Part shown: piece after piece, positions 1 to 64,000 of the stretch
How the letters are laid out: every line of letters starts with the position of its first letter
How positions within the stretch are numbered: the first letter of the stretch is position 1
Assembly (NCBI RefSeq): GCF_000224085.1
Contig: NC_015945.1
Span: forward strand, 2,305,501-2,369,500
Source of the DNA: Allomuricauda ruestringensis DSM 13258
Lineage (GTDB): Bacteria > Bacteroidota > Bacteroidia > Flavobacteriales > Flavobacteriaceae
DNA: 64,000 bases
Direction: 5' to 3'
Position numbers and translations under genes: made by a program
Notes under the pieces: model-generated
Databases searched by the model: none
What the model saw: the letters and a program-made list of their open reading frames with translations, nothing else
What the model was told of the DNA's origin: nothing

Positions 1-377
1 TCCAATGGAGGAACGGAAAGAATCACTTTTTTGGCCCCATTTTTTATATGGAATTCCAATTCTTCCTTTGTTTTAAACTTTCCAGTGGATTCTACGACAA
101 TATCAACCTTGTGCGATTTCCAGTCTATTTCCTTGGGGTGATCGTGATTGAGAACGGGGATTTCCCTGCCATCAATAAGAATTAGATTGTCTTTGTGTGA
201 TACTTCTGTATTCAATACCCCATGAATGCTGTCATATTTCAGCAAATGGGCCAAGGTTTCGGCATTGGCCAAATCGTTAATGGCCACTACCTTAATGTTC
301 GGATGATTCAGTAAAAGTCTAAAAAGGGTTCTACCGATACGGCCAAAACCATTAATACCAATAGAGATGTTTTTCAT
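1..377 (-). CDS. gap: glyceraldehyde-3-phosphate dehydrogenase, N-terminal part (runs off window)
   Basis: Translating the minus strand from the ATG at 377 gives a protein starting MKNISIGINGFGRIGRTLFR, the NAD-binding Rossmann start (GxGxxGR) of type I GAPDH, followed by AINDLANAETLAHLLKYDS and VVESTGKF, both typical of the family. About 125 codons are present; the catalytic Cys lies outside the window. The enzyme oxidises glyceraldehyde-3-phosphate to 1,3-bisphosphoglycerate in glycolysis, in the cytosol. It lies 17 bases downstream of lipA on the same strand, so it may be read through from lipA. Whether this is the glycolytic or a gluconeogenic paralogue cannot be told from this fragment. 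Confidence 0.93.
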   Translation of the reverse strand, partial: MKNISIGINGFGRIGRTLFRLLLNHPNIKVVAINDLANAETLAHLLKYDSIHGVLNTEVSHKDNLILIDGREIPVLNHDHPKEIDWKSHKVDIVVESTGKFKTKEELEFHIKNGAKKVILSVPPL

Positions 378-394
378 GATGATGGGGAGGGGAG

Positions 395-1270
395 CTAGTG
401 TATGTGTTTGTGTGCTTTGTACGATGAGCGAACCAAGGCTCCGCTTTCCACATGCCTAAAGCCCATTTCCAACCCTATTTCCTCATATTTTTTAAACTGT
501 TCGGGCAAAATAAATTGCTTTACGGGCAGGTGTTTTTTAGAAGGTTGCAGGTATTGGCCAATGGTAATTACATCCACATCTACTTTTCTAAGATCTTCCA
601 TGGTGGCAAAGACCTCGTTTTCTTCTTCGCCCAAACCTAGCATAATACCGGATTTGGTTCTGTTTGCCCCATTTTTCTTTAGATAGTCCAATACCTCAAG
701 GCTACGTTCGTATTTGGCCTGAATCCTAACTTCTCGGGTCAGACGTTTCACGGTTTCCATGTTATGGGAAATCACTTCGGGGGCCACTTTCAACATTCTG
801 TCCAAATGGGTGGAAATTCCCTGAAAATCCGGAATAAGGGTTTCCATGGTGGTCTCGGGGTTCATCCGTCTAACGGCTTTTACCGTCTCTGCCCAAATAA
901 TGGATCCCATGTCCTTAAGGTCATCGCGGTCCACAGAGGTGAGCACAGCATGTTTGATGTTCATGATTTTTATGGAACGGGCCACTTTTTCGGGTTCTGC
1001 CCAGTCCACCGTTTCGGGTCGGCCAGTTTTTACGCCGCAAAATCCACAGGAACGGGTACAAATGTTACCCAAAATCATAAATGTAGCGGTACCTTCTCCC
1101 CAGCATTCGCCCATGTTGGGGCAGCTTCCGGAGGTACAAATGGTATGTAGGTCGTACTTATCTACAAGCCCTCTGAGCTGGGTGTATTTTTTGCCCGTAG
1201 GAAGCTTAACCCTTAGCCATTTAGGCTTTCCTTTGGGTGGAAGAACGTTTTCTGCAACGCTTGTGCTCAT
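395..1270 (-). CDS. lipA: lipoyl synthase (radical SAM)
   Basis: LipA inserts two sulfurs into protein-bound octanoyl groups to make the lipoyl cofactor of pyruvate and 2-oxoglutarate dehydrogenases and the glycine cleavage H protein. The 291-residue product has the auxiliary cluster cysteines C45, C50 and C56 (CTSGSC..MGEC), the radical SAM cluster CTRSCGFC (C71, C75, C78) and the C-terminal RSSY motif that ligands the auxiliary cluster through serine. Length is normal for the family. It follows a sigma-factor gene by 63 bases and precedes gap by 17 bases on the same strand, so co-transcription is likely. ATG start at 1270. Confidence 0.97.
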
Positions 1271-1333
1271 ACATAATAAATTTGATGTACAAAGATACGA
1301 AACTGGGAAGGAAACTTTGTGCCTTGAAGCAGG

Positions 1334-1894
1334 TCACTTTTTTTTGATGATCTCTGCCAAAAGTTTTTTGGCCCGGAGCAATTTCACCTTTACATTGTTC
1401 ACGGGTTCGTTGAGTTCTTTGGCAATATCGGCATAGCTCATTTCTTGAAAATAGCGCAGGTTGATGACTTTTTGGTAATGCGGTTTTAATTTTTTGATGT
1501 CCTGTAGGAGATGGGCAAGGTTTTGCTCCGTGATCAAACGGTCCTCGACCGTGGGGGTTTCGTCCAAGACTTTTTTAACCTCGTCCCCTCGGGAATCCAT
1601 TTCGTTCATGAGGCTCCGCTTGCGTTTTCGGAGAAGGTCCACATGAAGGTTTTTGGAAATGGTGATGAGCCAGGTCTTAAATTCATAAGTTTCATCGTAG
1701 GTGTCAATTTTATCAAAGGCCCTCGAAAATGTTCTTATGGTTATGTCTTCTGCGTCATTTTCATTTTTGGTGCGAAGTATCTGAAAACCGTAAACATCGT
1801 TCCAAAAAGTGTCCAAGAGTGTACTAAAGGCAATTTGGTTTCCTTCTTTTGCCTTTTGTATAATCTCCTTGATGGAATCGTCGGTTTTTTCCAA
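1334..1894 (-). CDS. ECF-type RNA polymerase sigma factor
   Basis: The 186-residue protein has region 2 (about residues 25-95, with DVYGFQILRTKNENDAEDIT and the FKTWLITISKN segment) and a C-terminal region 4 helix-turn-helix (about 130-180, LRYFQEMSYADIAKELNEP). It should direct RNA polymerase to a specific promoter set. No in-frame ATG exists near the start; the reading frame opens at a TTG (1892-1894) that directly precedes conserved sequence, so TTG is taken as start. There is no anti-sigma gene next to it; it sits between a small membrane protein gene (30 bases upstream) and lipA. Its regulon cannot be deduced here. Confidence 0.85.
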   Translation of the reverse strand: MEKTDDSIKEIIQKAKEGNQIAFSTLLDTFWNDVYGFQILRTKNENDAEDITIRTFSRAFDKIDTYDETYEFKTWLITISKNLHVDLLRKRKRSLMNEMDSRGDEVKKVLDETPTVEDRLITEQNLAHLLQDIKKLKPHYQKVINLRYFQEMSYADIAKELNEPVNNVKVKLLRAKKLLAEIIKKK

Positions 1895-1924
1895 AAAATG
1901 AATCTTACCTGAAAATGTTAAGAA

Positions 1925-2134
1925 TTATTGGGTGTTGGTAACCGTATCTCTTTTACAATCTTGTTCCTCTGGAAGTTTGCCACAAAATCCGCAAGCTTCG
2001 CCATCCTTGTTCAAAAAAGGACTTTGACTGGCGCATGTTCCAGCAAACTCACCGTTCTTTTTCCCCCAGATTTTAATAGCAATACCTGCGAATGCAAGTG
2101 CTAATAAACCAATGGTGACTAATACTAATTTCAT
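1925..2134 (-). CDS. small cysteine-rich membrane or secreted protein
   Basis: A 69-residue product from the ATG at 2134 (a TTG six codons upstream is the alternative). One hydrophobic segment at about residues 2-20 (LVLVTIGLLALAFAGIAIKI) is followed by a short polar tail with four cysteines (GTCASQSP, EACGFCGK, QDCKRD). The spaced cysteines suggest a metal site or disulfides outside the membrane. I recognise it only as a small protein that commonly precedes sigma factor and lipA genes in flavobacteria; no function is assigned. A TACCTTTG box lies 16 bases upstream of the ATG. Confidence 0.7.
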   Translation of the reverse strand: MKLVLVTIGLLALAFAGIAIKIWGKKNGEFAGTCASQSPFLNKDGEACGFCGKLPEEQDCKRDTVTNTQ

Positions 2135-2149
2135 ATTCCAACTTTTGTA

Positions 2150-2157
2150 CAAAGGTA
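2150..2157 (-). promoter_or_regulatory. Bacteroidota -7 box, TACCTTTG
   Basis: On the minus strand TACCTTTG matches the TAnnTTTG -7 consensus and ends 15 bases before the ATG at 2134. No clear TTG (-33) is found about 20 bases upstream, so the call is tentative. It would start the small membrane protein - sigma - lipA unit. Confidence 0.4.
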
Positions 2158-2210
2158 CAAAAATACCTCGCTAAAGGTCGGGGTGTTTAAGGTTTCTTTA
2201 AAGTTGAACT

Positions 2211-2969
2211 TTAATATTTGATGTTGGCCACGATATTGTCGACCGATGGGGTGTTGTTGCCACCTTTTGGTTCAATGGTGATGTAACTTACTGCATTATC
2301 GGCATAAGGAAGCGCAAGAAGTTTATCTTTTTCATCAAAGTTTTTGATTACACCTAAATTCACCAACTCTCCGTTCACCTCGGCCCACATCTGGAAGCAT
2401 TTGTCCTCGGGAAGTTCTGGAACATTGCTTACGTTGATATAAGAAAGTTTTTTAACGGGATTAATATATGCGATGGCCTTGAGTTCCTTGGCTTCGCGCT
2501 CACCTTTTACTGTATACTTTTTGGTCGAGGGGTTGTTCAGTACAATGAATTGGTTTCTCATGTCCGCCAATTGGTCTTTCATGTTATCCTCCAAATACTT
2601 GATTTGGTTGGTGACCATGGTATTTTTTTCTTGAAGCGTTTGGTTCTCGTTCCAAAAGAATAGGGAGGAACCGGCAAAAATCATTATGGCGATACTGGCC
2701 GCTACGGCATAACGCATGTACTTTTTGCTTACCATCGTCTCCTTTTTTGCGCTGGCCAATATGATTTCTTTTAGACCTTCTGGGGTCTTTTTGGCATACA
2801 TGTTGGCAAAGGTCTCTAGGTTTTTTTGGAGCATATCGTAGGTTTCCCTTATTTCGGGATACATGGCAATATACCTTTCGGCCTTTTGGGATTCTTCTTT
2901 AGTGGTATCTCCCAAAAGGTACTTTTCCAAGATGTCGGATTCTAAAAATATTTTAACTTTTTCCTTCAT
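2211..2969 (-). CDS. anti-sigma factor, RskA-like, membrane-anchored
   Basis: The 252-residue protein has a short cytoplasmic N-terminal anti-sigma domain (residues 1-80, starting with the helix FLESDILEKYLLGDTTKEES), one transmembrane helix (about 85-107), a coiled-coil stretch (about 110-145) and an extracytoplasmic anti-sigma-K C-terminal domain (about 150-250, with ELPEDKCFQMWAEVNGELV). It should hold the sigma factor encoded just upstream inactive at the inner membrane until a signal arrives. Its ATG overlaps the sigma stop codon as ATGA, so the two are translationally coupled. The releasing signal is unknown. Confidence 0.88.
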   Translation of the reverse strand: MKEKVKIFLESDILEKYLLGDTTKEESQKAERYIAMYPEIRETYDMLQKNLETFANMYAKKTPEGLKEIILASAKKETMVSKKYMRYAVAASIAIMIFAGSSLFFWNENQTLQEKNTMVTNQIKYLEDNMKDQLADMRNQFIVLNNPSTKKYTVKGEREAKELKAIAYINPVKKLSYINVSNVPELPEDKCFQMWAEVNGELVNLGVIKNFDEKDKLLALPYADNAVSYITIEPKGGNNTPSVDNIVANIKY

Positions 2970-3532
2970 GATAATAGATTTAATAAAAAAAGCAAAGACA
3001 TGGTTGTGCCGTAAATTTTTCCAAGTTCCCTAAGCCCGATTTTTAATCGGGACTTTATGGTTCCCAAGGGAATATCCAATTCATCACTTGCCTCCTGCTG
3101 CGTCATTCCCTCAAAAAACAGGGCTTCAAGAACAACCCTGTACTTATCTTCAATCTTGTCCAAGTTTTCTTGGATGTCCAGATGTTCAGGGTTAATAGCC
3201 TTCACTCCAACATTATATACGTCTGAAACGTCGATTTGGATTTCCTTGTCCGATTTATTATTGACGCTCCGTAACTTATCTATGGCTGTATTTCGCACAA
3301 TTCGAAATAGCCAGGTAAAAAGTTTGGCTTTGGAGGCATCGTAACTATCAGCTTTTTTCCAGATTTTGATAAAACTTTCCTGGAGCACATCTTGGGCCAA
3401 ATCTTCATCTTTTACCACTTTAAAAGCAACACCGAAAAGTGTATCACCATAATTTTCGTAGAGTAGGGAAATAGCCTTATCGTCTTTTTCCGCAAGGAGT
3501 GAAACAATATGTCTCTCGATCAATGTGCTCAT
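2966..3532 (-). CDS. ECF sigma factor paired with RskA-like anti-sigma
   Basis: A 188-residue sigma factor: region 2 at about residues 20-90 (LYENYGDTLFGVAFKVVKD, then QDVLQESFIKIWKK) and region 4 at about 125-175 (LFFEGMTQQEASDELDIPLG). It resembles the SigK/ECF19-like branch that pairs with RskA-type anti-sigma proteins, and the anti-sigma gene follows with a 4-base ATGA overlap. Transcription probably begins in the 200-base AT-rich spacer upstream. The target regulon is not visible in the window. It is only about 30% similar by eye to the sigma factor at 1334-1894, so the two are not a recent duplication. Confidence 0.9.
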   Translation of the reverse strand: MSTLIERHIVSLLAEKDDKAISLLYENYGDTLFGVAFKVVKDEDLAQDVLQESFIKIWKKADSYDASKAKLFTWLFRIVRNTAIDKLRSVNNKSDKEIQIDVSDVYNVGVKAINPEHLDIQENLDKIEDKYRVVLEALFFEGMTQQEASDELDIPLGTIKSRLKIGLRELGKIYGTTMSLLFLLNLLS

Positions 3533-3704
3533 TAATGATGCTTTTGGTAAAATTTTTTATGGGACCAAAATCTAAAATAGGATTTATCTCGTATATAAAA
3601 CAAAGCTAAGACAGAAAAAGCATTTTGTCTTTGTTCATTTTGAATAGAAATAAGGGGTGTCACAACCCTGACAACATTCATAAATTTGGTTAGTTTGGTT
3701 TGGT

Positions 3705-3739
3705 ATAACCCTCGTTATTGACTTCAATGCGAGGGTTAT
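3705..3739. terminator. 10-bp hairpin at the murB stop
   Basis: ATAACCCTCG (3705-3714) and CGAGGGTTAT (3730-3739) form a perfect 10-bp stem with a 15-base loop that overlaps the murB stop codon. Only the plus-strand side has a weak T-run, while the gene that ends here is on the minus strand, where the sequence after the hairpin is ACCAAACCAAAC. It may act as a transcript-end stabiliser rather than a classic intrinsic terminator. Confidence 0.4.
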
Positions 3740-4752
3740 TTTATTATGTTCACCTCTGGCTGAATTTTTATTTTAAAGGTTTTTTGTACTTCTTCTTGAA
3801 TTTTTTTGGCCAAATGAAGTATTTCCTTGCCCGTAGCGTTGCCGTGGTTCACCAAGACCAAGGCTTGTTTATCGTGTACTGCTGCATCACCAAACCGTTT
3901 TCCCTTAAACCCGCATTGCTCAATGAGCCAACCAGCTGGAATTTTATATTGATTGTCATCCATCTCATAAAAAGGCGCATTGGGATTCTTTTTAATGAAT
4001 TTATCAAATGCTTTTTTAGGAATAATAGGATTCTTAAAAAAACTGCCGCTATTTCCAATTTCTTTGGGGTCGGGCAATTTGCTTCTTCTGATTGCGATCA
4101 CGGCATCGGAAACATCTTTTATGGATGGGTGAACAATTCCCTTGTTTTTCAGTTCATTCTCAATGGAGCCATACCCCGTGTGCAGTACATGATCTTTCTT
4201 GGTCAGTCTTAAAACTACCGAAGTAATAATGAATTTATCCTTTGCTTTGTTTTTAAAGATGGAATCCCGGTAACCAAATTCACATGCTTCTTTGTCAAAG
4301 CCTTCCAATTCCCCAGTTTTTACATCCATGGCGGCACAGCTCACAAAAACATCCTTGAGCTCCACGCCGTAGGCACCAATATTTTGGATGGGCGCAGTAC
4401 CCACGTTCCCTGGAATCAACGAAAGGTTTTCAAGTCCGCCGTAACCCTGTTCCAGGCTCCACATCACCAATTCATGCCAATTTTCACCGGCCATTACCTT
4501 CACCTCCACACTGTTTTTGCCTTCCTCGACAACGGTAATACCCTTGAGGTTAATGTGCATCACAAGGGCATCAATATCCTTGGTGAGCAGCATATTGCTC
4601 CCTCCGCTGATTATGAACTTTTTTGGGTAAGCCTTGAGTTCAAGCGCTTTTTGAAGTTGGACCAGCCCGGTAATCTCAACAAAAAACCGTGCTTTTACGT
4701 CAATACCAAAGGTATTGTAGCTTTTTAAGGATATGTTTTCCTGAATATTCAC
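3736..4752 (-). CDS. murB: UDP-N-acetylenolpyruvoylglucosamine reductase
   Basis: MurB reduces UDP-GlcNAc-enolpyruvate to UDP-MurNAc with NADPH and FAD, the second committed step of peptidoglycan synthesis. The 338-residue protein has the FAD-binding GGSNMLL (50-56), the PGNVGTAPIQNIGAYG loop, the catalytic serine in NSGSFFKNP (Ser237) and the C-terminal Glu in QPEVNII. The length fits the longer, E. coli-like type I MurB. The start is a GTG at 4752 whose first base is the last base of the upstream aminotransferase stop (TAGTG), so the two genes are coupled. Confidence 0.96.
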   Translation of the reverse strand: MNIQENISLKSYNTFGIDVKARFFVEITGLVQLQKALELKAYPKKFIISGGSNMLLTKDIDALVMHINLKGITVVEEGKNSVEVKVMAGENWHELVMWSLEQGYGGLENLSLIPGNVGTAPIQNIGAYGVELKDVFVSCAAMDVKTGELEGFDKEACEFGYRDSIFKNKAKDKFIITSVVLRLTKKDHVLHTGYGSIENELKNKGIVHPSIKDVSDAVIAIRRSKLPDPKEIGNSGSFFKNPIIPKKAFDKFIKKNPNAPFYEMDDNQYKIPAGWLIEQCGFKGKRFGDAAVHDKQALVLVNHGNATGKEILHLAKKIQEEVQKTFKIKIQPEVNIIK

Positions 4753-5942
4753 TAGGCGTTGTACTCTGTTAAGGCCTTGCCCAATATTTGGACGGCCTTT
4801 ACAAGTTGCTCTTTTTCGAGCACATAGGCAATTCTTATCTGATTTTTTCCCAAACCTGGCGTGGCATAAAAGCCTGCTGCTGGAGCCACCATCACGGTAT
4901 TGCCATTGAGTTCATAACTTTCGAGCAACCATTGTGCAAAGTGATCGGCATCTTCTATAGGTAGTTCTGCCACGCAGTAAAAGGCGCCTTGTGGGGTAGC
5001 TACTTTTACGCCTTCCAGTTTGTTGAGCTCTGTGATGAGCAGGTTTCTTCGAGAAACATATTCCTCGATTACATCATCAAAATATTCTTGTGGGGTTTCC
5101 AATGCCGCTTCACTTGCAATTTGGGCAAAAGTTGGTGGAGAAAGTCTTGCTTGGGCAAATTTCATTGCAGTTGCTATTACCTCGGTGTTTTTGGAAATCA
5201 AACAACCGATCCGTGCCCCGCACATACTGTAACGCTTGGAAACGGAGTCTACAACAATGGCGTGTTGTTCCAGCCCATCAACCTGAAGAATAGAGTAATG
5301 CTCCCTTCCATCGTAGGTGAATTCGCGGTACACTTCATCTGCCACCAAAAAAAGGTTGTGTTTTTTGACCAAATCGGCCAATTGTTCTATTTCTTCTTTG
5401 CTATAAAGGTATCCCGTGGGATTCCCAGGGTTACAAATAAGGATAGCCTTTGTTTTTGGAGTAATGAGCTCTTCAAACTTGGAAATGGGAGGGAGGGCAA
5501 AATTATTTTCAATGGATGAAGCAATAGGTTGTACTTTAACCCCCGCAGCAGTGGCAAAACCGTTATAGTTGGCATAAAATGGCTCAGGTATAATGATTTC
5601 ATCATCGTTGTCCATAATGGACCCCATGGTAAAAGATAATGCTTCGGACCCTCCTGTGGTTACAATAATATCTTCGGCATCAACAAAAATGTCCCGTTTG
5701 GCATAATAAGCAGCAATTTTTTGACGGTATTCTTCGGAACCCTGGGTCATGCTGTATTCAAGTACCTCAATAGTATGGTTTCGTACAGCATCCAAAGCCA
5801 CCTTTGGTGTTTTGATATCGGGTTGTCCAATGTTGAGGTGGATTACATGGGTTCCCCGTTTTTTTGCAGCCTCTGCGTAGGGTACCAATTTACGGATGGG
5901 CGATGCGGGCATTTGTGTCCCTTTCTTCGAGATACTAGGCAT
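4752..5942 (-). CDS. fold-type I PLP-dependent aminotransferase (aspartate aminotransferase-like)
   Basis: The 396-residue protein has the features of class I/II aminotransferases: NIGQPDIKTP near the N-terminus, TTGGSEAL for phosphate binding, CNPGNPTG, ADEVYREF, and the Schiff-base lysine in SVSKRYSMCG (Lys236), followed by the conserved Arg near the C-terminus (NQIRIAYVLE). It probably transfers amino groups between aspartate or a related amino acid and 2-oxoglutarate. The substrate is not fixed by sequence alone. ATG at 5942; a second ATG ten codons in is possible. It overlaps murB by one base. Confidence 0.88.
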   Translation of the reverse strand: MPSISKKGTQMPASPIRKLVPYAEAAKKRGTHVIHLNIGQPDIKTPKVALDAVRNHTIEVLEYSMTQGSEEYRQKIAAYYAKRDIFVDAEDIIVTTGGSEALSFTMGSIMDNDDEIIIPEPFYANYNGFATAAGVKVQPIASSIENNFALPPISKFEELITPKTKAILICNPGNPTGYLYSKEEIEQLADLVKKHNLFLVADEVYREFTYDGREHYSILQVDGLEQHAIVVDSVSKRYSMCGARIGCLISKNTEVIATAMKFAQARLSPPTFAQIASEAALETPQEYFDDVIEEYVSRRNLLITELNKLEGVKVATPQGAFYCVAELPIEDADHFAQWLLESYELNGNTVMVAPAAGFYATPGLGKNQIRIAYVLEKEQLVKAVQILGKALTEYNA

Positions 5943-6089
5943 GTGCTAAAGTTTTGGCAAAAATGAGAAAACCAACTATCGAAAACAACAACTTTAAGGA
6001 ATAATTCCTTGCTTATTGAAATGTTAAATTAAGATGAGGTTTGAAGCCAAATGTGTATATTTAATAAGTATGACTAGTTGAAATTAAGC

Positions 6090-7433
6090 ATGTTGAGGAA
6101 AAACATCATCTTTTTTGCACTTCTTTTTTTTGCACCCTTGTTTATTTGGTCGCAAGGATATCGATTGCCCGATGGTGAAAAATTCCAAAAGATAAAGTTT
6201 GAGCTGATCAACAACCTTATTATAATTCCAGTAGAAATCAACGGTACCGAGCTTACCTTTATTTTGGATTCGGGGGTCAGTAAGCCTATACTTTTTAATC
6301 TTTCCGAGTCGGATTCCATACCTATCAACAATGTTTCCGAGGTCACCATTCGCGGCCTTGGCGGCGGAGAGCCGATGAAGGCCTTAAGTTCCAAAAACAA
6401 TGCCTTTAAACTCGGTGGGGCGAGAAATTACTCCCAAGACCTTTATGTGGTTTTGGATCGGGGAATCAATTTTTCTACCACTCTTGGTATTCCTGTGCAC
6501 GGAATTATGGGGTACGACCTTTTTAGGGATTTTATTGTTGAAGTGAATTATAGCTCAAAAAAAATAAAACTGCATAATCCAGAACTTTATAAGTATCGGA
6601 ACAAAAGAAAAACACAGACCATCCCTCTTATCGTGGAGAAACGAAAAGCCTATGTAGAAGGTACTGTTTTAATGAAGGATACCGCCAATGTTCCCGTGAA
6701 ATTGTTGGTGGATACCGGAAGTAGTGATGCCTTGTGGCTGTTTCCGGCACCGGAAAAAGGCTTGGAAATCCCAGAGAAGAATTATGAGGACCACTTGGGT
6801 AGGGGGTTAAGCGGTGATATTTTTGGAAAGCGAAGTAAAATCAATGGGGTTCGGATAGGCGATTTTGAACTTGAAGAAGCCAAGGTAGCATTTCCTTACC
6901 TTGAATCTTTTCAGGGATTGGAAAGTATGGGCGACCGAAATGGCAGCTTGGGGGGCGAAGTGCTTAAACGTTTTAATATGGTGTTCGATTATGCCCGAGG
7001 TCTGGTTACCTTAAAAAAGAATGGCAACTTCAAAGACTCCTTCCAATACAATTTAGCTGGAATAGATTTACAGCACAACGGTTTGCGTTATATCGCAGAG
7101 AGTATTGCCGATGTCAATGGAATAGTAAAAGAGGACAAAGCGGACACTTTTGGCAATGTTCAAATTTTATTGGAAAACAAGACCCGTTTAAGTCTTGTTC
7201 CTGAAATAGTGGTATCCGGTATTCGTGCAGGAAGTCCCGCAGCAGAGGCGGGTTTGCGCGAAGGGGATGTGATTTTAGCGGTAAACGGAAAAAGAGTTCA
7301 TAAGTACAAGCTACAGGAAATCCTTAAAATGATTAACGAAAGAGAAGGAAAGCGGATAAAAGTATTGATCGAACGATACAATAGGGATTTGCTGTTCACT
7401 TTTGTCCTTAAGAAGATGTTTGATGACGACTAA
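6090..7433 (+). CDS. secreted aspartyl protease-like protein with PDZ domain
   Basis: From the ATG at 6090 (a TTG at 6078 opens the frame slightly earlier) the 447-residue product begins with a signal peptide (MLRKNIIFFALLFFAPLFIW, cleavage near SQG). It carries two retropepsin-like halves, each with an active-site-like triad: ILDSGVSKP (Asp60) and LVDTGSSDALW (Asp208). A PDZ domain follows at about 360-445 (AGSPAAEAGLREGDVILAVN). This arrangement of paired D(S/T)G motifs plus PDZ is common in Bacteroidota envelope proteins. The substrate is unknown, and whether the DSG half is catalytic is uncertain. A strong palindromic terminator follows 10 bases after the stop. Confidence 0.82.
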   Translation: MLRKNIIFFALLFFAPLFIWSQGYRLPDGEKFQKIKFELINNLIIIPVEINGTELTFILDSGVSKPILFNLSESDSIPINNVSEVTIRGLGGGEPMKALSSKNNAFKLGGARNYSQDLYVVLDRGINFSTTLGIPVHGIMGYDLFRDFIVEVNYSSKKIKLHNPELYKYRNKRKTQTIPLIVEKRKAYVEGTVLMKDTANVPVKLLVDTGSSDALWLFPAPEKGLEIPEKNYEDHLGRGLSGDIFGKRSKINGVRIGDFELEEAKVAFPYLESFQGLESMGDRNGSLGGEVLKRFNMVFDYARGLVTLKKNGNFKDSFQYNLAGIDLQHNGLRYIAESIADVNGIVKEDKADTFGNVQILLENKTRLSLVPEIVVSGIRAGSPAAEAGLREGDVILAVNGKRVHKYKLQEILKMINEREGKRIKVLIERYNRDLLFTFVLKKMFDDD

Positions 7434-7443
7434 TAAGAAACGA

Positions 7444-7475
7444 AAAGCCCCAAAACCAATTGGTTTTGGGGCTTT
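7444..7475. terminator. bidirectional intrinsic terminator
   Basis: AAAGCCCCAAAACCAA and its exact reverse complement form a perfect 32-base palindrome. It lies between the convergent PDZ/protease gene (ends 7433) and the DUF1573 gene (ends 7497). A-runs on the left and T-rich sequence on the right suit termination in both directions. Confidence 0.9.
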
Positions 7476-7496
7476 AAATTATAATTTTCTTTTTGC

Positions 7497-7883
7497 TTAT
7501 TTCGCTCCCGGATTTTTAACGGTACCCTTAATTTTCAAAACTTTTGTTGGAGTATCCGCATTGGAGGTCACAGTAATGGCCTTTCTAATGGGGCCAACCC
7601 TGTTGGTGTCATATTTCACTTCAATTTTACCAACTTTTCCAGGCATAATGGGCTCTTCGGGCTTTTTAGGGATAGTACATCCGCAGCTAGATCTAACATT
7701 GCTGATCACCAAAGGAACATCGCCAGTGTTGGTAAATTCAAAAACACGAACACCATCGCTACCTCTTTCGATTTCTCCGTAATCAATGGTCTCGCTTTTA
7801 AATTCGATTTTAGCAGTCTCCTGAGCATAAATCCCTAAGGATAAAAGCCCTACAAACAGCATGAGTACAGTTTTTTTCATCAT
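7497..7883 (-). CDS. DUF1573 domain protein, exported
   Basis: From the paired ATGs at 7883/7880 the product is about 128 residues: a signal peptide (KKTVLMLFVGLLSLGIYAQ) and one DUF1573 immunoglobulin-like domain with the hallmarks IDYGEIERGSDGVRVFEFTN, SNVRSSCGCTIP and KVEVKYDT-like strands. DUF1573 proteins are abundant exported proteins of Bacteroidota; their ASH/MSP-like fold suggests a structural or binding role in the periplasm. The frame is open for 16 further codons upstream but these are polar and precede the signal peptide, so the downstream start was chosen. Confidence 0.85.
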   Translation of the reverse strand: MMKKTVLMLFVGLLSLGIYAQETAKIEFKSETIDYGEIERGSDGVRVFEFTNTGDVPLVISNVRSSCGCTIPKKPEEPIMPGKVGKIEVKYDTNRVGPIRKAITVTSNADTPTKVLKIKGTVKNPGAK

Positions 7884-7942
7884 TTTTGGTTTTTGGGTGA
7901 ACTTCAAATGTAGATGTTTTGATACCTGCATCCAAAATTCTT

Positions 7943-7971
7943 TTGTTATAGAATAACGTTACTTATTTTTG
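7943..7971 (+). promoter_or_regulatory. candidate valS promoter (TTG-N18-TATTTTTG)
   Basis: TTTTG at 7941-7945 and TATTTTTG at 7964-7971 match the -33/-7 pattern of Bacteroidota sigma-A promoters, with an 18-base gap. It would give valS a leader of about 105 bases. Confidence 0.35.
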
Positions 7972-8081
7972 TTTCGTATTTCTGGATTGGCTCTCATCCG
8001 AAGAATAGCGTAAAAATTAACATTTAGCTTTCCCTTCAAAAATCCAATCACAGTCCAATTAAACAAAAACTGTACCGAAAA

Positions 8082-10712
8082 ATGGAAATTCCATCAAAAT
8101 ATGACCCCAAAAGGGTTGAAGAACACTGGTATGCTTACTGGTCGGAGCACAATTATTTTAGCTCCAAACCAGACGAAAGGGAGCCGTATACCATAGTAAT
8201 ACCCCCGCCAAACGTTACTGGTGTGCTTCACATGGGCCACATGCTCAATAATACCATTCAAGATGTTCTTATCCGAAGGGCACGACTCTTAGGTAAAAAT
8301 GCCTGTTGGGTACCGGGAATGGACCATGCCTCTATCGCTACCGAGGCCAAGGTGGTTGCCAAACTTAAAGCTGATGGTATTGACAAATCAAAATTGTCCC
8401 GCGATGAATTTCTAAAACATGCATGGGATTGGACCAACGAGTACGGAGGGGTAATCCTTCAACAATTAAAAAAATTGGGCTGCTCCTGCGATTGGGGCCG
8501 AACCAAGTTTACTATGGATGACGATATGTCAGCCTCGGTAATCAAGGTTTTTGTTGATTTATATAATAAAGGCTTGATTTACAGGGGGTATCGAATGGTG
8601 AATTGGGATCCTGAAGCGAAGACCACGCTTTCTGATGAGGAGGTAATCTATGAAGAACGACAAGGTAACCTGTATTATTTATCCTATGCCATTGAAGGTT
8701 CGGACGAAAAAGTGATCATTGCCACGACCCGTCCAGAGACTATTTTGGGCGATACCGCTATTTGTATCAATCCAAACGATGAAAGATACCGTCATCTTAA
8801 AGGTAAAAAGGCCATTGTACCTATTTGTGATAGGGTGATTCCCATTATTGAAGATGAATATGTGGACGTTGAATTTGGTACGGGATGCTTAAAAGTAACT
8901 CCTGCACATGACGAGAACGATAAAAATCTTGGGGAAAAGCATAATCTAGATGTAGTTGATATTTTTAATGAGGATGCCACCCTGAATTCTTTTGGCCTTC
9001 ACTACGAAGGCAAGGACCGTTTTGTGGTGCGTAAAGAAATTTCCAAGGAATTGGAAGAAAAAGGGTATCTGGTGAAAACCGAACAGCATACCAACAAAGT
9101 GGGTACATCCGAAAGGACCAAAGCCGTAATCGAGCCAAGACTTTCGGACCAATGGTTCCTGAAAATGGAAAACATGGCCAAACCTGCTCTTGAAGGCGTT
9201 TTGAAGACCAAGGACGTAAAATTGTACCCCTCCAAGTTTGAAAACACCTATCGCCATTGGATGGAGAACATCCGGGATTGGAACATTTCCCGTCAATTAT
9301 GGTGGGGACAGCAAATTCCTGCTTATTATTATGGGGATGGAAAAGAGGATTTTGTGGTTGCAGAAACCCCCGAAGAAGCACTTAAACTGGCACAGGAAAA
9401 AACTTCGGACCTCGGACTTCGGACTTCGGACTTAACACAAGATCCTGACGTATTGGATACTTGGTTTTCTTCGTGGTTGTGGCCCATAAGTGTTTTCGGT
9501 GGAATTTTAGAGCCAGATAACAAAGAGGTAAATTATTACTACCCAACCAGCGATTTAGTTACGGGACCCGATATTTTGTTCTTCTGGGTAGCCCGTATGA
9601 TCATGGCCGGATATGAATATCGGGGGGAAAGACCTTTTGAAAATGTATATCTCACAGGTTTGGTTCGTGACAAACAGCGCCGAAAAATGTCAAAATCCTT
9701 GGGTAACTCACCCGATGCCCTAAAATTGATTGAAGATTTTGGCGCTGACGGTGTTCGTGTAGGACTTTTATTGAGTTCTGCAGCAGGAAACGATTTGTTG
9801 TTCGACGAAGCCCTTTGCCAGCAAGGAGCCAACTTTGCCAATAAAATTTGGAACGCGTTCCGATTGGTAAGGGGATGGGAAGTCGCGAATATTCCGCAGC
9901 CCGAAGCCGCACAAAAGGGAGTTGAGTGGTACAAGGCAAAGTTCAATCAAACTTTGGTGGAAATTGAAGACCATTTTTCCAAATACCGTATTTCCGATGC
10001 CTTGATGGCTACCTACAAATTGGTGTGGGACGATTTTTGCTCTTGGTTGCTGGAAATTGTAAAGCCAGAGTATCAAAAACCAATCGATAAAGCAACCTAC
10101 AACGAAGTGCTTGGTCTTTTCGAAGAAAACTTGAAATTGTTACACCCATTTATGCCTTTCTTAACGGAAGAAGTTTGGCAGCACATTGACGAGCGTACTC
10201 CTGAAGATGCATTGATCGTGGCCCAATGGCCAAAAGCGAAAGAAGTGAATTCAGCCCTAATTGCCGAGTTTGAATTTGCTTCCGAGGTAATTTCAGGGGT
10301 TAGAACCATCAGAAAAGAGAAAAACATTCCTCAAAAAGATGCTTTAGAACTCTTTATGTTGAATGGTGAGAAAGTAGGCAATCAGATGGATGCCATCATT
10401 CTTAAACTAGGAAATCTGTCAAAAATGGAGGCAGTGGATGCCAGTTTGGAAGGAGCTTTGACTTTTAGGGTAAAGAGTAACGAGTATTTTATTCCAATAA
10501 GTGGCGCCATTGATGTTGAAGCGGAAATTGCCAAGATTACGGAGGAGCTCAATTATACCAAAGGATTTTTAAAATCTGTGGAAAAGAAGTTGAGCAATGA
10601 GCGTTTTGTGAACAACGCCCCTGAAAAAGTGGTGGCCATGGAACGCAAAAAAGCTGCCGATGCCGAAGCCAAAATTGAGACTTTGGAAAAGAGTTTGGCC
10701 AGTTTAAAATAA
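8082..10712 (+). CDS. valS: valine--tRNA ligase
   Basis: Class I aminoacyl-tRNA synthetase charging tRNA-Val. The 876-residue protein has the HIGH-type motif HMGH (50-53), the editing (CP1) domain with ATTRPET and [25 protein letters not shown] before the catalytic core's second half, KMSKS (535-539), the anticodon-binding domain and a C-terminal coiled-coil arm (about 815-876). An in-frame run of a 7-base tandem repeat (9402-9433) encodes [11 protein letters not shown] just before [10 protein letters not shown]; see the findings. ATG at 8082. A hairpin terminator follows the gene. Confidence 0.97.
9402..9433 (+). repeat. heptanucleotide tandem repeat inside valS
   Basis: Four copies plus four bases of ACTTCGG (one copy is ACCTCGG) lie in frame at codons 441-451 of valS. 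The unit is 7 bases, so each copy shifts frame, and three copies make seven codons. The encoded [11 protein letters not shown] is low-complexity and lies in a surface linker before the conserved DVLDTWFSS motif. Confidence 0.85.
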
Positions 10713-10740
10713 CCTTTGGTTATAAATTGATATGATTTTG

Positions 10741-10764
10741 AAAAGGGAAGCCAGCTTCCCTTTT
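10741..10764 (+). terminator. valS intrinsic terminator
   Basis: AAAAGGGAAG and CTTCCCTTTT pair as a 10-bp stem with a CCAG loop, followed by CTCATTATTTTT, 29 bases after the valS stop. Confidence 0.8.
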
Positions 10765-10816
10765 CTCATTATTTTTCTTACTTTGGAAAAGATTAGAACC
10801 AACAACACAATTACCA

Positions 10817-12205
10817 ATGAAAAACCTCAATAGAAGAAGTTTTATCCAAAAAACCTCATTGACCGCGGCGGCAATTTCCATAGCCCCAACTTATTTAAAA
10901 GCCAATTCGGATAGACCACTTTCATCAACATACATGGGTGGATTTGCCGCACCTAAACTGGAAAAGGTGCGTGCAGCATTTATCGGAGTAGGAGCACGGG
11001 GAGGAACCCACGCCAAGTTTTTTGCTGCTCTGGAAGGCACCGAAGTCGTCGCCATCTGTGATTTATACGAGGATTTGGTAAAAGAAAAGACCCAGTGGGT
11101 AAAAGAGGCCAGTGGGCCAGACCGACATCAGAATATGGCCCAATACTGGGGTGATGAGGACAAGTGGCGTACCATGCTCAAAGAAGTAAAGCCCGATGTG
11201 GTGTTTATTGCCACGAACTGGGTAAATCACGCACCTATGGCCATTGGAGCCATGGAAAATGGAGCACACGCATTCGTTGAGGTTCCAATCGCTACCACCA
11301 TTCAAGATATGTGGGATATTGTGGATGCCAGTGAACGTACTCAAAAACATTGCATGATGCTGGAAAATGTTAATTACAGCCGTGATGAGTTGATGTTCCT
11401 CAATATGTGCAGGCAAGGTGTGGTTGGTGAAATTTTGCACGGCGAAGCAGCCTACATTCACGAACTGCGTTGGCAAATGGAAGAGCAGGAGCGGGGCACG
11501 GGTTCTTGGAGGACGCCCCACTATGCCAAACGGAATGGAAACTTGTACCCGACCCACGGTTTGGGTCCTGTTGCCCAATATATGAGCTTGGCGAGACAAG
11601 AAGATACCTTTGGCAGTTTGGTTTCTTTCTCTACGCCCGCAAGAGGACGCGAGCTGTATGCAGAAAAAAATTATCCAGCCGATCATAAATGGAACAAACT
11701 CGATTTTAAAGGAGGAGATTTGAATACGTCCATAATTAAAACCTCCCTTGGGAAAACCATTATGGTGCAATGGGACGAGACCAGCCCAAGGCCCTATTCC
11801 CGATTGAACTTGGTGCAGGGAACCAAAGGTGCGTTGGCAGGATTTCCGACCCGCGTAGCGCTGGAAGGTGGCGTGGAAGGGCTCACCAAGGACCATCACT
11901 CTTGGGTACAAGGAGAACAATTGGAAAAATTATACGAAAAATACGACCACCCACTCTACAAAAGATTGAACGAAGCAGCCAAAGGAAGTGGACACGGCGG
12001 AATGGACGGCATTATGGTATATCGAATTGTGGAATGCCTGCAACAAGGACTTCCGTTGGACCAAAATGTGTACGAAGGATGTTTGTGGAGTGCCGTTTCT
12101 CCTTTAAGCGAGCGTTCAGTGGCAAGTGGGGGAGCACCGCAACCCTTTCCAGATTTTACCAGAGGCAACTGGAAAGAAACAGCGCCTTTGGAGATTATAA
12201 GCTAA
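10817..12205 (+). CDS. Gfo/Idh/MocA-family protein, glycoside hydrolase 109-like, Tat-exported
   Basis: The 462-residue protein starts with a twin-arginine signal (NRRSFIQKTSLTAAAISIAP), then an NAD-binding Rossmann domain (AAFIGVGARGGTHAKFF, about 50-170) and a Gfo/Idh/MocA C-terminal domain. Its sequence follows the GH109 alpha-N-acetylgalactosaminidase group in GxGxRG, MMLENVNYSRDE, GNLYPTHGLGP, RPYSRLNLVQGTKG, HGGMD and SPLSERS. GH109 enzymes cleave glycosides by an NAD+-dependent oxidation/elimination route with tightly bound cofactor, which fits Tat export of the folded protein. It is followed after 14 bases by a GHMP kinase and a nucleotidyltransferase, suggesting sugar release and salvage. 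Substrate is inferred only. Confidence 0.82.
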   Translation: MKNLNRRSFIQKTSLTAAAISIAPTYLKANSDRPLSSTYMGGFAAPKLEKVRAAFIGVGARGGTHAKFFAALEGTEVVAICDLYEDLVKEKTQWVKEASGPDRHQNMAQYWGDEDKWRTMLKEVKPDVVFIATNWVNHAPMAIGAMENGAHAFVEVPIATTIQDMWDIVDASERTQKHCMMLENVNYSRDELMFLNMCRQGVVGEILHGEAAYIHELRWQMEEQERGTGSWRTPHYAKRNGNLYPTHGLGPVAQYMSLARQEDTFGSLVSFSTPARGRELYAEKNYPADHKWNKLDFKGGDLNTSIIKTSLGKTIMVQWDETSPRPYSRLNLVQGTKGALAGFPTRVALEGGVEGLTKDHHSWVQGEQLEKLYEKYDHPLYKRLNEAAKGSGHGGMDGIMVYRIVECLQQGLPLDQNVYEGCLWSAVSPLSERSVASGGAPQPFPDFTRGNWKETAPLEIIS

Positions 12206-12219
12206 GTAGACCAAGATTA

Positions 12220-13272
12220 ATGATTGAAATAAAAGTCCCGGCCCGAATCTGTTTTTACGGAGACCATCAAGATTATTTGGGATTGCCCGTCATTGCAGGT
12301 ACCATTGACCGCTTCATCAATTTAAAGGCGAACCCGAATTCTGATAGGAAATACCTTTTGAAGTTGTTGGATTTAAAGGACGAGTTGTCCATTTCTTTGG
12401 ATGATGGTTTGAAACAAGTGCAAGCCGATGATTACTTCAGGTCGGTAATGGTAGTTTTAAAAGAGCAAGGTTTCCAACTTGACCAAGGTTACGACATCGA
12501 AATTTCAGGAAACATTCCCGTGAATGCAGGATTATCCAGTTCTTCGGCCTTGGTAGTGGCCTGGATCCGTTTTTTGGTGGCGACACAGGGGAAATCGGAA
12601 GATATCAGTGATTATCAAATTGGGAGATGGGCGTATGAGGCCGAAGTGTTGTTTTTTGATCAACCCGGAGGTTTGATGGATCAGTACACCATCGCACAAA
12701 AAGGACTTATTTATATCGACACCCAAAGTGGGGAAAGCACACGTTTGAATGCTGATTTGGGCAAACTGTTGGTTGCTGAATCGGGCGTTCCAAAAAAAAC
12801 CTTGGAAGTGCTCAAAAATGCACGAGTGTACGCACAAGAAGCGGTGGATGCCGTTAAAAAGGTACATCCTGAATTTGTTTTGGAAGAATCATGTTTGAGT
12901 GATTATGAAAAATACATCGACTTGGTGCCAGAGGAGTTTCAGGGGTATTGGTATGCCACGATTTACAACTATCACATCACTTTGGAAGCAAAAAAAGAGC
13001 TGTTGAAGCCAAACCCAAATATTTCAGCTTTGGGAGATTTAATGAACCAGCACCAAATCATTCTTCAAAATCAAATCAAGAATACACCATCGGAAATGGT
13101 GGAAATGATGGATGTTGCCCGTGAGATGGGTGCATTGGGAACAAAAATAATCGGTTCGGGAGGTGGAGGTTGTATGGTGGCCATGGTAACTGATGCTGTC
13201 GAGGAACAGGTAAAACAGGCGTTTTTGGACAAAGGCGCCAAAGCGGTGTATGCTGTAGAATTAACAAGTTAA
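12220..13272 (+). CDS. GHMP-family sugar kinase (galactokinase-like)
   Basis: From the ATG at 12220 the 350-residue product has the three GHMP motifs: PARICFYGDHQDYLG (like the galactokinase signature GEHTDYN), the ATP loop PVNAGLSSSSALVVAW (about residues 98-113) and the C-terminal IGSGGGGCMVAM. The family phosphorylates sugars, often at C1. The reading frame is open far upstream inside the preceding gene but that stretch is not protein-like, so the ATG after the previous stop is the start. It overlaps the downstream nucleotidyltransferase by one base (TAATG). A sugar-1-kinase followed by a pyrophosphorylase would give an NDP-sugar; the sugar itself is not identifiable. Confidence 0.85.
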   Translation: MIEIKVPARICFYGDHQDYLGLPVIAGTIDRFINLKANPNSDRKYLLKLLDLKDELSISLDDGLKQVQADDYFRSVMVVLKEQGFQLDQGYDIEISGNIPVNAGLSSSSALVVAWIRFLVATQGKSEDISDYQIGRWAYEAEVLFFDQPGGLMDQYTIAQKGLIYIDTQSGESTRLNADLGKLLVAESGVPKKTLEVLKNARVYAQEAVDAVKKVHPEFVLEESCLSDYEKYIDLVPEEFQGYWYATIYNYHITLEAKKELLKPNPNISALGDLMNQHQIILQNQIKNTPSEMVEMMDVAREMGALGTKIIGSGGGGCMVAMVTDAVEEQVKQAFLDKGAKAVYAVELTS

Positions 13273-14111
13273 TGCAAATGGAGAATACAAGTTTGATCAT
13301 TATGGTGGGAGGGGAGTCTTCCCGAATGAAGCGGAGTTTAAAAACTAAGGAGGGCCAAAAAGGGATCATGGACAATATCCCCCATAAAAGTTTGATTCCC
13401 GTAGGGAAAAATGGAAGGCCCTTCTTGTACTACTTGGTACAGAATGCCGTGGAAGCAGGTTACGCCAAACTGTATTTGATCACTAGTCCCGAGAACCAAG
13501 CATTTCAAAGTTTGATTGATAATAAGGATCTTCCTGTCGGGTTGGAAGTGTTTTTGGCAGTGCAAAGTGTGCCCGAGGGAAGAAAAAAACCATTGGGTAC
13601 CGCCGATGCCCTTCAACAATGTTTGGACCAATACCCAGAGTTGAAACAGACCATTTTTACCGTTTGCAATGGGGATAACCTATACTCTGTGGGTGCTTTA
13701 AAAGATTTGAGACAAGACAGAACAGCACCACATGCCTTGATCAGTTATGGCAGTTCAGGCTTTGACTATACCGAAGAGCGCATTGCCAAATTTGCCGTGA
13801 TGGACATTTCTTCGGATGGATTTCTACAGCAGATCATTGAAAAACCAAATGTATGGGATGTGCCCAAATATAAAGATGCCTCAGGCGAGCTTCGGGTGAG
13901 CATGAACATTTTTAGTTTTTCCGGAGAAACCATATATCCGTATTTAAAAAATTGCCCTGTAGACCCTGTCCGAGATGAAAAGGAACTCCCCAAAGCAGTA
14001 GCTATTTTGGTTGGCGAACAACCACGGAGCGTACTTTGTATACCCCGCTCCGAACACATTCCAGATTTAACGGATGCCAATGATATTCAATTATTTAAAA
14101 ATTTAGAGTAA
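13272..14111 (+). CDS. sugar nucleotidyltransferase (NTP transferase fold)
   Basis: The 279-residue protein begins with the GT-A-like nucleotide-binding signature LIIMVGGESSRM, then HKSLIPV with the conserved Lys, and CNGDNLYSVGAL carrying the metal-binding Asp. This is the fold of glucose-1-phosphate thymidylyltransferase and UDP/GDP-sugar pyrophosphorylases. The sequence does not match a named subfamily well. Start ATG at 13272 overlaps the kinase stop (TAATG); an ATG at 13278 is also possible. By position it probably activates the sugar-1-phosphate made by the upstream GHMP kinase. Confidence 0.8.
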   Translation: MQMENTSLIIMVGGESSRMKRSLKTKEGQKGIMDNIPHKSLIPVGKNGRPFLYYLVQNAVEAGYAKLYLITSPENQAFQSLIDNKDLPVGLEVFLAVQSVPEGRKKPLGTADALQQCLDQYPELKQTIFTVCNGDNLYSVGALKDLRQDRTAPHALISYGSSGFDYTEERIAKFAVMDISSDGFLQQIIEKPNVWDVPKYKDASGELRVSMNIFSFSGETIYPYLKNCPVDPVRDEKELPKAVAILVGEQPRSVLCIPRSEHIPDLTDANDIQLFKNLE

Positions 14112-14163
14112 CTTAAAGGCATATAATCCCATTCTTGCATCGAGCAAAGTTTAATTTTTGGAA

Positions 14164-15432
14164 ATGGAATCGTATGCAACGGCATTGTTATATGCTACAC
14201 CATTTTTTATTGGCCTAGTACTTTTTGAGATACTTTACGGCCGATTTGTAAAAGATCAGAAACACAATCTCATGGATACCGTGAGTAGCCTTAGCTCGGG
14301 TTTGACCAATGTGGTGAAAGATTCTTTGGGGCTTGTGCTCATTCTGGTCAGTTATCCTTTTTTATTGGAGCATTTGGCGCTTATTGAAATTAAGGCAACT
14401 TGGTTGGTTTGGGTGGTGGCCTTTATTGCTTTGGACTTTGCGGGCTACTGGAATCACAGGTTAAGCCATCATATCAACTTTTTTTGGAACCAACATGTGA
14501 TTCATCACAGTAGCGAGGAATTTAATTTAGCGTGTGCGCTTCGGCAGCCTATTTCCAATTTGTTGGGCTATTATGCGCTATTATTGGTTCCGGCCGCTCT
14601 TTTGGGTGTTCCCCACCAAGTTATTGCTGTACTGGCACCTATTCATCTTTTTGCTCAGTTTTGGTATCATACCCAGTATATTGGAAAAATGGGCTTTTTG
14701 GAATACGTGATTGTTACTCCCTCGCAACATCGGGTGCATCATGCCATCAATAAAGAGTACATTGATAAAAACCTCGGACAGATTTTTTGTGTTTGGGACC
14801 GAATGTTCGGGACTTTTCAAGAGGAATTGGATGAGGTTCCACCGCAATACGGAGTGCTGAAACCCGCCAACACATGGAATCCCATCATTATTAACTTTCA
14901 ACATTTATGGCGATTGACCCAAGATGCATGGCGAACCAAAAACTATTGGGATAAGTTACGAATCTGGTTTATGCCTACGGGTTGGCGGCCACAGGATGTA
15001 AAAGAGAAATATCCTGTTGCCATTATTGAGAATGTATATAATTTCAGGAAGTATAAACCTCAAGCATCCTCTTCCCTTAAAGGATATTCACTCTTTCAAC
15101 TGGCCATTACCACCATTTTGATGCTTTTTATGTTCTACAACTACTCAGATATTGGTTTTGAGGGACTCTTGTTGTTCGGTGCGTTTATTTTTGTGGGTAT
15201 TTATGGATACACTACCTTGATGGATCGTAAAAATTATGCAGTTTGGATTGAAGTGATTCGAGGAGTAGGGGGATTGGTCTTGATTTATTTTACTAGGGAC
15301 TGGTTCGGAATCAATGCGTATCTTTCCATGGGAAGCTATTTTGTGGCTTTTTATTTTTTGATCACCATTTTTGGAGGTATCTACTTTACCTACTTTGAGA
15401 AGTCGTTTATTGCTACAGATTTGGCTTCTTAG
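14164..15432 (+). CDS. membrane fatty-acid hydroxylase family, alkylglycerol monooxygenase-like
   Basis: The 422-residue integral membrane protein has the eight-histidine di-iron pattern of the sterol desaturase/fatty acid hydroxylase superfamily: HRLSHHINFFW, HVIHHSSEEFN and HRVHHAINKEYIDKN. The HHSSEEFN box and the extra C-terminal membrane helices (about 310-415) are more like alkylglycerol monooxygenase (TMEM195/AGMO) than sterol C-4 or C-5 enzymes. It would oxidise a lipid substrate with O2 at the inner membrane; AGMO-type ether-lipid cleavage is an inference. Start ATG at 14164. It lies 52 bases after the nucleotidyltransferase, and its stop overlaps the convergent ACBP gene. Confidence 0.82.
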   Translation: MESYATALLYATPFFIGLVLFEILYGRFVKDQKHNLMDTVSSLSSGLTNVVKDSLGLVLILVSYPFLLEHLALIEIKATWLVWVVAFIALDFAGYWNHRLSHHINFFWNQHVIHHSSEEFNLACALRQPISNLLGYYALLLVPAALLGVPHQVIAVLAPIHLFAQFWYHTQYIGKMGFLEYVIVTPSQHRVHHAINKEYIDKNLGQIFCVWDRMFGTFQEELDEVPPQYGVLKPANTWNPIIINFQHLWRLTQDAWRTKNYWDKLRIWFMPTGWRPQDVKEKYPVAIIENVYNFRKYKPQASSSLKGYSLFQLAITTILMLFMFYNYSDIGFEGLLLFGAFIFVGIYGYTTLMDRKNYAVWIEVIRGVGGLVLIYFTRDWFGINAYLSMGSYFVAFYFLITIFGGIYFTYFEKSFIATDLAS

Positions 15433-15692
15433 AGTATTTTTAGTTCTTTCTCCACTAGTTCCACATATTTTTCCATGGCCTCCTCTACACTGATTCTTTT
15501 GGCTTGAAACAGCGCGTTGGCCTTAAATGCATTAATGAGTGGGGTTCTGCTCCCTGGATTGTCGAAATTTTTGTTCGCTATCTTAAAATAGGCGTACAGT
15601 TTTAATAACAGGTCCGCTGGTAGTGGGTCTGTGTAGTCGTTAACAAAGTCAACGGCATCGTTGAACCTTTTATGTAGCTCTTTGTCAATCAT
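15429..15692 (-). CDS. acyl-CoA-binding protein
   Basis: An 87-residue four-helix protein with the ACBP hallmarks: L..KLYAYFKIAN (the KLYxxYKQA motif), a central conserved turn (NPGSRTPLINAFKANALF) and a final helix ending EKELKIL. It binds and carries long-chain acyl-CoA in the cytosol. Its start overlaps the psd gene by 8 bases, so it belongs to the cdsA-psd phospholipid unit and probably buffers acyl-CoA for lipid synthesis. ACBP is uncommon in bacteria overall but recurrent in Bacteroidota. The stop overlaps the convergent hydroxylase stop by 3 bases. Confidence 0.88.
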   Translation of the reverse strand: MIDKELHKRFNDAVDFVNDYTDPLPADLLLKLYAYFKIANKNFDNPGSRTPLINAFKANALFQAKRISVEEAMEKYVELVEKELKIL

Positions 15693-16350
15693 CCAAAGGT
15701 CTTACGGAAGCAATACAGGTACGTGCCCCAACTACTTTTTGGTTTAGTTTAACAGTGATGTCACAATCAAGGGGCAATAAAAGGTCAACCCGAGAACCAA
15801 ATTTTATAAAACCTGAATCTTCCCCTTGGGTTACTTGTTCGCCTTCTTCGGCATAGTTTACAATTCTACGTGCCATGGCACCGGCAATCTGCCTGTATCC
15901 TATTTCGCCAAATTTAGGGGTGTGCAGTATTATGGTGGTACGTTCGTTATCGGTACTGGATTTTGGGTGCCAGGCCACCAAATATTTTCCAGGGTGGTAT
16001 TTGGAATAGGTCACCGTGCCACTGGCAGGGTATCGGGTTACATGTACATTGGTTGGCGACATAAATATGGATACCTGTTTTCTTCTTTCTTTGAAGTATT
16101 CGGGTTCATCAACTTCTTCGATAACAACGACCTTACCATCAACGGGGGCCAGGATTTCATCAAAATTGGGGGAGACCAATCTTTTCGGGTTTCTAAAAAA
16201 CTGCAGAATTGCAATCAAAAGAAACAATGCGGCTATTTGAACGGCAAAACGAATCCATTCCACATCAATATAATACTGTGCGACCAATACGGCAGCTACC
16301 ACTAGAAAAAAAGTGGTGATAATAATTTTTTGCCCCTCTTTATGAAACAT
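15685..16350 (-). CDS. psd: phosphatidylserine decarboxylase proenzyme
   Basis: Converts phosphatidylserine to phosphatidylethanolamine, the main zwitterionic lipid. The 221-residue protein is the short, Psd-family form: two N-terminal hydrophobic segments (about 8-27 and 31-47), APVDGKVVVIEE, HVTRYPASGTV, WHPKSSTDNERT, and the self-cleavage site near FIKFGSRVDLLLP where Gly-Ser is cut to form the pyruvoyl group. Overlaps cdsA by 11 bases and the ACBP gene by 8, so translation of all three is coupled. pssA is not in the window. Confidence 0.94.
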   Translation of the reverse strand: MFHKEGQKIIITTFFLVVAAVLVAQYYIDVEWIRFAVQIAALFLLIAILQFFRNPKRLVSPNFDEILAPVDGKVVVIEEVDEPEYFKERRKQVSIFMSPTNVHVTRYPASGTVTYSKYHPGKYLVAWHPKSSTDNERTTIILHTPKFGEIGYRQIAGAMARRIVNYAEEGEQVTQGEDSGFIKFGSRVDLLLPLDCDITVKLNQKVVGARTCIASVRPLDD

Positions 16351-17143
16351 AGGAGAATATATTTAAAATCAAATAAGCAAAAGGCGCAGCGAACACCAAG
16401 CTATCCAGTCGATCCCAAATTCCGCCATGCCCGGGTAAAATAGCTCCGCTATCCTTTACCCCGGCCATTCGTTTGAATTTTGATTCCAATAAATCGCCCA
16501 AACTCCCTGCGACCACTATTAAACAGGCCATTGCCATCCACTCTGTTACAGAAAGCTTTGTTTCGTACCAGGATAAAAAGTAAGCGGCCACCAGTGCAAA
16601 AATAAGACCTCCTACAGAACCTTCAATAGTTTTTTTGGGTGAAACTGCAGGAAATAATTTTGAGCGGCCCAAAGTTCTTCCGACCAAATAGGCAAATGTG
16701 TCGTTTACCCATATTAAAATAAAGATGCCCATGATCAAAAATTGTGCAAACTCATCATGTTTATATGGTATCATGGTCAAAAAAATACATCCGCCCCCGA
16801 TGTAAAAAAGGCCGATGGTAAATTTTTGAAGGTTATTGAATTTTCTCGGTTTTTTCGAAAACAGGAACATTAACAGTGCTAGGTCCACTGCTATGGTGCA
16901 AAGCATCAACAAGTTTACCGCTGTGCTATCGTTGGTCAAGTAGATAAAAACCCACCAAAGTGCCAAATATGCTGCAAACATATAATACCCCTTAAGGCGA
17001 ACTATACGCTTATATTCATAGAGGCAGGCCAAACCAAATGCCATAAAAAGAAAGTCGAAAGCGTCCGAACTTAAAAATACCGCGCCTAGCAGAAGTACCA
17101 CATAAATCACCCCTGTTATGGAGCGTCTTAAAATTTCTCTCAT
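16340..17143 (-). CDS. cdsA: phosphatidate cytidylyltransferase
   Basis: CDP-diacylglycerol synthase: makes CDP-DAG from phosphatidate and CTP at the inner membrane, feeding PS/PE and PG synthesis. The 267-residue protein has seven or eight hydrophobic helices and the signature near the C-terminus, SLGDLLESKFKRMAGVKDSG then LPGHGGIWDRLDSL. It lies 4 bases after a LUD-domain gene and overlaps psd, placing two successive phospholipid steps in one transcript. ATG at 17143. Confidence 0.96.
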   Translation of the reverse strand: MREILRRSITGVIYVVLLLGAVFLSSDAFDFLFMAFGLACLYEYKRIVRLKGYYMFAAYLALWWVFIYLTNDSTAVNLLMLCTIAVDLALLMFLFSKKPRKFNNLQKFTIGLFYIGGGCIFLTMIPYKHDEFAQFLIMGIFILIWVNDTFAYLVGRTLGRSKLFPAVSPKKTIEGSVGGLIFALVAAYFLSWYETKLSVTEWMAMACLIVVAGSLGDLLESKFKRMAGVKDSGAILPGHGGIWDRLDSLVFAAPFAYLILNIFSYVS

Positions 17144-17147
17144 GTAT

Positions 17148-17756
17148 TTAGAAATCTTCTAGGAGTAAAAGATATACATTTTTTGAGGCACTTCCGTAGG
17201 AAAGAAAGTCATCTTTGTTTTCCTCGGTAGCTTGAAAGTGCTTTAATGTGGTAATATTATTGGGAATATTATTTTGATAACGTTCTTTAATTATTTTAAG
17301 TGCTTCGCTTATGGAATCCACCAATTGACTGGTAGTGGCGAACACCACCAAATTGGAAGGGAGTTCATTTAATTTTTTTTCCTTGATTTGATTGGAGCAT
17401 ACCAAAATGGAACCATTGTGCGCAACAAGGTGTTCACAGGTGGTGAAGAAAATCTCACTTTCGTTACGGTTGTTCGTGAAATCTATATTTTCTGAAGCAA
17501 AACGGGTTTCCAATCTTGGATCCATAGAATAGAAAAGATGGTTTTGCCAATCGTTTTCGGAAACAATATTTTTGAGAGCTTCGGAGATTTCGGCAAAGTC
17601 TTCACAGTAAATAAATTTTCCTCCATTTTTTTTAAAGTAGATGGTAAATTTCTCATCTACGGGAATTTTTAAATCGGGCATGTGGTCGCCACGGGTTTCC
17701 GCAGTTTCCTTGGAAACCTTTTTTCCTCCTCCGAATAGTTTTTTAAAAACTCCCAT
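17148..17756 (-). CDS. LUD-domain protein (LutC/YkgG-like)
   Basis: A 202-residue protein with a basic N-terminal tail (GVFKKLFGGGKKVSK) and a LUD domain (about 30-200): DFTNNRNESEIFFTTCEHLVAH, NGSILVCSNQ, and LVVFATTSQLVDSISEAL are recognisable. LUD proteins include LutB/LutC of lactate oxidation, but here no lutA/lutB partner is present and the gene sits between ftsH and cdsA, so lactate use is unlikely to be its main job. It is tightly packed (4 bases to cdsA). Function is unknown. Confidence 0.75.
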   Translation of the reverse strand: MGVFKKLFGGGKKVSKETAETRGDHMPDLKIPVDEKFTIYFKKNGGKFIYCEDFAEISEALKNIVSENDWQNHLFYSMDPRLETRFASENIDFTNNRNESEIFFTTCEHLVAHNGSILVCSNQIKEKKLNELPSNLVVFATTSQLVDSISEALKIIKERYQNNIPNNITTLKHFQATEENKDDFLSYGSASKNVYLLLLEDF

Positions 17757-17823
17757 TTATGGCATTGTGTTCTTTGCTACTGAATCAATATAATTCTTTT
17801 GATTAAACTTTTATATCAAGGGT

Positions 17824-19776
17824 TTATTCTGCGGGTTCAAGTTTTTCTTCCTCTTTTTCAAAAGGCCTCCTACCAAATATTTTTTCCAGATCGTCTTTAA
17901 AAATAACTTCTTTGTCCAAAAGTCTTTCGGCAAGTTCGGTAAGCTTGTCCTTGTTGTCGGCCAACAATTTAATAGCTCTTTTGTATTGCTCTTCAATCAT
18001 TTTGGAAATTTCCTGATCAATTTTTTGAGCAGTCTGCTCACTATATGGTTTGGTAAATCCATATTCGTTCTGGCCAGATGAGTCATAATAGGTGATATTC
18101 CCCAATTGATCATTTAGCCCATAAATAGTGACCATGGCGCGAGCTTGTTTGGTTACTTTTTCCAAATCGCTTAACGCACCTGTGGATATTTTATCAAACA
18201 TTACTTTTTCTGCTGCTCTACCGCCCATAGTGGCGCACATTTCGTCCAACATTTGCTCTGGACGTACAATTAAACGTTCTTCGGGCAAATACCATGCAGC
18301 TCCCAAGGATTGTCCACGGGGAACAATGGTGACTTTTACCAAAGGCGCAGCGTGTTCCAACATCCAGCTTACCGTTGCGTGTCCAGCTTCGTGGTATGCG
18401 ATGGTTTTCTTTTCCTCAGGGGTAATGATTTTGTTTTTCTTTTCCAGACCTCCAACAATTCTATCCACGGCATCCAAGAAATCTTGCTTGGTCACTGCTT
18501 TTTTCTCTTTACGGGCTGCGATAAGGGCAGCTTCGTTGCAAACGTTGGCAATATCGGCTCCGGAGAACCCAGGGGTTTGCTTGGCCAAAAAGTCCAAGTC
18601 CAAGGTTTCAGCGGTCTTGATCGGGCGAAGGTGTACTTCAAAAATTTCTTTTCTTTCGTTCAGGTCGGGCAGGTCAACATAAATTTGACGGTCAAAACGT
18701 CCTGCGCGCATTAAAGCTTTGTCCAATACATCGGCACGGTTGGTTGCGGCAAGTACGATTACGTTGGTATTGGTGCCAAAACCATCCATCTCGGTCAATA
18801 ACTGGTTCAAGGTGTTTTCACGCTCATCGTTGGAACCTGTAAAGTTGTTTTTTCCTCTTGCACGTCCAATGGCATCAATCTCATCAATAAAAATAATGGC
18901 TGGAGATTTGTCCTTTGCTTGTTTGAACAAATCGCGCACTCTTGATGCCCCAACGCCTACGAACATTTCAACAAAATCGGAACCTGATAGCGAGAAGAAA
19001 GGTACTTTGGCCTCACCTGCCACGGCTTTTGCCAATAATGTTTTACCGGTTCCGGGTGGACCTACCAACAGGGCTCCCTTTGGTATTTTACCACCTAAAG
19101 AGGTGTATTTGTCAGGATTTTTAAGGAATTCTACGATTTCCTGTACTTCTTCTTTGGCTCCTTCGAGACCTGCCACATCTTTAAAAGAGGTGCGGGTATC
19201 TGTTTTTTCATCGAACAATTTGGCTTTGGATTTTCCAATGTTGAAAATCTGTCCGCCTGCGCCACCACCTGCACCGCCAGACATTCTGCGCATAAGGTAG
19301 ATCCAAATACCAATAATAAGGGCAAATGGAAGCAGGGTTAAGAATATTTCGCCGATTACGTTGGATTCCGTGTCAAACTCAACAATAGTGTCGAGGTTGT
19401 TCTCTTTTTTGATTTCCGTGATTTCGTTTTGGAAAATCTGTAAATCACCATAATCCAGCACATACTGGGGTACCAATCCTGTGGAAGGGAACAAAGGTTT
19501 TTCGGCCACGCCTTTATGGACATCTTTGTTCAGTGCTTCCTCGGTAAGGAAAACCTTGGCCTGACGTGTATTTGTAATGATGACGATTTTGGAAATATCA
19601 CCATTGCGCAAAAATTCCTGTAATTCGGAGGTTGTGGTTTTTTCGGTGCTTGAAAAACTGCTTCCTCCAAAAAATTGGAAGCCAATGATCAAGGCGATTA
19701 CCACACCATAAATCCACCACGAACTTAAACGTGGCTTCTTTGGAGTATTATTATTTGGGTTGTTTTCTTTTGCCAT
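17824..19776 (-). CDS. ftsH: ATP-dependent zinc metalloprotease FtsH
   Basis: Membrane-anchored AAA+ protease that degrades misfolded membrane proteins and regulatory substrates. The 650-residue protein has transmembrane helices at about 21-37 and 143-162 flanking the periplasmic domain, a glycine-rich linker, Walker A GPPGTGKT (239-246), Walker B IIFIDEIDAIG, the SRH arginine-finger region, and the zinc site HEAGH (462-466). The tail is acidic (KEEEEKLEPAE). It begins 6 bases after rsfS and is followed by the LUD gene after 67 bases. Confidence 0.98.
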   Translation of the reverse strand: MAKENNPNNNTPKKPRLSSWWIYGVVIALIIGFQFFGGSSFSSTEKTTTSELQEFLRNGDISKIVIITNTRQAKVFLTEEALNKDVHKGVAEKPLFPSTGLVPQYVLDYGDLQIFQNEITEIKKENNLDTIVEFDTESNVIGEIFLTLLPFALIIGIWIYLMRRMSGGAGGGAGGQIFNIGKSKAKLFDEKTDTRTSFKDVAGLEGAKEEVQEIVEFLKNPDKYTSLGGKIPKGALLVGPPGTGKTLLAKAVAGEAKVPFFSLSGSDFVEMFVGVGASRVRDLFKQAKDKSPAIIFIDEIDAIGRARGKNNFTGSNDERENTLNQLLTEMDGFGTNTNVIVLAATNRADVLDKALMRAGRFDRQIYVDLPDLNERKEIFEVHLRPIKTAETLDLDFLAKQTPGFSGADIANVCNEAALIAARKEKKAVTKQDFLDAVDRIVGGLEKKNKIITPEEKKTIAYHEAGHATVSWMLEHAAPLVKVTIVPRGQSLGAAWYLPEERLIVRPEQMLDEMCATMGGRAAEKVMFDKISTGALSDLEKVTKQARAMVTIYGLNDQLGNITYYDSSGQNEYGFTKPYSEQTAQKIDQEISKMIEEQYKRAIKLLADNKDKLTELAERLLDKEVIFKDDLEKIFGRRPFEKEEEKLEPAE

Positions 19777-19782
19777 TTTTTC

Positions 19783-20160
19783 TTAAGAATTGTAACTGCT
19801 TTCCACCATAGTGACTTTGGCATCTCCCCAAAGTCCCTCAATGTCATAAAATTCCCTAATATGTTTTTGAAATACATGTACCACAACGTTAACATAGTCC
19901 ATCAGCACCCATTCTGCGTTTTCAGAGCCTTCGACATGCCAAGGCTTGTCGTGTATGGCCTTGCTAACTTTTTTTTGGACGGAGGATACAATTGCGTTTA
20001 CATGTGTGTTGGAAGTACCGTTACAGATGATAAAGTAGTCGCAAACTGTATTTTCGATTTCCCTAAGGTCAAGTAGGTTTATATCAACTCCTTTAACGTC
20101 TTCTATTCCTTCTAGGATCAAGGCAATCAATTCATCTGCGCTAGCTTTCGTTTTCTGCAT
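19783..20160 (-). CDS. rsfS: ribosomal silencing factor RsfS
   Basis: The 125-residue RsfS/DUF143 protein binds ribosomal protein uL14 and blocks subunit joining when nutrients are short. Family features: DYFIICNGTSNTHVNAI, the PWHVEGSENAEWVLMDYVNV core and FYDIEGLWGDA near the C-terminus. It is the first gene of the leftward ftsH-cdsA-psd unit, with 6 bases to ftsH. Divergent from birA; the 82-base spacer must hold both promoters. Confidence 0.95.
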   Translation of the reverse strand: MQKTKASADELIALILEGIEDVKGVDINLLDLREIENTVCDYFIICNGTSNTHVNAIVSSVQKKVSKAIHDKPWHVEGSENAEWVLMDYVNVVVHVFQKHIREFYDIEGLWGDAKVTMVESSYNS

Positions 20161-20242
20161 TCAAAAATTTTAGTTTTTACAAAGTTATGTTTTTTTTGTT
20201 TTCTTAGCCCTAGTTTTTAACAAATCATAAAGGCTTGCTACA

Positions 20243-20986
20243 TTGGGACAACATTTTCAAATACTCAAACTTGATGCCACGGACTCCACAAATTTGTATT
20301 TGAAGGATTTACTGCGCTCGGAAAACCCTTCGGATTATACCGTTGTTGTTACGGATAAACAACTTAAAGGGAGAGGACAAATGGGGGCTGTATGGCAATC
20401 TTGTGGGGGTAAAAACCTTACTTTCAGTGTGTTGAAAAAATTTGATTCTTTGAGCGTTCAACACCAATTTGTTTTAAACATTGCGATTTCCTTGGCGGTT
20501 TTTGATGCCGTAACGGAACTCTCTGTGCCCAATGTTAAGGTGAAATGGCCCAACGACATTATGTCAGGTTCCATGAAAATATGTGGTATTTTGATAGAAA
20601 ATATACTTAAGGGGGCCAAGGTGGGGCATTCGATCATCGGAATAGGGCTAAATGTGAACCAAACGGATTTTGAGGGGTTGGACAAAGCATCATCATTAAA
20701 GTCGACAACGGGCCGTAACTTTGATTTGGAGGAGCTCCTTCACATAATTTTGGAGCGTATCGGGTTTCATTTGGAGAAAATAGAAACAAAAACTGTTTCT
20801 CAACTATTGCCTGCATACGAGAAGGTGCTTTTTAGAAAGGATAAGCCCTCTACCTTTGCCAATGCCCAGGGAAAAATGTTCATAGGATATATCCGCAGGG
20901 TGTCACCTTCGGGCAAATTAGTGCTCGAATTGGAGGATAGGGTATTTAAAGCATTTGATTTAAAGGAGGTAAGCCTGCTTTACTGA
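20243..20986 (+). CDS. birA: biotin--[acetyl-CoA-carboxylase] ligase
   Basis: Attaches biotin to the carrier protein of acetyl-CoA carboxylase. The 247-residue protein is the short form without a DNA-binding domain: LDATDSTNLYLKDL, the biotinyl-AMP loop GRGQMGAVWQS (with GRGQ.G.W), KWPNDIM with the catalytic Lys, and IGIGLNVNQ. No in-frame ATG exists before LDATDSTN; the frame starts with a TTG at 20243, nine codons upstream of that motif. Its 3' end overlaps the convergent SRPBCC gene by 7 bases. Confidence 0.93.
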   Translation: MGQHFQILKLDATDSTNLYLKDLLRSENPSDYTVVVTDKQLKGRGQMGAVWQSCGGKNLTFSVLKKFDSLSVQHQFVLNIAISLAVFDAVTELSVPNVKVKWPNDIMSGSMKICGILIENILKGAKVGHSIIGIGLNVNQTDFEGLDKASSLKSTTGRNFDLEELLHIILERIGFHLEKIETKTVSQLLPAYEKVLFRKDKPSTFANAQGKMFIGYIRRVSPSGKLVLELEDRVFKAFDLKEVSLLY

Positions 20987-21378
20987 CCTATTTTATCCAG
21001 ATTATTGGACAAAGTTCCCATAAAATTGGTAATCGGCGCCTTGATCATCATGGCCATCATGGCATTGAACTCACCTTCAAAATTTAATGCTACCTCGCTT
21101 TCATTTTCTCCTAAGGATTCAATGTCGGCAGTTAGTGTAAAAGGAAGTTTGTCGCTTGCCGCACCCAAAACAACTTTGTCATGCGGGTTTTGCTCCTTCA
21201 GCCTAAGTACAATTTCCGGCATGCCTTTCAACGCAAATTTGAATGTGTTTTCGTCCAATACTTCAAATTTGTCAATATTCTCAGGCATCAAGGTTTCAAA
21301 GTTTTTGATGTCCGTCAAGAACTCAAATACTTCTTTATCGCTTTTGGCTACTTTCTTTTTTGAGGCTTCAATGTGCAT
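20980..21378 (-). CDS. SRPBCC-fold protein
   Basis: A 132-residue START/polyketide-cyclase-like protein: SDKEVFEFLTDIKNFETLMP is the typical N-terminal helix region and the rest alternates as a beta sheet with a long C-terminal helix (PITNFMGTLSNNLDKI). Such proteins bind hydrophobic ligands in a helix-grip cavity. It follows pyrE by 9 bases on the same strand, a pairing frequent in flavobacteria, but no link to pyrimidines is evident. The ligand is unknown. Confidence 0.78.
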   Translation of the reverse strand: MHIEASKKKVAKSDKEVFEFLTDIKNFETLMPENIDKFEVLDENTFKFALKGMPEIVLRLKEQNPHDKVVLGAASDKLPFTLTADIESLGENESEVALNFEGEFNAMMAMMIKAPITNFMGTLSNNLDKIGQ

Positions 21379-21387
21379 GGTAAAATA

Positions 21388-22026
21388 TTATTTCCATTCT
21401 TGTGGATTGGATCTCCACTCCAATAGGGTTTGTAGTTGTGTTTCTTGGATGTAGTTGGTATCCGAAGCTTGCTCGATCAGGTTTTCGTAATCGGACAAGG
21501 TATGGAGTTCCACGCCTTCTTTTTTAAAATTCTCAACGGATACAGGGAAACCATAGGTAAAAATGGCGATCATTCCCTTGATGTCGGCTTGTTGTTCCTT
21601 CAAAGCCTGTACGGCATTAAGGCTGCTGTTTCCAGTACTGATCAAATCTTCGATGACCACAACGCTCTGGCCGGGTTCAAAATATCCTTCAATCTGGTTT
21701 TGCCTACCGTGTTCTTTGGGTTTTGGCCTTACATAAACAAAGGGAAGTCCCAAAGCTTCTGCGACCAAAATGCCAATTCCGATGGCTCCTGTGGCCACAC
21801 CGGCAATCACATCCGGCTTTCCGTAAAGCTCTTCAACTTGCTTTGCAATTTCTTCCCTGACAAAGCTTCTTACCTCGGGGTAGGAGAGCATAATTCTATT
21901 GTCGCAATAAATAGGAGATTTCCAACCTGAAGCCCATGTAAAAGGATTTTCAGGTTCCAACTTAATTGCATTAATTTGTAATAACAGTTCAGCTGTTTTT
22001 TTTGCGATTTGTTTATCTAAAACCAT
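21388..22026 (-). CDS. pyrE: orotate phosphoribosyltransferase
   Basis: Makes OMP from orotate and PRPP in pyrimidine synthesis. The 212-residue protein has the PRPP-binding signature VVVIEDLISTGNSS, IAGVATGAIGIG, and the catalytic-loop lysine-rich YVRPKPKEHGRQNQIEG. ATG at 22026, only seven bases from the divergent Nudix start, so its promoter lies within the Nudix coding region. It is followed after 9 bases by the SRPBCC gene. Confidence 0.96.
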   Translation of the reverse strand: MVLDKQIAKKTAELLLQINAIKLEPENPFTWASGWKSPIYCDNRIMLSYPEVRSFVREEIAKQVEELYGKPDVIAGVATGAIGIGILVAEALGLPFVYVRPKPKEHGRQNQIEGYFEPGQSVVVIEDLISTGNSSLNAVQALKEQQADIKGMIAIFTYGFPVSVENFKKEGVELHTLSDYENLIEQASDTNYIQETQLQTLLEWRSNPQEWK

Positions 22027-22033
22027 TGCGCAA

Positions 22034-22633
22034 ATGTATGAAGTTTTTGTTAATGAGGCCCCACTGATTTTAACAAACGAGCGCCCTCAGGATTCCAATG
22101 GTAATTTGTTCTCTTTGGATGGTGATTCTATTGTTGAGGCAATTCGGTTATTGTCCAAAAAGAAGTTGAAAAAAGCGTATCTCTACCATCCTGATGATAA
22201 AAAAATCCTAAAGCTTTTTATGCACAAGATTCCAGTAGTGGTTGCCGGCGGTGGATTTGTAATTAATAAAAAGGGCAAGGTTCTTTTTATTTACAGAAAC
22301 GGAAAGTGGGATTTGCCAAAGGGAAAAGTGGACAAGGGAGAATCCATAGAAAATGCTGCGATCAGGGAAGTTGAGGAGGAAACCGGTGTAAAAAATCTTG
22401 TGATTGAAAGATTTCTTCACACAACGTTCCACATATTTAAAAGAAACGGGGAATACCGATTGAAGCAGACGCATTGGTTTATTATGTCGACCGATTACAC
22501 CGGAAAATTGGTGGCCGAAAAAGCCGAAGGCATCAAAAAGGTAAAGTGGAAAGGCCCCAAAAAAACCAAAAAGGCATTAAAGAACTCTTACCATAACATT
22601 AAGGTGTTGTTTGATGATTGGCCTTTTAATTAG
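22034..22633 (+). CDS. Nudix hydrolase
   Basis: The 199-residue protein has a 70-residue N-terminal part of unknown role and then a complete Nudix box: GKVDKGESIENAAIREVEEE with the GX5EX7REUXEEXGU spacing (about residues 95-117). Nudix enzymes cleave nucleoside diphosphates linked to other groups; the substrate is not set by the sequence. The C-terminus is very basic (KVKWKGPKKTKKALKNS). Its stop region overlaps the convergent M14 carboxypeptidase gene by 8 bases. Start ATG at 22034, 7 bases from divergent pyrE. Confidence 0.88.
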   Translation: MYEVFVNEAPLILTNERPQDSNGNLFSLDGDSIVEAIRLLSKKKLKKAYLYHPDDKKILKLFMHKIPVVVAGGGFVINKKGKVLFIYRNGKWDLPKGKVDKGESIENAAIREVEEETGVKNLVIERFLHTTFHIFKRNGEYRLKQTHWFIMSTDYTGKLVAEKAEGIKKVKWKGPKKTKKALKNSYHNIKVLFDDWPFN

Positions 22634-24398
22634 TTAACAAACCTGCGGCTTCACTGTTTTTTGCTATTCTGAAAATAGGGTAGGTGAGGTAGGCTTCTTC
22701 AAAATGTACAGAACGTTCAAAAATCCAATTCAATTGTGCGTACCAATTGTTGGCAAAATTAAGGTCGTTTTCTTTTTTCATTTCAAACCCCCGAAGTAAC
22801 AAAGAGTCTTTTTGCAGCATTTCCAAAGCTACATCTTCAAAAACGTAAGGGGAGAACCCTTCTTTGCGTTGCAGTACGGTATCAAAAAAGTTCCAGTTAA
22901 AGAATGAGTCGGCTCCCTGCGGTTCCAATGTCTCCAAAAGAAATCTGATTCCTGGTTGACGGGTGGGCACCAACAGATCACCTTCCCTAAAATGAACTTT
23001 TTTAATGATTTTTTCCACTTGGGTGTCGGAGTGCAGGTAATGACCTTCATAAGGTTCATTTCTGGTATTGTAATCCACTATTTTGTAAACTTCTACGGAA
23101 AGGGTGGTATCTTTTGCTATGGATGAATATTGAATTTTGTTGGCATCCAACCGCTCTATGACCTTTTTCCAACTCTTTTTTACGATATAGGCTTCTGGAA
23201 CCTTAACTGTGTCCACTGGATAAAAGTAATCTTGGTATACCGTCTCTTTGGTGAACGGCTTATCTCGGTTGTACTTTAATCTTGGAAGTCCGGTTACTTC
23301 GCTAGTGATCTGTTCAGCTTCAAACCCTTTAAAATTTAGGGCACTGGTTTTTGTGGTGTCCACTTGCCAGTTAAAATAATATTCGGCAAGGTCCAGGTTT
23401 TTTTCCAAAGTTTCTTTTCGGAGGGATTTTATGTCCTCGTGCTCAACTTCTACTACATCAATAAGACTCTGCATTAGGGCATAAGTACCTTCAACACGTT
23501 GTTTGTAGGGTTTTAACATGTGTGTTTCTACCATTAAACCCAAGGTGCTCCATAGTGTTGTATATCCTGTAGAGTATCGGGGGTGATCCATAAATTGGGT
23601 AAATCCCATTTCGGGAGGGACATTGAATACATTTACATAAGGGGTAATGTCCCATTCCTTTTCCGCTAAAGAATTTTCAAGAGCTGGCATTAAAGTATTG
23701 TGCAGGTATTTGCCCATTTCACCGCCCAATTTATTGTGTTGGGTAAAAAGGTGGGTCAAGGTGTATTGGTAATCTGCTCCATTGCTTACATGGTTATCTA
23801 TAAAAACATCGGGTTTTACCCTATGGAATATCTGCGCAAAGGTCTTGGCGTTTTGGGTATCCATTTTGATGAAATCCCGATTAAGGTCGTAATTGCGGGC
23901 ATTTCCCCGAAACCCATATTCAAAAGGTCCATTTTGATTGGCCCTGGTGGTGGAGTTGCGATTAAGTGAGCCACCCACGTTATAGATGGGAATGGTGACC
24001 AATACCGTATTTTTGGGTGTGGGCAGTTTACCGGTGGCCAAGTCCCTGTAAAGCATCATGGTGGCATCTATACCATCACTTTCGCCCGGGTGTATTCCAT
24101 TGTTTATTAGGATAATGGTTTTTTCCTTGCGAATATTTTCATAATTAAAATCCCCATCTGGGTTAAATGTTACCGTGTGCAGCGGGTAACCGCTATCCGT
24201 TTTCCCAATGGTATGAATGTTTATCTCGGGAAATTCACGGGCAAGGGCAATGTAATAGTCAATGGTTTGTTTATAAGTGGCCGTTTCCTTTCCGTCCGAT
24301 GATTCATAATGGGTCGGATACGAGGGCTTTTCATCCTGCGTTTCAGATTCGCAGGAGATCAAAAGAAAAAGAGCCGTTAAGAAAATTATATACTTCAA
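22626..24398 (-). CDS. M14-family zinc carboxypeptidase, lipoprotein
   Basis: The best start is a TTG at 24398, giving MKYIIFLTALFLLISCESE, a lipoprotein signal with lipobox LISC; the frame opens at another TTG at 24488, inside the receiver gene, which adds 30 residues of poor sequence. The mature 590-residue protein has the M14 zinc site NNGIHPGESDG (HxxE) with the later His in FIDNHVSNGAD, and LNRDFIKMDTQNAK for substrate binding. It should trim peptides in the periplasm or at the cell surface. The C-terminal 270 residues form a domain I do not recognise. It is downstream of the histidine kinase/receiver pair on the same strand. Confidence 0.85.
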   Translation of the reverse strand: MKYIIFLTALFLLISCESETQDEKPSYPTHYESSDGKETATYKQTIDYYIALAREFPEINIHTIGKTDSGYPLHTVTFNPDGDFNYENIRKEKTIILINNGIHPGESDGIDATMMLYRDLATGKLPTPKNTVLVTIPIYNVGGSLNRNSTTRANQNGPFEYGFRGNARNYDLNRDFIKMDTQNAKTFAQIFHRVKPDVFIDNHVSNGADYQYTLTHLFTQHNKLGGEMGKYLHNTLMPALENSLAEKEWDITPYVNVFNVPPEMGFTQFMDHPRYSTGYTTLWSTLGLMVETHMLKPYKQRVEGTYALMQSLIDVVEVEHEDIKSLRKETLEKNLDLAEYYFNWQVDTTKTSALNFKGFEAEQITSEVTGLPRLKYNRDKPFTKETVYQDYFYPVDTVKVPEAYIVKKSWKKVIERLDANKIQYSSIAKDTTLSVEVYKIVDYNTRNEPYEGHYLHSDTQVEKIIKKVHFREGDLLVPTRQPGIRFLLETLEPQGADSFFNWNFFDTVLQRKEGFSPYVFEDVALEMLQKDSLLLRGFEMKKENDLNFANNWYAQLNWIFERSVHFEEAYLTYPIFRIAKNSEAAGLLTN

Positions 24399-24466
24399 AA
24401 TATTATGGGAACTTTGGTTCGCACAAAAACCTGTTTGGCGGTACCAAAAATACAGAATATTATAAT

Positions 24467-24880
24467 TTAAGAAGCTACGTTGATACAAACAAGGTCGGTT
24501 GGCTCAATTTTAAAAATAGGTTTGTTCTTAAAATTGAGGACATGTGGACACTTGTCTTTGAAACTATTCCATTTTTTGTAGTCTGCAGGATCAATGGAAG
24601 ATGTAATCATATTGATTACGACATGCCCATCAACATCCAAAGCGATAAATTCATCAAGAAACCCCCAACCGTCCATAATGGGCATATTGATGTCGAGAAA
24701 AATGACATCTGGAATGTTTTCTCCTTTCTCTTGTCTTTCCTTTATGGCTTCATAAGCTTCGTGCCCGTTTTGAAATATTTGAACATCATCACAATGAGTA
24801 ACCGATCGTAACATTTTTTTAATGCCAAATACGGTAATGGGATCATCGTCCACAATAAAAATACAACTAACTTTCTTCAT
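24467..24880 (-). CDS. single-domain response regulator
   Basis: From the ATG at 24880 the 137-residue product is a receiver domain only: IFIVDDDPITV acidic pocket, phospho-acceptor Asp in DVIFLDINMPIMDGWGF, the Thr/Ser of MITSSI and the Lys of FKNKPIFKI. It has no output domain, so it must act by protein contact, as in a phosphorelay or CheY-like role. Its ATG lies inside the last codons of the histidine kinase gene (14-base overlap), so the kinase is its likely partner. Confidence 0.93.
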   Translation of the reverse strand: MKKVSCIFIVDDDPITVFGIKKMLRSVTHCDDVQIFQNGHEAYEAIKERQEKGENIPDVIFLDINMPIMDGWGFLDEFIALDVDGHVVINMITSSIDPADYKKWNSFKDKCPHVLNFKNKPIFKIEPTDLVCINVAS

Positions 24881-26693
24881 TAAAATAAACATTGAACGTA
24901 GTGCCCTTGTCAACTTCGCTTTGCACTGTTATACTTCCGCCCATGGCCTCAATTTGGTTCCTTACAAGGTATAGGCCAAAGCCTTTGGCATCTTTTCTGT
25001 TGTGGAATGTTTTGTACATTCCAAAAATTTTGTCACCGTATTTGTCTAAATTTATTCCCAGTCCATTGTCGGAAACGCTCAACTCTATCCCTTCGTTGGA
25101 CTTTATGGCATTTATGGTAATCAATGGTTCTCTATTGGGACTTTTATATTTGATTGCGTTGGAAACAAGGTTCAATACAATGCTGTCCAAATAGGCAGGT
25201 ACGCAGTTCACCTCAATATTTTCCGATATATTGTTTATAACTTGAGATTTATTTTCTTCCAAAAGGGCAGAAAGGTTTTCTAGTACCTTTGTGACATTAT
25301 TTTTTAGATTGAGCGGTTTTTTTGTTACCGATGTTTTGGTGTTGACGTCTACCACTTGGTTTAAGTTTTCCAAGGTTTCCAACAAGTTGTCCGAAGCCTG
25401 TGAGAGCATTTTTAAAATACGTTTACGTTCTTCAGCATCCTTTTCCGAGTTTAAAAAGCCCAGAAGCATGGAGAAATTAGCGGAATGTGACCTCAAATTA
25501 TGGGAAACAATATGTGCAAAACTGATAAGTTTTTGGTTTTGCATAGAGGTGATATTGATTAAATTCCGCAACTGTTCCTCTTTCTTTTTTATATTGGTAA
25601 TGTCCAAACTCATTCCAATGAGTCCACAAACTTTCCCATCTAGGTCAAAATATGGAATTTTAGATGTAAGAAAATAAATGGTTTTTCCATGCACAGTACT
25701 AGCGGTCTCTTTCCCTATTATTGGAGTTAGGTGCTTCATCACCTGAAGATCTTCTTCCCTGAAAATTTTGGCCGTTTCTTCGCTGTATAGGTCAAAATCG
25801 GTTTTACCAATGACTTGTTCTGGTTTTTTATTGAGAAACTGGCACTCCCCCTTGTTGACCAACACTTTTCTGGATTCCAAATCTTTCACATACACATTCA
25901 ATGGAAGGCTATCTACCAATGTGGAGAGCAATTGTTGGTGTTCCTTTACTTTGGTTTCGGCCGTTACCTGATCATGTATGTCCTTTATAGTGCCAAAAAC
26001 CTTAACTGCTTTTCCGTTTTCTATAATCGGTTTTCCTGTTATACGGACCCATCTTTCTTCACCATGGAATGTAACAATCATTAACTTGACATCATAAGAT
26101 TGATGGCTTAGGGCAATTTTATGGAAAAGCATGGATGCTTTATTTCGGCTATACCCTGGTTTATAGAAATTTATGGCCTCTATTATGGTTGGTTCGAAGC
26201 ACTCGGGTACTTGGTGAATTCGTTTTGTTTCCTTGCACCAAGTAAGTTTCTCTTCATCAATTTCATACTCCCACCAACCTGTTTTGGATACTTCGACCTT
26301 TGTTTCCAGAATATTGTTCAACCAATCTATCTGTTGTTCTTTTTCAACTTCGGAGGTAATATCGTCAGTTTGGACAATGGTCCCGATCACATTCTCCTTT
26401 TCATCGAACCATGGGGCAAAATAGCTTTTCAAATGGCGGGTGCCCTTGCTGCTTTTTATTTTATGTTTAAGGGAAAAGGGGGTATGCTCCTTGAGCTTTT
26501 TCTCTAGATCTAAAATCTCTGGATATAATGGAAAAATTTTGGTTTGGTGGTTCTTGTCTTGTAAGGATTGACCAAAAATTTCGAGCCATGAACAGGAGGC
26601 ATCCTGTACGATGCCTTTCTTGCAAAGGAGAGCGGTTGCCTTTGGCAACTGTTTTAGTAAATAAAATTGGTCAACTCTTTCAACTGCTTTCAA
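24867..26693 (-). CDS. cytosolic PAS-domain sensor histidine kinase
   Basis: A 608-residue protein with no membrane helix: three PAS-like domains (about 10-110, 125-240 and 250-375; the third contains VYVKDLESRKVLVN and IGMSLDITN), a dimerisation/phospho-acceptor helix with FAHIVSHNLRSHSANFS (His in SHNLR), and an HATPase domain with LNLVSNAIKYKS (N box), VSDNGLGINL (G1) and GFGLYLVRNQIEAMGG (G2). It probably senses a cytosolic signal (redox, light or small molecule). No ATG is available near the N-terminus; the TTG at 26693 is the most likely start. The receiver gene overlaps its 3' end. Confidence 0.88.
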   Translation of the reverse strand: MKAVERVDQFYLLKQLPKATALLCKKGIVQDASCSWLEIFGQSLQDKNHQTKIFPLYPEILDLEKKLKEHTPFSLKHKIKSSKGTRHLKSYFAPWFDEKENVIGTIVQTDDITSEVEKEQQIDWLNNILETKVEVSKTGWWEYEIDEEKLTWCKETKRIHQVPECFEPTIIEAINFYKPGYSRNKASMLFHKIALSHQSYDVKLMIVTFHGEERWVRITGKPIIENGKAVKVFGTIKDIHDQVTAETKVKEHQQLLSTLVDSLPLNVYVKDLESRKVLVNKGECQFLNKKPEQVIGKTDFDLYSEETAKIFREEDLQVMKHLTPIIGKETASTVHGKTIYFLTSKIPYFDLDGKVCGLIGMSLDITNIKKKEEQLRNLINITSMQNQKLISFAHIVSHNLRSHSANFSMLLGFLNSEKDAEERKRILKMLSQASDNLLETLENLNQVVDVNTKTSVTKKPLNLKNNVTKVLENLSALLEENKSQVINNISENIEVNCVPAYLDSIVLNLVSNAIKYKSPNREPLITINAIKSNEGIELSVSDNGLGINLDKYGDKIFGMYKTFHNRKDAKGFGLYLVRNQIEAMGGSITVQSEVDKGTTFNVYFNEES

Positions 26694-26740
26694 AACTCGG
26701 GGGATGTTTAAAAACGTTCTACCGCTAAGAAATTTCTGAC

Positions 26741-26748
26741 CAAATGTA
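26741..26748 (-). promoter_or_regulatory. Bacteroidota -7 box (TACATTTG) before the histidine kinase
   Basis: TACATTTG on the minus strand matches TAnnTTTG and lies 47 bases before the TTG start of the kinase. No clear -33 TTG was seen. The rest of the 190-base spacer (26694-26884) holds nothing else I can name. Confidence 0.35.
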
Positions 26749-26884
26749 TAATTATTGAATTGTCAGGTAGATTTATTGTTGTGAAAGCATGGATAAATGT
26801 TGTATTCGATGGGTTAGTTATGGTTTGAAAAATTCACAAAAGAAAGAATTTACCTACGGTCAATTATTGAAAAAGGAAATGATT

Positions 26885-27343
26885 TTATTTTTTTACCACA
26901 ACAGTGTCAGGTACTAAGCCAGTATAGTCGCCGCCATTTCTAATAACATCGCGAACTATGGAAGAGCTGATGTAAGATTTGCCGGAAGATGTCAATAAAA
27001 AAACTGTTTCGATTTCCGACAGTTTACGGTTGGTGTGGGCAATGGCTTTTTCAAACTCAAAATCTGCTGGATTGCGCAATCCTCTTAATATAAAATTGGC
27101 TTCTATTTTTTTACAAAAATCTACGGTCATTCCCTTGTAGGTGGTCACTTTGATTTTTGGTTCGTCTTTAAACGCTTCTTCTATAAATTTAACGCGTTCT
27201 TCCAGCGAAAACATATATGTTTTATCCGCGTTGATCCCGATGGCAATCACCAATTCATCGAACAGGGTGACCCCTCTTTTAATAATATCGTAATGCCCTA
27301 AAGTAAGTGGGTCAAAGGAACCAGGAAACAATGCGCGTCTCAT
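26885..27343 (-). CDS. coaD: pantetheine-phosphate adenylyltransferase
   Basis: Makes dephospho-CoA from phosphopantetheine and ATP. The 152-residue protein starts MRRALFPGSFDPLTLGHYDI, with the nucleotidyltransferase (T/H)xGH motif, and has LRGLRNPADFEFE and SSSIVRDV, where the latter is the typical ISSSxVR. Length is normal. It follows ddl on the same strand after 33 bases. Confidence 0.96.
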   Translation of the reverse strand: MRRALFPGSFDPLTLGHYDIIKRGVTLFDELVIAIGINADKTYMFSLEERVKFIEEAFKDEPKIKVTTYKGMTVDFCKKIEANFILRGLRNPADFEFEKAIAHTNRKLSEIETVFLLTSSGKSYISSSIVRDVIRNGGDYTGLVPDTVVVKK

Positions 27344-27376
27344 GTTATGGAATAAAGTTTTTTAAAAATAAGGTTT

Positions 27377-28351
27377 CTATCGCAAAGCTTCAACAATAGC
27401 GCTATCAAAAAGTGCCTCAAGGGAAATTCCTGCTGTTTTGGCCTGCTGTGGCAGAAGGCTTTCCTCGGTAAGTCCCGGGGTTGTGTTTATTTCGAGCAGA
27501 TGTGGTACATCACCAATAAAAATAAACTCACTTCGAGTGTAGCCTTTTAAACCCAAGGTCTTGTAGATATATTCCGCCAATTCCCTCACATTGGCCTCCT
27601 GTGTATTGGAAATCCTTGCGGGTGTAATCTCTTGCGATTTGCCCATGTATTTGGCCTCAAAATCAAAAAAATCGTTTTCAGAAATAATCTCGGTCGCTGG
27701 GAGCACTGTTACTTCGTTCCGATAGGTAATCACACCGACTGATACTTCGGTGCCATCCAAAAAAGATTCTATAATAATTTGTGTGTCTTCTTTAAATGCA
27801 TTTGCTATGGCCGTGTTCAAATCCTCCTTTTTATGCACTTTGGATATTCCGTAGCTGCTGCCCGCCCTGTTGGCCTTAACAAAGCAAGGAAGCCCTACTT
27901 TTCTCACAATGGCGTCCTCGTCCACCGATTGCCCTTTGTTCAAATAATAGGAAGTTGCACAAGGCACTCCATAGGGCTTTAGCGTACTCAGCAAATCCCG
28001 TTTGTTAAAAGTCAGCGCAGCTTCGTAATGGTTGCAAGAGGTTTGTGGAATGCCCAAAAGTTCAAAGTAAGCCTGCATTAGGCCATCTTCGCCCGGTGTT
28101 CCGTGGATGGCGTTGAAAACACAATCAAAATTAACCTTGTCCCTGTTGACCTTGATACTGAAATCTGATTTATCAATAGGTATCTCATTATCGGATGCAT
28201 CCAAATAAAACCATTTCTCTTTGGTAATCACGATTCGGTACGCATTGTACTTTTTTTTATCCAGATATTTGTACACCACATTTCCACTTTTAATGGAAAT
28301 ATGGTACTCGCTGGAATAGCCGCCCATAATTATGGCAATGTTCTTTTTCAT
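27377..28351 (-). CDS. ddl: D-alanine--D-alanine ligase
   Basis: Joins two D-Ala for peptidoglycan precursors. From the ATG at 28351 (a GTG six codons earlier opens the frame) the 324-residue protein starts MKKNIAIIMGGYSSEYHIS and has the ATP-grasp features: NAIHGTPGEDGLMQAY, CFVKANRAGSSYGISKV, IIESFLDGTEVSVGV and LLEINTTPGLTEESLLP. All ligands for ATP and D-Ala are in place. It is co-oriented with coaD and divergent from the PASTA gene. Confidence 0.95.
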   Translation of the reverse strand: MKKNIAIIMGGYSSEYHISIKSGNVVYKYLDKKKYNAYRIVITKEKWFYLDASDNEIPIDKSDFSIKVNRDKVNFDCVFNAIHGTPGEDGLMQAYFELLGIPQTSCNHYEAALTFNKRDLLSTLKPYGVPCATSYYLNKGQSVDEDAIVRKVGLPCFVKANRAGSSYGISKVHKKEDLNTAIANAFKEDTQIIIESFLDGTEVSVGVITYRNEVTVLPATEIISENDFFDFEAKYMGKSQEITPARISNTQEANVRELAEYIYKTLGLKGYTRSEFIFIGDVPHLLEINTTPGLTEESLLPQQAKTAGISLEALFDSAIVEALR

Positions 28352-28403
28352 TGACTTGTAAAATATCACAAAGCCAAAATAAAGAAAAAAGGGTTGGCTT
28401 TCC

Positions 28404-28411
28404 TATATTTG
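28404..28411 (+). promoter_or_regulatory. Bacteroidota -7 box (TATATTTG) for the PASTA/rluD unit
   Basis: TATATTTG fits TAnnTTTG exactly and lies 19 bases before the ATG of the PASTA gene, in the divergent spacer with ddl. No well-spaced TTG was found upstream. Confidence 0.45.
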
Positions 28412-28430
28412 TTCCGTTAAGGTGAACTAC

Positions 28431-29018
28431 ATGAAGAATTTTTTCAAATTTTTAAAAAGCAAGACTTTTTTGATTCAGCTTGGATTGGCAGCTTTGGCCG
28501 TTGTGGTCTTGGTGTTTCTTACTTTGCAATGGCTAAAGAACACCACCAACCATGGTGAATTTGTAGAAGTGCCCGATTTTTCCAAAATGTCGGTTATGGA
28601 GATGCGAAAAGCAGTCGAGGAAGCGGGACTCAGATATCAAGTGTTGGATTCTTCCAACTTTAACCCCGATTATCCCAGATTTTCCATTTTGGATCAAAAT
28701 CCGCCCGCAGGGAACAAGGTTAAATCCAACCGAAAAATATATTTTACGGTAAACCCTTCTGGATACAAAAAGGTGACCGTCCCGGATATCATCCAAGTTA
28801 CCCAACGGAATGCCGCTTCCATGCTCAAGGCCGTAGGTTTGGATGTGGAGCGCGTTACCTATATTGATGAGTTGGGGAAGGATATGGTGTACAACATGAA
28901 ATACAAAGGAAAATACATAAAACCGGGAGATAAACTGCCCAAAACCTCCAAAGTGGAGTTGATTTGCGGAAATGGCACCATACCCGGTAGTGCTAGGGTA
29001 CAGGCAGATTCCCAATAA
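28431..29018 (+). CDS. membrane-anchored PASTA-domain protein
   Basis: From the ATG at 28431 the 195-residue product has one transmembrane helix (about 13-34, FLIQLGLAALAVVVLVFLTL) and two PASTA domains outside (about 45-110, FVEVPDFSKMSVMEMRKAVEEA; and about 118-185, VTVPDIIQVTQRNAASML). PASTA domains bind muropeptides or peptidoglycan in Ser/Thr kinases and PBPs, but no kinase or transpeptidase domain is attached. It precedes the rluD-like gene by 2 bases and lies beside ddl, so a wall-related role is plausible but unproven. Confidence 0.87.
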   Translation: MKNFFKFLKSKTFLIQLGLAALAVVVLVFLTLQWLKNTTNHGEFVEVPDFSKMSVMEMRKAVEEAGLRYQVLDSSNFNPDYPRFSILDQNPPAGNKVKSNRKIYFTVNPSGYKKVTVPDIIQVTQRNAASMLKAVGLDVERVTYIDELGKDMVYNMKYKGKYIKPGDKLPKTSKVELICGNGTIPGSARVQADSQ

Positions 29019-29020
29019 AC

Positions 29021-30052
29021 ATGAATACTCCGGACAATCAAGATGAACTATCTCAAGATGAGCTGTACGAGCATCATGGTTTTGTGGCCTCCAAAGGTCA
29101 GGAACCTTTGCGCGTGGATAAATTCCTGATGAACTTTATCGAAAACGCTACGCGGAACAAAATTCAGCAAGCGGCCAAAAAAGGCCATATTTGGGTGAAC
29201 GGTACCATTGTAAAACAAAATTACAAAGTAAAAGCGGGTGATGAGGTAAAAGTGATGTTCGAACATCCGCCCTATGAGTTTTTGTTAACGCCAGAAGACA
29301 TTCCTTTGGACATTGTTTATGAGGATGATGTGCTTTTGGTGGTGAACAAGCCTGCCGGTATGGTGGTGCATCCTGGTCATGGTAATTACTCGGGCACATT
29401 GATTAATGCGCTTGTATACCATTTTGAAAACTTGCCGAACAATAGTTCCGATAGGCCCGGATTGGTACATCGCATCGATAAGGATACTTCTGGATTGCTG
29501 GTCATCGCCAAAACAGAATCCGCAATGACCCATTTGGCCCAGCAGTTTTTTGACAAGAGCAGTGAGCGTGAATACGTGGCCTTGGTTTGGGGCAATGTGG
29601 AAGAAGATGAAGGCACCGTAGAAGGTCATATAGCTCGAAACCCTAAAAACCGCCTGCAAATGATGGTTTTTCCAGAAGGTGACGAGGGTAAAGATGCCGT
29701 AACTCATTATAAGGTATTGGAACGTTTTGGCTACGTTACTTTGATTTCCTGCAAGCTGGAAACGGGAAGAACACATCAAATTAGGGTGCACATGAAATAT
29801 ATTGGGCATACCCTGTTCAACGATGAACGCTATGGGGGCGACAAAATTTTAAAGGGAACTACCTTTACCAAGTACAAACAATTTGTGGATAATACCTTTA
29901 AGGTGCTGCCCAGACAGGCCTTGCACGCCAAAACACTTGGCTTTGAACATCCTGTAACGGGTGAGTTTATGCGTTTTGATTCCGAACTGCCCGAGGATAT
30001 GGTAAATTGTATTGAAAAGTGGCGTGGCTATGCCAAGCATCACGAATCATAG
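29021..30052 (+). CDS. rluD: RluA-family pseudouridine synthase (RluD-like)
   Basis: Modifies uridines of 23S rRNA (RluD acts on helix 69). The 343-residue protein has an N-terminal S4 domain (LRVDKFLMNFIENATRNKIQ) and the catalytic domain with VNKPAGMVVHPGHGN and the active Asp in HRIDKDTSGLLV (Asp153), then GRTHQIRVHMKYIGH. RluD rather than RluA/RluC is chosen from the S4 domain and the PGxGN stretch; other RluA members are possible. Start ATG is two bases after the PASTA stop. Confidence 0.88.
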   Translation: MNTPDNQDELSQDELYEHHGFVASKGQEPLRVDKFLMNFIENATRNKIQQAAKKGHIWVNGTIVKQNYKVKAGDEVKVMFEHPPYEFLLTPEDIPLDIVYEDDVLLVVNKPAGMVVHPGHGNYSGTLINALVYHFENLPNNSSDRPGLVHRIDKDTSGLLVIAKTESAMTHLAQQFFDKSSEREYVALVWGNVEEDEGTVEGHIARNPKNRLQMMVFPEGDEGKDAVTHYKVLERFGYVTLISCKLETGRTHQIRVHMKYIGHTLFNDERYGGDKILKGTTFTKYKQFVDNTFKVLPRQALHAKTLGFEHPVTGEFMRFDSELPEDMVNCIEKWRGYAKHHES

Positions 30053-30057
30053 GTTTC

Positions 30058-30075
30058 TTCAATCTTAAGATTGAA
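30058..30075. other. 18-bp perfect palindrome after rluD
   Basis: TTCAATCTTAAGATTGAA lies 5 bases after the rluD stop. It lacks a following T-run, so it is a weak terminator at best. The rest of the 89-base spacer is AT-rich. Confidence 0.35.
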
Positions 30076-30141
30076 AACACCATTGGAATACCCTTCCAAA
30101 TAAATAAAATCCTCGCTATTTTTACTAAAAATTAGAACAAG

Positions 30142-30903
30142 ATGAAGATTGTGATATCTCCTGCAAAGTCACTTGATTACGATACGGCTTTGCCCACATC
30201 AAAATATAGTCAACCCCAATTCTTGGAACAAGCAAAAAAATTGAATGCAGTTTTAAAGAAGAAAAAACCAAAAGCATTGTCGAGGTTGATGTCCATTTCC
30301 GATAAGCTGGCGGACTTGAACTGGGAACGCAATCAACAATTTTCACTGCCCTTTACAGTTGATAATGCACGACCTGCCGTTTATGCTTTTAATGGCGATG
30401 TGTACCAAGGTTTGGATGCCTACACCATCTCTGAAGATAAATTAGGTCGTTTGCAGGATACTTTAAGAATTTTGTCCGGTTTATACGGCGTACTTAAACC
30501 TTTGGATTTGATTCAGCCCTACCGATTGGAAATGGGCACACAATTAAAGGTGGGCCGCAAAAAGAATTTGTACGAATTTTGGAAAAAACAGCTCACCGAT
30601 TACCTGAACAATGAATTGGCCGAGGATGAGTTGTTCGTGAACTTGGCGAGCAACGAATACTTTAGTGCTGTGGACGATAAGAACCTTAAGGTTCCCGTGA
30701 TTGCACCTGTCTTTAAAGATTGGAAAAATGATAAGCTGAAAGTCATTAGTTTTTTCGCCAAAAAAGCGCGTGGTTCCATGGTCCGTTATATCTTGGACAC
30801 AGGAGCCGAAACGCTGGACGATATCAAGAATTTTGACTACGACGGCTATCTTTACAGTGAGGAGCACACGGTAAAGAAAAACGAACCCGTGTTCATCCGA
30901 TAA
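30142..30903 (+). CDS. yaaA: peroxide stress protein YaaA
   Basis: The 253-residue protein matches the YaaA/DUF328 family: start [65 protein letters not shown] and [14 protein letters not shown]. In E. coli YaaA lowers free iron during peroxide stress; the family fold binds DNA and has a glycosylase-like helix-hairpin-helix. No neighbours are functionally linked. Confidence 0.93.
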
Positions 30904-31007
30904 AAAACTTTGGTAAAATCCGAAGTAATCTTTAAGTTATAGTCGATTCAGGGCATGTTGTTACGATTGAATTGCACATGCCTTAAATTGTGATACACTT
31001 AAATTTA

Positions 31008-31042
31008 ACCCAGAGGTTACACATTATTCACGACCTTTGGGT
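31008..31042 (+). terminator. hairpin upstream of ppc
   Basis: ACCCAGAGGT (31008-31017) and ACCTTTGGGT (31033-31042) pair as a 10-bp stem with one G-U pair and a 15-base loop, followed by GTTTGTCTATTTTTAAC. It lies 105 bases after yaaA and 37 bases before ppc. It may end yaaA transcripts or act in the ppc leader. Nothing else is evident in the 175-base spacer. Confidence 0.45.
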
Positions 31043-31078
31043 GTTTGTCTATTTTTAACACTAACATAAACCAAATTC

Positions 31079-33625
31079 ATGCAGCAGACTAAACGGTTAG
31101 AAGAGTTTAAAAAATCGGTAACCAATAAGTTTAATATCTATAATAGCCTTTTCCTTAGCTTGCCATACAAGAACGTAGAAAATGTGGGAATTCTTATCCC
31201 TCTTTTGCTCGATCAGTGCGAGAAAGGGCTAAAGGCAGGCAAGGAACCCCAAGAGATTCTGGATGTATTCTTTTCCAACTTCGTGGATATTCAAGACGAA
31301 CGGGAACGATTGGATTTTATGTTCCGTATCATTCAATACGTAGAGCGCCAAGTGGTGCTGTACGATAGTGTTGAGGATTCCGCATTTCCCAAACTTCAGG
31401 AGTACAGTAGTTCGTTGACCATTAAGGATTATTTTGAGTTGGTAAACCGTACCAAAAACTGGGACAAGGTCTCCAAAAAATTATCAACCTTTAGTGCGCG
31501 TATTGTTTTAACGGCACATCCCACGCAGTTTTACACCCCGGCCGTTTTGGACATCATTGCAGAGCTTCGTTCGTTGATTGATGAAGATAGGATTCATGAT
31601 ATTGATGTAACCCTGCAACAATTGGGTTTGACCTCTTTGATCAATGCTAAAAAACCTACGCCCTTGGATGAGGCGAAAAATATCATCTATATTCTTCGTA
31701 ACACCTATTATGATGCTGTTGGAGAACTCTACCAATATGTAAAAGGCAACATTAAGGATGAAAAGTTTGAGAACTACAACCTTATGAAGCTTGGATTTTG
31801 GCCAGGGGGTGACCGAGATGGAAACCCATTTGTAACGGCCGATATCACCAAACAAGTGGCCGACGAACTCAGGCTCACCTTAATGAAGTGCTATTACAAC
31901 GAATTGAAGGACCTCCGTAAAAAATTGACCTTTAAAGGAATGCAAGGGCATCTTAATGAGTTGAGCGGTAAAATGTACCAGGCCATGTTCGATCCCAATG
32001 CGGCAATTTCCTACGAAGGCATTATTGAACATTTAAGTGCAGTGAGAGAAGAGCTGATCGAACATTATCACGGCTTATATTTGAATGAGTTGGATCAGTT
32101 TATAGATAAGGTCCACATCTTTAAAACACATTTTGCAACCTTGGATATCCGTCAAGATCACAGCAAACATAAATTGGTGGTGGAAACCGTGCTTAAAAAG
32201 CAAGGGGCCATCAAGGAAAGTTTGGATGAACTCAAGGAAAAGGAGTTGGTGGATTTATTGCTCCAAGGTGATTACAAACTTAATCCAAAGGATTTTGATG
32301 ATGACATTGTAAAAGATACCATTCTCAATATTCAAAACTTGAAAGCAATTCAGGATAAAAACGGTGAAGATGGATGTAACCGTTATATCATCAGTAATTC
32401 CGAAGATATTTTTTCCGTGTTGTTCGTATTTGGATTGTTCAGATGGTGCGGTTGGGACGAGAAAGAAATCACTTTTGATATTGTTCCATTGTTCGAAACA
32501 ATGAACGGTATGGATGCTTCCGAGGAAGTGATGCAAACCTTGTTCGATATTCCACAATATAGAAAGCACCTGGAACGAAGAAGAGATATCCATACGATCA
32601 TGCTCGGATTTTCCGATGGTACCAAAGATGGAGGTTACTTAAAAGCCAACTGGTCTATTTTGAAGACCAAGGAAACCTTGAGTAAAGTCTGCAAGAAAAA
32701 CGGGATCAATGCCATTTTCTTTGATGGTAGGGGAGGGCCACCGGCAAGGGGTGGAGGTAAGACCCATAGGTTCTACGCCGCCCAGACCAAGGATGTGGCC
32801 AATCACGAGATTCAGCTTACCATTCAAGGGCAGACCATTACCAGTACCTACGGAACCAAGGAGCAGTTTATTCATAATTCTGAGCAAATGCTCACAGCCG
32901 GGATAAGCAACAACCTTTTTGGTAAAGAGCACACCATTTCTGCAGCGCAACGTAAACTTATTGAAGAACTTTCCGAACTAAGTTTTGGAAAGTATGATTC
33001 GTTGAAGCAACACGAAAAATTTATTCCGTATTTAGAGAATAGGAGTACTTTAAAATATTATACCAAAGCCAATATAGGTAGTAGGCCTGGTAAACGTGGG
33101 AACAAAAAGCAGTTGACACTATCCGACCTACGCGCCATTTCGTTTGTAGGTTCTTGGAGCCAGTTAAAACAGAATGTCCCGGGGTATTTTGGGTTAGGTT
33201 CCGCCCTTATGCAGTTAAAAGAAGAAGGGCGATTGAACGAGGTTAAAAAACTTTACAAAGAGGTTCCTTTCTTTAAAGCGTTAATGCTGAACAGTATGAT
33301 GTCCCTGGCCAAAACCAATTTTGATTTGACCAGTTATATGAAGGATGATCCCGAATTTGGGGACTTCTGGAACATTTTACACGATGAATTCCAATTGTCA
33401 AAAAAGATGTTGCTACAGATTTCCGGTCTTAAAATTTTGATGGAAGACGAAGCCGTATCAAGAGAATCGGTGAAAATCAGGGAAAAGATTGTATTGCCAT
33501 TGTTGGTGATTCAGCAAAATGCCTTGTATCACATTACCCAAAATTCAGAATACAAAGAACTCTACGAAAAAATTGTAACGCGTTCGTTGTACGGAAACAT
33601 TAATGCAAGTAGGAACTCGGCTTAG
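31079..33625 (+). CDS. ppc: phosphoenolpyruvate carboxylase
   Basis: Carboxylates PEP to oxaloacetate to refill the TCA cycle. The 848-residue protein has the catalytic His in VLTAHPTQFY (His147), GFWPGGDRDGNPFVT, and the mobile glycine-rich loop GRGGPPARGGGKTH, which replaces the enterobacterial RGGTVGRGGGP sequence and is the variant seen in Bacteroidota. The conserved RPGKR-like segment (GSRPGKRGNK) and the C-terminal NxG (YGNINASRNSA) region are present; allosteric control by aspartate is likely but not shown. Confidence 0.95.
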   Translation: MQQTKRLEEFKKSVTNKFNIYNSLFLSLPYKNVENVGILIPLLLDQCEKGLKAGKEPQEILDVFFSNFVDIQDERERLDFMFRIIQYVERQVVLYDSVEDSAFPKLQEYSSSLTIKDYFELVNRTKNWDKVSKKLSTFSARIVLTAHPTQFYTPAVLDIIAELRSLIDEDRIHDIDVTLQQLGLTSLINAKKPTPLDEAKNIIYILRNTYYDAVGELYQYVKGNIKDEKFENYNLMKLGFWPGGDRDGNPFVTADITKQVADELRLTLMKCYYNELKDLRKKLTFKGMQGHLNELSGKMYQAMFDPNAAISYEGIIEHLSAVREELIEHYHGLYLNELDQFIDKVHIFKTHFATLDIRQDHSKHKLVVETVLKKQGAIKESLDELKEKELVDLLLQGDYKLNPKDFDDDIVKDTILNIQNLKAIQDKNGEDGCNRYIISNSEDIFSVLFVFGLFRWCGWDEKEITFDIVPLFETMNGMDASEEVMQTLFDIPQYRKHLERRRDIHTIMLGFSDGTKDGGYLKANWSILKTKETLSKVCKKNGINAIFFDGRGGPPARGGGKTHRFYAAQTKDVANHEIQLTIQGQTITSTYGTKEQFIHNSEQMLTAGISNNLFGKEHTISAAQRKLIEELSELSFGKYDSLKQHEKFIPYLENRSTLKYYTKANIGSRPGKRGNKKQLTLSDLRAISFVGSWSQLKQNVPGYFGLGSALMQLKEEGRLNEVKKLYKEVPFFKALMLNSMMSLAKTNFDLTSYMKDDPEFGDFWNILHDEFQLSKKMLLQISGLKILMEDEAVSRESVKIREKIVLPLLVIQQNALYHITQNSEYKELYEKIVTRSLYGNINASRNSA

Positions 33626-33655
33626 TTTCTGATTTGTTCTCAAATCTAATAGTAG

Positions 33656-33703
33656 CAATCAGTATGGTGTAAAATTTAAAAGCATCATACTGATTGTTTA
33701 TTT
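33656..33703 (+). terminator. ppc intrinsic terminator
   Basis: CAATCAGTATGGTG and CATCATACTGATTG pair over 14 bp with a 13-base AT-rich loop, followed by TTTATTTTT, 30 bases after the ppc stop. Confidence 0.85.
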
Positions 33704-33730
33704 TTACCCAAATACGGAATACTTTCAATT

Positions 33731-34426
33731 TTGAGCTCACAACTTTTTAAGCATACCCATCCCTATGACCCCTTTTTATTGTCAGAGGCGACCAAACTGA
33801 TTGTAGGTACCCTGCCGCCACCTCGTTTTACCACAGGAGAACTTAAGGCACAAGATGTTGATTTCTGTTATGGCAGTTGCAATGGACAACTTTGGCCCAT
33901 TCTTGATAGAATCTTCGATTTGGGGCTGAAATATGAAACCTCAAATGAAGCCGTTGAGCAACGCAAGCGTTTTCTGATTGAAAATAAAATTGGGGTCTGC
34001 GATATTGTAGAAAGTGCCGAACGCGAAAAAATTGATGCCTCCGATTTGGGTATGCAAAATGTGGTTCTTCGGGATTTGGTCGGGTATTTGCAAGCGTACC
34101 CCAACATTCAAACAGTGTTGTTCATGGGTGGCAACAGCAAAAATGGTCCGGAATATTTCTTTCGCAGACAGTTGAAAGCGCATGGTCTTAAACTGAAAGT
34201 AGTATCCAATGAGGTGCCTCGAATCCATCATTTGAAACTTTCAAGTCCAATGTCAGTTCAAGCAGAGTCGAGAATGGTTAAGACCGTCTCATTGACGGCA
34301 CCTTCGGGAGCTGCCAACCGAGCCGTTGGAAGTTTACAGGCCTACAAAGATTTAAAAAACAAAAACCCTGATTTCAATACCCTTGATTTTAGGGTGATGC
34401 AATATCGGGAGTTTTTTATTGATTAG
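33731..34426 (+). CDS. uracil-DNA glycosylase-superfamily protein
   Basis: The 231-residue protein has a UDG-fold signature: the N-terminal LIVGTLPPPRF motif (in the place of the GQDPY loop), YGSCNGQLWPILDRIF, a central VLFMGGNSKN strand, and a C-terminal region with KLSSPMS and GAANR (cf. the HPSP/SPS motif). It most resembles the DNA-deoxyinosine/mismatch branch, which removes damaged bases. No ATG is near the start; a TTG at 33731 begins the conserved sequence. The 3' end overlaps the convergent outer-membrane gene by 4 bases. The substrate base is uncertain. Confidence 0.7.
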   Translation: MSSQLFKHTHPYDPFLLSEATKLIVGTLPPPRFTTGELKAQDVDFCYGSCNGQLWPILDRIFDLGLKYETSNEAVEQRKRFLIENKIGVCDIVESAEREKIDASDLGMQNVVLRDLVGYLQAYPNIQTVLFMGGNSKNGPEYFFRRQLKAHGLKLKVVSNEVPRIHHLKLSSPMSVQAESRMVKTVSLTAPSGAANRAVGSLQAYKDLKNKNPDFNTLDFRVMQYREFFID

Positions 34427-35280
34427 GGATAGTACCTAAGACCCATCCCAAAATCTATTCGTCCACTTCCTTGGGGGCGTTGGTTTTTTGGCAATTCAAT
34501 TTCTTCAGTAGAGGTTCCATCATCAAAGGTGACTTTCTTCACCCTTCCCGCTGTTATTCCTATTTGCAGTCCCAACGACCAATTTTCGGCAATACCAATG
34601 TCATATCCCACTTCAGAAACAAATCCTATGGCATTTCCTGTGATTTTGACTGGATTGGAATAATCTTGCTCATTTTTGTAAGATAGGTAGCCTATAGAGG
34701 AATTTAGAAAGAAAGCATTCTTTTTGGATTGATTTAAAAATCTCAAACTGAACTGAGGTCCTATAAAATTGACAGTTATATCATCTCTGTAGACTATTGA
34801 TGGGTCTTCGAACGCACCAATTAATTCATTGTTGGCATTGTAATAGCTATATCTGACACCTAATCCAAAATATTCATCGAACAAATAAATAGTGCTACCC
34901 TCTATATGATACCCTGACCTTAGTTTGTCAAAATAGTTGTTCAGTTCAGAAGATCCTGAATCATAATCTTTTCCCGGGTCATAACTATACCCCGCATTGA
35001 CTCCGATTCTAAAACCTGAATTTTTATTGGACCCGGGTATTTCATCTTTAGAAATATTGGGTTCCTCATAAAAATCATATCTATATGATGCCACATTCTT
35101 TAAAGGAATCAATGTACTTTGTACTTCGCTATTCTTTTTGAAGACAAAAAAAATTTGATCCCTTTTTACTTTGGTGATTTTACAATTGATTGAATCGTTG
35201 GATGTAGTAACTATTAAATCTTGGGAAAAGCCAAATTGGCACACAAAGGGAATAATTAAAATTATGTAGAGGTTTTTCAT
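34423..35280 (-). CDS. outer-membrane beta-barrel protein
   Basis: The 285-residue protein has a signal peptide (MKNLYIILIIPFVCQFGFS, cut near SQD), a short N-terminal domain (DLIVTTSNDSINCKITKVKR, as in other Bacteroidota barrels) and about ten amphipathic strands from residue 95 on, including SIGYLSYKNE and GLQIGITAGRV, ending in the aromatic DFGMGLRYYP typical of the outer-membrane sorting strand. It is encoded 15 bases after a lipoprotein gene on the same strand. Transport or adhesion is not assigned. Confidence 0.72.
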   Translation of the reverse strand: MKNLYIILIIPFVCQFGFSQDLIVTTSNDSINCKITKVKRDQIFFVFKKNSEVQSTLIPLKNVASYRYDFYEEPNISKDEIPGSNKNSGFRIGVNAGYSYDPGKDYDSGSSELNNYFDKLRSGYHIEGSTIYLFDEYFGLGVRYSYYNANNELIGAFEDPSIVYRDDITVNFIGPQFSLRFLNQSKKNAFFLNSSIGYLSYKNEQDYSNPVKITGNAIGFVSEVGYDIGIAENWSLGLQIGITAGRVKKVTFDDGTSTEEIELPKNQRPQGSGRIDFGMGLRYYP

Positions 35281-35295
35281 GGATATGGTGATATA

Positions 35296-35646
35296 TTATT
35301 CAGATAATCTTAAAATAAGTGCGTCAATTCTATGGCAAGTGCTCCAAAAATTGGGCTTTTTGTGTTTTGTGATTCTAATGCCATTGCCGCCAGCCTTTCT
35401 AGCTTCCAGTTTGGCCTTGTCCAAAACAGTTTCATAGTTACATTTTGTACTAAACCCAGTATCTCCTACTTTCACAATTCCAAGTACTTCAGCATCATCA
35501 GGTTGTTTGTCATTGATTTGAAGCACAACTACCTCTTCTTCATAGTTAAGCGTTTCGTACTCCTTTCTAATAGAGGTAGATATTTTTGGGCTGCATGAGC
35601 CTAGACAAAAAGCAATTCCCAAAACCAGTTTTGTAATATTTTTCAC
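35296..35646 (-). CDS. small lipoprotein, unknown function
   Basis: A 116-residue protein with a lipoprotein signal (MKNITKLVLGIAFCLGSCSP, lipobox LGSC). The remaining part contains EVVVLQINDKQPDDAEVLG and LEARKAGGNGIRITKH, a small alpha/beta domain reminiscent of the YbjQ/DUF74-like or RcsF-like repeats, in which a beta-hairpin is followed by a helix with AGGNGI. RcsF-like is only a weak impression. It is co-transcribed with the outer-membrane barrel gene. Confidence 0.65.
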   Translation of the reverse strand: MKNITKLVLGIAFCLGSCSPKISTSIRKEYETLNYEEEVVVLQINDKQPDDAEVLGIVKVGDTGFSTKCNYETVLDKAKLEARKAGGNGIRITKHKKPNFWSTCHRIDALILRLSE

Positions 35647-35676
35647 ATTTCGGTTTTCTAGAAAACGATTAAATGT

Positions 35677-37188
35677 CTAATCTGGTATATTTTTATTCAT
35701 TTTAGAAGAAAGAATCCCATAAAACGCCTTAATACCATAGGCCAACTGACCAATTTTGATATTCTCGTTTGGGCTATGTTGGTTGTTATCAGGGTTCACT
35801 ACAGGTACAATAAAGGCAGGAATTTTCAATTCGTTGATAAAAGGCGAGATTGGCACTGTGCCACCCATGGTACGGATTTGAATGACCTCTTCCTCAAAAC
35901 TTTTGTTTAAAGTGTTTACGATAAACTTGCCATAAGGATTATCCAGATCGGTGCGGAAAGCATCGGTTACGCTTCCTTCGGCTACGGTTATAATTTTATC
36001 AAACTGCATACGCTCCTCTTTGGAAGGTATATGGTCCAATACTTTGTATCCCTGTTTAGTGATATGGTCCTTTACTAAGTTTTTAAGACGATCTCCATCA
36101 CTCTCTACTACCAACCTCAAATCCAGTTCAGCGGTAGCGCTTTCAGGAACAATGGTTCGTGCCTTGTCGCCAACCCAGCCCGAGCCCAATCCACGAATGT
36201 TCAAGGATGGGTATTGCAGGGCTTCTTGATAATAACTGCCCACTTTTTCGGCAGTTTTAAACTGAAGTTTCTCTGCAATGGCCTCGTCACTATCAGGAAC
36301 ACTTTTTAATATGGAATCAGTTTTTTCGTCAATGGAAATACCATCGTAATAGCCGGGAATGGTCACTCTACCTTCGGTATCTTTCATGGTGGCCAGTAAT
36401 TGTGCCAATTGGAACCCTGGATTTGGAGCGTAATTACCATAATGTCCACTATGCTGTGGTTTTATGGGCCCATAGGTGGTAAGTGTCAAGGTGGTGATGC
36501 CACGGCACCCATAAACCACCGTTGGATTTTCCGAAGCATGAACAGGTCCGTCTACGATCATCAAAAAATCGGATTCCAAAAGTTCGCGGTACTGCTTCAC
36601 GGCAGCGGGCAAGGGTTTGCTGCTCTTCTCCTCTTCACTGTCCAAAATCACTTTTATGTTAAAAGGAATTTCTTTGCCATCTTTCTTTAATAAATCCATG
36701 GCGTTCAAGAGCATCACAATAGGTGATTTATCATCCGAAGTAGATCGCCCAAATAAACGCCAATCGTAGTTGATATCGTCACCCAGTTCATCAAAGGAAA
36801 CCGTTTCAAACCCACCATCTTTCGGTGCTTTCAAAACCACCTGGTAAGGATTGGGTTGATCCCATTTGGATGGGTCTACGGATTGCCCATCAAAATGCAT
36901 ATAAATAAGTACCGTAGGTTTTTCACCGCTCACAGGCGTGGCCGCAAAAAACAGAGGAAGCCCCTCTGTATCCAAAACGGCAGTATTGAAGCCCCTGTCC
37001 CCGAACTTTCGTTTTAGCCACATAATGTTTCGGTCAATATCCGCAGCATCCAGCGCATCGTTGGGAATGGCTATAAATTCACGAATCTCGTTAATGGCAT
37101 GTGCCACCTGTGATTTTACGGCAACATCATCTTGCGCCGAAAGGGAAAAAGTTAACAACAGGGAAACTAGGGATAGTATTTTTTTCAT
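35677..37188 (-). CDS. M20-family metallopeptidase, exported
   Basis: From the ATG at 37188 (the frame opens 14 codons further up) the 503-residue protein has a signal peptide (MKKILSLVSLLLTFSLSA). M20 features: VLIYMHFDGQSVDPSKW with the first zinc His and Asp region, LFGRSTSDDKSP with the bridging Asp, LDSEEEKSSKPL with the catalytic Glu pair, and a dimerisation domain (about 220-340). It should cleave dipeptides or small peptides in the periplasm. It is 34 bases upstream of trpA's 3' side on the same strand, but no functional link is apparent. Confidence 0.87.
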   Translation of the reverse strand: MKKILSLVSLLLTFSLSAQDDVAVKSQVAHAINEIREFIAIPNDALDAADIDRNIMWLKRKFGDRGFNTAVLDTEGLPLFFAATPVSGEKPTVLIYMHFDGQSVDPSKWDQPNPYQVVLKAPKDGGFETVSFDELGDDINYDWRLFGRSTSDDKSPIVMLLNAMDLLKKDGKEIPFNIKVILDSEEEKSSKPLPAAVKQYRELLESDFLMIVDGPVHASENPTVVYGCRGITTLTLTTYGPIKPQHSGHYGNYAPNPGFQLAQLLATMKDTEGRVTIPGYYDGISIDEKTDSILKSVPDSDEAIAEKLQFKTAEKVGSYYQEALQYPSLNIRGLGSGWVGDKARTIVPESATAELDLRLVVESDGDRLKNLVKDHITKQGYKVLDHIPSKEERMQFDKIITVAEGSVTDAFRTDLDNPYGKFIVNTLNKSFEEEVIQIRTMGGTVPISPFINELKIPAFIVPVVNPDNNQHSPNENIKIGQLAYGIKAFYGILSSKMNKNIPD

Positions 37189-37222
37189 GAGACAAATCAG
37201 CATTGATTTTAAAAGCTGAAAT

Positions 37223-37984
37223 TTAACCAATTTGCCTCACAAAGTCACCAATACCGTCCACTCCATTTTCTGTTAAATGTTTGATGAAGGCCGAACCAAT
37301 GATAGCTCCTTTGGCTTTTTCCGTTGCTTGAACAAAAGTTTCCGCATTACTAATGCCAAACCCAACAATTTGAGGGTTTTTCAACTGCATGTTGGCAATA
37401 CGCTCAAAATAGGCTGATTGTTCCGTTCCAAAACCTTGTTTGGCTCCCGTAGTACTCGCGGAACTTACCATATAAATAAAACCCTCGGAGGCTTCATCAA
37501 TAGCTTTGATACGTTCATCGCTAGTTTGTGGGGTAATTAAAAAGACGTTGATCAGTCCGTGTTTTTTGAAAATGGCTTCGTATTCCTCGTTGTAAACATC
37601 TAAAGGAAGGTCTGGTAGAATGAGTCCATCAATACCAATTTCTTCACATTTAGTGCAAAACTCCTCCACACCATATTGAAGTACTGGATTAAAATAACCC
37701 ATTAGGATCAAAGGAATGGAAACCGTTTTGCGAATGTCTTTTAATTGCTCAAAGAGCAAAGCCGTGTTCATTCCATTTTTTAACGCAGCGGTGGAGCTTT
37801 CCTGAATGGTTGGGCCATCGGCCAAAGGGTCACTGAACGGAAGCCCTATTTCGATGAGGTCGACCCCACTTTTTTCCAAATCTTCGATGATTTTAACGGT
37901 GTCGTTCAAATTGGGATAACCAGCCGAAAAGTATATGGAGAGGATTTTTTTGTCCTCTTGTAGTTTTTGTTTGATTCTGTTCAT
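37223..37984 (-). CDS. trpA: tryptophan synthase alpha chain
   Basis: Releases indole from indole-3-glycerol phosphate and passes it to the beta chain. The 253-residue TIM barrel has DLIEIGLPFSDPLADGP with the catalytic Glu and the ligand-binding Asp, LILPDLPLD with the second catalytic Asp, GFIYMVSSASTTGA and GFGISNAET in the phosphate site. It is the last gene of the leftward trp operon, separated from trpB by a 207-base spacer filled with palindromic repeats. Confidence 0.97.
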   Translation of the reverse strand: MNRIKQKLQEDKKILSIYFSAGYPNLNDTVKIIEDLEKSGVDLIEIGLPFSDPLADGPTIQESSTAALKNGMNTALLFEQLKDIRKTVSIPLILMGYFNPVLQYGVEEFCTKCEEIGIDGLILPDLPLDVYNEEYEAIFKKHGLINVFLITPQTSDERIKAIDEASEGFIYMVSSASTTGAKQGFGTEQSAYFERIANMQLKNPQIVGFGISNAETFVQATEKAKGAIIGSAFIKHLTENGVDGIGDFVRQIG

Positions 37985-38031
37985 TTTAATTTTTTTCGAT
38001 TATACACAATTGTACCAGAGGTCAATCCAAA

Positions 38032-38187
38032 TGTCATATCGAGCGCAGTCGAGATGTTTTTGTCTGCCTTTCGACTGCGCTCAAGAGGACAAAAACAAAG
38101 CATAGGTACAAATCTTAAAGGCCACTGGTACAATTACGGATATACAATTAATTTTTCATTGGATTCCTGCTTTCTCAGGAATGACAT
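38032..38187. repeat. palindromic repeats in the trpA-trpB spacer
   Basis: TCGAGCGCAGTCGAGA (from 38039) and CTTTCGACTGCGCTC (38069-38083) are the two arms of a long hairpin inside TGTCA...GGACA ends. A second unit, GATTCCTG...CAGGAATGACA, is at 38162-38187. These are short interspersed palindromes, not coding. Confidence 0.8.
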
Positions 38188-38191
38188 AAAA

Positions 38192-39376
38192 TTATAATTT
38201 AAAATAATCAATATAGTTCTGTAAATCTTTGTCGCCACGTCCGGATAGGTTTACCACCACCACATCATCTGGATTGAATTTCCTGTCCTCAAAAATGGCG
38301 AGGGCATGGGAAGATTCAATAGCTGGGATAATACCTTCCAGTTTGCAAAGCTCCAAACCAGCCTTCATAGCGTCATCATCGGTAATGGAAATAAACTCAC
38401 CCCTGCCAGACGTGTACAAATGTGCGTGCATGGGCCCTACACCCGGGTAATCCAATCCTGCCGAAATGGAGTAGGGTTCGGTAATCTGTCCATCTTGGGT
38501 CTGCATCAACAAGGTTTTGCTACCATGGATAATGCCTACTTTGCCTAAGGCGGAGGTGGCAGCACTTTCACCCGAATGAATGCCTTTTCCTGCGGCTTCC
38601 ACGGCAATGATGCCTACGTCCGGAGTATCAAGATAATGGTAGAACGCTCCCGCAGCATTACTTCCGCCACCTACACAGGCTACCACATAATCAGGTTTTT
38701 CGCGTCCTTCTTTTTCTTGAAGTTGACTTTTGATTTCTTCGGAAATTACAGATTGAAATCGTGCTACCATATCCGGGTATGGGTGGGGACCGACCACGGA
38801 ACCAATAATGTAATGCGTATCCACGGGATTGTTAATCCAATCCCTGATAGCTTCGTTGGTGGCATCTTTTAAGGTTTTACTGCCCGATGTTGCGGGCCTG
38901 ACCTCTGCGCCCAACATTTTCATACGGGCAACGTTAGGTGCTTGGCGGGCAATATCTATTTCACCCATATAAACTATGCATTCAATCCCCATAAGAGCAC
39001 AGACCGTAGCAGTGGCCACACCATGTTGTCCAGCACCAGTTTCTGCAATGATTCGGTTTTTGCCCAACTTTTTGGCCATCAGTATTTGCCCAATGGTGTT
39101 GTTGACTTTATGGGCTCCGGTATGGCACAAATCTTCGCGTTTCAGATAGATTTTTGTGTTGTATTTTTCGGATAGACGGTTGGCGAAATAAAGCGGTGTG
39201 GGCCTGCCCACATAATCTTTCAGCAATTGATGGAATTCTTCTTTGAACGAAGGTTCTTCCATAATACTGAGGTAGTTCTGCCGAAGCTCTTCGCAATTGG
39301 GATACAGCATTTCCGGGATAAATGCTCCCCCGAACTCACCATAATACCCCCGTTCATCCGCATGATAGCTCTTCAT
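38192..39376 (-). CDS. trpB: tryptophan synthase beta chain
   Basis: PLP enzyme joining indole and serine to tryptophan. The 394-residue protein has [13 protein letters not shown] with the Schiff-base Lys90, [12 protein letters not shown], the phosphate loop [11 protein letters not shown] and [14 protein letters not shown]. It is the normal TrpB1 type, not TrpB2. Twelve bases follow trpF. Preceded by trpF and followed by trpA after a repeat-filled spacer. Confidence 0.98.
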
Positions 39377-39388
39377 AGGTTTCTTTTT

Positions 39389-40090
39389 TTAGTTGCGACC
39401 GCTCTCTAGCGATTCGATGAATATTTTTAAATCTTCTATATTTTTTAATCCAGGCGCTCGTTCAAATTTACTGTTCACATCTATGGCGAAGCAGTTTTTG
39501 GAAGCTGGACTGTTTAAAAACTCTTGTAATTTTTCTTTGGAATCCAATCCAATGCCACCACTTAAAAAGTAGGGTTTGTTGGATGGGTAGTTTTGCAAAA
39601 CGGACCAGTCAAACGCATAGCCATTGCCGCCAGGTAATTTTCCTTTGGTGTCAAAAAGAAAATAATCGCAGACCTCTTCATAATCTTTCAATAGATCAAA
39701 ATCAAAATCATCCTTGATGGAAAATACTTTAATGATTTCTAGCTTTGTCAGGTCGAGCGCAGTCGAGACCTTATTCTCCTGGGATTCTTTCTGGTTTCTC
39801 GACTGCGCTCGAAATGACAGAAAGCTCTTTTTTAGTTTTTGGCAATAATCGGCACTTTCCTTACCATGGAGTTGTACCGCGTTTAATTGATATTGCTCAA
39901 CTTTTTGGATGACTTCATCCAAAGGTGCGTCTACAAAAACTCCCACTTTTTGGATGGAACTGGGCAATTCGGGCATTTCTCCCGAAAAATATCGAGAGGA
40001 TGGCTCCCAGAAAATAAAACCCAAATAATCGGGTTGCAATTTTGCTACCTCGATGGGGTTGTGGTTCATGCCGCAGATTTTTAGTCTCAT
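39389..40090 (-). CDS. trpF: phosphoribosylanthranilate isomerase with repeat-derived insertion
   Basis: Isomerises PRA to CdRP in tryptophan synthesis. From the ATG at 40090 the 233-residue protein starts MRLKICGM (catalytic Cys in KICGM) and has GVFVDAPLDEV, VQLHGKE, the second catalytic Asp in FLFDTKGK, and LSGGIGLDS. TrpF is usually 200-210 residues; the excess comes from about residues 91-115 (SFRAQSRNQKESQENK and following), encoded by a 74-base inverted repeat of the same kind as the operon spacers. The insertion is in frame and no stop is introduced. An ATG at 40108 is an alternative start. Confidence 0.93.
   Translation of the reverse strand: MRLKICGMNHNPIEVAKLQPDYLGFIFWEPSSRYFSGEMPELPSSIQKVGVFVDAPLDEVIQKVEQYQLNAVQLHGKESADYCQKLKKSFLSFRAQSRNQKESQENKVSTALDLTKLEIIKVFSIKDDFDFDLLKDYEEVCDYFLFDTKGKLPGGNGYAFDWSVLQNYPSNKPYFLSGGIGLDSKEKLQEFLNSPASKNCFAIDVNSKFERAPGLKNIEDLKIFIESLESGRN
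39746..39819. repeat. palindromic repeat inserted within trpF
   Basis: The arms TGTCAGGTCGAGCGCAGTCG (39746-39765) and CGACTGCGCTCGAAATGACA (39800-39819) are nearly perfect inverted repeats, each also present in the trpA-trpB spacer. They flank about 34 bases; the whole is in the trpF reading frame. Confidence 0.88.
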
Positions 40091-40102
40091 AGTGCTGTTC
40101 TT

Positions 40103-40219
40103 TGTCATTTTGAAATGTCAGATTGAGCCCTTCGACTATGCTCAGGATAAACTAAAGTCGAAATCGAAGTGAGAAATCTAGTGTGAGATTTCTCAATCGC
40201 TACGCTCATTTCGAAATGA
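40103..40219. repeat. palindromic repeats in the trpF-trpC spacer
   Basis: TGTCATTTTGAAATGTCAGA on the left and TCATTTCGAAATGACG on the right bound a set of partial palindromes (GAGCCCTTCGACTATGCTCA, GAAATCTAGTGTGAGATTTC). No coding function. Confidence 0.75.
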
Positions 40220-40221
40220 CG

Positions 40222-41007
40222 TTATTTTTTTAATTCATCAATAAATTTTTTTGCATTTTCACCCGGATTGTCCGTCTTCATAAAATTTTCCCCGATTAAA
40301 AAACCTTTATAGCCAAACGCTTTTAAATCCCGAATGGCCTTAACCGAACTAATGCCGCTCTCGGAAACTTTCACAAAATCATCAGGTATTTTAACCGATA
40401 ATGATTTGCTGATGTCCAAATCAACTTCAAAAGTTTTAAGGTTGCGGTTGTTTACTCCCAACATATCCAAACTTGGCATTAGGGATTTTTCGAGTTCTTC
40501 TTCATTATGTACCTCAAGCAATACATCCAGTCCCAAACCTTTGGCCAGTTCGGACAAGGTTTTTATCTCTTCTTTGGACAGAATAGCGGCAATCAATAAA
40601 ATTACGTCTGCACCATAAGCTTTGGCTTCTATAATTTGATATTCATCTATGATGAACTCTTTTCGCAAAATGGGAATGTTGGTGGATGCCCTTGCGAGCA
40701 CCAGATCATCCAACGAGCCGCCAAAGTACTTGCCATCAGTGAGTACGGATATTCCGCAGGCACCTGCATTGGTATAACCCTTGGCCACATCCTGTATACT
40801 TAAACTTTGATTGATTACAGATTTGGATGGGGAACGGCGTTTGTGCTCCGCAATAATCCCCGAGTTGCTCTTGCGCAATACTTCTGCCAAGGAGACGGAG
40901 GTGCGTTCCATCATTACCGAGGCCTCCAATTGGGGCAGGGTTATCAGAGATTTTTTTAAATCGACTTCTTGGCGTTTATCGGCTACTATTTTGTCTAGTA
41001 TGTTCAT
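40222..41007 (-). CDS. trpC: indole-3-glycerol phosphate synthase
   Basis: Closes the indole ring from CdRP. The 261-residue monofunctional TIM barrel has IIAEHKRRSPSKS (catalytic Lys and Glu area), ISVLTDGKYFGGSL, ILRKEFIIDEYQI with the catalytic Lys, LGVNNRNLKTFEVD and VSESGISSV. It is not fused to trpF, which is a separate gene downstream. Repeat-filled spacers of about 130 bases lie on both sides. ATG at 41007. Confidence 0.97.
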   Translation of the reverse strand: MNILDKIVADKRQEVDLKKSLITLPQLEASVMMERTSVSLAEVLRKSNSGIIAEHKRRSPSKSVINQSLSIQDVAKGYTNAGACGISVLTDGKYFGGSLDDLVLARASTNIPILRKEFIIDEYQIIEAKAYGADVILLIAAILSKEEIKTLSELAKGLGLDVLLEVHNEEELEKSLMPSLDMLGVNNRNLKTFEVDLDISKSLSVKIPDDFVKVSESGISSVKAIRDLKAFGYKGFLIGENFMKTDNPGENAKKFIDELKK

Positions 41008-41012
41008 GCTGT

Positions 41013-41125
41013 TTTTGTCATTCCACCCTGATGTGGAATCTAATTTTTTTATTTCTGTTGGATTCCTGCTTTCGCAGGAACGACATTTGTTTTTTTGTCA
41101 TTCTGAACGCAGTGAAGAATCTCAT
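41013..41125. repeat. three palindromic units in the trpC-trpD spacer
   Basis: The units are TGTCATTCCACCCTGATGTG (41017-), GATTCCTGCTTTCGCAGGAA (41061-41080) and TTGTCATTCTGAACGCAGTG (41095-). The middle one is a clean 8-bp stem hairpin; its first 8 bases recur at 38162. Confidence 0.78.
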
Positions 41126-41134
41126 ATAATGACA

Positions 41135-42130
41135 CTATTCATTACTCAATTCTTGCAACTTTCTCAAAGCTTCCAATCCTTTGCCGCTAAGCAACGATTC
41201 TTTTGCTTTTTCAAACCCTTCCTTGGGTGTGATGCCTTGTGTAGTGGCAATGGCCACCCCTGCATTGGCGCAAACCACGTTATTTTGGGCCTCGGTGCCC
41301 TTTCCTTGCAAAATACTCATGAATATCTGGGCGGATTCAGCTACATCTTCACCTCCGGTTATTTCCTGTTGTGAAATTTTTTCTACTCCAAAGTCAGCGG
41401 GCTTCAATATGGCTTCGGTATTGTTGGAAATGGTCTTGGTGTCACCCGTCAACGAGATTTCATCATACCCATCCAACGCGTTTAAAACGGTGAATTTTTT
41501 ATCCGTATTCTGATAAAGGTAACCATACATTCGCGCCAATTCCAGATTGTACACACCTACCATTTGGTTTTTCGGGAATGCTGGGTTCACCATAGGTCCC
41601 AACATATTGAAAAATGTTTTCACGGCCAATTCCCTTCGGATGGGTGCCACATTTTTCATGGCGGGGTGGAAGAGTGGAGCGTGGAGCACGCAGATACCTG
41701 CCTCTTCAATGGTTTTCTTTAAAAAATCAGCATCATTACTGAATTTGATGCCCAAAAACTCCATCACATTGCTACTCCCACATTTGGAAGAAACTCCATA
41801 GTTTCCGTGTTTGGTCACGTGGATTCCCGCACCAGCCGTTACAAAAGAAGCCAAAGTGGAAATGTTGAAGGTGTCTTTTCCATCCCCGCCGGTTCCGCAA
41901 AGGTCGATTGGGTCGTATTCGGCAAGGTCAACAGCCAAGCAAAGTTCCAATAGGGCATCACGGAAGCCTTCCAGTTCCTCAATGGTTACGCTCCGCATCA
42001 TATAAACGGTTAAAAAAGCGGCTATTTGTGAGGTGTTGTATTCTCCATTGGCAATGTTCACCAAAATTTGCTTGGCTTCCTCCTTGGGGAGTATTTCGTG
42101 ATTTATTAATTTATTTAATGTCTCTTTCAT
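41135..42130 (-). CDS. trpD: anthranilate phosphoribosyltransferase
   Basis: Adds phosphoribose to anthranilate. The 331-residue protein has the PRPP motifs LCGTGGDGKDTFNIST and the KHGNYGVSSKCGSSNVME segment, and PRRELAVKTFFNMLGPMVNP. It is the stand-alone form, with trpG as a separate upstream gene. ATG at 42130. Confidence 0.97.
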   Translation of the reverse strand: MKETLNKLINHEILPKEEAKQILVNIANGEYNTSQIAAFLTVYMMRSVTIEELEGFRDALLELCLAVDLAEYDPIDLCGTGGDGKDTFNISTLASFVTAGAGIHVTKHGNYGVSSKCGSSNVMEFLGIKFSNDADFLKKTIEEAGICVLHAPLFHPAMKNVAPIRRELAVKTFFNMLGPMVNPAFPKNQMVGVYNLELARMYGYLYQNTDKKFTVLNALDGYDEISLTGDTKTISNNTEAILKPADFGVEKISQQEITGGEDVAESAQIFMSILQGKGTEAQNNVVCANAGVAIATTQGITPKEGFEKAKESLLSGKGLEALRKLQELSNE

Positions 42131-42142
42131 TTTAGTATTTTA

Positions 42143-42259
42143 TCATTCCACTTGGATGCTGAGCGGAGTCGAAGCATGATGTGGAATCTTTCATTTAATT
42201 AGGTTTGTTTGAATTCCTGTTTTCCCTTCGACTCCGCTCAGGGTTCCGTAGGAATGACA
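42143..42259. repeat. palindromic repeats in the trpD-trpG spacer
   Basis: TCATTCCACTTGGATGCTGA at 42143 and GTAGGAATGACATGG at the other end enclose the arms GCTGAGCGGAGTCGAAG and CTTCGACTCCGCTCAGG. The second arm is the complement of the first, giving a long hairpin of the class also seen in other trp spacers. Confidence 0.78.
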
Positions 42260-42264
42260 TGGAA

Positions 42265-42831
42265 TTAGCTTTCCAACCAATTTTTTAGCATTTGTTTTCC
42301 TTCGGGCGTTAAAACCGATTCTGGATGAAACTGTACAGCGGTCACGTCGTATTCTTTATGTCGAAGTGACATAATTTGTCCGTTCTCATCTACCGCGGTG
42401 ATTTCCAGTGTATCGGGTAAATTCGGGTCTACTACCCAAGAGTGGTACCGCCCTACCTGAAGCGTTTTGGGCATATCCTTATAAATAGGATCGTCTTTGG
42501 TGATGGTTATGGTGGTGTCAACCCCATGGTAGACTTGGTCTAAATTGATTAAGGTACCTCCAAAGACCTCACTGATGGCTTGTAGGCCCAGACAAACGCC
42601 AAAAATACGTTTAGTTGGTGCGTAGGTTTTTATGATTTCCTTTAGCAATCCTGCTTCATCGGGAATTCCTGGTCCAGGAGACAAAACCACATAGTCAAAC
42701 GGTTCTACCTCGTCCAAAGTAAGTTGGTCGTTTCGTTTTACGGTCACCTCGCAATCCAAATCTTCTAGATAGTGCACCAAGTTGTAGGTGAAGCTATCGT
42801 AATTGTCTATCATTAAAATCTTTCTTCCCAT
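42265..42831 (-). CDS. trpG: anthranilate synthase component II (glutamine amidotransferase)
   Basis: Supplies ammonia from glutamine to TrpE. The 188-residue class I amidotransferase has LSPGPGIPDEAG, the nucleophile Cys80 in FGVCLGLQAI, and the His169/Glu171 pair of VQFHPESVLTP. Its start lies two bases after the trpE stop. It may serve only TrpE or also PabB; no pabB is in the window. Confidence 0.96.
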   Translation of the reverse strand: MGRKILMIDNYDSFTYNLVHYLEDLDCEVTVKRNDQLTLDEVEPFDYVVLSPGPGIPDEAGLLKEIIKTYAPTKRIFGVCLGLQAISEVFGGTLINLDQVYHGVDTTITITKDDPIYKDMPKTLQVGRYHSWVVDPNLPDTLEITAVDENGQIMSLRHKEYDVTAVQFHPESVLTPEGKQMLKNWLES

Positions 42832-42833
42832 GT

Positions 42834-44252
42834 TTAGATAGTTTCGGCAATTTCCAGCGCTTTGTTCAATGCGCCCAATTTGTTGTAGGTTTCTTGGAGT
42901 TCATCGTCCGGGTTGGATGCTGCCACCAAACCTGCCCCTGCTTGGTAATACAGTTCGTGGTCCTTGCTCAAGAATGTCCGGATCATAATGGCGTGGTTAA
43001 AGTTGCCATCAAAATCCATGAACCCGATGGCCCCACCGTAATAAGACCTACTGGTTTTCTCGTATTTTTCAATAAGCTGCATGGCCATGTGTTTTGGGGC
43101 GCCGCTCAAGGTCCCAGCAGGGAACGTATCGGCGACCACTTTCATGGTAGTGCTGTCCTTTTTCTTTTGCCCGGTCACTTTTGAGACTAAGTGGATAACG
43201 TGGGAGAAATATTGTACTTCTCGATAAGTTTCCACTTTTACGGTATTTCCGTTGCGGCTGAGGTCGTTTCGAGCCAAATCCACCAACATTACGTGCTCGC
43301 TGTTCTCTTTTTCGTCCTGTGCCAATTTTTTTGCCAGTTCGGCGTCCTTTTCATCGTTACCGGTACGTTTGTAAGTTCCGGCAATGGGATGTATTTCAGC
43401 TTTGCCATCTTTTACGATAAGTTGTGCTTCGGGAGAGCTTCCAAATATTTTAAAGTTGCCGTAATCAAAATAGAACAGGTAAGGGGAGGGGTTAATGGAA
43501 CGTAATGCCCGGTAAACATTAAATTCATCTCCTTTAAACCTTTGTTTGAACCTTCTGGAAAGCACCAATTGAAATACATCGCCACGTTGGCAATGCTTTT
43601 TGGCCAAGGCTACCTGGTCTTTGTAATCTTCATCCTTTAGGTTTGATTCTGGCTCACCTTCTTTATTAAAGTTATAGGATGAAAAAGTGCGGACATTGAA
43701 AAGTTGTTCAATCTCATCTACATTGCTCTCGGTGTTGTAACAATGTGCGAACAAATAAGCCTCGTTCTTAAAATGATTGATGGCAATGATGTTCTGATAC
43801 ACCGCGTAATAAATATCCGGAATGTTCACCGAATCTTCTTTTTTGGAAATCGCTACGTCTTCAAAATAGCGAACGGCATCGTAGGCCATATACCCGAACA
43901 GTCCGTTGTATATAAACTTGAAGTCCTGCCCGCCGGCAGGCAAGGTGTTCTGAGTGGTTTTGAATAGCTTTCCAAAGTTGTGGATGACCTCGGTCACATC
44001 GGTTTCAGGTGTAATTTCCGCTACTTCTTTGGTTCCATCTGGAAACCTTTGTGTGATGGTTTCGTTCTCAACCTTGATAGATGCAATGGGATTGCAGCAG
44101 ATGTACGAAAAGCTGTTGTCGTTAGCGTGGTAATCGCTACTTTCCAAAAGGATGCTGTTTGGAAATTTGTCCCGAATTTTGAGGTAAACACTCACGGGCG
44201 TAATGGTGTCCGCAAGAATTTTTTTGTAGTGTGTTGTTAATGAATAAGTCAT
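42834..44252 (-). CDS. trpE: anthranilate synthase component I
   Basis: Makes anthranilate from chorismate, the first committed step. The 472-residue protein has the feedback-inhibition motif LLESSD (35-40), which in known enzymes binds tryptophan, and the chorismate-binding core: PEAQLIVKDGKAEIHPIAGT, EHVMLVDLARNDL, FPAGTLSGAPK and YYGGAIGFMDFDGN. It is the first biosynthetic gene after the leader and the GIY-YIG gene. Start ATG at 44252. Confidence 0.97.
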   Translation of the reverse strand: MTYSLTTHYKKILADTITPVSVYLKIRDKFPNSILLESSDYHANDNSFSYICCNPIASIKVENETITQRFPDGTKEVAEITPETDVTEVIHNFGKLFKTTQNTLPAGGQDFKFIYNGLFGYMAYDAVRYFEDVAISKKEDSVNIPDIYYAVYQNIIAINHFKNEAYLFAHCYNTESNVDEIEQLFNVRTFSSYNFNKEGEPESNLKDEDYKDQVALAKKHCQRGDVFQLVLSRRFKQRFKGDEFNVYRALRSINPSPYLFYFDYGNFKIFGSSPEAQLIVKDGKAEIHPIAGTYKRTGNDEKDAELAKKLAQDEKENSEHVMLVDLARNDLSRNGNTVKVETYREVQYFSHVIHLVSKVTGQKKKDSTTMKVVADTFPAGTLSGAPKHMAMQLIEKYEKTSRSYYGGAIGFMDFDGNFNHAIMIRTFLSKDHELYYQAGAGLVAASNPDDELQETYNKLGALNKALEIAETI

Positions 44253-44262
44253 TTCGTTTCTA

Positions 44263-44280
44263 TTTCCACGCAGGTGGAAA
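44263..44280. repeat. 18-bp hairpin on the trpE side of the GIY-YIG gene
   Basis: TTTCCACGCAGGTGGAAA: 7-bp stem with a 4-base loop, 11 bases from the GIY-YIG stop on one side and 10 from the trpE start on the other. Confidence 0.7.
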
Positions 44281-44291
44281 TCTTTTTTTGG

Positions 44292-44576
44292 TTAATCAAA
44301 GAAATAGGTTAAATCCTTCCAATCTGGATTGAAATCGTTTATCAGGTTTATTTTCCAGCTCCTATTCCATTTTTTTAATTGTTTCTCTCTTCGAATGGCT
44401 GGCATTGGGAAATTAAATTTTTCATAATAGACTAATGTTTTAAGATTATATCTACTGGCAAATTTGCTGCCCACGCCATGTTTGTGCCTGTACATTCTCT
44501 TTTTCAAATCGTTTGTATAGCCTATATAAATGGTTCCCATTTTCTTGTTTGATATGATATAGACATAAAAACTCAT
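44292..44576 (-). CDS. GIY-YIG domain endonuclease-like protein
   Basis: The 94-residue product from the ATG at 44576 (an ATG three codons earlier is equally possible) starts with MSFYVYIISNKKMGTIYIGY, a variant GIY-YIG pair (VYI...YIG), then the conserved Arg of KKRMYRHKHG and RYNLKTLVYYE, with the Glu in the catalytic role and IRREKQLKKWNRSWK as a C-terminal basic segment. Such single-domain proteins (UPF0213-like) are many-copied in flavobacterial genomes. It lies inside the trp transcript, between attenuator and trpE, and is bracketed by hairpins at 44263-44280 and 44591-44610. No role in tryptophan synthesis is known. Confidence 0.85.
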   Translation of the reverse strand: MSFYVYIISNKKMGTIYIGYTNDLKKRMYRHKHGVGSKFASRYNLKTLVYYEKFNFPMPAIRREKQLKKWNRSWKINLINDFNPDWKDLTYFFD

Positions 44577-44590
44577 TTTCAACATTTAGG

Positions 44591-44610
44591 ATTTCCGCCT
44601 TCGCGGAAAT
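44591..44610. repeat. 20-bp hairpin upstream of the GIY-YIG gene
   Basis: ATTTCCGCCTTCGCGGAAAT: 8-bp stem, CTTC loop. It differs from the hairpin on the other side of the GIY-YIG gene mainly in the last stem pair and the loop. Confidence 0.7.
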
Positions 44611-44636
44611 TATAACTAAAGCCGTAAAAAAGAAAA

Positions 44637-44659
44637 AGGCCTGTCGTGATGACAAGCCT
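44637..44659 (-). terminator. trp operon attenuator terminator
   Basis: On the minus strand AGGCTTGTC, loop ATCAC, GACAGGCCT form a 9-bp stem (one G-U pair), followed by TTTTTCTTTTTT. It is 27 bases after the leader peptide stop and before the GIY-YIG gene and trpE. The sequence TCACGAC (44643-44649, in the loop and right arm) can instead pair with GTCGTGA of the leader (44687-44693), which would prevent the hairpin: a classic antiterminator. Confidence 0.85.
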
Positions 44660-44686
44660 CTTATATGATAATAATGGGGACTTAGC

Positions 44687-44743
44687 TCACGACGTTCGAC
44701 GTAAGTTTATCCACCACCAGTTATTTGCTATTCTGTTAATCAT
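44687..44743 (-). CDS. trpL: trp leader peptide with three consecutive Trp codons
   Basis: The 18-residue peptide MINRIANNWWWINLRRTS ends at a TGA (44687-44689). The tandem TGG codons (44711-44719) are a direct tryptophan sensor. If charged tRNA-Trp is scarce, a ribosome stalled there covers CUUACGU, the left arm of a small hairpin, so that GTCGTGA (overlapping the stop) is free to pair with TCACGAC in the terminator. If Trp is plentiful, the ribosome reaches the stop and masks GTCGTGA, and the terminator forms. This is a sequence-based prediction; the gene was too short for ORF prediction. Confidence 0.82.
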   Translation of the reverse strand: MINRIANNWWWINLRRTS

Positions 44744-44748
44744 TGCAT

Positions 44749-44779
44749 CAAATATAGGGATGAAATTTTAACGGCACAA
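44749..44779 (-). promoter_or_regulatory. trp operon promoter (TTG-N20-TATATTTG)
   Basis: On the minus strand TTG at 44779-44777 and TATATTTG at 44756-44749 are separated by 20 bases, the Bacteroidota -33/-7 pattern. The -7 box ends only 5 bases before the trpL ATG, so the transcript should begin at or very near the ATG. This makes a leaderless or nearly leaderless trpL mRNA. Confidence 0.75.
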
Positions 44780-44798
44780 CATTGTTTTGTTTAAAATT

Positions 44799-44835
44799 AA
44801 AAATCGCGTCCGAGAATTTATCGGACGCGATTTTT
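44799..44835. terminator. intrinsic terminator of the yceI unit
   Basis: AAAAATCGCGTCCGA (44799-44813) and TCGGACGCGATTTTT (44821-44835) form a perfect 15-bp stem with a 7-base loop, 22 bases after the YceI stop. It isolates the trp promoter from the upstream marR operon. Confidence 0.9.
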
Positions 44836-44856
44836 TACACACTAAACAGGTGTTGA

Positions 44857-45429
44857 TTACATCTGTAGATCAACTACCAAATCAAATTCGTCATAGATCA
44901 ATTTATCCTTGGCCGTTCCAATGATTCCTGATCCGTATTTTACATCGTATTTAGTCCTGTCAACCTTCAAAGTCGCAGTTGCTTTGTCTCCATAAACAGA
45001 AACGTCGAAAGTGATAGGCTCAGTTGTGCCCTTAATAGTGAGGTCACCTTGTACTTCGTAAGAATTTTTCCCAGTGGATTTGACCTTAGTGAAAGTCAAT
45101 GAAGCAGTGGGATGATCGGCAGTTCCAAAAAAGTCATCAGACTTAAGATGTCCGTCCAATTTGTCTTTGTACTCACCTTCCAAATCTTGGGTGTTGATAC
45201 TTGACATATCCACTACAAAGTTACCGCCAACCAATTTCTCACCATCAAATTCCAAGGCACCAGACTCTAGGCTGATAGTTCCATTGTGGGAACCACCTAC
45301 TTTATAACCTTTCCAGGTTACGGTACTCTCGGTAGTCTTCACTTCTTTGGTTTCTTTTTCGATTGGGTTTGCGATGGCAGAAGCACTAAATAGGGTAACC
45401 AATGTTAAACTTAAAATTGTCTTTTTCAT
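44857..45429 (-). CDS. YceI family periplasmic protein
   Basis: A 190-residue protein with a signal peptide (MKKTILSLTLVTLFSASAIA) and the YceI lipocalin-like barrel: TVTWKGYKVGGSHNGTI, DMSSINTQDLEGEY, HLKSDDFFGTADHPTA and GDLTIKGTTEPI. YceI proteins bind isoprenoid or fatty-acid-like ligands. It ends the marR-nitroreductase-yceI unit, 42 bases after the nitroreductase. The ligand is unknown. Confidence 0.92.
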   Translation of the reverse strand: MKKTILSLTLVTLFSASAIANPIEKETKEVKTTESTVTWKGYKVGGSHNGTISLESGALEFDGEKLVGGNFVVDMSSINTQDLEGEYKDKLDGHLKSDDFFGTADHPTASLTFTKVKSTGKNSYEVQGDLTIKGTTEPITFDVSVYGDKATATLKVDRTKYDVKYGSGIIGTAKDKLIYDEFDLVVDLQM

Positions 45430-45471
45430 GATTGTGTTAAATTTCTGTTTTTAATTGTAAAGGGTTAAAAT

Positions 45472-46104
45472 TTATATAAGCGTAAATAATTCTTCTTTTG
45501 ATTTTCTCACTTTGGGCAAATGTTGGGTCTCATCTTCTTCGGAACGATAACCCACGGCCAAAACAACTGCTGCGTTGAGGTTTTTACCCTCTAGTCCTAA
45601 AATCTCATTGTATTTGTCAGATTCAAAGCCTTCCATAGGGCAGGTGTCTATTTTAAGTTCTGCCGCGGCCTGCATCAAATTGCCGAAAGCAATATATGCC
45701 TGTCTAGCGGTCCAATTACTTTTGGTCTCTGTTGGCAGATCTATCAATTTGGATTTCATAAAGTCGGAATATCCTTTTAGTCCTTCTTCGGGGATATTTC
45801 TGGTTTCACTCACATTGGCCAAAAAATCGTCGACCAATTCCTCCCCGAATTCAGTGGCATTTGCAAATACGATAACGTGAGATGCATCTGTAATTTGTGA
45901 TTGATTCCACGAAGCAGGTTTCAATTGTTCCTTTACTTTTTGGTCAGATATGACAAGAACGTGATAGGGTTGCAGTCCATAAGAGGAAGCACTTAAGCGT
46001 GTAGCTTCCAAAAGAGTTTCCAAATCTTCGTCCGATACCTTTTTTGTGGCATCGAATTTTTTGGTGGCGTAGCGCCATGTTCTATGTTCTAAAATGTTGC
46101 TCAT
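45472..46104 (-). CDS. NAD(P)H-dependent nitroreductase family flavoprotein
   Basis: The 210-residue protein fits the FMN-dependent nitroreductase family: RYATKKFDATKKVSDEDL, LRLSASSYGLQPYHVLV and ATCPMEG-like IDTCPMEGFES with the NIxG-like KNLNAAVVLAVGYRSEED. Such enzymes reduce quinones, nitro-compounds or similar electrophiles. It follows the MarR gene by only 5 bases, so it is probably induced by the regulator's ligand. YceI follows. Confidence 0.9.
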   Translation of the reverse strand: MSNILEHRTWRYATKKFDATKKVSDEDLETLLEATRLSASSYGLQPYHVLVISDQKVKEQLKPASWNQSQITDASHVIVFANATEFGEELVDDFLANVSETRNIPEEGLKGYSDFMKSKLIDLPTETKSNWTARQAYIAFGNLMQAAAELKIDTCPMEGFESDKYNEILGLEGKNLNAAVVLAVGYRSEEDETQHLPKVRKSKEELFTLI

Positions 46105-46109
46105 TATGT

Positions 46110-46556
46110 CTAAAATTTATTTAATAGATGGTTTAACTGTTCCAATTCTTTTTTGTTGAAGTTTTTTAAGATAATGCTATGTGCTTTTTCCAGAGCTTCG
46201 TCCATTTGAGAAAGTGCCTTCAATCCTGAGTCTGTAATATAAATTTCTACCTTGCGCCTGTTAGATGGACACACACAACGGTTCACATAACCCTTAGTGA
46301 TTAGTTTGTCCACCAAACGGGTGGTATTGCTCATTTTGGTCACCATCCTTTCGTTGATGGTAGACAGGTTTGCCGGATTGCCTTGTTGACCTCTTAAAAT
46401 CCGTAAAACGTTAAATTGTTGCATGGAAACTTCAAAAGGTTTCAAAGTTCCCGTCATAACCTCATTGATCTTGTTTTGAACCAACGACATGTGGATAATC
46501 GTCCTAGGTTCCAAGGGAATCTTTTTTGAGGTTTTTATAATTTCTTCAACATTCAT
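46110..46556 (-). CDS. MarR-family transcriptional regulator
   Basis: From the ATG at 46556 the 148-residue protein has the MarR winged helix: LRGQQGNPANLSTINERM, TKMSNTTRLVDKLITKGYVNR (recognition helix) and RKVEIYITDSGLKAL (wing). The frame is open 40 codons upstream but that part is low complexity. A perfect palindrome over its promoter suggests autoregulation; the adjacent nitroreductase and yceI are the likely targets. Divergent from a thioredoxin-like gene. Confidence 0.9.
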   Translation of the reverse strand: MNVEEIIKTSKKIPLEPRTIIHMSLVQNKINEVMTGTLKPFEVSMQQFNVLRILRGQQGNPANLSTINERMVTKMSNTTRLVDKLITKGYVNRCVCPSNRRKVEIYITDSGLKALSQMDEALEKAHSIILKNFNKKELEQLNHLLNKF

Positions 46557-46567
46557 GTACAAACAAT

Positions 46568-46586
46568 ATTTGTATATACAAATGTA
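46568..46586 (-). promoter_or_regulatory. marR promoter with palindromic operator
   Basis: ATTTGTATATACAAAT (46568-46583) is a perfect 16-base palindrome, the usual size of MarR half-sites. The minus-strand -7 box TACATTTG (46586-46579) overlaps it, so a bound MarR dimer would block RNA polymerase. The ATG is 12 bases downstream of the palindrome. A partial second copy (ACAAACAATATTTGT) is adjacent. Confidence 0.72.
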
Positions 46587-46690
46587 TGTCGATTTTTTGT
46601 GCCCATCCAAATATTCGACCGATAAATTTTTGTTAAAGAATGGAAAAAAGAACTTACAGTACGTATTTTTAAGCATGTAAAATTCACATA

Positions 46691-47245
46691 ATGAACAAGT
46701 TATTTGCTTTAGGGTTGATGGTTTTTATTTTTTTTGGATGTGCCGAAAAGAAAAAGGAAGATAAAGAAGTAGCAGAAACAGCTGATACAGCAACTGTTAC
46801 GCAGGAAGATAATACGACCGCAGCTGTAAAGTTCCCCGTTTATGACTTTGAAGGGCTAGAACCTTTGTTGCACAAGGAGGACGACAAAACCTACATAATT
46901 AATTTTTGGGCTACATGGTGCAAACCCTGTATTAAGGAAATGCCCTATTTTGAAAGGGTGCATGCTGAGCAAAAGGACAATAATGTAGAAGTGATTTTGG
47001 TAAGTTTGGATATGCCCAATATGTGGAAGACCCGTTTGGAACCTTATGTGGAAAACAAGGGAATCCAATCCGAAGTGATTATCTTGGACGACCCCAAGCA
47101 AAATGATTGGATACCTAAAGTTTCCGAAGGGTGGGGCGGGGCTATTCCCGCTACCTTAATATATAATAAGGATAAGCGAACTTTTTACGAGCGTGGTTTC
47201 ACGTACGAAGAACTGAACGAAGAGTTGAATACATTCATAAACTAA
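46691..47245 (+). CDS. thioredoxin-like (TlpA/ResA) lipoprotein
   Basis: A 184-residue protein with a lipoprotein signal (MNKLFALGLMVFIFFGC, lipobox FFGC) and a charged, Thr/Ala-rich linker (about 20-50). The thioredoxin domain follows with the redox site WATWCKPC and KEMPYFERV. It should reduce disulfides in the periplasm, for example in cytochrome maturation. Six bases precede the next gene, another thioredoxin-fold protein, so the two are coupled. Confidence 0.9.
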   Translation: MNKLFALGLMVFIFFGCAEKKKEDKEVAETADTATVTQEDNTTAAVKFPVYDFEGLEPLLHKEDDKTYIINFWATWCKPCIKEMPYFERVHAEQKDNNVEVILVSLDMPNMWKTRLEPYVENKGIQSEVIILDDPKQNDWIPKVSEGWGGAIPATLIYNKDKRTFYERGFTYEELNEELNTFIN

Positions 47246-47251
47246 TCGATT

Positions 47252-47884
47252 ATGAAAAAAACAAAGATTTTAGGATGGTCGGCACTGGCGTTGATTTTTG
47301 TGGCAGCCTTTGCCATGGGATTCAAGGCTGCGACCGAACATAATTTTGATGCTGGTTATGAAGTTGGTGATATGGCCGCCGATTTCTCATTGAAAAACGT
47401 GGACGGAACCATGGTGTCCTTGTCAGATTTTGATAGTGCCAAAGGCTTTTTGGTCATCTTTACCTGTAATACCTGCCCTTATGCACAAGCTTATGAGGAC
47501 AGGATAATTGCACTGGATGCCAAGTACAAGCCCCAAGGTGTGCCCGTAATTGCCATCAACCCGAACAACCCAAGTGCCAAACCGGGCGACAGTTTTGCAA
47601 AAATGAAAGAGCGCGCAGCCGAAAAAGGCTTCACTTTTCCATACTTGTTCGATGAAGGGCAAAAGATATATCCCCAATACGGAGCAACTCGAACCCCACA
47701 TGTTTTTTTGTTGGAAAAAAAAGATTCAGGAAATATGGTAAAATATATTGGAGCCATTGATGATAATTACCAAGATGCCTCACAAGTAGATGAAAAATTT
47801 GTTGAAAATGCTGTGGATGCCATGTTGGCAGGTAATGAAATCAATCCTAAAACAACAAAAGCCATTGGATGCGGTATAAGATAA
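47252..47884 (+). CDS. thioredoxin-fold (AhpC/TSA-like) exported protein
   Basis: A 210-residue protein with an N-terminal signal/anchor (about 6-26, KILGWSALALIFVAAFAMGF) and a peroxiredoxin-like thioredoxin fold (about 45-190). The active site is IFTCNTCPYAQ (CxxC), and QYGATRTPHVFLLE carries the cis-proline (TP). The related family is found beside TlpA proteins in Bacteroidota. It probably works with the upstream lipoprotein in envelope redox balance; its substrate is not known. Confidence 0.85.
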   Translation: MKKTKILGWSALALIFVAAFAMGFKAATEHNFDAGYEVGDMAADFSLKNVDGTMVSLSDFDSAKGFLVIFTCNTCPYAQAYEDRIIALDAKYKPQGVPVIAINPNNPSAKPGDSFAKMKERAAEKGFTFPYLFDEGQKIYPQYGATRTPHVFLLEKKDSGNMVKYIGAIDDNYQDASQVDEKFVENAVDAMLAGNEINPKTTKAIGCGIR

Positions 47885-47909
47885 GCCGCGATAAAAATAA
47901 AACAACCAG

Positions 47910-47934
47910 AAATCCGAAGTAATGCTTCGGATTT
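47910..47934 (+). terminator. intrinsic terminator after the thioredoxin pair
   Basis: AAATCCGAAG and CTTCGGATTT form a 10-bp stem with a TAATG loop, followed by TTATTTTTG. It lies 26 bases after the stop. Confidence 0.85.
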
Positions 47935-47964
47935 TTATTTTTGTACCAATTTAAATTGAAAAAA

Positions 47965-48276
47965 ATGTCAGATTTATCACAAGAAGAATGGGCGGAGCAA
48001 CTGGAAAATGATGATAACGCCTTTATTTTGGATGTACGTACCCCCGAAGAAGTGGAAGAAGGATACATTCCCGGAGCAACGAACATCGATATTTATTTGG
48101 GCCAAGAATTTTTGGACGAAGTAGAAAAACTGGACAAGTCCAAAAACTTTTATGTCTACTGCCGATCCGGAAACCGTAGCGGGCAAGCCTGCGCCATAAT
48201 GAACAGTATCGGGATTGAAAATGCATATAACTTGGAAGGTGGCTTTATGGAGTGGGAAGGCGAAGTAGTAGAGTAA
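47965..48276 (+). CDS. rhodanese-like domain protein
   Basis: From the ATG at 47965 the 103-residue protein is a single rhodanese domain: FILDVRTPEEVEEGYIPGAT and the active-site loop VYCRSGNRSGQAC with the sulfur-carrying Cys. It should move persulfide sulfur or serve as a scaffold in the cytosol. It has no signal peptide. DUF2851 follows after 21 bases. Confidence 0.92.
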   Translation: MSDLSQEEWAEQLENDDNAFILDVRTPEEVEEGYIPGATNIDIYLGQEFLDEVEKLDKSKNFYVYCRSGNRSGQACAIMNSIGIENAYNLEGGFMEWEGEVVE

Positions 48277-48297
48277 CCCTCCATTTATCCCAAATCA

Positions 48298-49578
48298 ATG
48301 CGAGAAGACCTACTATATTTTATTTGGAAGCACAACAAGCTTCCAGCAAAACAGCTATGTACCGGTAACGGCGAAGCCATCGCAATCAAGGCAACGGGGA
48401 TCCAAAACAGGTTTGCAGGCCCCGATTTTTTCAATGCCAAGGTTGAAATCGGTGGACAGCTTTGGGCCGGTAATGTGGAGATGCACTTGAAATCTTCCGA
48501 TTGGTATATGCATCATCATGAAACAGATGAAAACTACGACAATGTCATTCTCCATGTAGTTTGGGAGGATGACATTGCTGTTTTTAGGAAAGATGGTTCC
48601 CAAATTCCCACCTTAGAAGTGCAACAATATGTTTCCGACCAACTTTTGAGTGGCTACCAAAACCTACTGGAAAATTCACGAAAGAGTTTCATTAACTGCG
48701 AAAAGGATTTAGAAGATCTTGATTCCTTTTTGGTGGAAAATTGGTTGCATCGATTGTACATTGAACGGTTGGAGCATAAGTCCAAATTGATACTGAAACT
48801 GTTGGAAGCGTCCAAGAATGATTGGGAGGCTGTACTTTTTATGCTCTTGTCCAAGAACTTTGGTTCTAAAGTGAATGGGGCATATTTTTTGGAACAGGCC
48901 CAGCAATTGGATTTTTCCATAGTAAGGAAAACAACTAACGAACCATTGCAATTGGAAGCCTTGCTTTTTGGTCACTTTGGACTTTTAAATGTTGATGATT
49001 GTTCGGATGCATACTTCCTCCAGCTCAAAAACGAATACCAATATTTGGTTCGTAAATTCGGTTTGATGGAGAATCGATCAAAACCAGAGTTTTTTGGATT
49101 GAGGCCCTTAAATTTCCCGACCATTCGGGTTTCGCAATTGGTAAACCTGTATGCTGGCGGCCACAATATCTTTTCAACATTGATGGATTTGAACAAATTG
49201 GAAGGTATTTATCAAGCCCTTGACGTTTTTGCTGGACCATATTGGGAAAACCACTACACCTTTGGCAAGATATCCAAAAAGAGAACCAAAAAATTATCCA
49301 AAAAGTTTATCGACCTGGTCATCATCAATACCATTTTGCCGCTTAAATTTTGCTATGCAAAGTATGTAGGTAAGGAGTGGAACGAAGAATTGATTGCATT
49401 GGTATCGCAATTGGGCAAGGAAGATAATTCCATCATTAAGAACTTTGATAAAATAGGTTCAAAAACACAAAATGCTCTGGAAAGTCAAGCAAAGTTGGAG
49501 CTCTACAATAATTACTGCTCTAAAAATAAATGCATGCAATGCGCCATTGGTACACAATTATTGAATAGAAATACATAA
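48298..49578 (+). CDS. DUF2851 family protein
   Basis: A 426-residue soluble protein that matches DUF2851 in its start REDLLYFIWKHNKL, RFAGPDFFNAKVEIGGQLWA, NVEMHLKSSDWYMHHHE and ILHVVWEDD, and it ends with a Cys-rich segment (NYCSKNKCMQCAIG) that could bind a metal. The N-terminal histidines and Asp/Glu (GNVEMHLKS, NVILHVVWEDD) have the look of a nuclease-like metal site, but this is inference. It is present in most Bacteroidota; the function is unknown. Followed after 8 bases by pspC. Confidence 0.8.
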   Translation: MREDLLYFIWKHNKLPAKQLCTGNGEAIAIKATGIQNRFAGPDFFNAKVEIGGQLWAGNVEMHLKSSDWYMHHHETDENYDNVILHVVWEDDIAVFRKDGSQIPTLEVQQYVSDQLLSGYQNLLENSRKSFINCEKDLEDLDSFLVENWLHRLYIERLEHKSKLILKLLEASKNDWEAVLFMLLSKNFGSKVNGAYFLEQAQQLDFSIVRKTTNEPLQLEALLFGHFGLLNVDDCSDAYFLQLKNEYQYLVRKFGLMENRSKPEFFGLRPLNFPTIRVSQLVNLYAGGHNIFSTLMDLNKLEGIYQALDVFAGPYWENHYTFGKISKKRTKKLSKKFIDLVIINTILPLKFCYAKYVGKEWNEELIALVSQLGKEDNSIIKNFDKIGSKTQNALESQAKLELYNNYCSKNKCMQCAIGTQLLNRNT

Positions 49579-49586
49579 TTTTAACC

Positions 49587-49814
49587 ATGTCTTTGTTCTA
49601 CAATACCCTTTACTATTTTCAAAAAAGAGGCTTTGAGGTCTGTCGTCGCATAGCGGAACGACTTGGCATTCGGGCCCGTGTGGTGCGCACAAGCTTTATC
49701 TATTTAACCTTTGTTACCCTGGGTTTTGGTTTTGCCCTGTACCTTTTTATTGCATTCTGGCTTCGGATCAAGGACCTGATCTATACAAAAAGAACCTCTG
49801 TATTTGACCTCTGA
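49587..49814 (+). CDS. PspC-domain membrane protein
   Basis: A 75-residue protein: an N-terminal part (FYNTLYYFQKRGFEVCRRIA), RLGIRARVVRTSFIYLTFV of the PspC domain and one long hydrophobic segment (about 38-62). Its role in stress response or envelope stability is unknown here, as no pspA or histidine kinase is adjacent. It is 2 bases upstream of the potassium channel gene. Confidence 0.85.
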   Translation: MSLFYNTLYYFQKRGFEVCRRIAERLGIRARVVRTSFIYLTFVTLGFGFALYLFIAFWLRIKDLIYTKRTSVFDL

Positions 49815-49816
49815 TC

Positions 49817-50824
49817 ATGATTAGATTGATACGCTCCAAAATAGTATTGGCACTTTCCTTAATGGTCGTGGTGCTTTTGTTTGGGGTATTCGGTTATAAA
49901 ATGCTGTCCGATTTTACATGGATAGAGGCCATTTACATGACCATTATTACGGTAACTACCGTGGGATTTTCGGAGGTGAGGCCGTTGGATGCCAATGCAA
50001 AGATTTTTACCGTATTTTTAATCGTCACCAGTATTTTTATATTCGGTTTTGCAATTTCTGTGGTTTCGGAATATATCTTGGGAAGAAATTCGCTGGAACT
50101 ACTAAAAAAGAGAAAAGTGAAGAAACAAGTAGATAGTCTTTCAAGCCATGTTGTGGTTTGCGGTTTTGGTAGAAACGGCATGCAGGCCGCTGAAAAATTG
50201 ATAGCTTACAAAAAGCCTTTTGTTGTTATTGAAAAAGATAAGGAGATTATTGAAAGGCACGAAGATGATGTGTTGTTTGTGGAGGGCGATGCCAATGAGG
50301 ATGAGGTGCTACTGCAAGCCGGAATCGATCGTGCACAATATTTGATCACTGCCGTGCCCGACGATGCGGCCAACCTCTTTATAGTGCTGTCCGCAAGGCA
50401 ACTCAACAAGAATCTGTTTATAATAAGTAGGGCGTCGCAAATCACTTCTATAAAAAAATTGGAATTTGCCGGGGCTAACAAAGTAATTATGCCCGATAAA
50501 ATTGGTGGGGACCACATGGCTTCTTTAGTGGTAATGCCCGACTTGATCACGTTTTTAGATCAACTCTCCATAGAAGGCGAACATACAACCAACTTGGAAG
50601 AAGTGAGCATTGAGGATTTTACCAATCAAATGGATTGCCATTCGCTACGGGATTTGGATTTACGAAGAAAAACTGGCTGCACAATTATAGGTTACATAGA
50701 CCCGAACGGAAAATATATCATCAATCCAGAGGCAGATATGACATTACAGCCAAAAAGTAAGGTGATTGTTCTGGGAAGACCGGAGCAAATACGAAAATTA
50801 AATCAAATGTTTCAGATAGGTTAG
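49817..50824 (+). CDS. two-helix potassium channel with RCK (TrkA-N) domain
   Basis: The 335-residue protein has TM1 (about 9-27), pore helix and filter (TVTTVGFSEVRPL, about 44-56), TM2 (about 62-88), an RCK N-terminal NAD-binding domain (HVVVCGFGRNGMQAAEKL, about 110-230) and a TrkA-C domain. Architecture is MthK/Kch-like, in the inner membrane. The filter reads TVGFSE instead of TVGYGD: Phe replaces Tyr, and the Gly-Asp pair is Ser-Glu, so selectivity may differ. The gene is 2 bases downstream of pspC. Confidence 0.9.
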   Translation: MIRLIRSKIVLALSLMVVVLLFGVFGYKMLSDFTWIEAIYMTIITVTTVGFSEVRPLDANAKIFTVFLIVTSIFIFGFAISVVSEYILGRNSLELLKKRKVKKQVDSLSSHVVVCGFGRNGMQAAEKLIAYKKPFVVIEKDKEIIERHEDDVLFVEGDANEDEVLLQAGIDRAQYLITAVPDDAANLFIVLSARQLNKNLFIISRASQITSIKKLEFAGANKVIMPDKIGGDHMASLVVMPDLITFLDQLSIEGEHTTNLEEVSIEDFTNQMDCHSLRDLDLRRKTGCTIIGYIDPNGKYIINPEADMTLQPKSKVIVLGRPEQIRKLNQMFQIG

Positions 50825-50909
50825 TTAAAAAAACATAAAATTTGATAGCGTTGAATTTTTTTTAGATATTGCTGCCTTTACCATACCAAAAACTAACTAA
50901 TTTCAATAT

Positions 50910-52973
50910 ATGAAGTATTTTATTACTCTATTGTCTTTTTTTGCACTAACCACAGGTTTCTCACAAGAATTGACCGTAGTGGGCAAAACCTATAATGTCT
51001 CCGATAACATAAATAATGGGGTCATAGAACTTGAAGTTGATGGTGGGGTGGAACCCTATACCTATAAATGGAGCAACCAGAGTACGCCGCTCACATCAAA
51101 AAGGGCACAAGGGCTAGTAGAAGGAATACCTTATAGTGTAGTTGTGACCGATGCTGCAGGCAATTCCATTACAAAGGAGTTTGAAATTGAGACAGAATCG
51201 ATCACTGAAGTTTTCAATGGAACCATGACCCCGGCAGTAAGCGCTTTGGGGTCTGTTCTTTTTTGGGACCCCTTTGCAGCCATTGGAATATACGACCCTG
51301 TGGCCTACGCTGATGTAAAATTGATCGGTATTCCAGATTGGAGTAATGAAACCCAGGACAAATTTGTGTTGAAGGAATGGCTCAAAGAAGAAAAGGCAAG
51401 TGTTGCCAAAGGTGAGGATATTGCCATTATATCCAGTGACAAACGAGGTGATATAACCATAAAATCCAACGCCAAAGGAAAACTTTTGCAAAAGGTGAAA
51501 CAGGGGGGGGTAATCTACAACTCCCAGAACCCAGAGCATGTTATAGAACAGGGAGCGCATTATTTTGCTGAAATCGAGTATGACGAACCCATCCCAATGT
51601 TGCACCCCAACGGGGACCCGATTATGAAGGGGATTCCTTTTATTGTGATTTGGTTGGTGTTTGGCGCATTGTTCTTTACCCTTAGAATGGGATTCATCAA
51701 CATTCGTGGTTTTAAACATTCGCTGGATCTGGCCAAAGGAAAATATGACGACCCCGATGCTCCGGGGCAGGTAACCCACTTTCAGGCACTGGCCACTGCA
51801 GTTTCCGGTACCGTAGGTCTTGGAAACATTGCCGGTGTTGCAGTTGCTGTTTCGTTAGGGGGCGCAGGAGCTACTTTTTGGATGATTATCTGTGGTTTGT
51901 TGGGGATGTCCTCCAAATTTGTGGAGTGTACCCTTGGTGTAAAATATCGTGACATACTTCCTGATGGACGCGTATTTGGTGGCCCTATGAACTATCTGCG
52001 ATATGGTCTTGAAAAAAGAAACCTGAAAGGATTTGGTAAAGTATTGGCAGGAGTGTTTGCACTACTTGCTGTAGGAGCCTCCTTTGGAGGTGGAAATATG
52101 TTCCAAGCCAACCAGTCCTTCGAGCAATTGGCAGGGCAGTTTCCTGTTTTGGCAGGCAACGGATTTTGGTTTGGTGTGGTTACCGCGATTTTGGTCGGTG
52201 TGGTCATCATTGGCGGAATTAGTAGTATTGCTAGGGTAACAGGTAAGATAGTACCAATTATGGCCTCTGTTTACATTGTGGCGGCCTTGGCGGTCATTAT
52301 AATGAACATACAAAATATTGGTCCTGCATTTTCAGCCATTTTTGAAGGGGCATTAAATCCTTCGGCTTTAAAGGGAGGTATAATAGGTGTTTTGGTCGTT
52401 GGGTTCCAACGGGCAGCCTTCTCCAATGAGGCCGGTGTGGGTTCCGCGGCCATTGCACATAGTGCCGCCAAGACCAATCATCCCCCATCAGAAGGATTTG
52501 TGGCCTTGCTCGAGCCGTTTATCGACACCGTAGTGGTTTGTACCCTTACGGCTCTGGTGTTAATTTTTACCGGAATGCACGAAGTGGAGGGAATGGCCGG
52601 TGCTCAGTTGACCTCCGATGCGTTTGGTAGCCAAATCTCTTGGTTCCCTTATGTGTTGGCCTTGGCAGTGTTCCTTTTCGCATTTTCTACCATGATTTCA
52701 TGGTCCTATTATGGAATGAGGGCTTGGACCTATCTTTTTGGAAAGAGCAAACGTTCCGAAATGGTCTATAAAATGTTGTTCTTGGTATTTGTGGTTGTAG
52801 GAGCCTCTGTGAGTTTAGGGGCTGTCTTGGACTTTTCGGACATGATGATCTTGGCAATGTCCTTCCCGAACATCATTGGACTTTACATCTTATCTGGTGA
52901 AGTTCGCAAAGATCTGGACGGCTATTTACAGAAATTAAAAGTCGGTCAACTCTTTAAAAAATCAAAAAGTTAA
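50910..52973 (+). CDS. alanine/glycine:cation symporter (AGCS) with SprB-like and lipoyl-like N-terminal domains
   Basis: The 687-residue protein has a signal peptide (1-18), a SprB-like repeat (about 20-95, [18 protein letters not shown]), a lipoyl/biotinyl hammerhead-like region (about 135-205, [20 protein letters not shown], then SDKRG) and then the AGCS transporter (about 240-685) with its signature [11 protein letters not shown] and [17 protein letters not shown]. It takes up alanine or glycine with Na+ or H+ at the inner membrane. The two N-terminal domains are presumably outside the cytoplasm. A run of eight G (51503-51510) lies in the lipoyl-like part. Followed after 19 bases by a HhH protein. 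Confidence 0.88.
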
Positions 52974-52992
52974 GTTTTAGCATAAACATAGC

Positions 52993-53847
52993 ATGAGAAA
53001 ACAACCCCACTTCAGGTTCAATAAACAAGAACGGAGTGGGATTTTCTTTTTGTTGCTGATAACGATTGTGTTTCAAGTTGGATATTATTATATAAAGGCC
53101 AATCCATCCCCACGGGAAACCAATTTTGTTCTCAGTGTCCATGAACAGTCTAAAATAGATAGTCTTATAAATTATAAGTCTGAAGCAGCTGTGAAAATGT
53201 ATCCTTTCAACCCCAATTACCTTAGCGATTATAAAGGCTACACTTTGGGATTGTCCACCTCGCAATTGGACAGATTGTTTGCTTTTCGTGAAGAGGGCAA
53301 GTTCGTGAATTCAGCCAAGGAGTTTCAAGCCGTGACACAGGTATCGGATTCTTTGTTGAATCAAATTTCACCCTATTTTAAGTTTCCAGATTGGGTGACA
53401 AAACATCAATCCATAAAAAAGGTCGCATCAAAACAAAAAATAGCAGTAAAGCTCAGAGATTTGAATGCTGCAACGACGGAAGATTTAAAATCAATTTATG
53501 GTATTGGGGAAACACTATCGGAAAGAATCATAAAATTTCGGGATAGGCTAGGAGGTTTCTTGGTAAACGAACAGCTTTACGATGTTTACGGTCTAAAACC
53601 AGAGGTTGTGGAAAAAGCGTTGCTTAGGTTCCAAGTGTTGGAGGTACCTTCGATACAAAAAATAAATATTAATAAAGCTAGTGTGGCGGAGTTGTCCCAA
53701 TTGGTTTATATCGGTAGGTCATTGGCTTTTGATATTGTTGCATACCGAGATAAGAATGGTGCGTACCAATCATTTCAAGAATTGGGTCAAGTCAATAAAT
53801 TTCCTGCGGAAAAACTAGATAGAATAGCCTTATATTTGTCCTTATAA
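52993..53847 (+). CDS. helix-hairpin-helix protein, ComEA-like
   Basis: A 284-residue protein with an N-terminal transmembrane helix (about 15-35, SGIFFLLLITIVFQVGYYYI) and three helix-hairpin-helix segments: about 65-105, 150-185 (LNAATTEDLKSIYGIGETLS) and 225-284 (ININKASVAELSQLVYIGRS). ComEA proteins bind incoming DNA in the periplasm during competence. The anchored arrangement fits that role, but no other competence genes are near, so this is an inference. Its stop is 10 bases before the acyl-CoA dehydrogenase ATG. Confidence 0.82.
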   Translation: MRKQPHFRFNKQERSGIFFLLLITIVFQVGYYYIKANPSPRETNFVLSVHEQSKIDSLINYKSEAAVKMYPFNPNYLSDYKGYTLGLSTSQLDRLFAFREEGKFVNSAKEFQAVTQVSDSLLNQISPYFKFPDWVTKHQSIKKVASKQKIAVKLRDLNAATTEDLKSIYGIGETLSERIIKFRDRLGGFLVNEQLYDVYGLKPEVVEKALLRFQVLEVPSIQKININKASVAELSQLVYIGRSLAFDIVAYRDKNGAYQSFQELGQVNKFPAEKLDRIALYLSL

Positions 53848-53857
53848 ATAAGGTGGT

Positions 53858-55027
53858 ATGATCGATATGTACTTCACGGAAGAGCATAATTTGTTCCGGG
53901 AGAGTTTAAAAGATTTTTTGCAAAAAGAAGTTGTTCCCCACATTGAAGAATGGGAGGATACTGGAAAGATTGATAGGGCTATTTGGAACAAGTTTGGGGA
54001 GATGGGCTTTTTTGGGCTAATGACTTCCGAGGCCTATTCGGGTTTGGACCTAGACCTGTTTTATACCACTATTTTTCTGGAAGAACTACAAAAGATCAAT
54101 TCAGGTGGTTTTGCTGCTGCTATGTGGGCGCATCAATACTTGGCCATGACCTATTTGAACAAACTGGCCGACCATGAGCAAAAGAAAGCTTATCTAGAGC
54201 CTAGTGTACTCGGTGATAAAATCGGTTGTTTGGGGGTTTCGGAGCCTTTTGGGGGTAGCGATGTTGCTGCCATGCGCACCACGGCAGAAAAAAAAGATGA
54301 TGTCTACATCGTGAACGGTTCCAAGACTTTTATTACCAATGGGGTTTACGGCGATTACATTATTCTTGCTGCCAAAACGGACAAGGATGCTGGCCACAAG
54401 GGTATCAGTATGTTTGTTATGGATAGGAATGCGAAGGGTGTTACCGCCAGCAAGCTCAACAAGTTGGGGTGGCGTGCTTCTGACACCGCAGAATTGGCCT
54501 TTGATAATGTGGAGGTTCCTGCCTCCAATTTGTTGGGTAAGGAGAACGAAGGCTTTGGCTATATTATGGAGGCCTTTTCCTTAGAGCGTTTGGTAATGGG
54601 CATAAATGCGCATGCACGGGCCGAGTTTGCCTTGGACTATGCATTGCAATATATGTCCGAACGCGAAGCGTTTGGCAAAGCCATAGACCAGTTTCAGGCC
54701 TTGCGACATAGGTTGGTGGACCTGTATTCGGATATGTTGTTGTGCAAACAGTTCAATTATGCCACAGTGGCGCAAATGGAAAAAGGTGCTTATGTTGTTA
54801 AAGAAGCGACCATTTCCAAATTGAAGTCCACCAAAATGGCTGATGAGGTCATTTACAACTGTCTTCAGTTTTTGGGCGGTTACGGTTATATTGAAGATTA
54901 TCCTATGGCACGTTTGAGCCGAGATAGTAGGTTGGGGCCCATTGGTGGTGGTACTTCGGAAATTTTAAAGGAGATTTTGGCCAAAATCATTGTGGATAAA
55001 AAGGAGTACAAAAAGCGAACGGTGTAA
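53858..55027 (+). CDS. acyl-CoA dehydrogenase
   Basis: FAD enzyme that oxidises acyl-CoA to enoyl-CoA in beta-oxidation. The 389-residue protein has LGVSEPFGGSDVAAMRTTA, KTFITNGVYGD (FAD and substrate binding), ERLVMGINAHARAEFALDYA, and the C-terminal LGGYGYIEDYPMARLSRDSR with GGTSEI and the FAD-linked R. The catalytic Glu of the family is expected near the C-terminus. Two ATGs (53858, 53867) are candidates. A TATATTTG box at 53831 suggests its own promoter in the end of the HhH gene. Confidence 0.93.
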   Translation: MIDMYFTEEHNLFRESLKDFLQKEVVPHIEEWEDTGKIDRAIWNKFGEMGFFGLMTSEAYSGLDLDLFYTTIFLEELQKINSGGFAAAMWAHQYLAMTYLNKLADHEQKKAYLEPSVLGDKIGCLGVSEPFGGSDVAAMRTTAEKKDDVYIVNGSKTFITNGVYGDYIILAAKTDKDAGHKGISMFVMDRNAKGVTASKLNKLGWRASDTAELAFDNVEVPASNLLGKENEGFGYIMEAFSLERLVMGINAHARAEFALDYALQYMSEREAFGKAIDQFQALRHRLVDLYSDMLLCKQFNYATVAQMEKGAYVVKEATISKLKSTKMADEVIYNCLQFLGGYGYIEDYPMARLSRDSRLGPIGGGTSEILKEILAKIIVDKKEYKKRTV

Positions 55028-55076
55028 GATGCTATCAAAAAAATAAAATATTTCTTTAACTGTTGAATATCATTTG

Positions 55077-55084
55077 TATATTTG
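55077..55084 (+). promoter_or_regulatory. rpsU -7 box (TATATTTG)
   Basis: TATATTTG fits TAnnTTTG, 36 bases before the rpsU ATG. A TTG 11 bases upstream is too close for a normal -33, so only the -7 part is called. Confidence 0.5.
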
Positions 55085-55103
55085 CGCTCCAAAATTCTAA
55101 AAG

Positions 55104-55111
55104 AAAGGAGG
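55104..55111 (+). promoter_or_regulatory. strong Shine-Dalgarno sequence of rpsU
   Basis: AAAGGAGG lies 9 bases before the rpsU ATG, a full match to the 16S 3' end. No other protein gene in this window has such a site. In Flavobacterium the anti-Shine-Dalgarno of the ribosome is held by bS21 itself, so rpsU needing it is known as a feedback loop in that lineage; extending it to this strain is inference. Confidence 0.85.
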
Positions 55112-55120
55112 TTGTAGCCC

Positions 55121-55315
55121 ATGTTAATTATACCAGTAAAAGAAGGAGAGAACATCGATAGAGCTTTAAAGCGTTTCAAACGTAAGTTCGACAGAACAGG
55201 TACCATGCGTCAGTTAAGAACAAGACAGCAGTTTACCAAACCTTCTGTACAGCGTAGAGCGCAAATTCAAAAAGCACAATACATTCAAGGATTAAGAGAC
55301 CAAGAAGAAGTATAG
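55121..55315 (+). CDS. rpsU: 30S ribosomal protein S21
   Basis: The 64-residue bS21 has the family's start MLIIPVKEGENIDRALKRFK and the basic RKFDRTGTMRQLRTRQ region, binding near the 16S 3' end. In Bacteroidota it covers the anti-Shine-Dalgarno sequence together with bS6 and bS18. The strong Shine-Dalgarno upstream suggests autogenous control: ribosomes lacking bS21 would favour this mRNA. It is monocistronic with its own terminator. Confidence 0.97.
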   Translation: MLIIPVKEGENIDRALKRFKRKFDRTGTMRQLRTRQQFTKPSVQRRAQIQKAQYIQGLRDQEEV

Positions 55316-55340
55316 GGCTATCGCTTTAGCAAAATATATC

Positions 55341-55368
55341 AATCCCGTTCCAATATTGGAACGGGATT
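55341..55368 (+). terminator. rpsU intrinsic terminator
   Basis: AATCCCGTTCCAAT and its exact reverse complement form a 28-base perfect palindrome, followed by TTTCGTTTT, 26 bases after the rpsU stop. Confidence 0.9.
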
Positions 55369-55400
55369 TTTCGTTTTAGCCATAGACCAATCGTAATTGC

Positions 55401-55408
55401 TACCTTTG
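55401..55408 (+). promoter_or_regulatory. -7 box (TACCTTTG) just before xer gene
   Basis: TACCTTTG lies only 4 bases upstream of the recombinase ATG, implying a nearly leaderless transcript if used. A -33 TTG was not clear. Confidence 0.35.
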
Positions 55409-55412
55409 ATAT

Positions 55413-56303
55413 ATGTCCGTATCAGCTTTTATATCTTATTTAAGGTTGGAGAAAAATTACTCCGAGCACACTATAAAAGCGTATGAAAAGGATATTGATG
55501 CCTTCTCCAGCTTCTGCAAGGAGAATCATTGGGAGTCCAATCTGGAAAACGTTTCTTATCCGTTGATTCGAAATTGGATTGTTGCGCTATCCGACCAAGG
55601 AATTTCCAATAGGACCATCAACAGAAAAATATCCTCACTACAAGCTTATTATAAATTTTTGCTGAAGGTTGGAGAGATAGCCATTTCACCATTGGTGAAA
55701 CATAGGGCGCTTAAAACCAGCAAAAAAGTGGAGGTTCCATTTTCTGAAACGGAGATGGAAACCATTTTATCCGAAATTCCTTTTGATGATGATTTTGAAG
55801 GGGAGCGCGATAAACTCATTATAGAACTTTTGTACACCACCGGCATACGAAGGGCCGAATTGGTAAATTTAAAAGTGACGGATGTAAACTTGTCCGGCCA
55901 TACATTAAAAGTTTTGGGCAAACGGAACAAAGAACGTATTCTCCCATTGTTGCCATCCACCGTGGAGCAGATAAAAAACTATTTGGTCAAGCGAGCTGAA
56001 CTGGAAAAGGATGTGAATTCCACACATCTAATATTAACAAAAGATGGTCTTAAAATTTATGAAACACTTGTTTATCGAACTATAAATAAGTACTTTAGTT
56101 TAGTGTCCCCGAAGGTAAAAAAGAGTCCGCATATACTCAGGCATACCTTTGCAACCCACTTGCTTAATCGGGGCGCAGATTTAAATTCCGTAAAGGAATT
56201 ATTGGGTCATTCCAGTTTGGCTTCTACGCAGGTGTACACGCACAACAGTATAGCCGAGCTAAAAAAGGTACATTTAAAGGCCCACCCAAGAAACAAGAAA
56301 TAA
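55413..56303 (+). CDS. tyrosine recombinase of the XerC/XerD type
   Basis: The 296-residue protein has the SAM-like N-terminal domain (residues 5-85, FISYLRLEKNYSEHTIKAYE) and a catalytic domain with TTGIRRAELVNLK (Arg), KSPHILRHTFATHLL (His-x-x-Arg), LGHSSLASTQVYTH (His, then the nucleophile Tyr). The family resolves chromosome dimers at dif. Sequence alone does not separate XerC from XerD. The setting, in a housekeeping cluster between rpsU and hpf, suggests chromosomal Xer rather than a mobile-element integrase. Confidence 0.92.
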   Translation: MSVSAFISYLRLEKNYSEHTIKAYEKDIDAFSSFCKENHWESNLENVSYPLIRNWIVALSDQGISNRTINRKISSLQAYYKFLLKVGEIAISPLVKHRALKTSKKVEVPFSETEMETILSEIPFDDDFEGERDKLIIELLYTTGIRRAELVNLKVTDVNLSGHTLKVLGKRNKERILPLLPSTVEQIKNYLVKRAELEKDVNSTHLILTKDGLKIYETLVYRTINKYFSLVSPKVKKSPHILRHTFATHLLNRGADLNSVKELLGHSSLASTQVYTHNSIAELKKVHLKAHPRNKK

Positions 56304-56357
56304 AATTCTTGTATTGTTTAACTCCGCTGTCCCAGACAGTACTAAAAACTTCGTCTT

Positions 56358-56660
56358 ATGAAAGTAAACGCACAATCGGTAAATTTTACAGCTGATGGAA
56401 AACTCATCGACTTTGTCCAAAAACGAATGGACAAGATGGAAGTGTTCTACGACAAGGTCATTGAATCGGATGTATATTTAAAAGTTGAAAACACAAGTGC
56501 TAAAGAAAATAAGATCGTGGAAATCATGGTGTTTGTCCCTCGGGATAAATTCATGGTAAAAAAACAATGTAAGTCATTTGAAGAGGCTGTGGATTCGGCC
56601 TGTAGTTCCTTGGAAAGACAGTTGGTGAAAAAGAAGGAAAAACTGAGGGCGAAAGCTTGA
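56358..56660 (+). CDS. hpf: ribosome hibernation promoting factor (HPF/RaiA family)
   Basis: The 100-residue protein is the short HPF/YfiA type: VNFTADGKLIDFVQKRMDKM, a central beta-sheet (VYLKVENTSAKENKIVEI) and the basic C-terminal FEEAVDSACSSLERQLVKKK. It binds in the decoding site of the 30S subunit and stabilises resting ribosomes. No long-form C-terminal dimerisation domain. It ends 100 bases before the tRNA cluster. Confidence 0.92.
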   Translation: MKVNAQSVNFTADGKLIDFVQKRMDKMEVFYDKVIESDVYLKVENTSAKENKIVEIMVFVPRDKFMVKKQCKSFEEAVDSACSSLERQLVKKKEKLRAKA

Positions 56661-56682
56661 TGAAAATTTTTCAAAATTTATT

Positions 56683-56711
56683 TTGAATTAAAATATAAAT
56701 ATATACATTTG
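56683..56711 (+). promoter_or_regulatory. promoter of the tRNA-tuf cluster (TTG-N18-TACATTTG)
   Basis: TTTTG ending at 56685 and TACATTTG at 56704-56711 fit the -33/-7 pattern. It is the only strong candidate upstream of the first tRNA gene and may serve the whole run from tRNA-Thr to tuf and beyond. Confidence 0.55.
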
Positions 56712-56761
56712 CAGTCCGTTAGAAATAGCGGGCTTTTTTAGTGAGTAAAAAGCGGTGAAAT

Positions 56762-56835
56762 GCCGATATAGCTCAGCTGGCTAGAGCAGCTGATTTGTAA
56801 TCAGCAGGTCGTGGGTTCGAGTCCCTCTATCGGCT
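56762..56835 (+). tRNA. tRNA-Thr (TGT)
   Basis: GCCGATA/TATCGGC acceptor stem, D arm with AGCTCAGCTGG, GCTGA-TTTGTAA-TCAGC anticodon arm, T arm GTGGGTTCGAGTCCC. The anticodon TGT reads Thr. CCA is not encoded. Confidence 0.95.
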
Positions 56836-56857
56836 CGTAAGTTACTGAAAATAAGGC

Positions 56858-56940
56858 GGGGGGATACTCAAGCGGCCAACGAGGACAGACTGTAAATCTG
56901 TTGGTTTTTACCTTCGCAGGTTCGAATCCTGCTCCCCCCA
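56858..56940 (+). tRNA. tRNA-Tyr (GTA)
   Basis: GGGGGGA/TCCCCCC acceptor stem and discriminator A, anticodon arm ACAGA-CTGTAAA-TCTGT with anticodon GTA, and a long variable arm (class II tRNA), as normal for bacterial tRNA-Tyr. Confidence 0.95.
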
Positions 56941-57020
56941 CAAAAGTTGTTCGTCGGAACAACTGGAGAAAGAAGGTTTTTTGAAATAATGGAATCTTTT
57001 GGGTGAAAATCCAAAAAAAT

Positions 57021-57093
57021 GCGGGAGTAGCTCAGTTGGTAGAGCGTCAGCCTTCCAAGCTGAATGTCGCCGGTTCGAACCCGGTCTCCCGCT
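57021..57093 (+). tRNA. tRNA-Gly (TCC)
   Basis: GCGGGAG/CTCCCGC acceptor stem, TCAGC-CTTCCAA-GCTGA anticodon arm with anticodon TCC, T arm CCGGTTCGAACCCGG. Confidence 0.95.
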
Positions 57094-57182
57094 CTAAACT
57101 TGAAACTTTGATTTCAAGATGAAGGTTGAAGTTTTGACGAGCTAGACTTGTAACTTTAAACTCTAAACCTGATAACCCATAG

Positions 57183-57254
57183 GCCGGTGTAGCTCAGGGG
57201 TAGAGCGTTTCCTTGGTAAGGAAGAGGTCACGGGTTCAAATCCCGTCATTGGCT
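57183..57254 (+). tRNA. tRNA-Thr (GGT)
   Basis: GCCGGTG with CATTGGC as acceptor stem (one G-U pair), TTTCC-TTGGTAA-GGAAG anticodon arm with anticodon GGT, T arm CGGGTTCAAATCCCG. This second Thr isoacceptor sits directly upstream of tuf. Confidence 0.94.
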
Positions 57255-57301
57255 CAAAACGATTTGTACACTAATATAAACTAAGATTAAAATTATTTAA
57301 A

Positions 57302-58489
57302 ATGGCAAAGGAAACTTTTGATCGTTCCAAACCGCACTTAAATATTGGTACCATTGGACACGTGGATCACGGTAAAACTACATTGACCGCTGCTATTACC
57401 ACTGTATTGGCCAACGCAGGTTTGTCTGAAACAAGAAGCTTTGATTCTATTGACAACGCTCCTGAAGAAAAAGAAAGAGGTATTACAATCAACACTTCGC
57501 ACGTTGAGTACCAAACAGAAAACCGTCACTACGCACACGTTGACTGTCCTGGTCACGCGGATTACGTAAAGAACATGGTTACTGGTGCTGCTCAGATGGA
57601 CGGCGCTATCTTGGTTGTAGCTGCTACGGATGGTCCAATGCCACAAACTCGTGAGCACATCCTATTGGGGCGTCAGGTTGGAATTCCACGTATCGTTGTT
57701 TTCTTGAACAAAGTTGACATGGTGGATGATGAAGAGCTTTTGGAGCTTGTTGAAATGGAAGTAAGAGAATTGCTTTCTTTCTATGAGTACGATGGTGACA
57801 ATGGTCCTGTTATTTCTGGTTCTGCACTTGGTGCTTTGAACGGTGAGCAAAAATGGGTTGACACGGTTATGGAGTTGATGAAAGCTGTTGATGAGTGGAT
57901 CGAGGAGCCTGAGCGTGAAGTTGACAAAGACTTCCTTATGCCAATTGAAGATGTATTCACCATTACAGGTAGGGGTACTGTTGCTACTGGTCGTATCGAA
58001 ACTGGTGTTGCCAATACAGGTGATCCTGTTGATATCATCGGTATGGGTGCTGAGAAATTGACATCTACCATCACTGGTGTTGAGATGTTCCGTAAGATTT
58101 TGGATAGAGGTGAAGCCGGTGATAACGTAGGCCTTCTTTTGAGAGGTATCGAGAAATCTGATATCAAAAGAGGTATGGTTATCTGCAAGCCAGGTTCTGT
58201 TAAGCCACACGCTAAATTTAAAGCTGAGGTTTATATCCTTAAAAAAGAAGAAGGTGGTCGTCACACACCATTCCACAACAACTACCGTCCTCAGTTCTAC
58301 TTGAGAACTACAGACGTTACTGGTAACATTAACTTGCCTGACGGTGTTGAGATGGTAATGCCAGGTGATAACTTGACAATTACCGTGGATTTGATTCAGC
58401 CTGTAGCTTGTAGTGTAGGTCTACGTTTCGCTATCCGTGAGGGTGGTAGAACAGTAGGTGCCGGACAGGTTACTGAGATTTTGGATTAA
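57302..58489 (+). CDS. tuf: elongation factor Tu
   Basis: Delivers aminoacyl-tRNA to the ribosome. The 395-residue GTPase has [16 protein letters not shown] (P loop), [13 protein letters not shown] (switch I), [12 protein letters not shown] (G3), [10 protein letters not shown] (G4) and SALGAL (G5), then domains 2 and 3. Codon use is more biased and G/C-ending than its neighbours, as expected for a very highly expressed gene. It is the only tuf copy in the window. A long hairpin follows. Confidence 0.98.
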
Positions 58490-58508
58490 GTTTCATTTTT
58501 ATAATAAA

Positions 58509-58557
58509 ATTGCACTCAAGGGTGTTCCGATTTTCTCGGGATACCTTTCAGTGTAAT
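58509..58557 (+). terminator. imperfect hairpin between tuf and tRNA-Trp
   Basis: ATTGCACT and AGTGTAAT enclose AAGGGTGTTCCGA and TCGGGATACCTT, an imperfect long stem-loop with a TTTTC loop. It has no clear T-run, so processing or partial termination between tuf and tRNA-Trp is possible. Confidence 0.4.
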
Positions 58558-58562
58558 TATAA

Positions 58563-58635
58563 ACGGGTGTAGCTCAGTTGGTAGAGCACTGGTCTCCAAA
58601 ACCAGGTGTCGGGAGTTCGAGTCTCTCCTCCCGTG
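58563..58635 (+). tRNA. tRNA-Trp (CCA)
   Basis: CTGGT-CTCCAAA-ACCAG anticodon arm with anticodon CCA; T arm GGGAGTTCGAGTCTC and D arm AGCTCAGTTGG. The acceptor stem ACGGGTG/CTCCCGT has a T-T mismatch at the sixth pair. It stands between tuf and secE. Since Trp supply is sensed in the trp leader, its expression is relevant there. Confidence 0.92.
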
Positions 58636-58657
58636 CAAGTATAATACATAAAAAATC

Positions 58658-58846
58658 ATGGTCACTTACATAAAGGAATCATTAGAAGAACTTAAGAACA
58701 ATGTTACGTGGTTGGAAAGAGGTAAAGCTTCCAATCTAATGGTTATTGTAGCTGTTTTTTCCATCTTGTTTGCCTTGGCAACATGGGGGGTGGATTCCTT
58801 GTTCAGTAGCTTGATTACGTTGTATTTTGATAAGTTAATAGGATAA
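58658..58846 (+). CDS. secE: preprotein translocase subunit SecE
   Basis: The 62-residue protein has the short single-helix SecE form: an amphipathic segment (SLEELKNNVTWLER) and one transmembrane helix (about 25-58, NLMVIVAVFSILFALATWGV). It clamps SecY in the inner membrane. Its position tRNA-Trp - secE - nusG is the standard one. No SD was seen. Confidence 0.95.
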   Translation: MVTYIKESLEELKNNVTWLERGKASNLMVIVAVFSILFALATWGVDSLFSSLITLYFDKLIG

Positions 58847-58858
58847 AGATCGGTCGAT

Positions 58859-59410
58859 ATGTCTGAGGTACTTGAAAAAAAATGGTATGTGGTTAGAGCG
58901 GTCAGTGGTCAAGAAAACAAGATCAAAGGCTATATAGAAAGCGAGGTAGAGCGTGCAGGTTTCGGCGATTACCTTGAAGAAGTTCTAGTCCCTACCGAAA
59001 AAGTTGTTCAGATCCGGAACGGAAAGAAAATCAACAAAGAGCGTGTTTACTTTCCGGGATATATCATGATAAAGGCCAATCTTGGCGGAGAAATGGTTCA
59101 CATCATTCGTTCAATTACCAATGTAATCGGTTTCTTGGGCGAAGTTAAGGGTGGAGATCCAATTCCTTTAAGAAAATCCGAAGTAAACCGTATGCTAGGA
59201 AAAGTGGACGAGTTGGCTGTTAATACGGACAATGTTGCAATTCCATTTGTGTTGGGAGAAACGGTTAAGGTAATTGATGGACCTTTCAATGGTTTTAACG
59301 GAACTGTTGAGAAAATCAATGAAGAAAAGCGTAAGCTAGAAGTGATGGTGAAAATTTTCGGAAGAAAAACACCATTGGAGCTAAGCTATATGCAAGTAGA
59401 AAAAGTATAA
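58859..59410 (+). CDS. nusG: transcription termination/antitermination factor NusG
   Basis: Links RNA polymerase to the ribosome and Rho. The 183-residue protein has the NGN domain (about 8-115, WYVVRAVSGQENKIKGYIE, YFPGYIMIKANLGGE) and a KOW domain (about 130-180, GETVKVIDGPFNGFNGTVEK). It follows secE after 12 bases. Confidence 0.97.
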   Translation: MSEVLEKKWYVVRAVSGQENKIKGYIESEVERAGFGDYLEEVLVPTEKVVQIRNGKKINKERVYFPGYIMIKANLGGEMVHIIRSITNVIGFLGEVKGGDPIPLRKSEVNRMLGKVDELAVNTDNVAIPFVLGETVKVIDGPFNGFNGTVEKINEEKRKLEVMVKIFGRKTPLELSYMQVEKV

Positions 59411-59477
59411 TTAGAGCTGTTACATATATAAAGCTGTGTTGCTTCCAATTGACACACTTTAAATTTAATTAGAAACA

Positions 59478-59915
59478 ATGGCAAAAGAAGTAGATAAGGT
59501 AGTTAAATTACAAGTTAGGGGAGGTGCTGCGAACCCATCGCCACCGGTTGGACCCGCCTTAGGTGCTGCTGGTGTTAACATCATGGAGTTCTGTAAGCAG
59601 TTTAATGCTCGTACACAGGACAAACCAGGCAAAGTATTGCCGGTCGTTATCACCGTTTACAAGGATAAATCTTTCGATTTTGTTGTAAAAACACCACCTG
59701 CGGCAGTTCAATTGATGGAAGCAGCTAAGATTAAAAAAGGATCTGGCGAACCTAACAGGGTTAAAAACGGTTCAGTATCATGGGATCAAGTAAAAGCAAT
59801 CGCGGAAGACAAAATGGTCGACCTTAATGCTTTTACAGTGGAGTCTGCAATGAGTATGGTTGCAGGTACGGCTAGATCAATGGGACTGAAGATAGCCGGG
59901 CAAAGACCTTTTTAA
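59478..59915 (+). CDS. rplK: 50S ribosomal protein L11
   Basis: The 145-residue uL11 has the family's start [20 protein letters not shown] and the RNA-binding C-terminal domain ([10 protein letters not shown]). It is the first of the L11-L1-L10-L12 run, followed by rplA after 22 bases. Confidence 0.98.
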
Positions 59916-59937
59916 AATCTTAAAAAGCAGTAATTAA

Positions 59938-60630
59938 ATGGCAAAGTTGACTAAAAAGCAAAAAGAGGCCCAGTCCAAGATAGATAAGAACAAACTCTAT
60001 TCTCTGGAAGAGGCATCAGCTTTAGTAAAAGAAATAACCAATGTAAAATTCGATGCTTCCATTGATTTGGCAGTTCGTTTGGGTGTAGATCCAAGAAAAG
60101 CGAATCAAATGGTGCGTGGCGTGGTTACCCTTCCTCACGGAACAGGTAAAGACGTAAAGGTTTTGGCATTGGTGACACCAGACAAAGAGGCAGAAGCTAC
60201 AGAAGCAGGTGCTGACTTTGTGGGGTTGGACGAATATTTGGAGAAAATTAAAGGCGGTTGGACCGATGTTGATGTGATTATCACCATGCCAAGTGTTATG
60301 GGTAAACTGGGACCATTAGGTAGAATTTTGGGGCCTAGGGGTTTAATGCCCAATCCAAAGACCGGAACAGTAACTATGGATGTTGCCAAGGCAGTTTCCG
60401 ATGTTAAGGCCGGTAAAATTGACTTTAAAGTGGACAAAACAGGTATTGTACACGCTGCAATCGGAAAAGCTTCTTTCTCTGCGGACAAAATCGCAGGAAA
60501 TGCTAGGGAGTTGATTGACACCTTGGTGAAAATGAAGCCTTCTGCTTCTAAAGGTGTGTACATGAGAAGTATTTACTTGTCCAGTACCATGAGTCCTAGT
60601 ATTCAATTAGATCCAAAAGCAGTTCAATAA
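59938..60630 (+). CDS. rplA: 50S ribosomal protein L1
   Basis: The 230-residue uL1 has [35 protein letters not shown] and [20 protein letters not shown]. In E. coli L1 represses its own operon by binding the mRNA leader; no such site was searched for here. It precedes rplJ by 23 bases. Confidence 0.98.
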
Positions 60631-60653
60631 CTGGTAGTTCAATTTTTTTAACT

Positions 60654-61172
60654 ATGACAAGAGAAGAAAAAGCAACAGTAATAAAAGACTTGACTGCACA
60701 GTTGACTGATAATCCTAACATTTACTTGGCGGATATATCAGGGTTGAATGCCGTGGACACCTCTAATTTGAGAAGAGCGTGTTTTAAGGCGAACATTAAG
60801 CTTGCGGTTGTAAAGAACACCTTGCTTGCAAAAGCAATGGAAGCTTCTGATAAGGAATTTGGTGAACTTCCCGACGTGTTGAAAGGCAATACATCTTTGA
60901 TGTTGTCCGAAACCGGGAACGCACCTGCGAAACTTATCAAGAACTTTAGAAAAAAATCAGAAAAGCCCGTGTTGAAAGGCGCCTTTATAGCAGAGGCAAT
61001 TTACATCGGGGACAACTACCTTGATGCACTTGTTGACATCAAGTCCAAAGAGGAAGTTATCGGGGATATCATCGGATTGTTACAATCACCGGCCAAAAAC
61101 GTTATTTCTGGGCTTAAGTCCGGAGGTGGTAAATTGGCAGGTATCCTTAAAACCTTATCTGAGAAAGAATAA
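60654..61172 (+). CDS. rplJ: 50S ribosomal protein L10
   Basis: The 172-residue uL10 has the ribosome-binding N-terminal part (NIYLADISGLNAVDTSNLRR, LRRACFKANIKLAVVKNTLL) and a C-terminal helix that binds L12 dimers. It forms the base of the L12 stalk. A 55-base spacer separates it from rplL. Confidence 0.98.
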   Translation: MTREEKATVIKDLTAQLTDNPNIYLADISGLNAVDTSNLRRACFKANIKLAVVKNTLLAKAMEASDKEFGELPDVLKGNTSLMLSETGNAPAKLIKNFRKKSEKPVLKGAFIAEAIYIGDNYLDALVDIKSKEEVIGDIIGLLQSPAKNVISGLKSGGGKLAGILKTLSEKE

Positions 61173-61227
61173 TTCGCGCACAATAAACTAAGTATATTTT
61201 TAAACATTTTTATTAAACGATAGAAAA

Positions 61228-61611
61228 ATGGCAGATTTAAAAGATTTTGCAGAACAGTTGGTAAACCTTACAGTAAAAGAGGTAAATGAATTGGCCGACA
61301 TTTTAAAAGAAGAATATGGTATTGAGCCTGCTGCTGCTGCAGTAGCCGTTGCCGGTGGTGCTGCCGCTGGTGGAGGTGAAGGCGAAGCTGCTGAGGAAAA
61401 ATCAGAATTTGATGTAATCCTTACAGCTGCCGGTGGTTCTAAATTGGCAGTCGTAAAATTGGTTAAGGAATTGACCGGTCTTGGGCTAAAAGACGCTAAA
61501 GAAATCGTTGACAGCGCACCAAAAGCTGTTAAAGAAGGTGTTGCCAAAGATGAGGCAGAAGGTATCAAAAAATCATTGGAAGAAGCAGGAGCAGAAGTTG
61601 AGCTTAAATAA
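61228..61611 (+). CDS. rplL: 50S ribosomal protein L7/L12
   Basis: The 127-residue bL12 has an N-terminal dimerisation domain, a flexible Ala/Gly-rich hinge ([20 protein letters not shown]) and the factor-binding C-terminal domain ([20 protein letters not shown]). It recruits EF-Tu, EF-G and others to the ribosome. No classic SD: GATAGAAAAATG precedes the start. Confidence 0.98.
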
Positions 61612-61632
61612 TCGCTTTTCCCATAAGAACTT

Positions 61633-61669
61633 GGTTAAGGTCTTTCCATTTTTTGGTTAGACCTTAGCC
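61633..61669 (+). terminator. rplL-rpoB intergenic hairpin
   Basis: GGTTAAGGTCT (61633-61643) and AGACCTTAGCC (61659-61669) pair over 11 bp (one G-U) with a 15-base loop, then TATTTATATAAGG. In E. coli a partial terminator and an RNase III site occupy this spacer; this hairpin may play either role. Confidence 0.45.
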
Positions 61670-61739
61670 TATTTATATAAGGAGTGTATAAAGCCATACA
61701 CGAACCCACATAGTATTCACGATCAAAATTTGTCCATAG

Positions 61740-64000
61740 ATGTTCACAAACACTATTGAAAGAGTTAATTTCGCATCCGCTAAGAACATACCGGAATATC
61801 CGGATTTCTTGGACATTCAGATAAAATCGTTCCAAGACTTTTTCCAGCTTGAAACTAAATCTGACGAAAGAGGAAACGAAGGTCTCTACAACACCTTCAT
61901 GGAGAATTTTCCAATCACAGATACCAGAAACCAGTTTGTACTTGAGTTTTTGGATTACTTCATTGATCCACCAAGATATTCCATCCAAGAATGTATAGAG
62001 CGTGGGCTTACTTATAGCGTACCTTTAAAGGCACGTTTAAAATTGTACTGTACCGATCCAGAACACGAAGATTTCGAAACTATCGTACAGGATGTGTATT
62101 TGGGAACCATCCCTTACATGACTCCTAGCGGAACTTTTGTGATCAACGGTGCAGAACGCGTTGTAGTTTCCCAGTTGCACAGATCTCCAGGGGTTTTCTT
62201 TGGACAGTCTTTCCACGCAAATGGAACAAAATTGTATTCAGCCAGGGTAATTCCTTTCAAAGGATCTTGGATTGAATTCGCCACCGACATCAACTCGGTG
62301 ATGTATGCCTACATTGATAGGAAGAAAAAATTACCGGTAACCACTTTGTTCCGTGCCATCGGTTTTGAAAGGGACAAGGATATTTTGGAAATCTTCGACC
62401 TTTCGGAAGAAATAAAAGTTTCCAAGACCGGACTTAAAAAAGTATTGGGCCGTAAATTGGCCGCCAGGGTGTTGAACACATGGCATGAGGATTTCGTGGA
62501 CGAGGATACGGGAGAAGTGGTTTCCATCGAACGAAACGAAATTGTACTTGATCGTGATACCGTTTTGGAAAAAGAGCATATCGATGAAATCATTGATGCC
62601 GATGTGAAGACCATTTTGCTTCACAAGGAGAACAATGCACAATCCGATTACGCCATCATCCACAACACCTTGCAAAAAGACCCTACCAACTCTGAAAAAG
62701 AAGCGGTAGAGCACATTTACAGACAATTGCGTAATGCAGAGCCGCCAGATGAAGAGACAGCTCGTGGGATTATCGACAAATTGTTCTTCTCCGACCAACG
62801 TTACAACCTAGGTGAGGTAGGGCGTTACAGAATGAACAAGAAGTTGGGCTTGGATATTGGAATGGACAAACAAGTGTTGACCAAAGAAGATATCATCACC
62901 ATTATCAAGTATTTGATCGAGTTGATCAACTCCAAAGCAGAGATTGATGATATTGACCACTTGTCCAACCGTCGTGTAAGAACCGTAGGTGAGCAATTGT
63001 CCTCTCAATTTGGTGTAGGTTTGGCGCGTATGGCACGTACCATCCGTGAGCGTATGAACGTTCGTGACAACGAGGTGTTTACCCCGATCGATTTGATCAA
63101 TGCGAAGACATTGTCGTCCGTGATCAACTCCTTCTTCGGAACCAACCAGTTGTCCCAGTTCATGGATCAGACCAACCCGTTGGCAGAGATTACACACAAA
63201 AGAAGATTATCCGCATTGGGGCCAGGCGGTCTTTCCCGAGAAAGAGCCGGTTTCGAGGTGCGTGACGTTCACTATACACACTACGGAAGATTGTGTCCGA
63301 TCGAGACACCTGAAGGACCGAACATTGGTTTGATCTCTTCTTTGTCCGTATTTGCCAAGGTGAACAATATGGGCTTCTTGGAAACCCCTTACCGTAAAGT
63401 AGAAGATGGAAAAGTAGATACGAAAAATCATATCTACCTAAGTGCAGAGGAAGAAGAGGGAATGAAGATTGCCCAAGCCAACATTCCATTAGGGGATGAT
63501 GGTACCATTGAAAGGGAAAAGGTAATTGCCCGTGAAGAAGGCGATTTCCCGGTTGTGGATCCAACAGAGGTAAAGTACACAGACGTTGCACCGAACCAGA
63601 TTGCATCCATTTCCGCATCCTTGATTCCTTTCTTGGAGCACGATGATGCGAACCGTGCCTTGATGGGATCAAACATGATGCGTCAAGCAGTTCCATTGTT
63701 GAGACCGGATTCTCCAATTGTAGGTACAGGTCTGGAAAGACAAGTGGCTACAGATTCTCGAGTATTGATCAATGCGGAAGGAGATGGGGTTGTGGAATAT
63801 GTGGATTCACAGAAAATCACCATAAAATATACAAGGACCGAAGAAGAGCGCTTGGTAAGTTTTGACGATGACTCGAAGACCTACCAATTGGTGAAGTTTA
63901 GAAAAACAAACCAAGGGACAAGCATCAACTTGAAGCCAATCGTAAGAAAAGGCGACAAAGTGAAAAAAGGTCAAGTGCTTTGCGAAGGTTATGCTACCGA
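61740..64000 (+). CDS. rpoB: DNA-directed RNA polymerase beta subunit, N-terminal part (runs off window)
   Basis: From the ATG at 61740 ([20 protein letters not shown]) 753 codons are present: the protrusion/lobe region, the rifampicin region [20 protein letters not shown] and [20 protein letters not shown] with no substitution at the classic resistance positions, then [16 protein letters not shown]. The rest lies outside the window. It follows rplL after 128 bases containing a hairpin. Confidence 0.98.

Follow-up and report, generated by a model that had tools for sequence, protein, structure and literature searches.

A Bacteroid-trp attenuator in Allomuricauda ruestringensis and an adjacent GIY-YIG gene between palindromic repeats

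The element at 44626-44779 (minus strand) of the window, i.e., the 64,000-nucleotide stretch of Allomuricauda ruestringensis DSM 13258 analysed here (contig NC_015945.1, positions 2,305,501 to 2,369,500), is with high confidence a ribosome-mediated transcription attenuator of the Bacteroid-trp family (RF01692). It belongs to a family listed since 2010, and this kind of attenuator is thus already known and ordinary for Bacteroidota. Adjacent to it lies a small GIY-YIG nuclease gene enclosed by inverted palindromes, which may belong to a kind of mobile element that has not yet been described.

Results

The element upstream of the trp genes is a member of the Bacteroid-trp family

The attenuator and its parts are the following:

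44651-44763, minus strand: match to Rfam RF01692 (Bacteroid-trp), 69.8 bits, model positions 1-131 of 131
44749-44779, minus strand: promoter, made of TTG (44777-44779), 20 nt and TATATTTG (44749-44756); from sequence and genus conservation
44687-44743, minus strand: leader peptide ORF MINRIANNWWWINLRRTS, whose first base is predicted to lie about 1 nt away from the 5' end of the mRNA; from conservation
44711-44719, minus strand: three tandem Trp codons, TGG TGG TGG; from sequence, conserved
44668-44724, minus strand: Trp-codon stem, formed by the Trp codons and CCCCAUUA and enclosing a CUUACG/CGUGAG hairpin; from folding and covariation
44679-44693, minus strand: antiterminator 5' side, GUCGUGA (44687-44693) plus UAAGUC (44679-44684); from stalled-ribosome folds and alignment
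44643-44658, minus strand: antiterminator 3' side, GGCUUG (44653-44658) plus UCACGAC (44643-44649), within the terminator; from folds and alignment
44634-44662, minus strand: intrinsic terminator hairpin of 12 pairs, with a T-run to 44626; from folding, 7 of 12 pairs with double changes

The score obtained with the Rfam covariance model exceeds the gathering score of the family (49), and the E-value is 1.3e-06 when the whole 64-kb window is searched. The model begins inside the promoter and ends at the 5' arm of the terminator, and it is matched in full, as expected of the family, upstream of trpE (42834-44252) in a member of the Bacteroidota, with trpE on the same strand and one other gene between the two. 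An antiterminator and a leaderless start do not form part of the RF01692 description in the sections of PMC2864571 considered here. Bacteroid-trp appears as a motif in Table 1 of Weinberg 2010 (PMC2864571), it is treated as a trp attenuator of Flavobacterium psychrophilum in the relevant part of Rochat 2019 (PMC6414381), and clues to leader-peptide attenuation upstream of amino-acid operons of the same species are given in a passage of Guerin 2021 (PMC9723704). The premise of the original prediction that a trp attenuator would be unusual in Bacteroidota is therefore wrong; its coordinates for the parts of the attenuator are correct to the base.

Within the genus Allomuricauda/Flagellimonas, 68 of 71 genomes match RF01692 (E <= 0.001), with 61 of the 71 above the family cut-off, and the three genomes with no match are all drafts of at least 110 contigs. 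In an even sample of Bacteroidota, matches at the same threshold occur in 42 of 395 genomes. All genus matches were fetched (69 loci from 68 genomes, the genus set), together with 41 loci of the phylum sample (the phylum set), 38 of which were parsed with a pattern requiring the box, an ATG and two Trp codons. One assembly (G068) contains two attenuator matches (C4, C23); its contamination is listed as 6, and the double match is thus possibly an artefact.

The attenuator had been placed in front of a trp operon, and trp genes do lie downstream, although the first gene is a GIY-YIG nuclease gene and not trpE. The trp genes and the repeats between them are:

42834-44252, minus strand: trpE (PF00425, PF04715)
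42265-42831, minus strand: trpG (PF00117; named by position)
41135-42130, minus strand: trpD (PF00591, PF02885)
41016-41085, minus strand: pair of facing, gene-less REPs between trpD and trpC (41085-41059 and 41040-41016; from sequence)
40222-41007, minus strand: trpC (PF00218)
39389-40108, minus strand: trpF, with an in-frame translated repeat (SFRAQSRN; PF00697 in two stretches, from translation)
38192-39376, minus strand: trpB (PF00291; named by position)
38160-38186, minus strand: single REP downstream of trpB (from sequence)

Given the SFRAQSRN repeat and the splitting of PF00697 in two, a palindromic repeat seems to lie within trpF. A further repeat-like stretch, ATTCTTCACTGCGTTCAGAATGACA, is found beside the two REPs of the trpD-trpC gap (41016-41128).

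Promoter spacing predicts a near-leaderless attenuator mRNA

Promoter and leader are as originally predicted: on the minus strand TTG (44779-44777) is followed by 20 nt, the box TATATTTG (44756-44749), 5 nt and the leader ATG (44743), from which an 18-codon ORF runs to 44687 and encodes MINRIANNWWWINLRRTS. All 69 genus loci have the box as TATATTTG or TATCTTTG and a spacing of exactly 5 nt to the leader ATG (any spacing of 3 to 9 nt would have fitted the pattern), with a leader of 18 codons in 68 loci and 17 in one. The leader contains WWW in 69 of 69 genus loci, a motif that the finding pattern required and by which no fetched locus was lost, and at least WW in 38 of the 41 loci of the phylum set (pattern requiring two Trp codons, three loci unparsed).

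The TAnnTTTG box is located at -12 to -5, and 5.5% of mRNAs are leaderless, according to the part of Guerin 2021 (PMC9723704) that deals with promoters. Combined with the 5-nt spacing, this position predicts a transcription start one base before the ATG, and the attenuator mRNA of the genus would consequently be near-leaderless; given the same start position, the constant spacing would leave no room for a 5' UTR with a Shine-Dalgarno sequence. A sigma-70 promoter was rejected, as a scan gave weak sites only and the Bacteroidota box accounts for the promoter.

Spacing is more diverse in the 38 parsed loci of the phylum set, with 12 loci at 4-7 nt, 25 at 16-23 nt and one ambiguous (L074). Nineteen of the 25 long spacings belong to one genus of the family (g2), where they measure 16-20 nt. 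Two spacing classes (4-7 and 16-23 nt, among loci L070-L110) are seen inside one family, perhaps reflecting a switch between leaderless and leadered attenuators.

The ribosome-mediated trp attenuator of enterobacteria is represented by trpL of E. coli. The attenuator of the window shares with it tandem Trp codons, predicted mutually exclusive structures and an intrinsic terminator, but differs in having no Shine-Dalgarno room (predicted 5' UTR of about 1 nt), and in a putative antiterminator strand that overlaps the leader stop and would pair with the loop, the 3' arm and the 5' arm of the terminator. The leaderless trpL of Sinorhizobium meliloti is similar in that its RNA starts with the ATG of a leader that contains Trp codons (PMC7298713, in part), but it belongs to another phylum and encodes a 14-residue peptide, and the start in the window is predicted rather than mapped. 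By analogy with rnTrpL/peTrpL of that species, the 5' RNA might act mainly in trans, be it as a small RNA or through a small peptide, attenuation being secondary, and the predicted leaderless start and short terminated RNA resemble those described in the same part of PMC7298713; however, the leader residues ahead of the Trp codons are variable across the genus loci, and we regard such a trans-acting role as very improbable.

Two stems covary and a proposed antiterminator is conserved

The terminator had been described as a 9-bp stem 27 nt past the leader stop; this core is present, although the full stem (44662-44634) has 12 pairs, including A-U and G-U pairs at its base, and continues into TTTTTCTTTTTT. 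The terminator stretch folded alone reaches -16.8 kcal/mol (z -6.6) and the whole leader -34.6 kcal/mol (z -4.4), with 0 of 200 shuffles as good in either case. The best fold without a ribosome is the Trp-codon stem, and the previously noted CTTACG/CGTGAG hairpin is indeed formed, but nested in this larger stem, which pairs the Trp codons with CCCCATTA.

Conservation was assessed on an alignment of 103 loci (99 distinct) out of 110, three being unparsed and four of the remaining 107 left out because the terminator finder was blank. The terminator has 99.0% of its cells paired and double changes in 7 of 12 pairs (reached by 0 of 500 shuffles). The Trp-codon stem is paired in 79.9% of cells, with double changes in 10 of 21 pairs (1 of 500 shuffles) and a covariation score attained by 0 of 500 shuffles. 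When RNAalifold is applied to the whole alignment, the terminator is the sole structure predicted. The original prediction had proposed looking among relatives for a conserved leader and covarying stems, and both are found, in the form of WWW in every genus locus and of covariation in these two stems.

GTCGTGA (44693-44687), which overlaps the leader stop, is an exact complement of TCACGAC (44649-44643), as the original prediction had it. Folding of the growing RNA with a modelled stalled ribosome, i.e., with stretches of the leader blocked, predicts a larger antiterminator that adds UAAGUC:GGCUUG to GUCGUGA:UCACGAC. This antiterminator is the best structure at RNA ends 101-104 in all stall models and is still the best at end 107 with at least the first 41 nt blocked (-15.0 to -16.2 kcal/mol), while a ribosome modelled at the stop codon leaves the terminator as the sole structure (-16.8 kcal/mol). 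Every model gives the finished terminator a higher stability than the antiterminator, implying that the switch must be kinetic.

Over the 103 loci, 93.1% of antiterminator cells are paired (shuffles average 92.8%, 3 of 500 as high), dropping to 25-45% when the register is slid. Double changes are seen in 3 pairs, a number matched by 28 of 500 shuffles, and in 5 cells (0 of 500), and the covariation score lies within the shuffles (285 of 500 reach it). In a swap test on 35 loci, most show no preference for their own terminator over those of others; the own terminator is clearly favoured only in a few divergent loci (e.g., L070, L100, L101, L110). Overall, the antiterminator is well conserved and thermodynamically sensible; its covariation is weak and provides no proof. 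By eye, CAAAGUCUU in the divergent attenuator of L104 seems to pair with the 5' arm of the terminator instead.

These data bear on two alternatives. Stalling might cause attenuation without a long antiterminator, if the stalled ribosome or a freed CCCC stretch disturbs the terminator otherwise, which would be consistent with the weak covariation and with the four loci where the pairing is not recovered (L104) or is partly different (L105, L107, L110). We consider this unlikely, as the stated register pairs 93.1% of cells against at most 45% when slid, and as UCAC, 4 of the 7 bases of UCACGAC, lies in the loop of the terminator, whose own pairing does not account for its conservation. Even less probable, to the point of being nearly discounted, is a constitutive terminator behind a chance Trp-rich ORF with no switch at all: the strength of the terminator alone and the weak antiterminator covariation would fit, but all 69 genus loci keep WWW and the leader, covariation is seen in both the Trp-codon stem and the terminator, and a strong unregulated stop before trpE would make little sense.

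Attenuation through the long antiterminator would then proceed as follows. Transcription would start about 1 nt ahead of the leader AUG, allowing a ribosome to load onto the 5' end of the emerging RNA. If charged Trp-tRNA is available, this ribosome would read to the UGA and cover GUCGUGA...UAAGUC, and the terminator would form. When Trp is short, it would stall on UGG UGG UGG and block the Trp-codon stem; the freed GUCGUGA and UAAGUC would pair with GGCUUG and UCACGAC, dismantling both terminator arms, and the polymerase would continue into the GIY-YIG gene and trpE-G-D-C-F-B.

A patchily distributed GIY-YIG gene separates the attenuator from trpE

The 97-codon gene between the attenuator and trpE, absent from the original prediction, is flanked by two inverted copies of an imperfect palindrome:

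44591-44610, minus strand: left palindrome ATTTCCGCGAAGGCGGAAAT, stem 8, loop 4; 0 mismatches to the searched pattern
44292-44585, minus strand: GIY-YIG nuclease gene, 97 codons (start at 44576 if as in most relatives); PF01541
44262-44281, minus strand: right palindrome ATTTCCACCTGCGTGGAAAT, in inverted orientation to the left copy; 2 mismatches to the searched pattern

PF01541 is matched with 60.9 bits over profile positions 2-78 of 78, and Y9, Y20, G22, R30, H34 and E67 are invariant in 21 aligned GIY-YIG sequences (20 of them picked among the 120 relatives listed). Judging from its sequence, the product thus has a putative nuclease domain with conserved residues, as homing endonucleases do. 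Within the genus the gene is present in 20 of 69 loci, always between terminator and trpE and codirectional, and the interval between the two, measured so as to include the last 4 nt of the terminator and the trpE start codon, is 279-422 nt in these carriers versus 23-40 nt in the other 49. Four of the 20 copies are broken (L004, L018, L051, L057). On the trpE tree the presence label needs 15 changes, at least 12 of them on well supported branches, as compared with 17.4 when the labels are shuffled (40 to 50 of 500 shuffles need as few), i.e., presence is patchy and almost unclustered. Genus relatives at least 64% identical to the GIY-YIG protein of the window number 20 (one a fragment), and these are the 20 trp copies.

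The element of the window and that of L044 share 100% DNA identity, as opposed to 84.4% for trpE (first 900 nt) and 85.5% for the upstream region, and identity drops back within about 50-170 nt on each side, a pattern that reads as the footprint of a recent between-species transfer at one site. Clear transfer is limited to one pair (L001/L044) among the 20 carriers. Identity is higher for the element than for trpE in 136 of all 190 carrier pairs, and the two identities correlate (Spearman 0.69), indicating that relatedness explains much of the likeness. Presence or absence at one site and transfer with co-converted flanks (clear for L001/L044) are further traits of homing endonucleases, and the free-standing ones of phages are likewise solitary, patchy, placed at a fixed intergenic site and moved with short flanks. 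The window gene differs from these in its location in a chromosomal bacterial operon and in its flanking palindromes, and cleavage by its product is putative. A recently multiplied insertion sequence was rejected, as the palindrome occurs in the genome once without mismatch and twice with one mismatch, and identity to the other four GIY-YIG genes does not exceed 41%. Inspection of the trpE site by eye defined no target-site duplication.

Among 80 loci fetched by similarity to the window protein, 26 adjoin trp genes. The GIY-YIG gene lies before trpE in Allomuricauda and synonyms (14), Salegentibacter (L158-L161, L163) and an uncultured member of the Flavobacteriaceae (L213), between trpG and trpD in L162 and L164, and behind trpB in L174, L178, L197 and L207. 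In the same set, the 20 loci at least 63% identical to the window protein are all at trp genes, as is one of three at 60% (L164; not L169 or L192) and few among the remainder. The order WWW leader, terminator, palindrome, nuclease gene is found in L158, L159 and L213. More distant copies of the genus occupy the trpD-trpC gap (L133, L135, L140, L144) or lie behind trpB (L136, L139, L142), the same two gaps that hold gene-less REPs in the window.

The genome of the window has 5 GIY-YIG genes and 11 REP-pattern matches, and no match to a Y1 transposase. One of its GIY-YIG genes (L115, 2098615-2098860) stands beside an apparent tRNA gene, with the tRNA end TTCCACCACTCGAGCAGGACTT on both sides and a CCTGCCTGCCGGCAGGCAGG palindrome present, and looks like an insertion with duplication; another (L113, 2046165-2046404) lies between inverted copies of TGTCAGGCTGAGCGCAGTCGAAGC, another repeat type.

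GIY-YIG genes are associated with CGTC-type REPs

In other genomes, many GIY-YIG genes are flanked by palindromes that are CGTC-type REPs (TGTCATTCCCGCGNANGCGGGAATCCA), a superfamily described in Di Nocera 2013 and published as being without a dedicated transposase, at least in the part of that paper relevant here (PMC3733652). The left palindrome of the window (44591-44610; stem 8, loop 4) has the stem of 8-9 bp and loop of 4-5 nt typical of this type; the terminal C/TGTC tag is missing at the trpE copy (L111) and present in the window at 41085 and 38186, and GTC precedes the palindromes of Salegentibacter L158 and L159.

When left and right flanks are compared, inverted repeats scoring at least 35 are found in 38 of 74 usable loci (of 80) versus 1 of 346 shifted positions, and, in a second set from the phylum sample, at a score of at least 30 in 14 of 25 usable loci (of 29) versus 0 of 125. 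A swapped-flank control was discarded (23 of 110 exceeded the 99% line, including a run of N), being confounded by the many loci that share one repeat type. CGTC-type REPs, called by a tag-and-stem test within 300 bp with position-shifted controls, are present on either side in 47 of 74 loci of the 80-locus set and on both sides in 31 (control 21 of 277 and 1 of 277). The trp-site lineage (L145-L165) contributes 3 of 21 on either side and 0 of 21 on both, versus 44 of 53 and 31 of 53 for the other GIY-YIG loci (control 19 of 193 and 1 of 193), a split suggesting that the wider kind typically bears the tag, and that the lineage of the window has mostly lost the tag and keeps the palindrome body.

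This arrangement recalls RAYT/REPIN and TIRYT as presented in part of PMC3733652, in which a small nuclease gene likewise lies amid inverted palindromic repeats, with gene-less pairs elsewhere; it differs in having GIY-YIG instead of a Y1 tyrosine transposase, and CGTC-type instead of GTAG-type REPs. At least 5 REP matches occur in 34 of the sampled genomes; GIY-YIG is matched in 32 of these and Y1 in 28. The best GIY-YIG locus per genome from 30 of these 32 (10 also in the 29-locus set) was compared with the best Y1 loci (PF01797; 25 usable of 30, from 28 genomes). CGTC REPs are present on either side of the GIY-YIG gene in 18 of 30 and on both sides in 13 of 30 (shifted control 17 of 120 and 2 of 120), and beside Y1 transposase genes of these REP-rich Bacteroidota genomes in 0 of 25 (control 4 of 100 and 0 of 100); these counts come from a second REP test, the first pattern having given 2 of 30 versus 0 of 25. 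Inverted repeats of other kinds are found at 16 of 25 Y1 genes, in agreement with the literature on RAYT and TIRYT. By the plain inverted-repeat score, GIY-YIG (22 of 30) and Y1 (16 of 25; p 0.56) are not separated, and the two classes of loci are distinguished by repeat type alone.

Co-occurrence at the genome level is a weak argument: GIY-YIG is matched in 55 of 64 REP-bearing genomes versus 104 of 331 others (odds ratio 13.3, kinship ignored), and Y1, also commoner with REPs, in 55 of 64 versus 215 of 331 (odds ratio 3.3, kinship ignored).

Discussion

The association between gene and repeat makes the GIY-YIG nuclease a candidate mobilising enzyme for CGTC REPs. Association is not mobilisation, however, a GIY-YIG match is absent in 9 of 64 REP-bearing genomes, Y1 genes are also commoner in genomes with REPs, and the lineage of the window is mostly without the tag; the REPs could also be insertion targets rather than element ends. 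Weighing these points, we lean slightly towards a reading in which REP - GIY-YIG - REP would be a widespread mobile element whose nuclease mobilises CGTC REPs, as the counterpart of RAYT for GTAG repeats, and which keeps entering the trp gaps of Flavobacteriaceae, the nuclease at the trpE site being under tryptophan control.

Among the titles and abstract beginnings listed from the openly licensed literature, none links GIY-YIG with such repeats, which is weak evidence of novelty. In the portion of PMC9465073 considered, GIY-YIG endonuclease and RayT are separate, unlinked entries of one gene table; the 'RAYT' match in PMC10928387 is the name of an author, and PMC8565304 concerns another protein, judging from the matched portions.

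The attenuator prediction is correct and ordinary in kind, and it is the adjacent element that deserves follow-up. For the attenuator itself, two refinements emerge, namely a near-leaderless form that, as predicted from box spacing, would be invariant in one genus, with a longer spacing retained in another genus of the same family, and a 5' strand of the antiterminator that overlaps the leader stop. The larger point lies beside it: GIY-YIG genes are found between CGTC REPs in several phyla, as opposed to 0 of 25 Y1 genes in REP-rich genomes. If the nuclease moves the repeats, a question about one of the two large superfamilies of REPs would be answered, and the filled and empty alleles of related species make the trp site a ready test bed.
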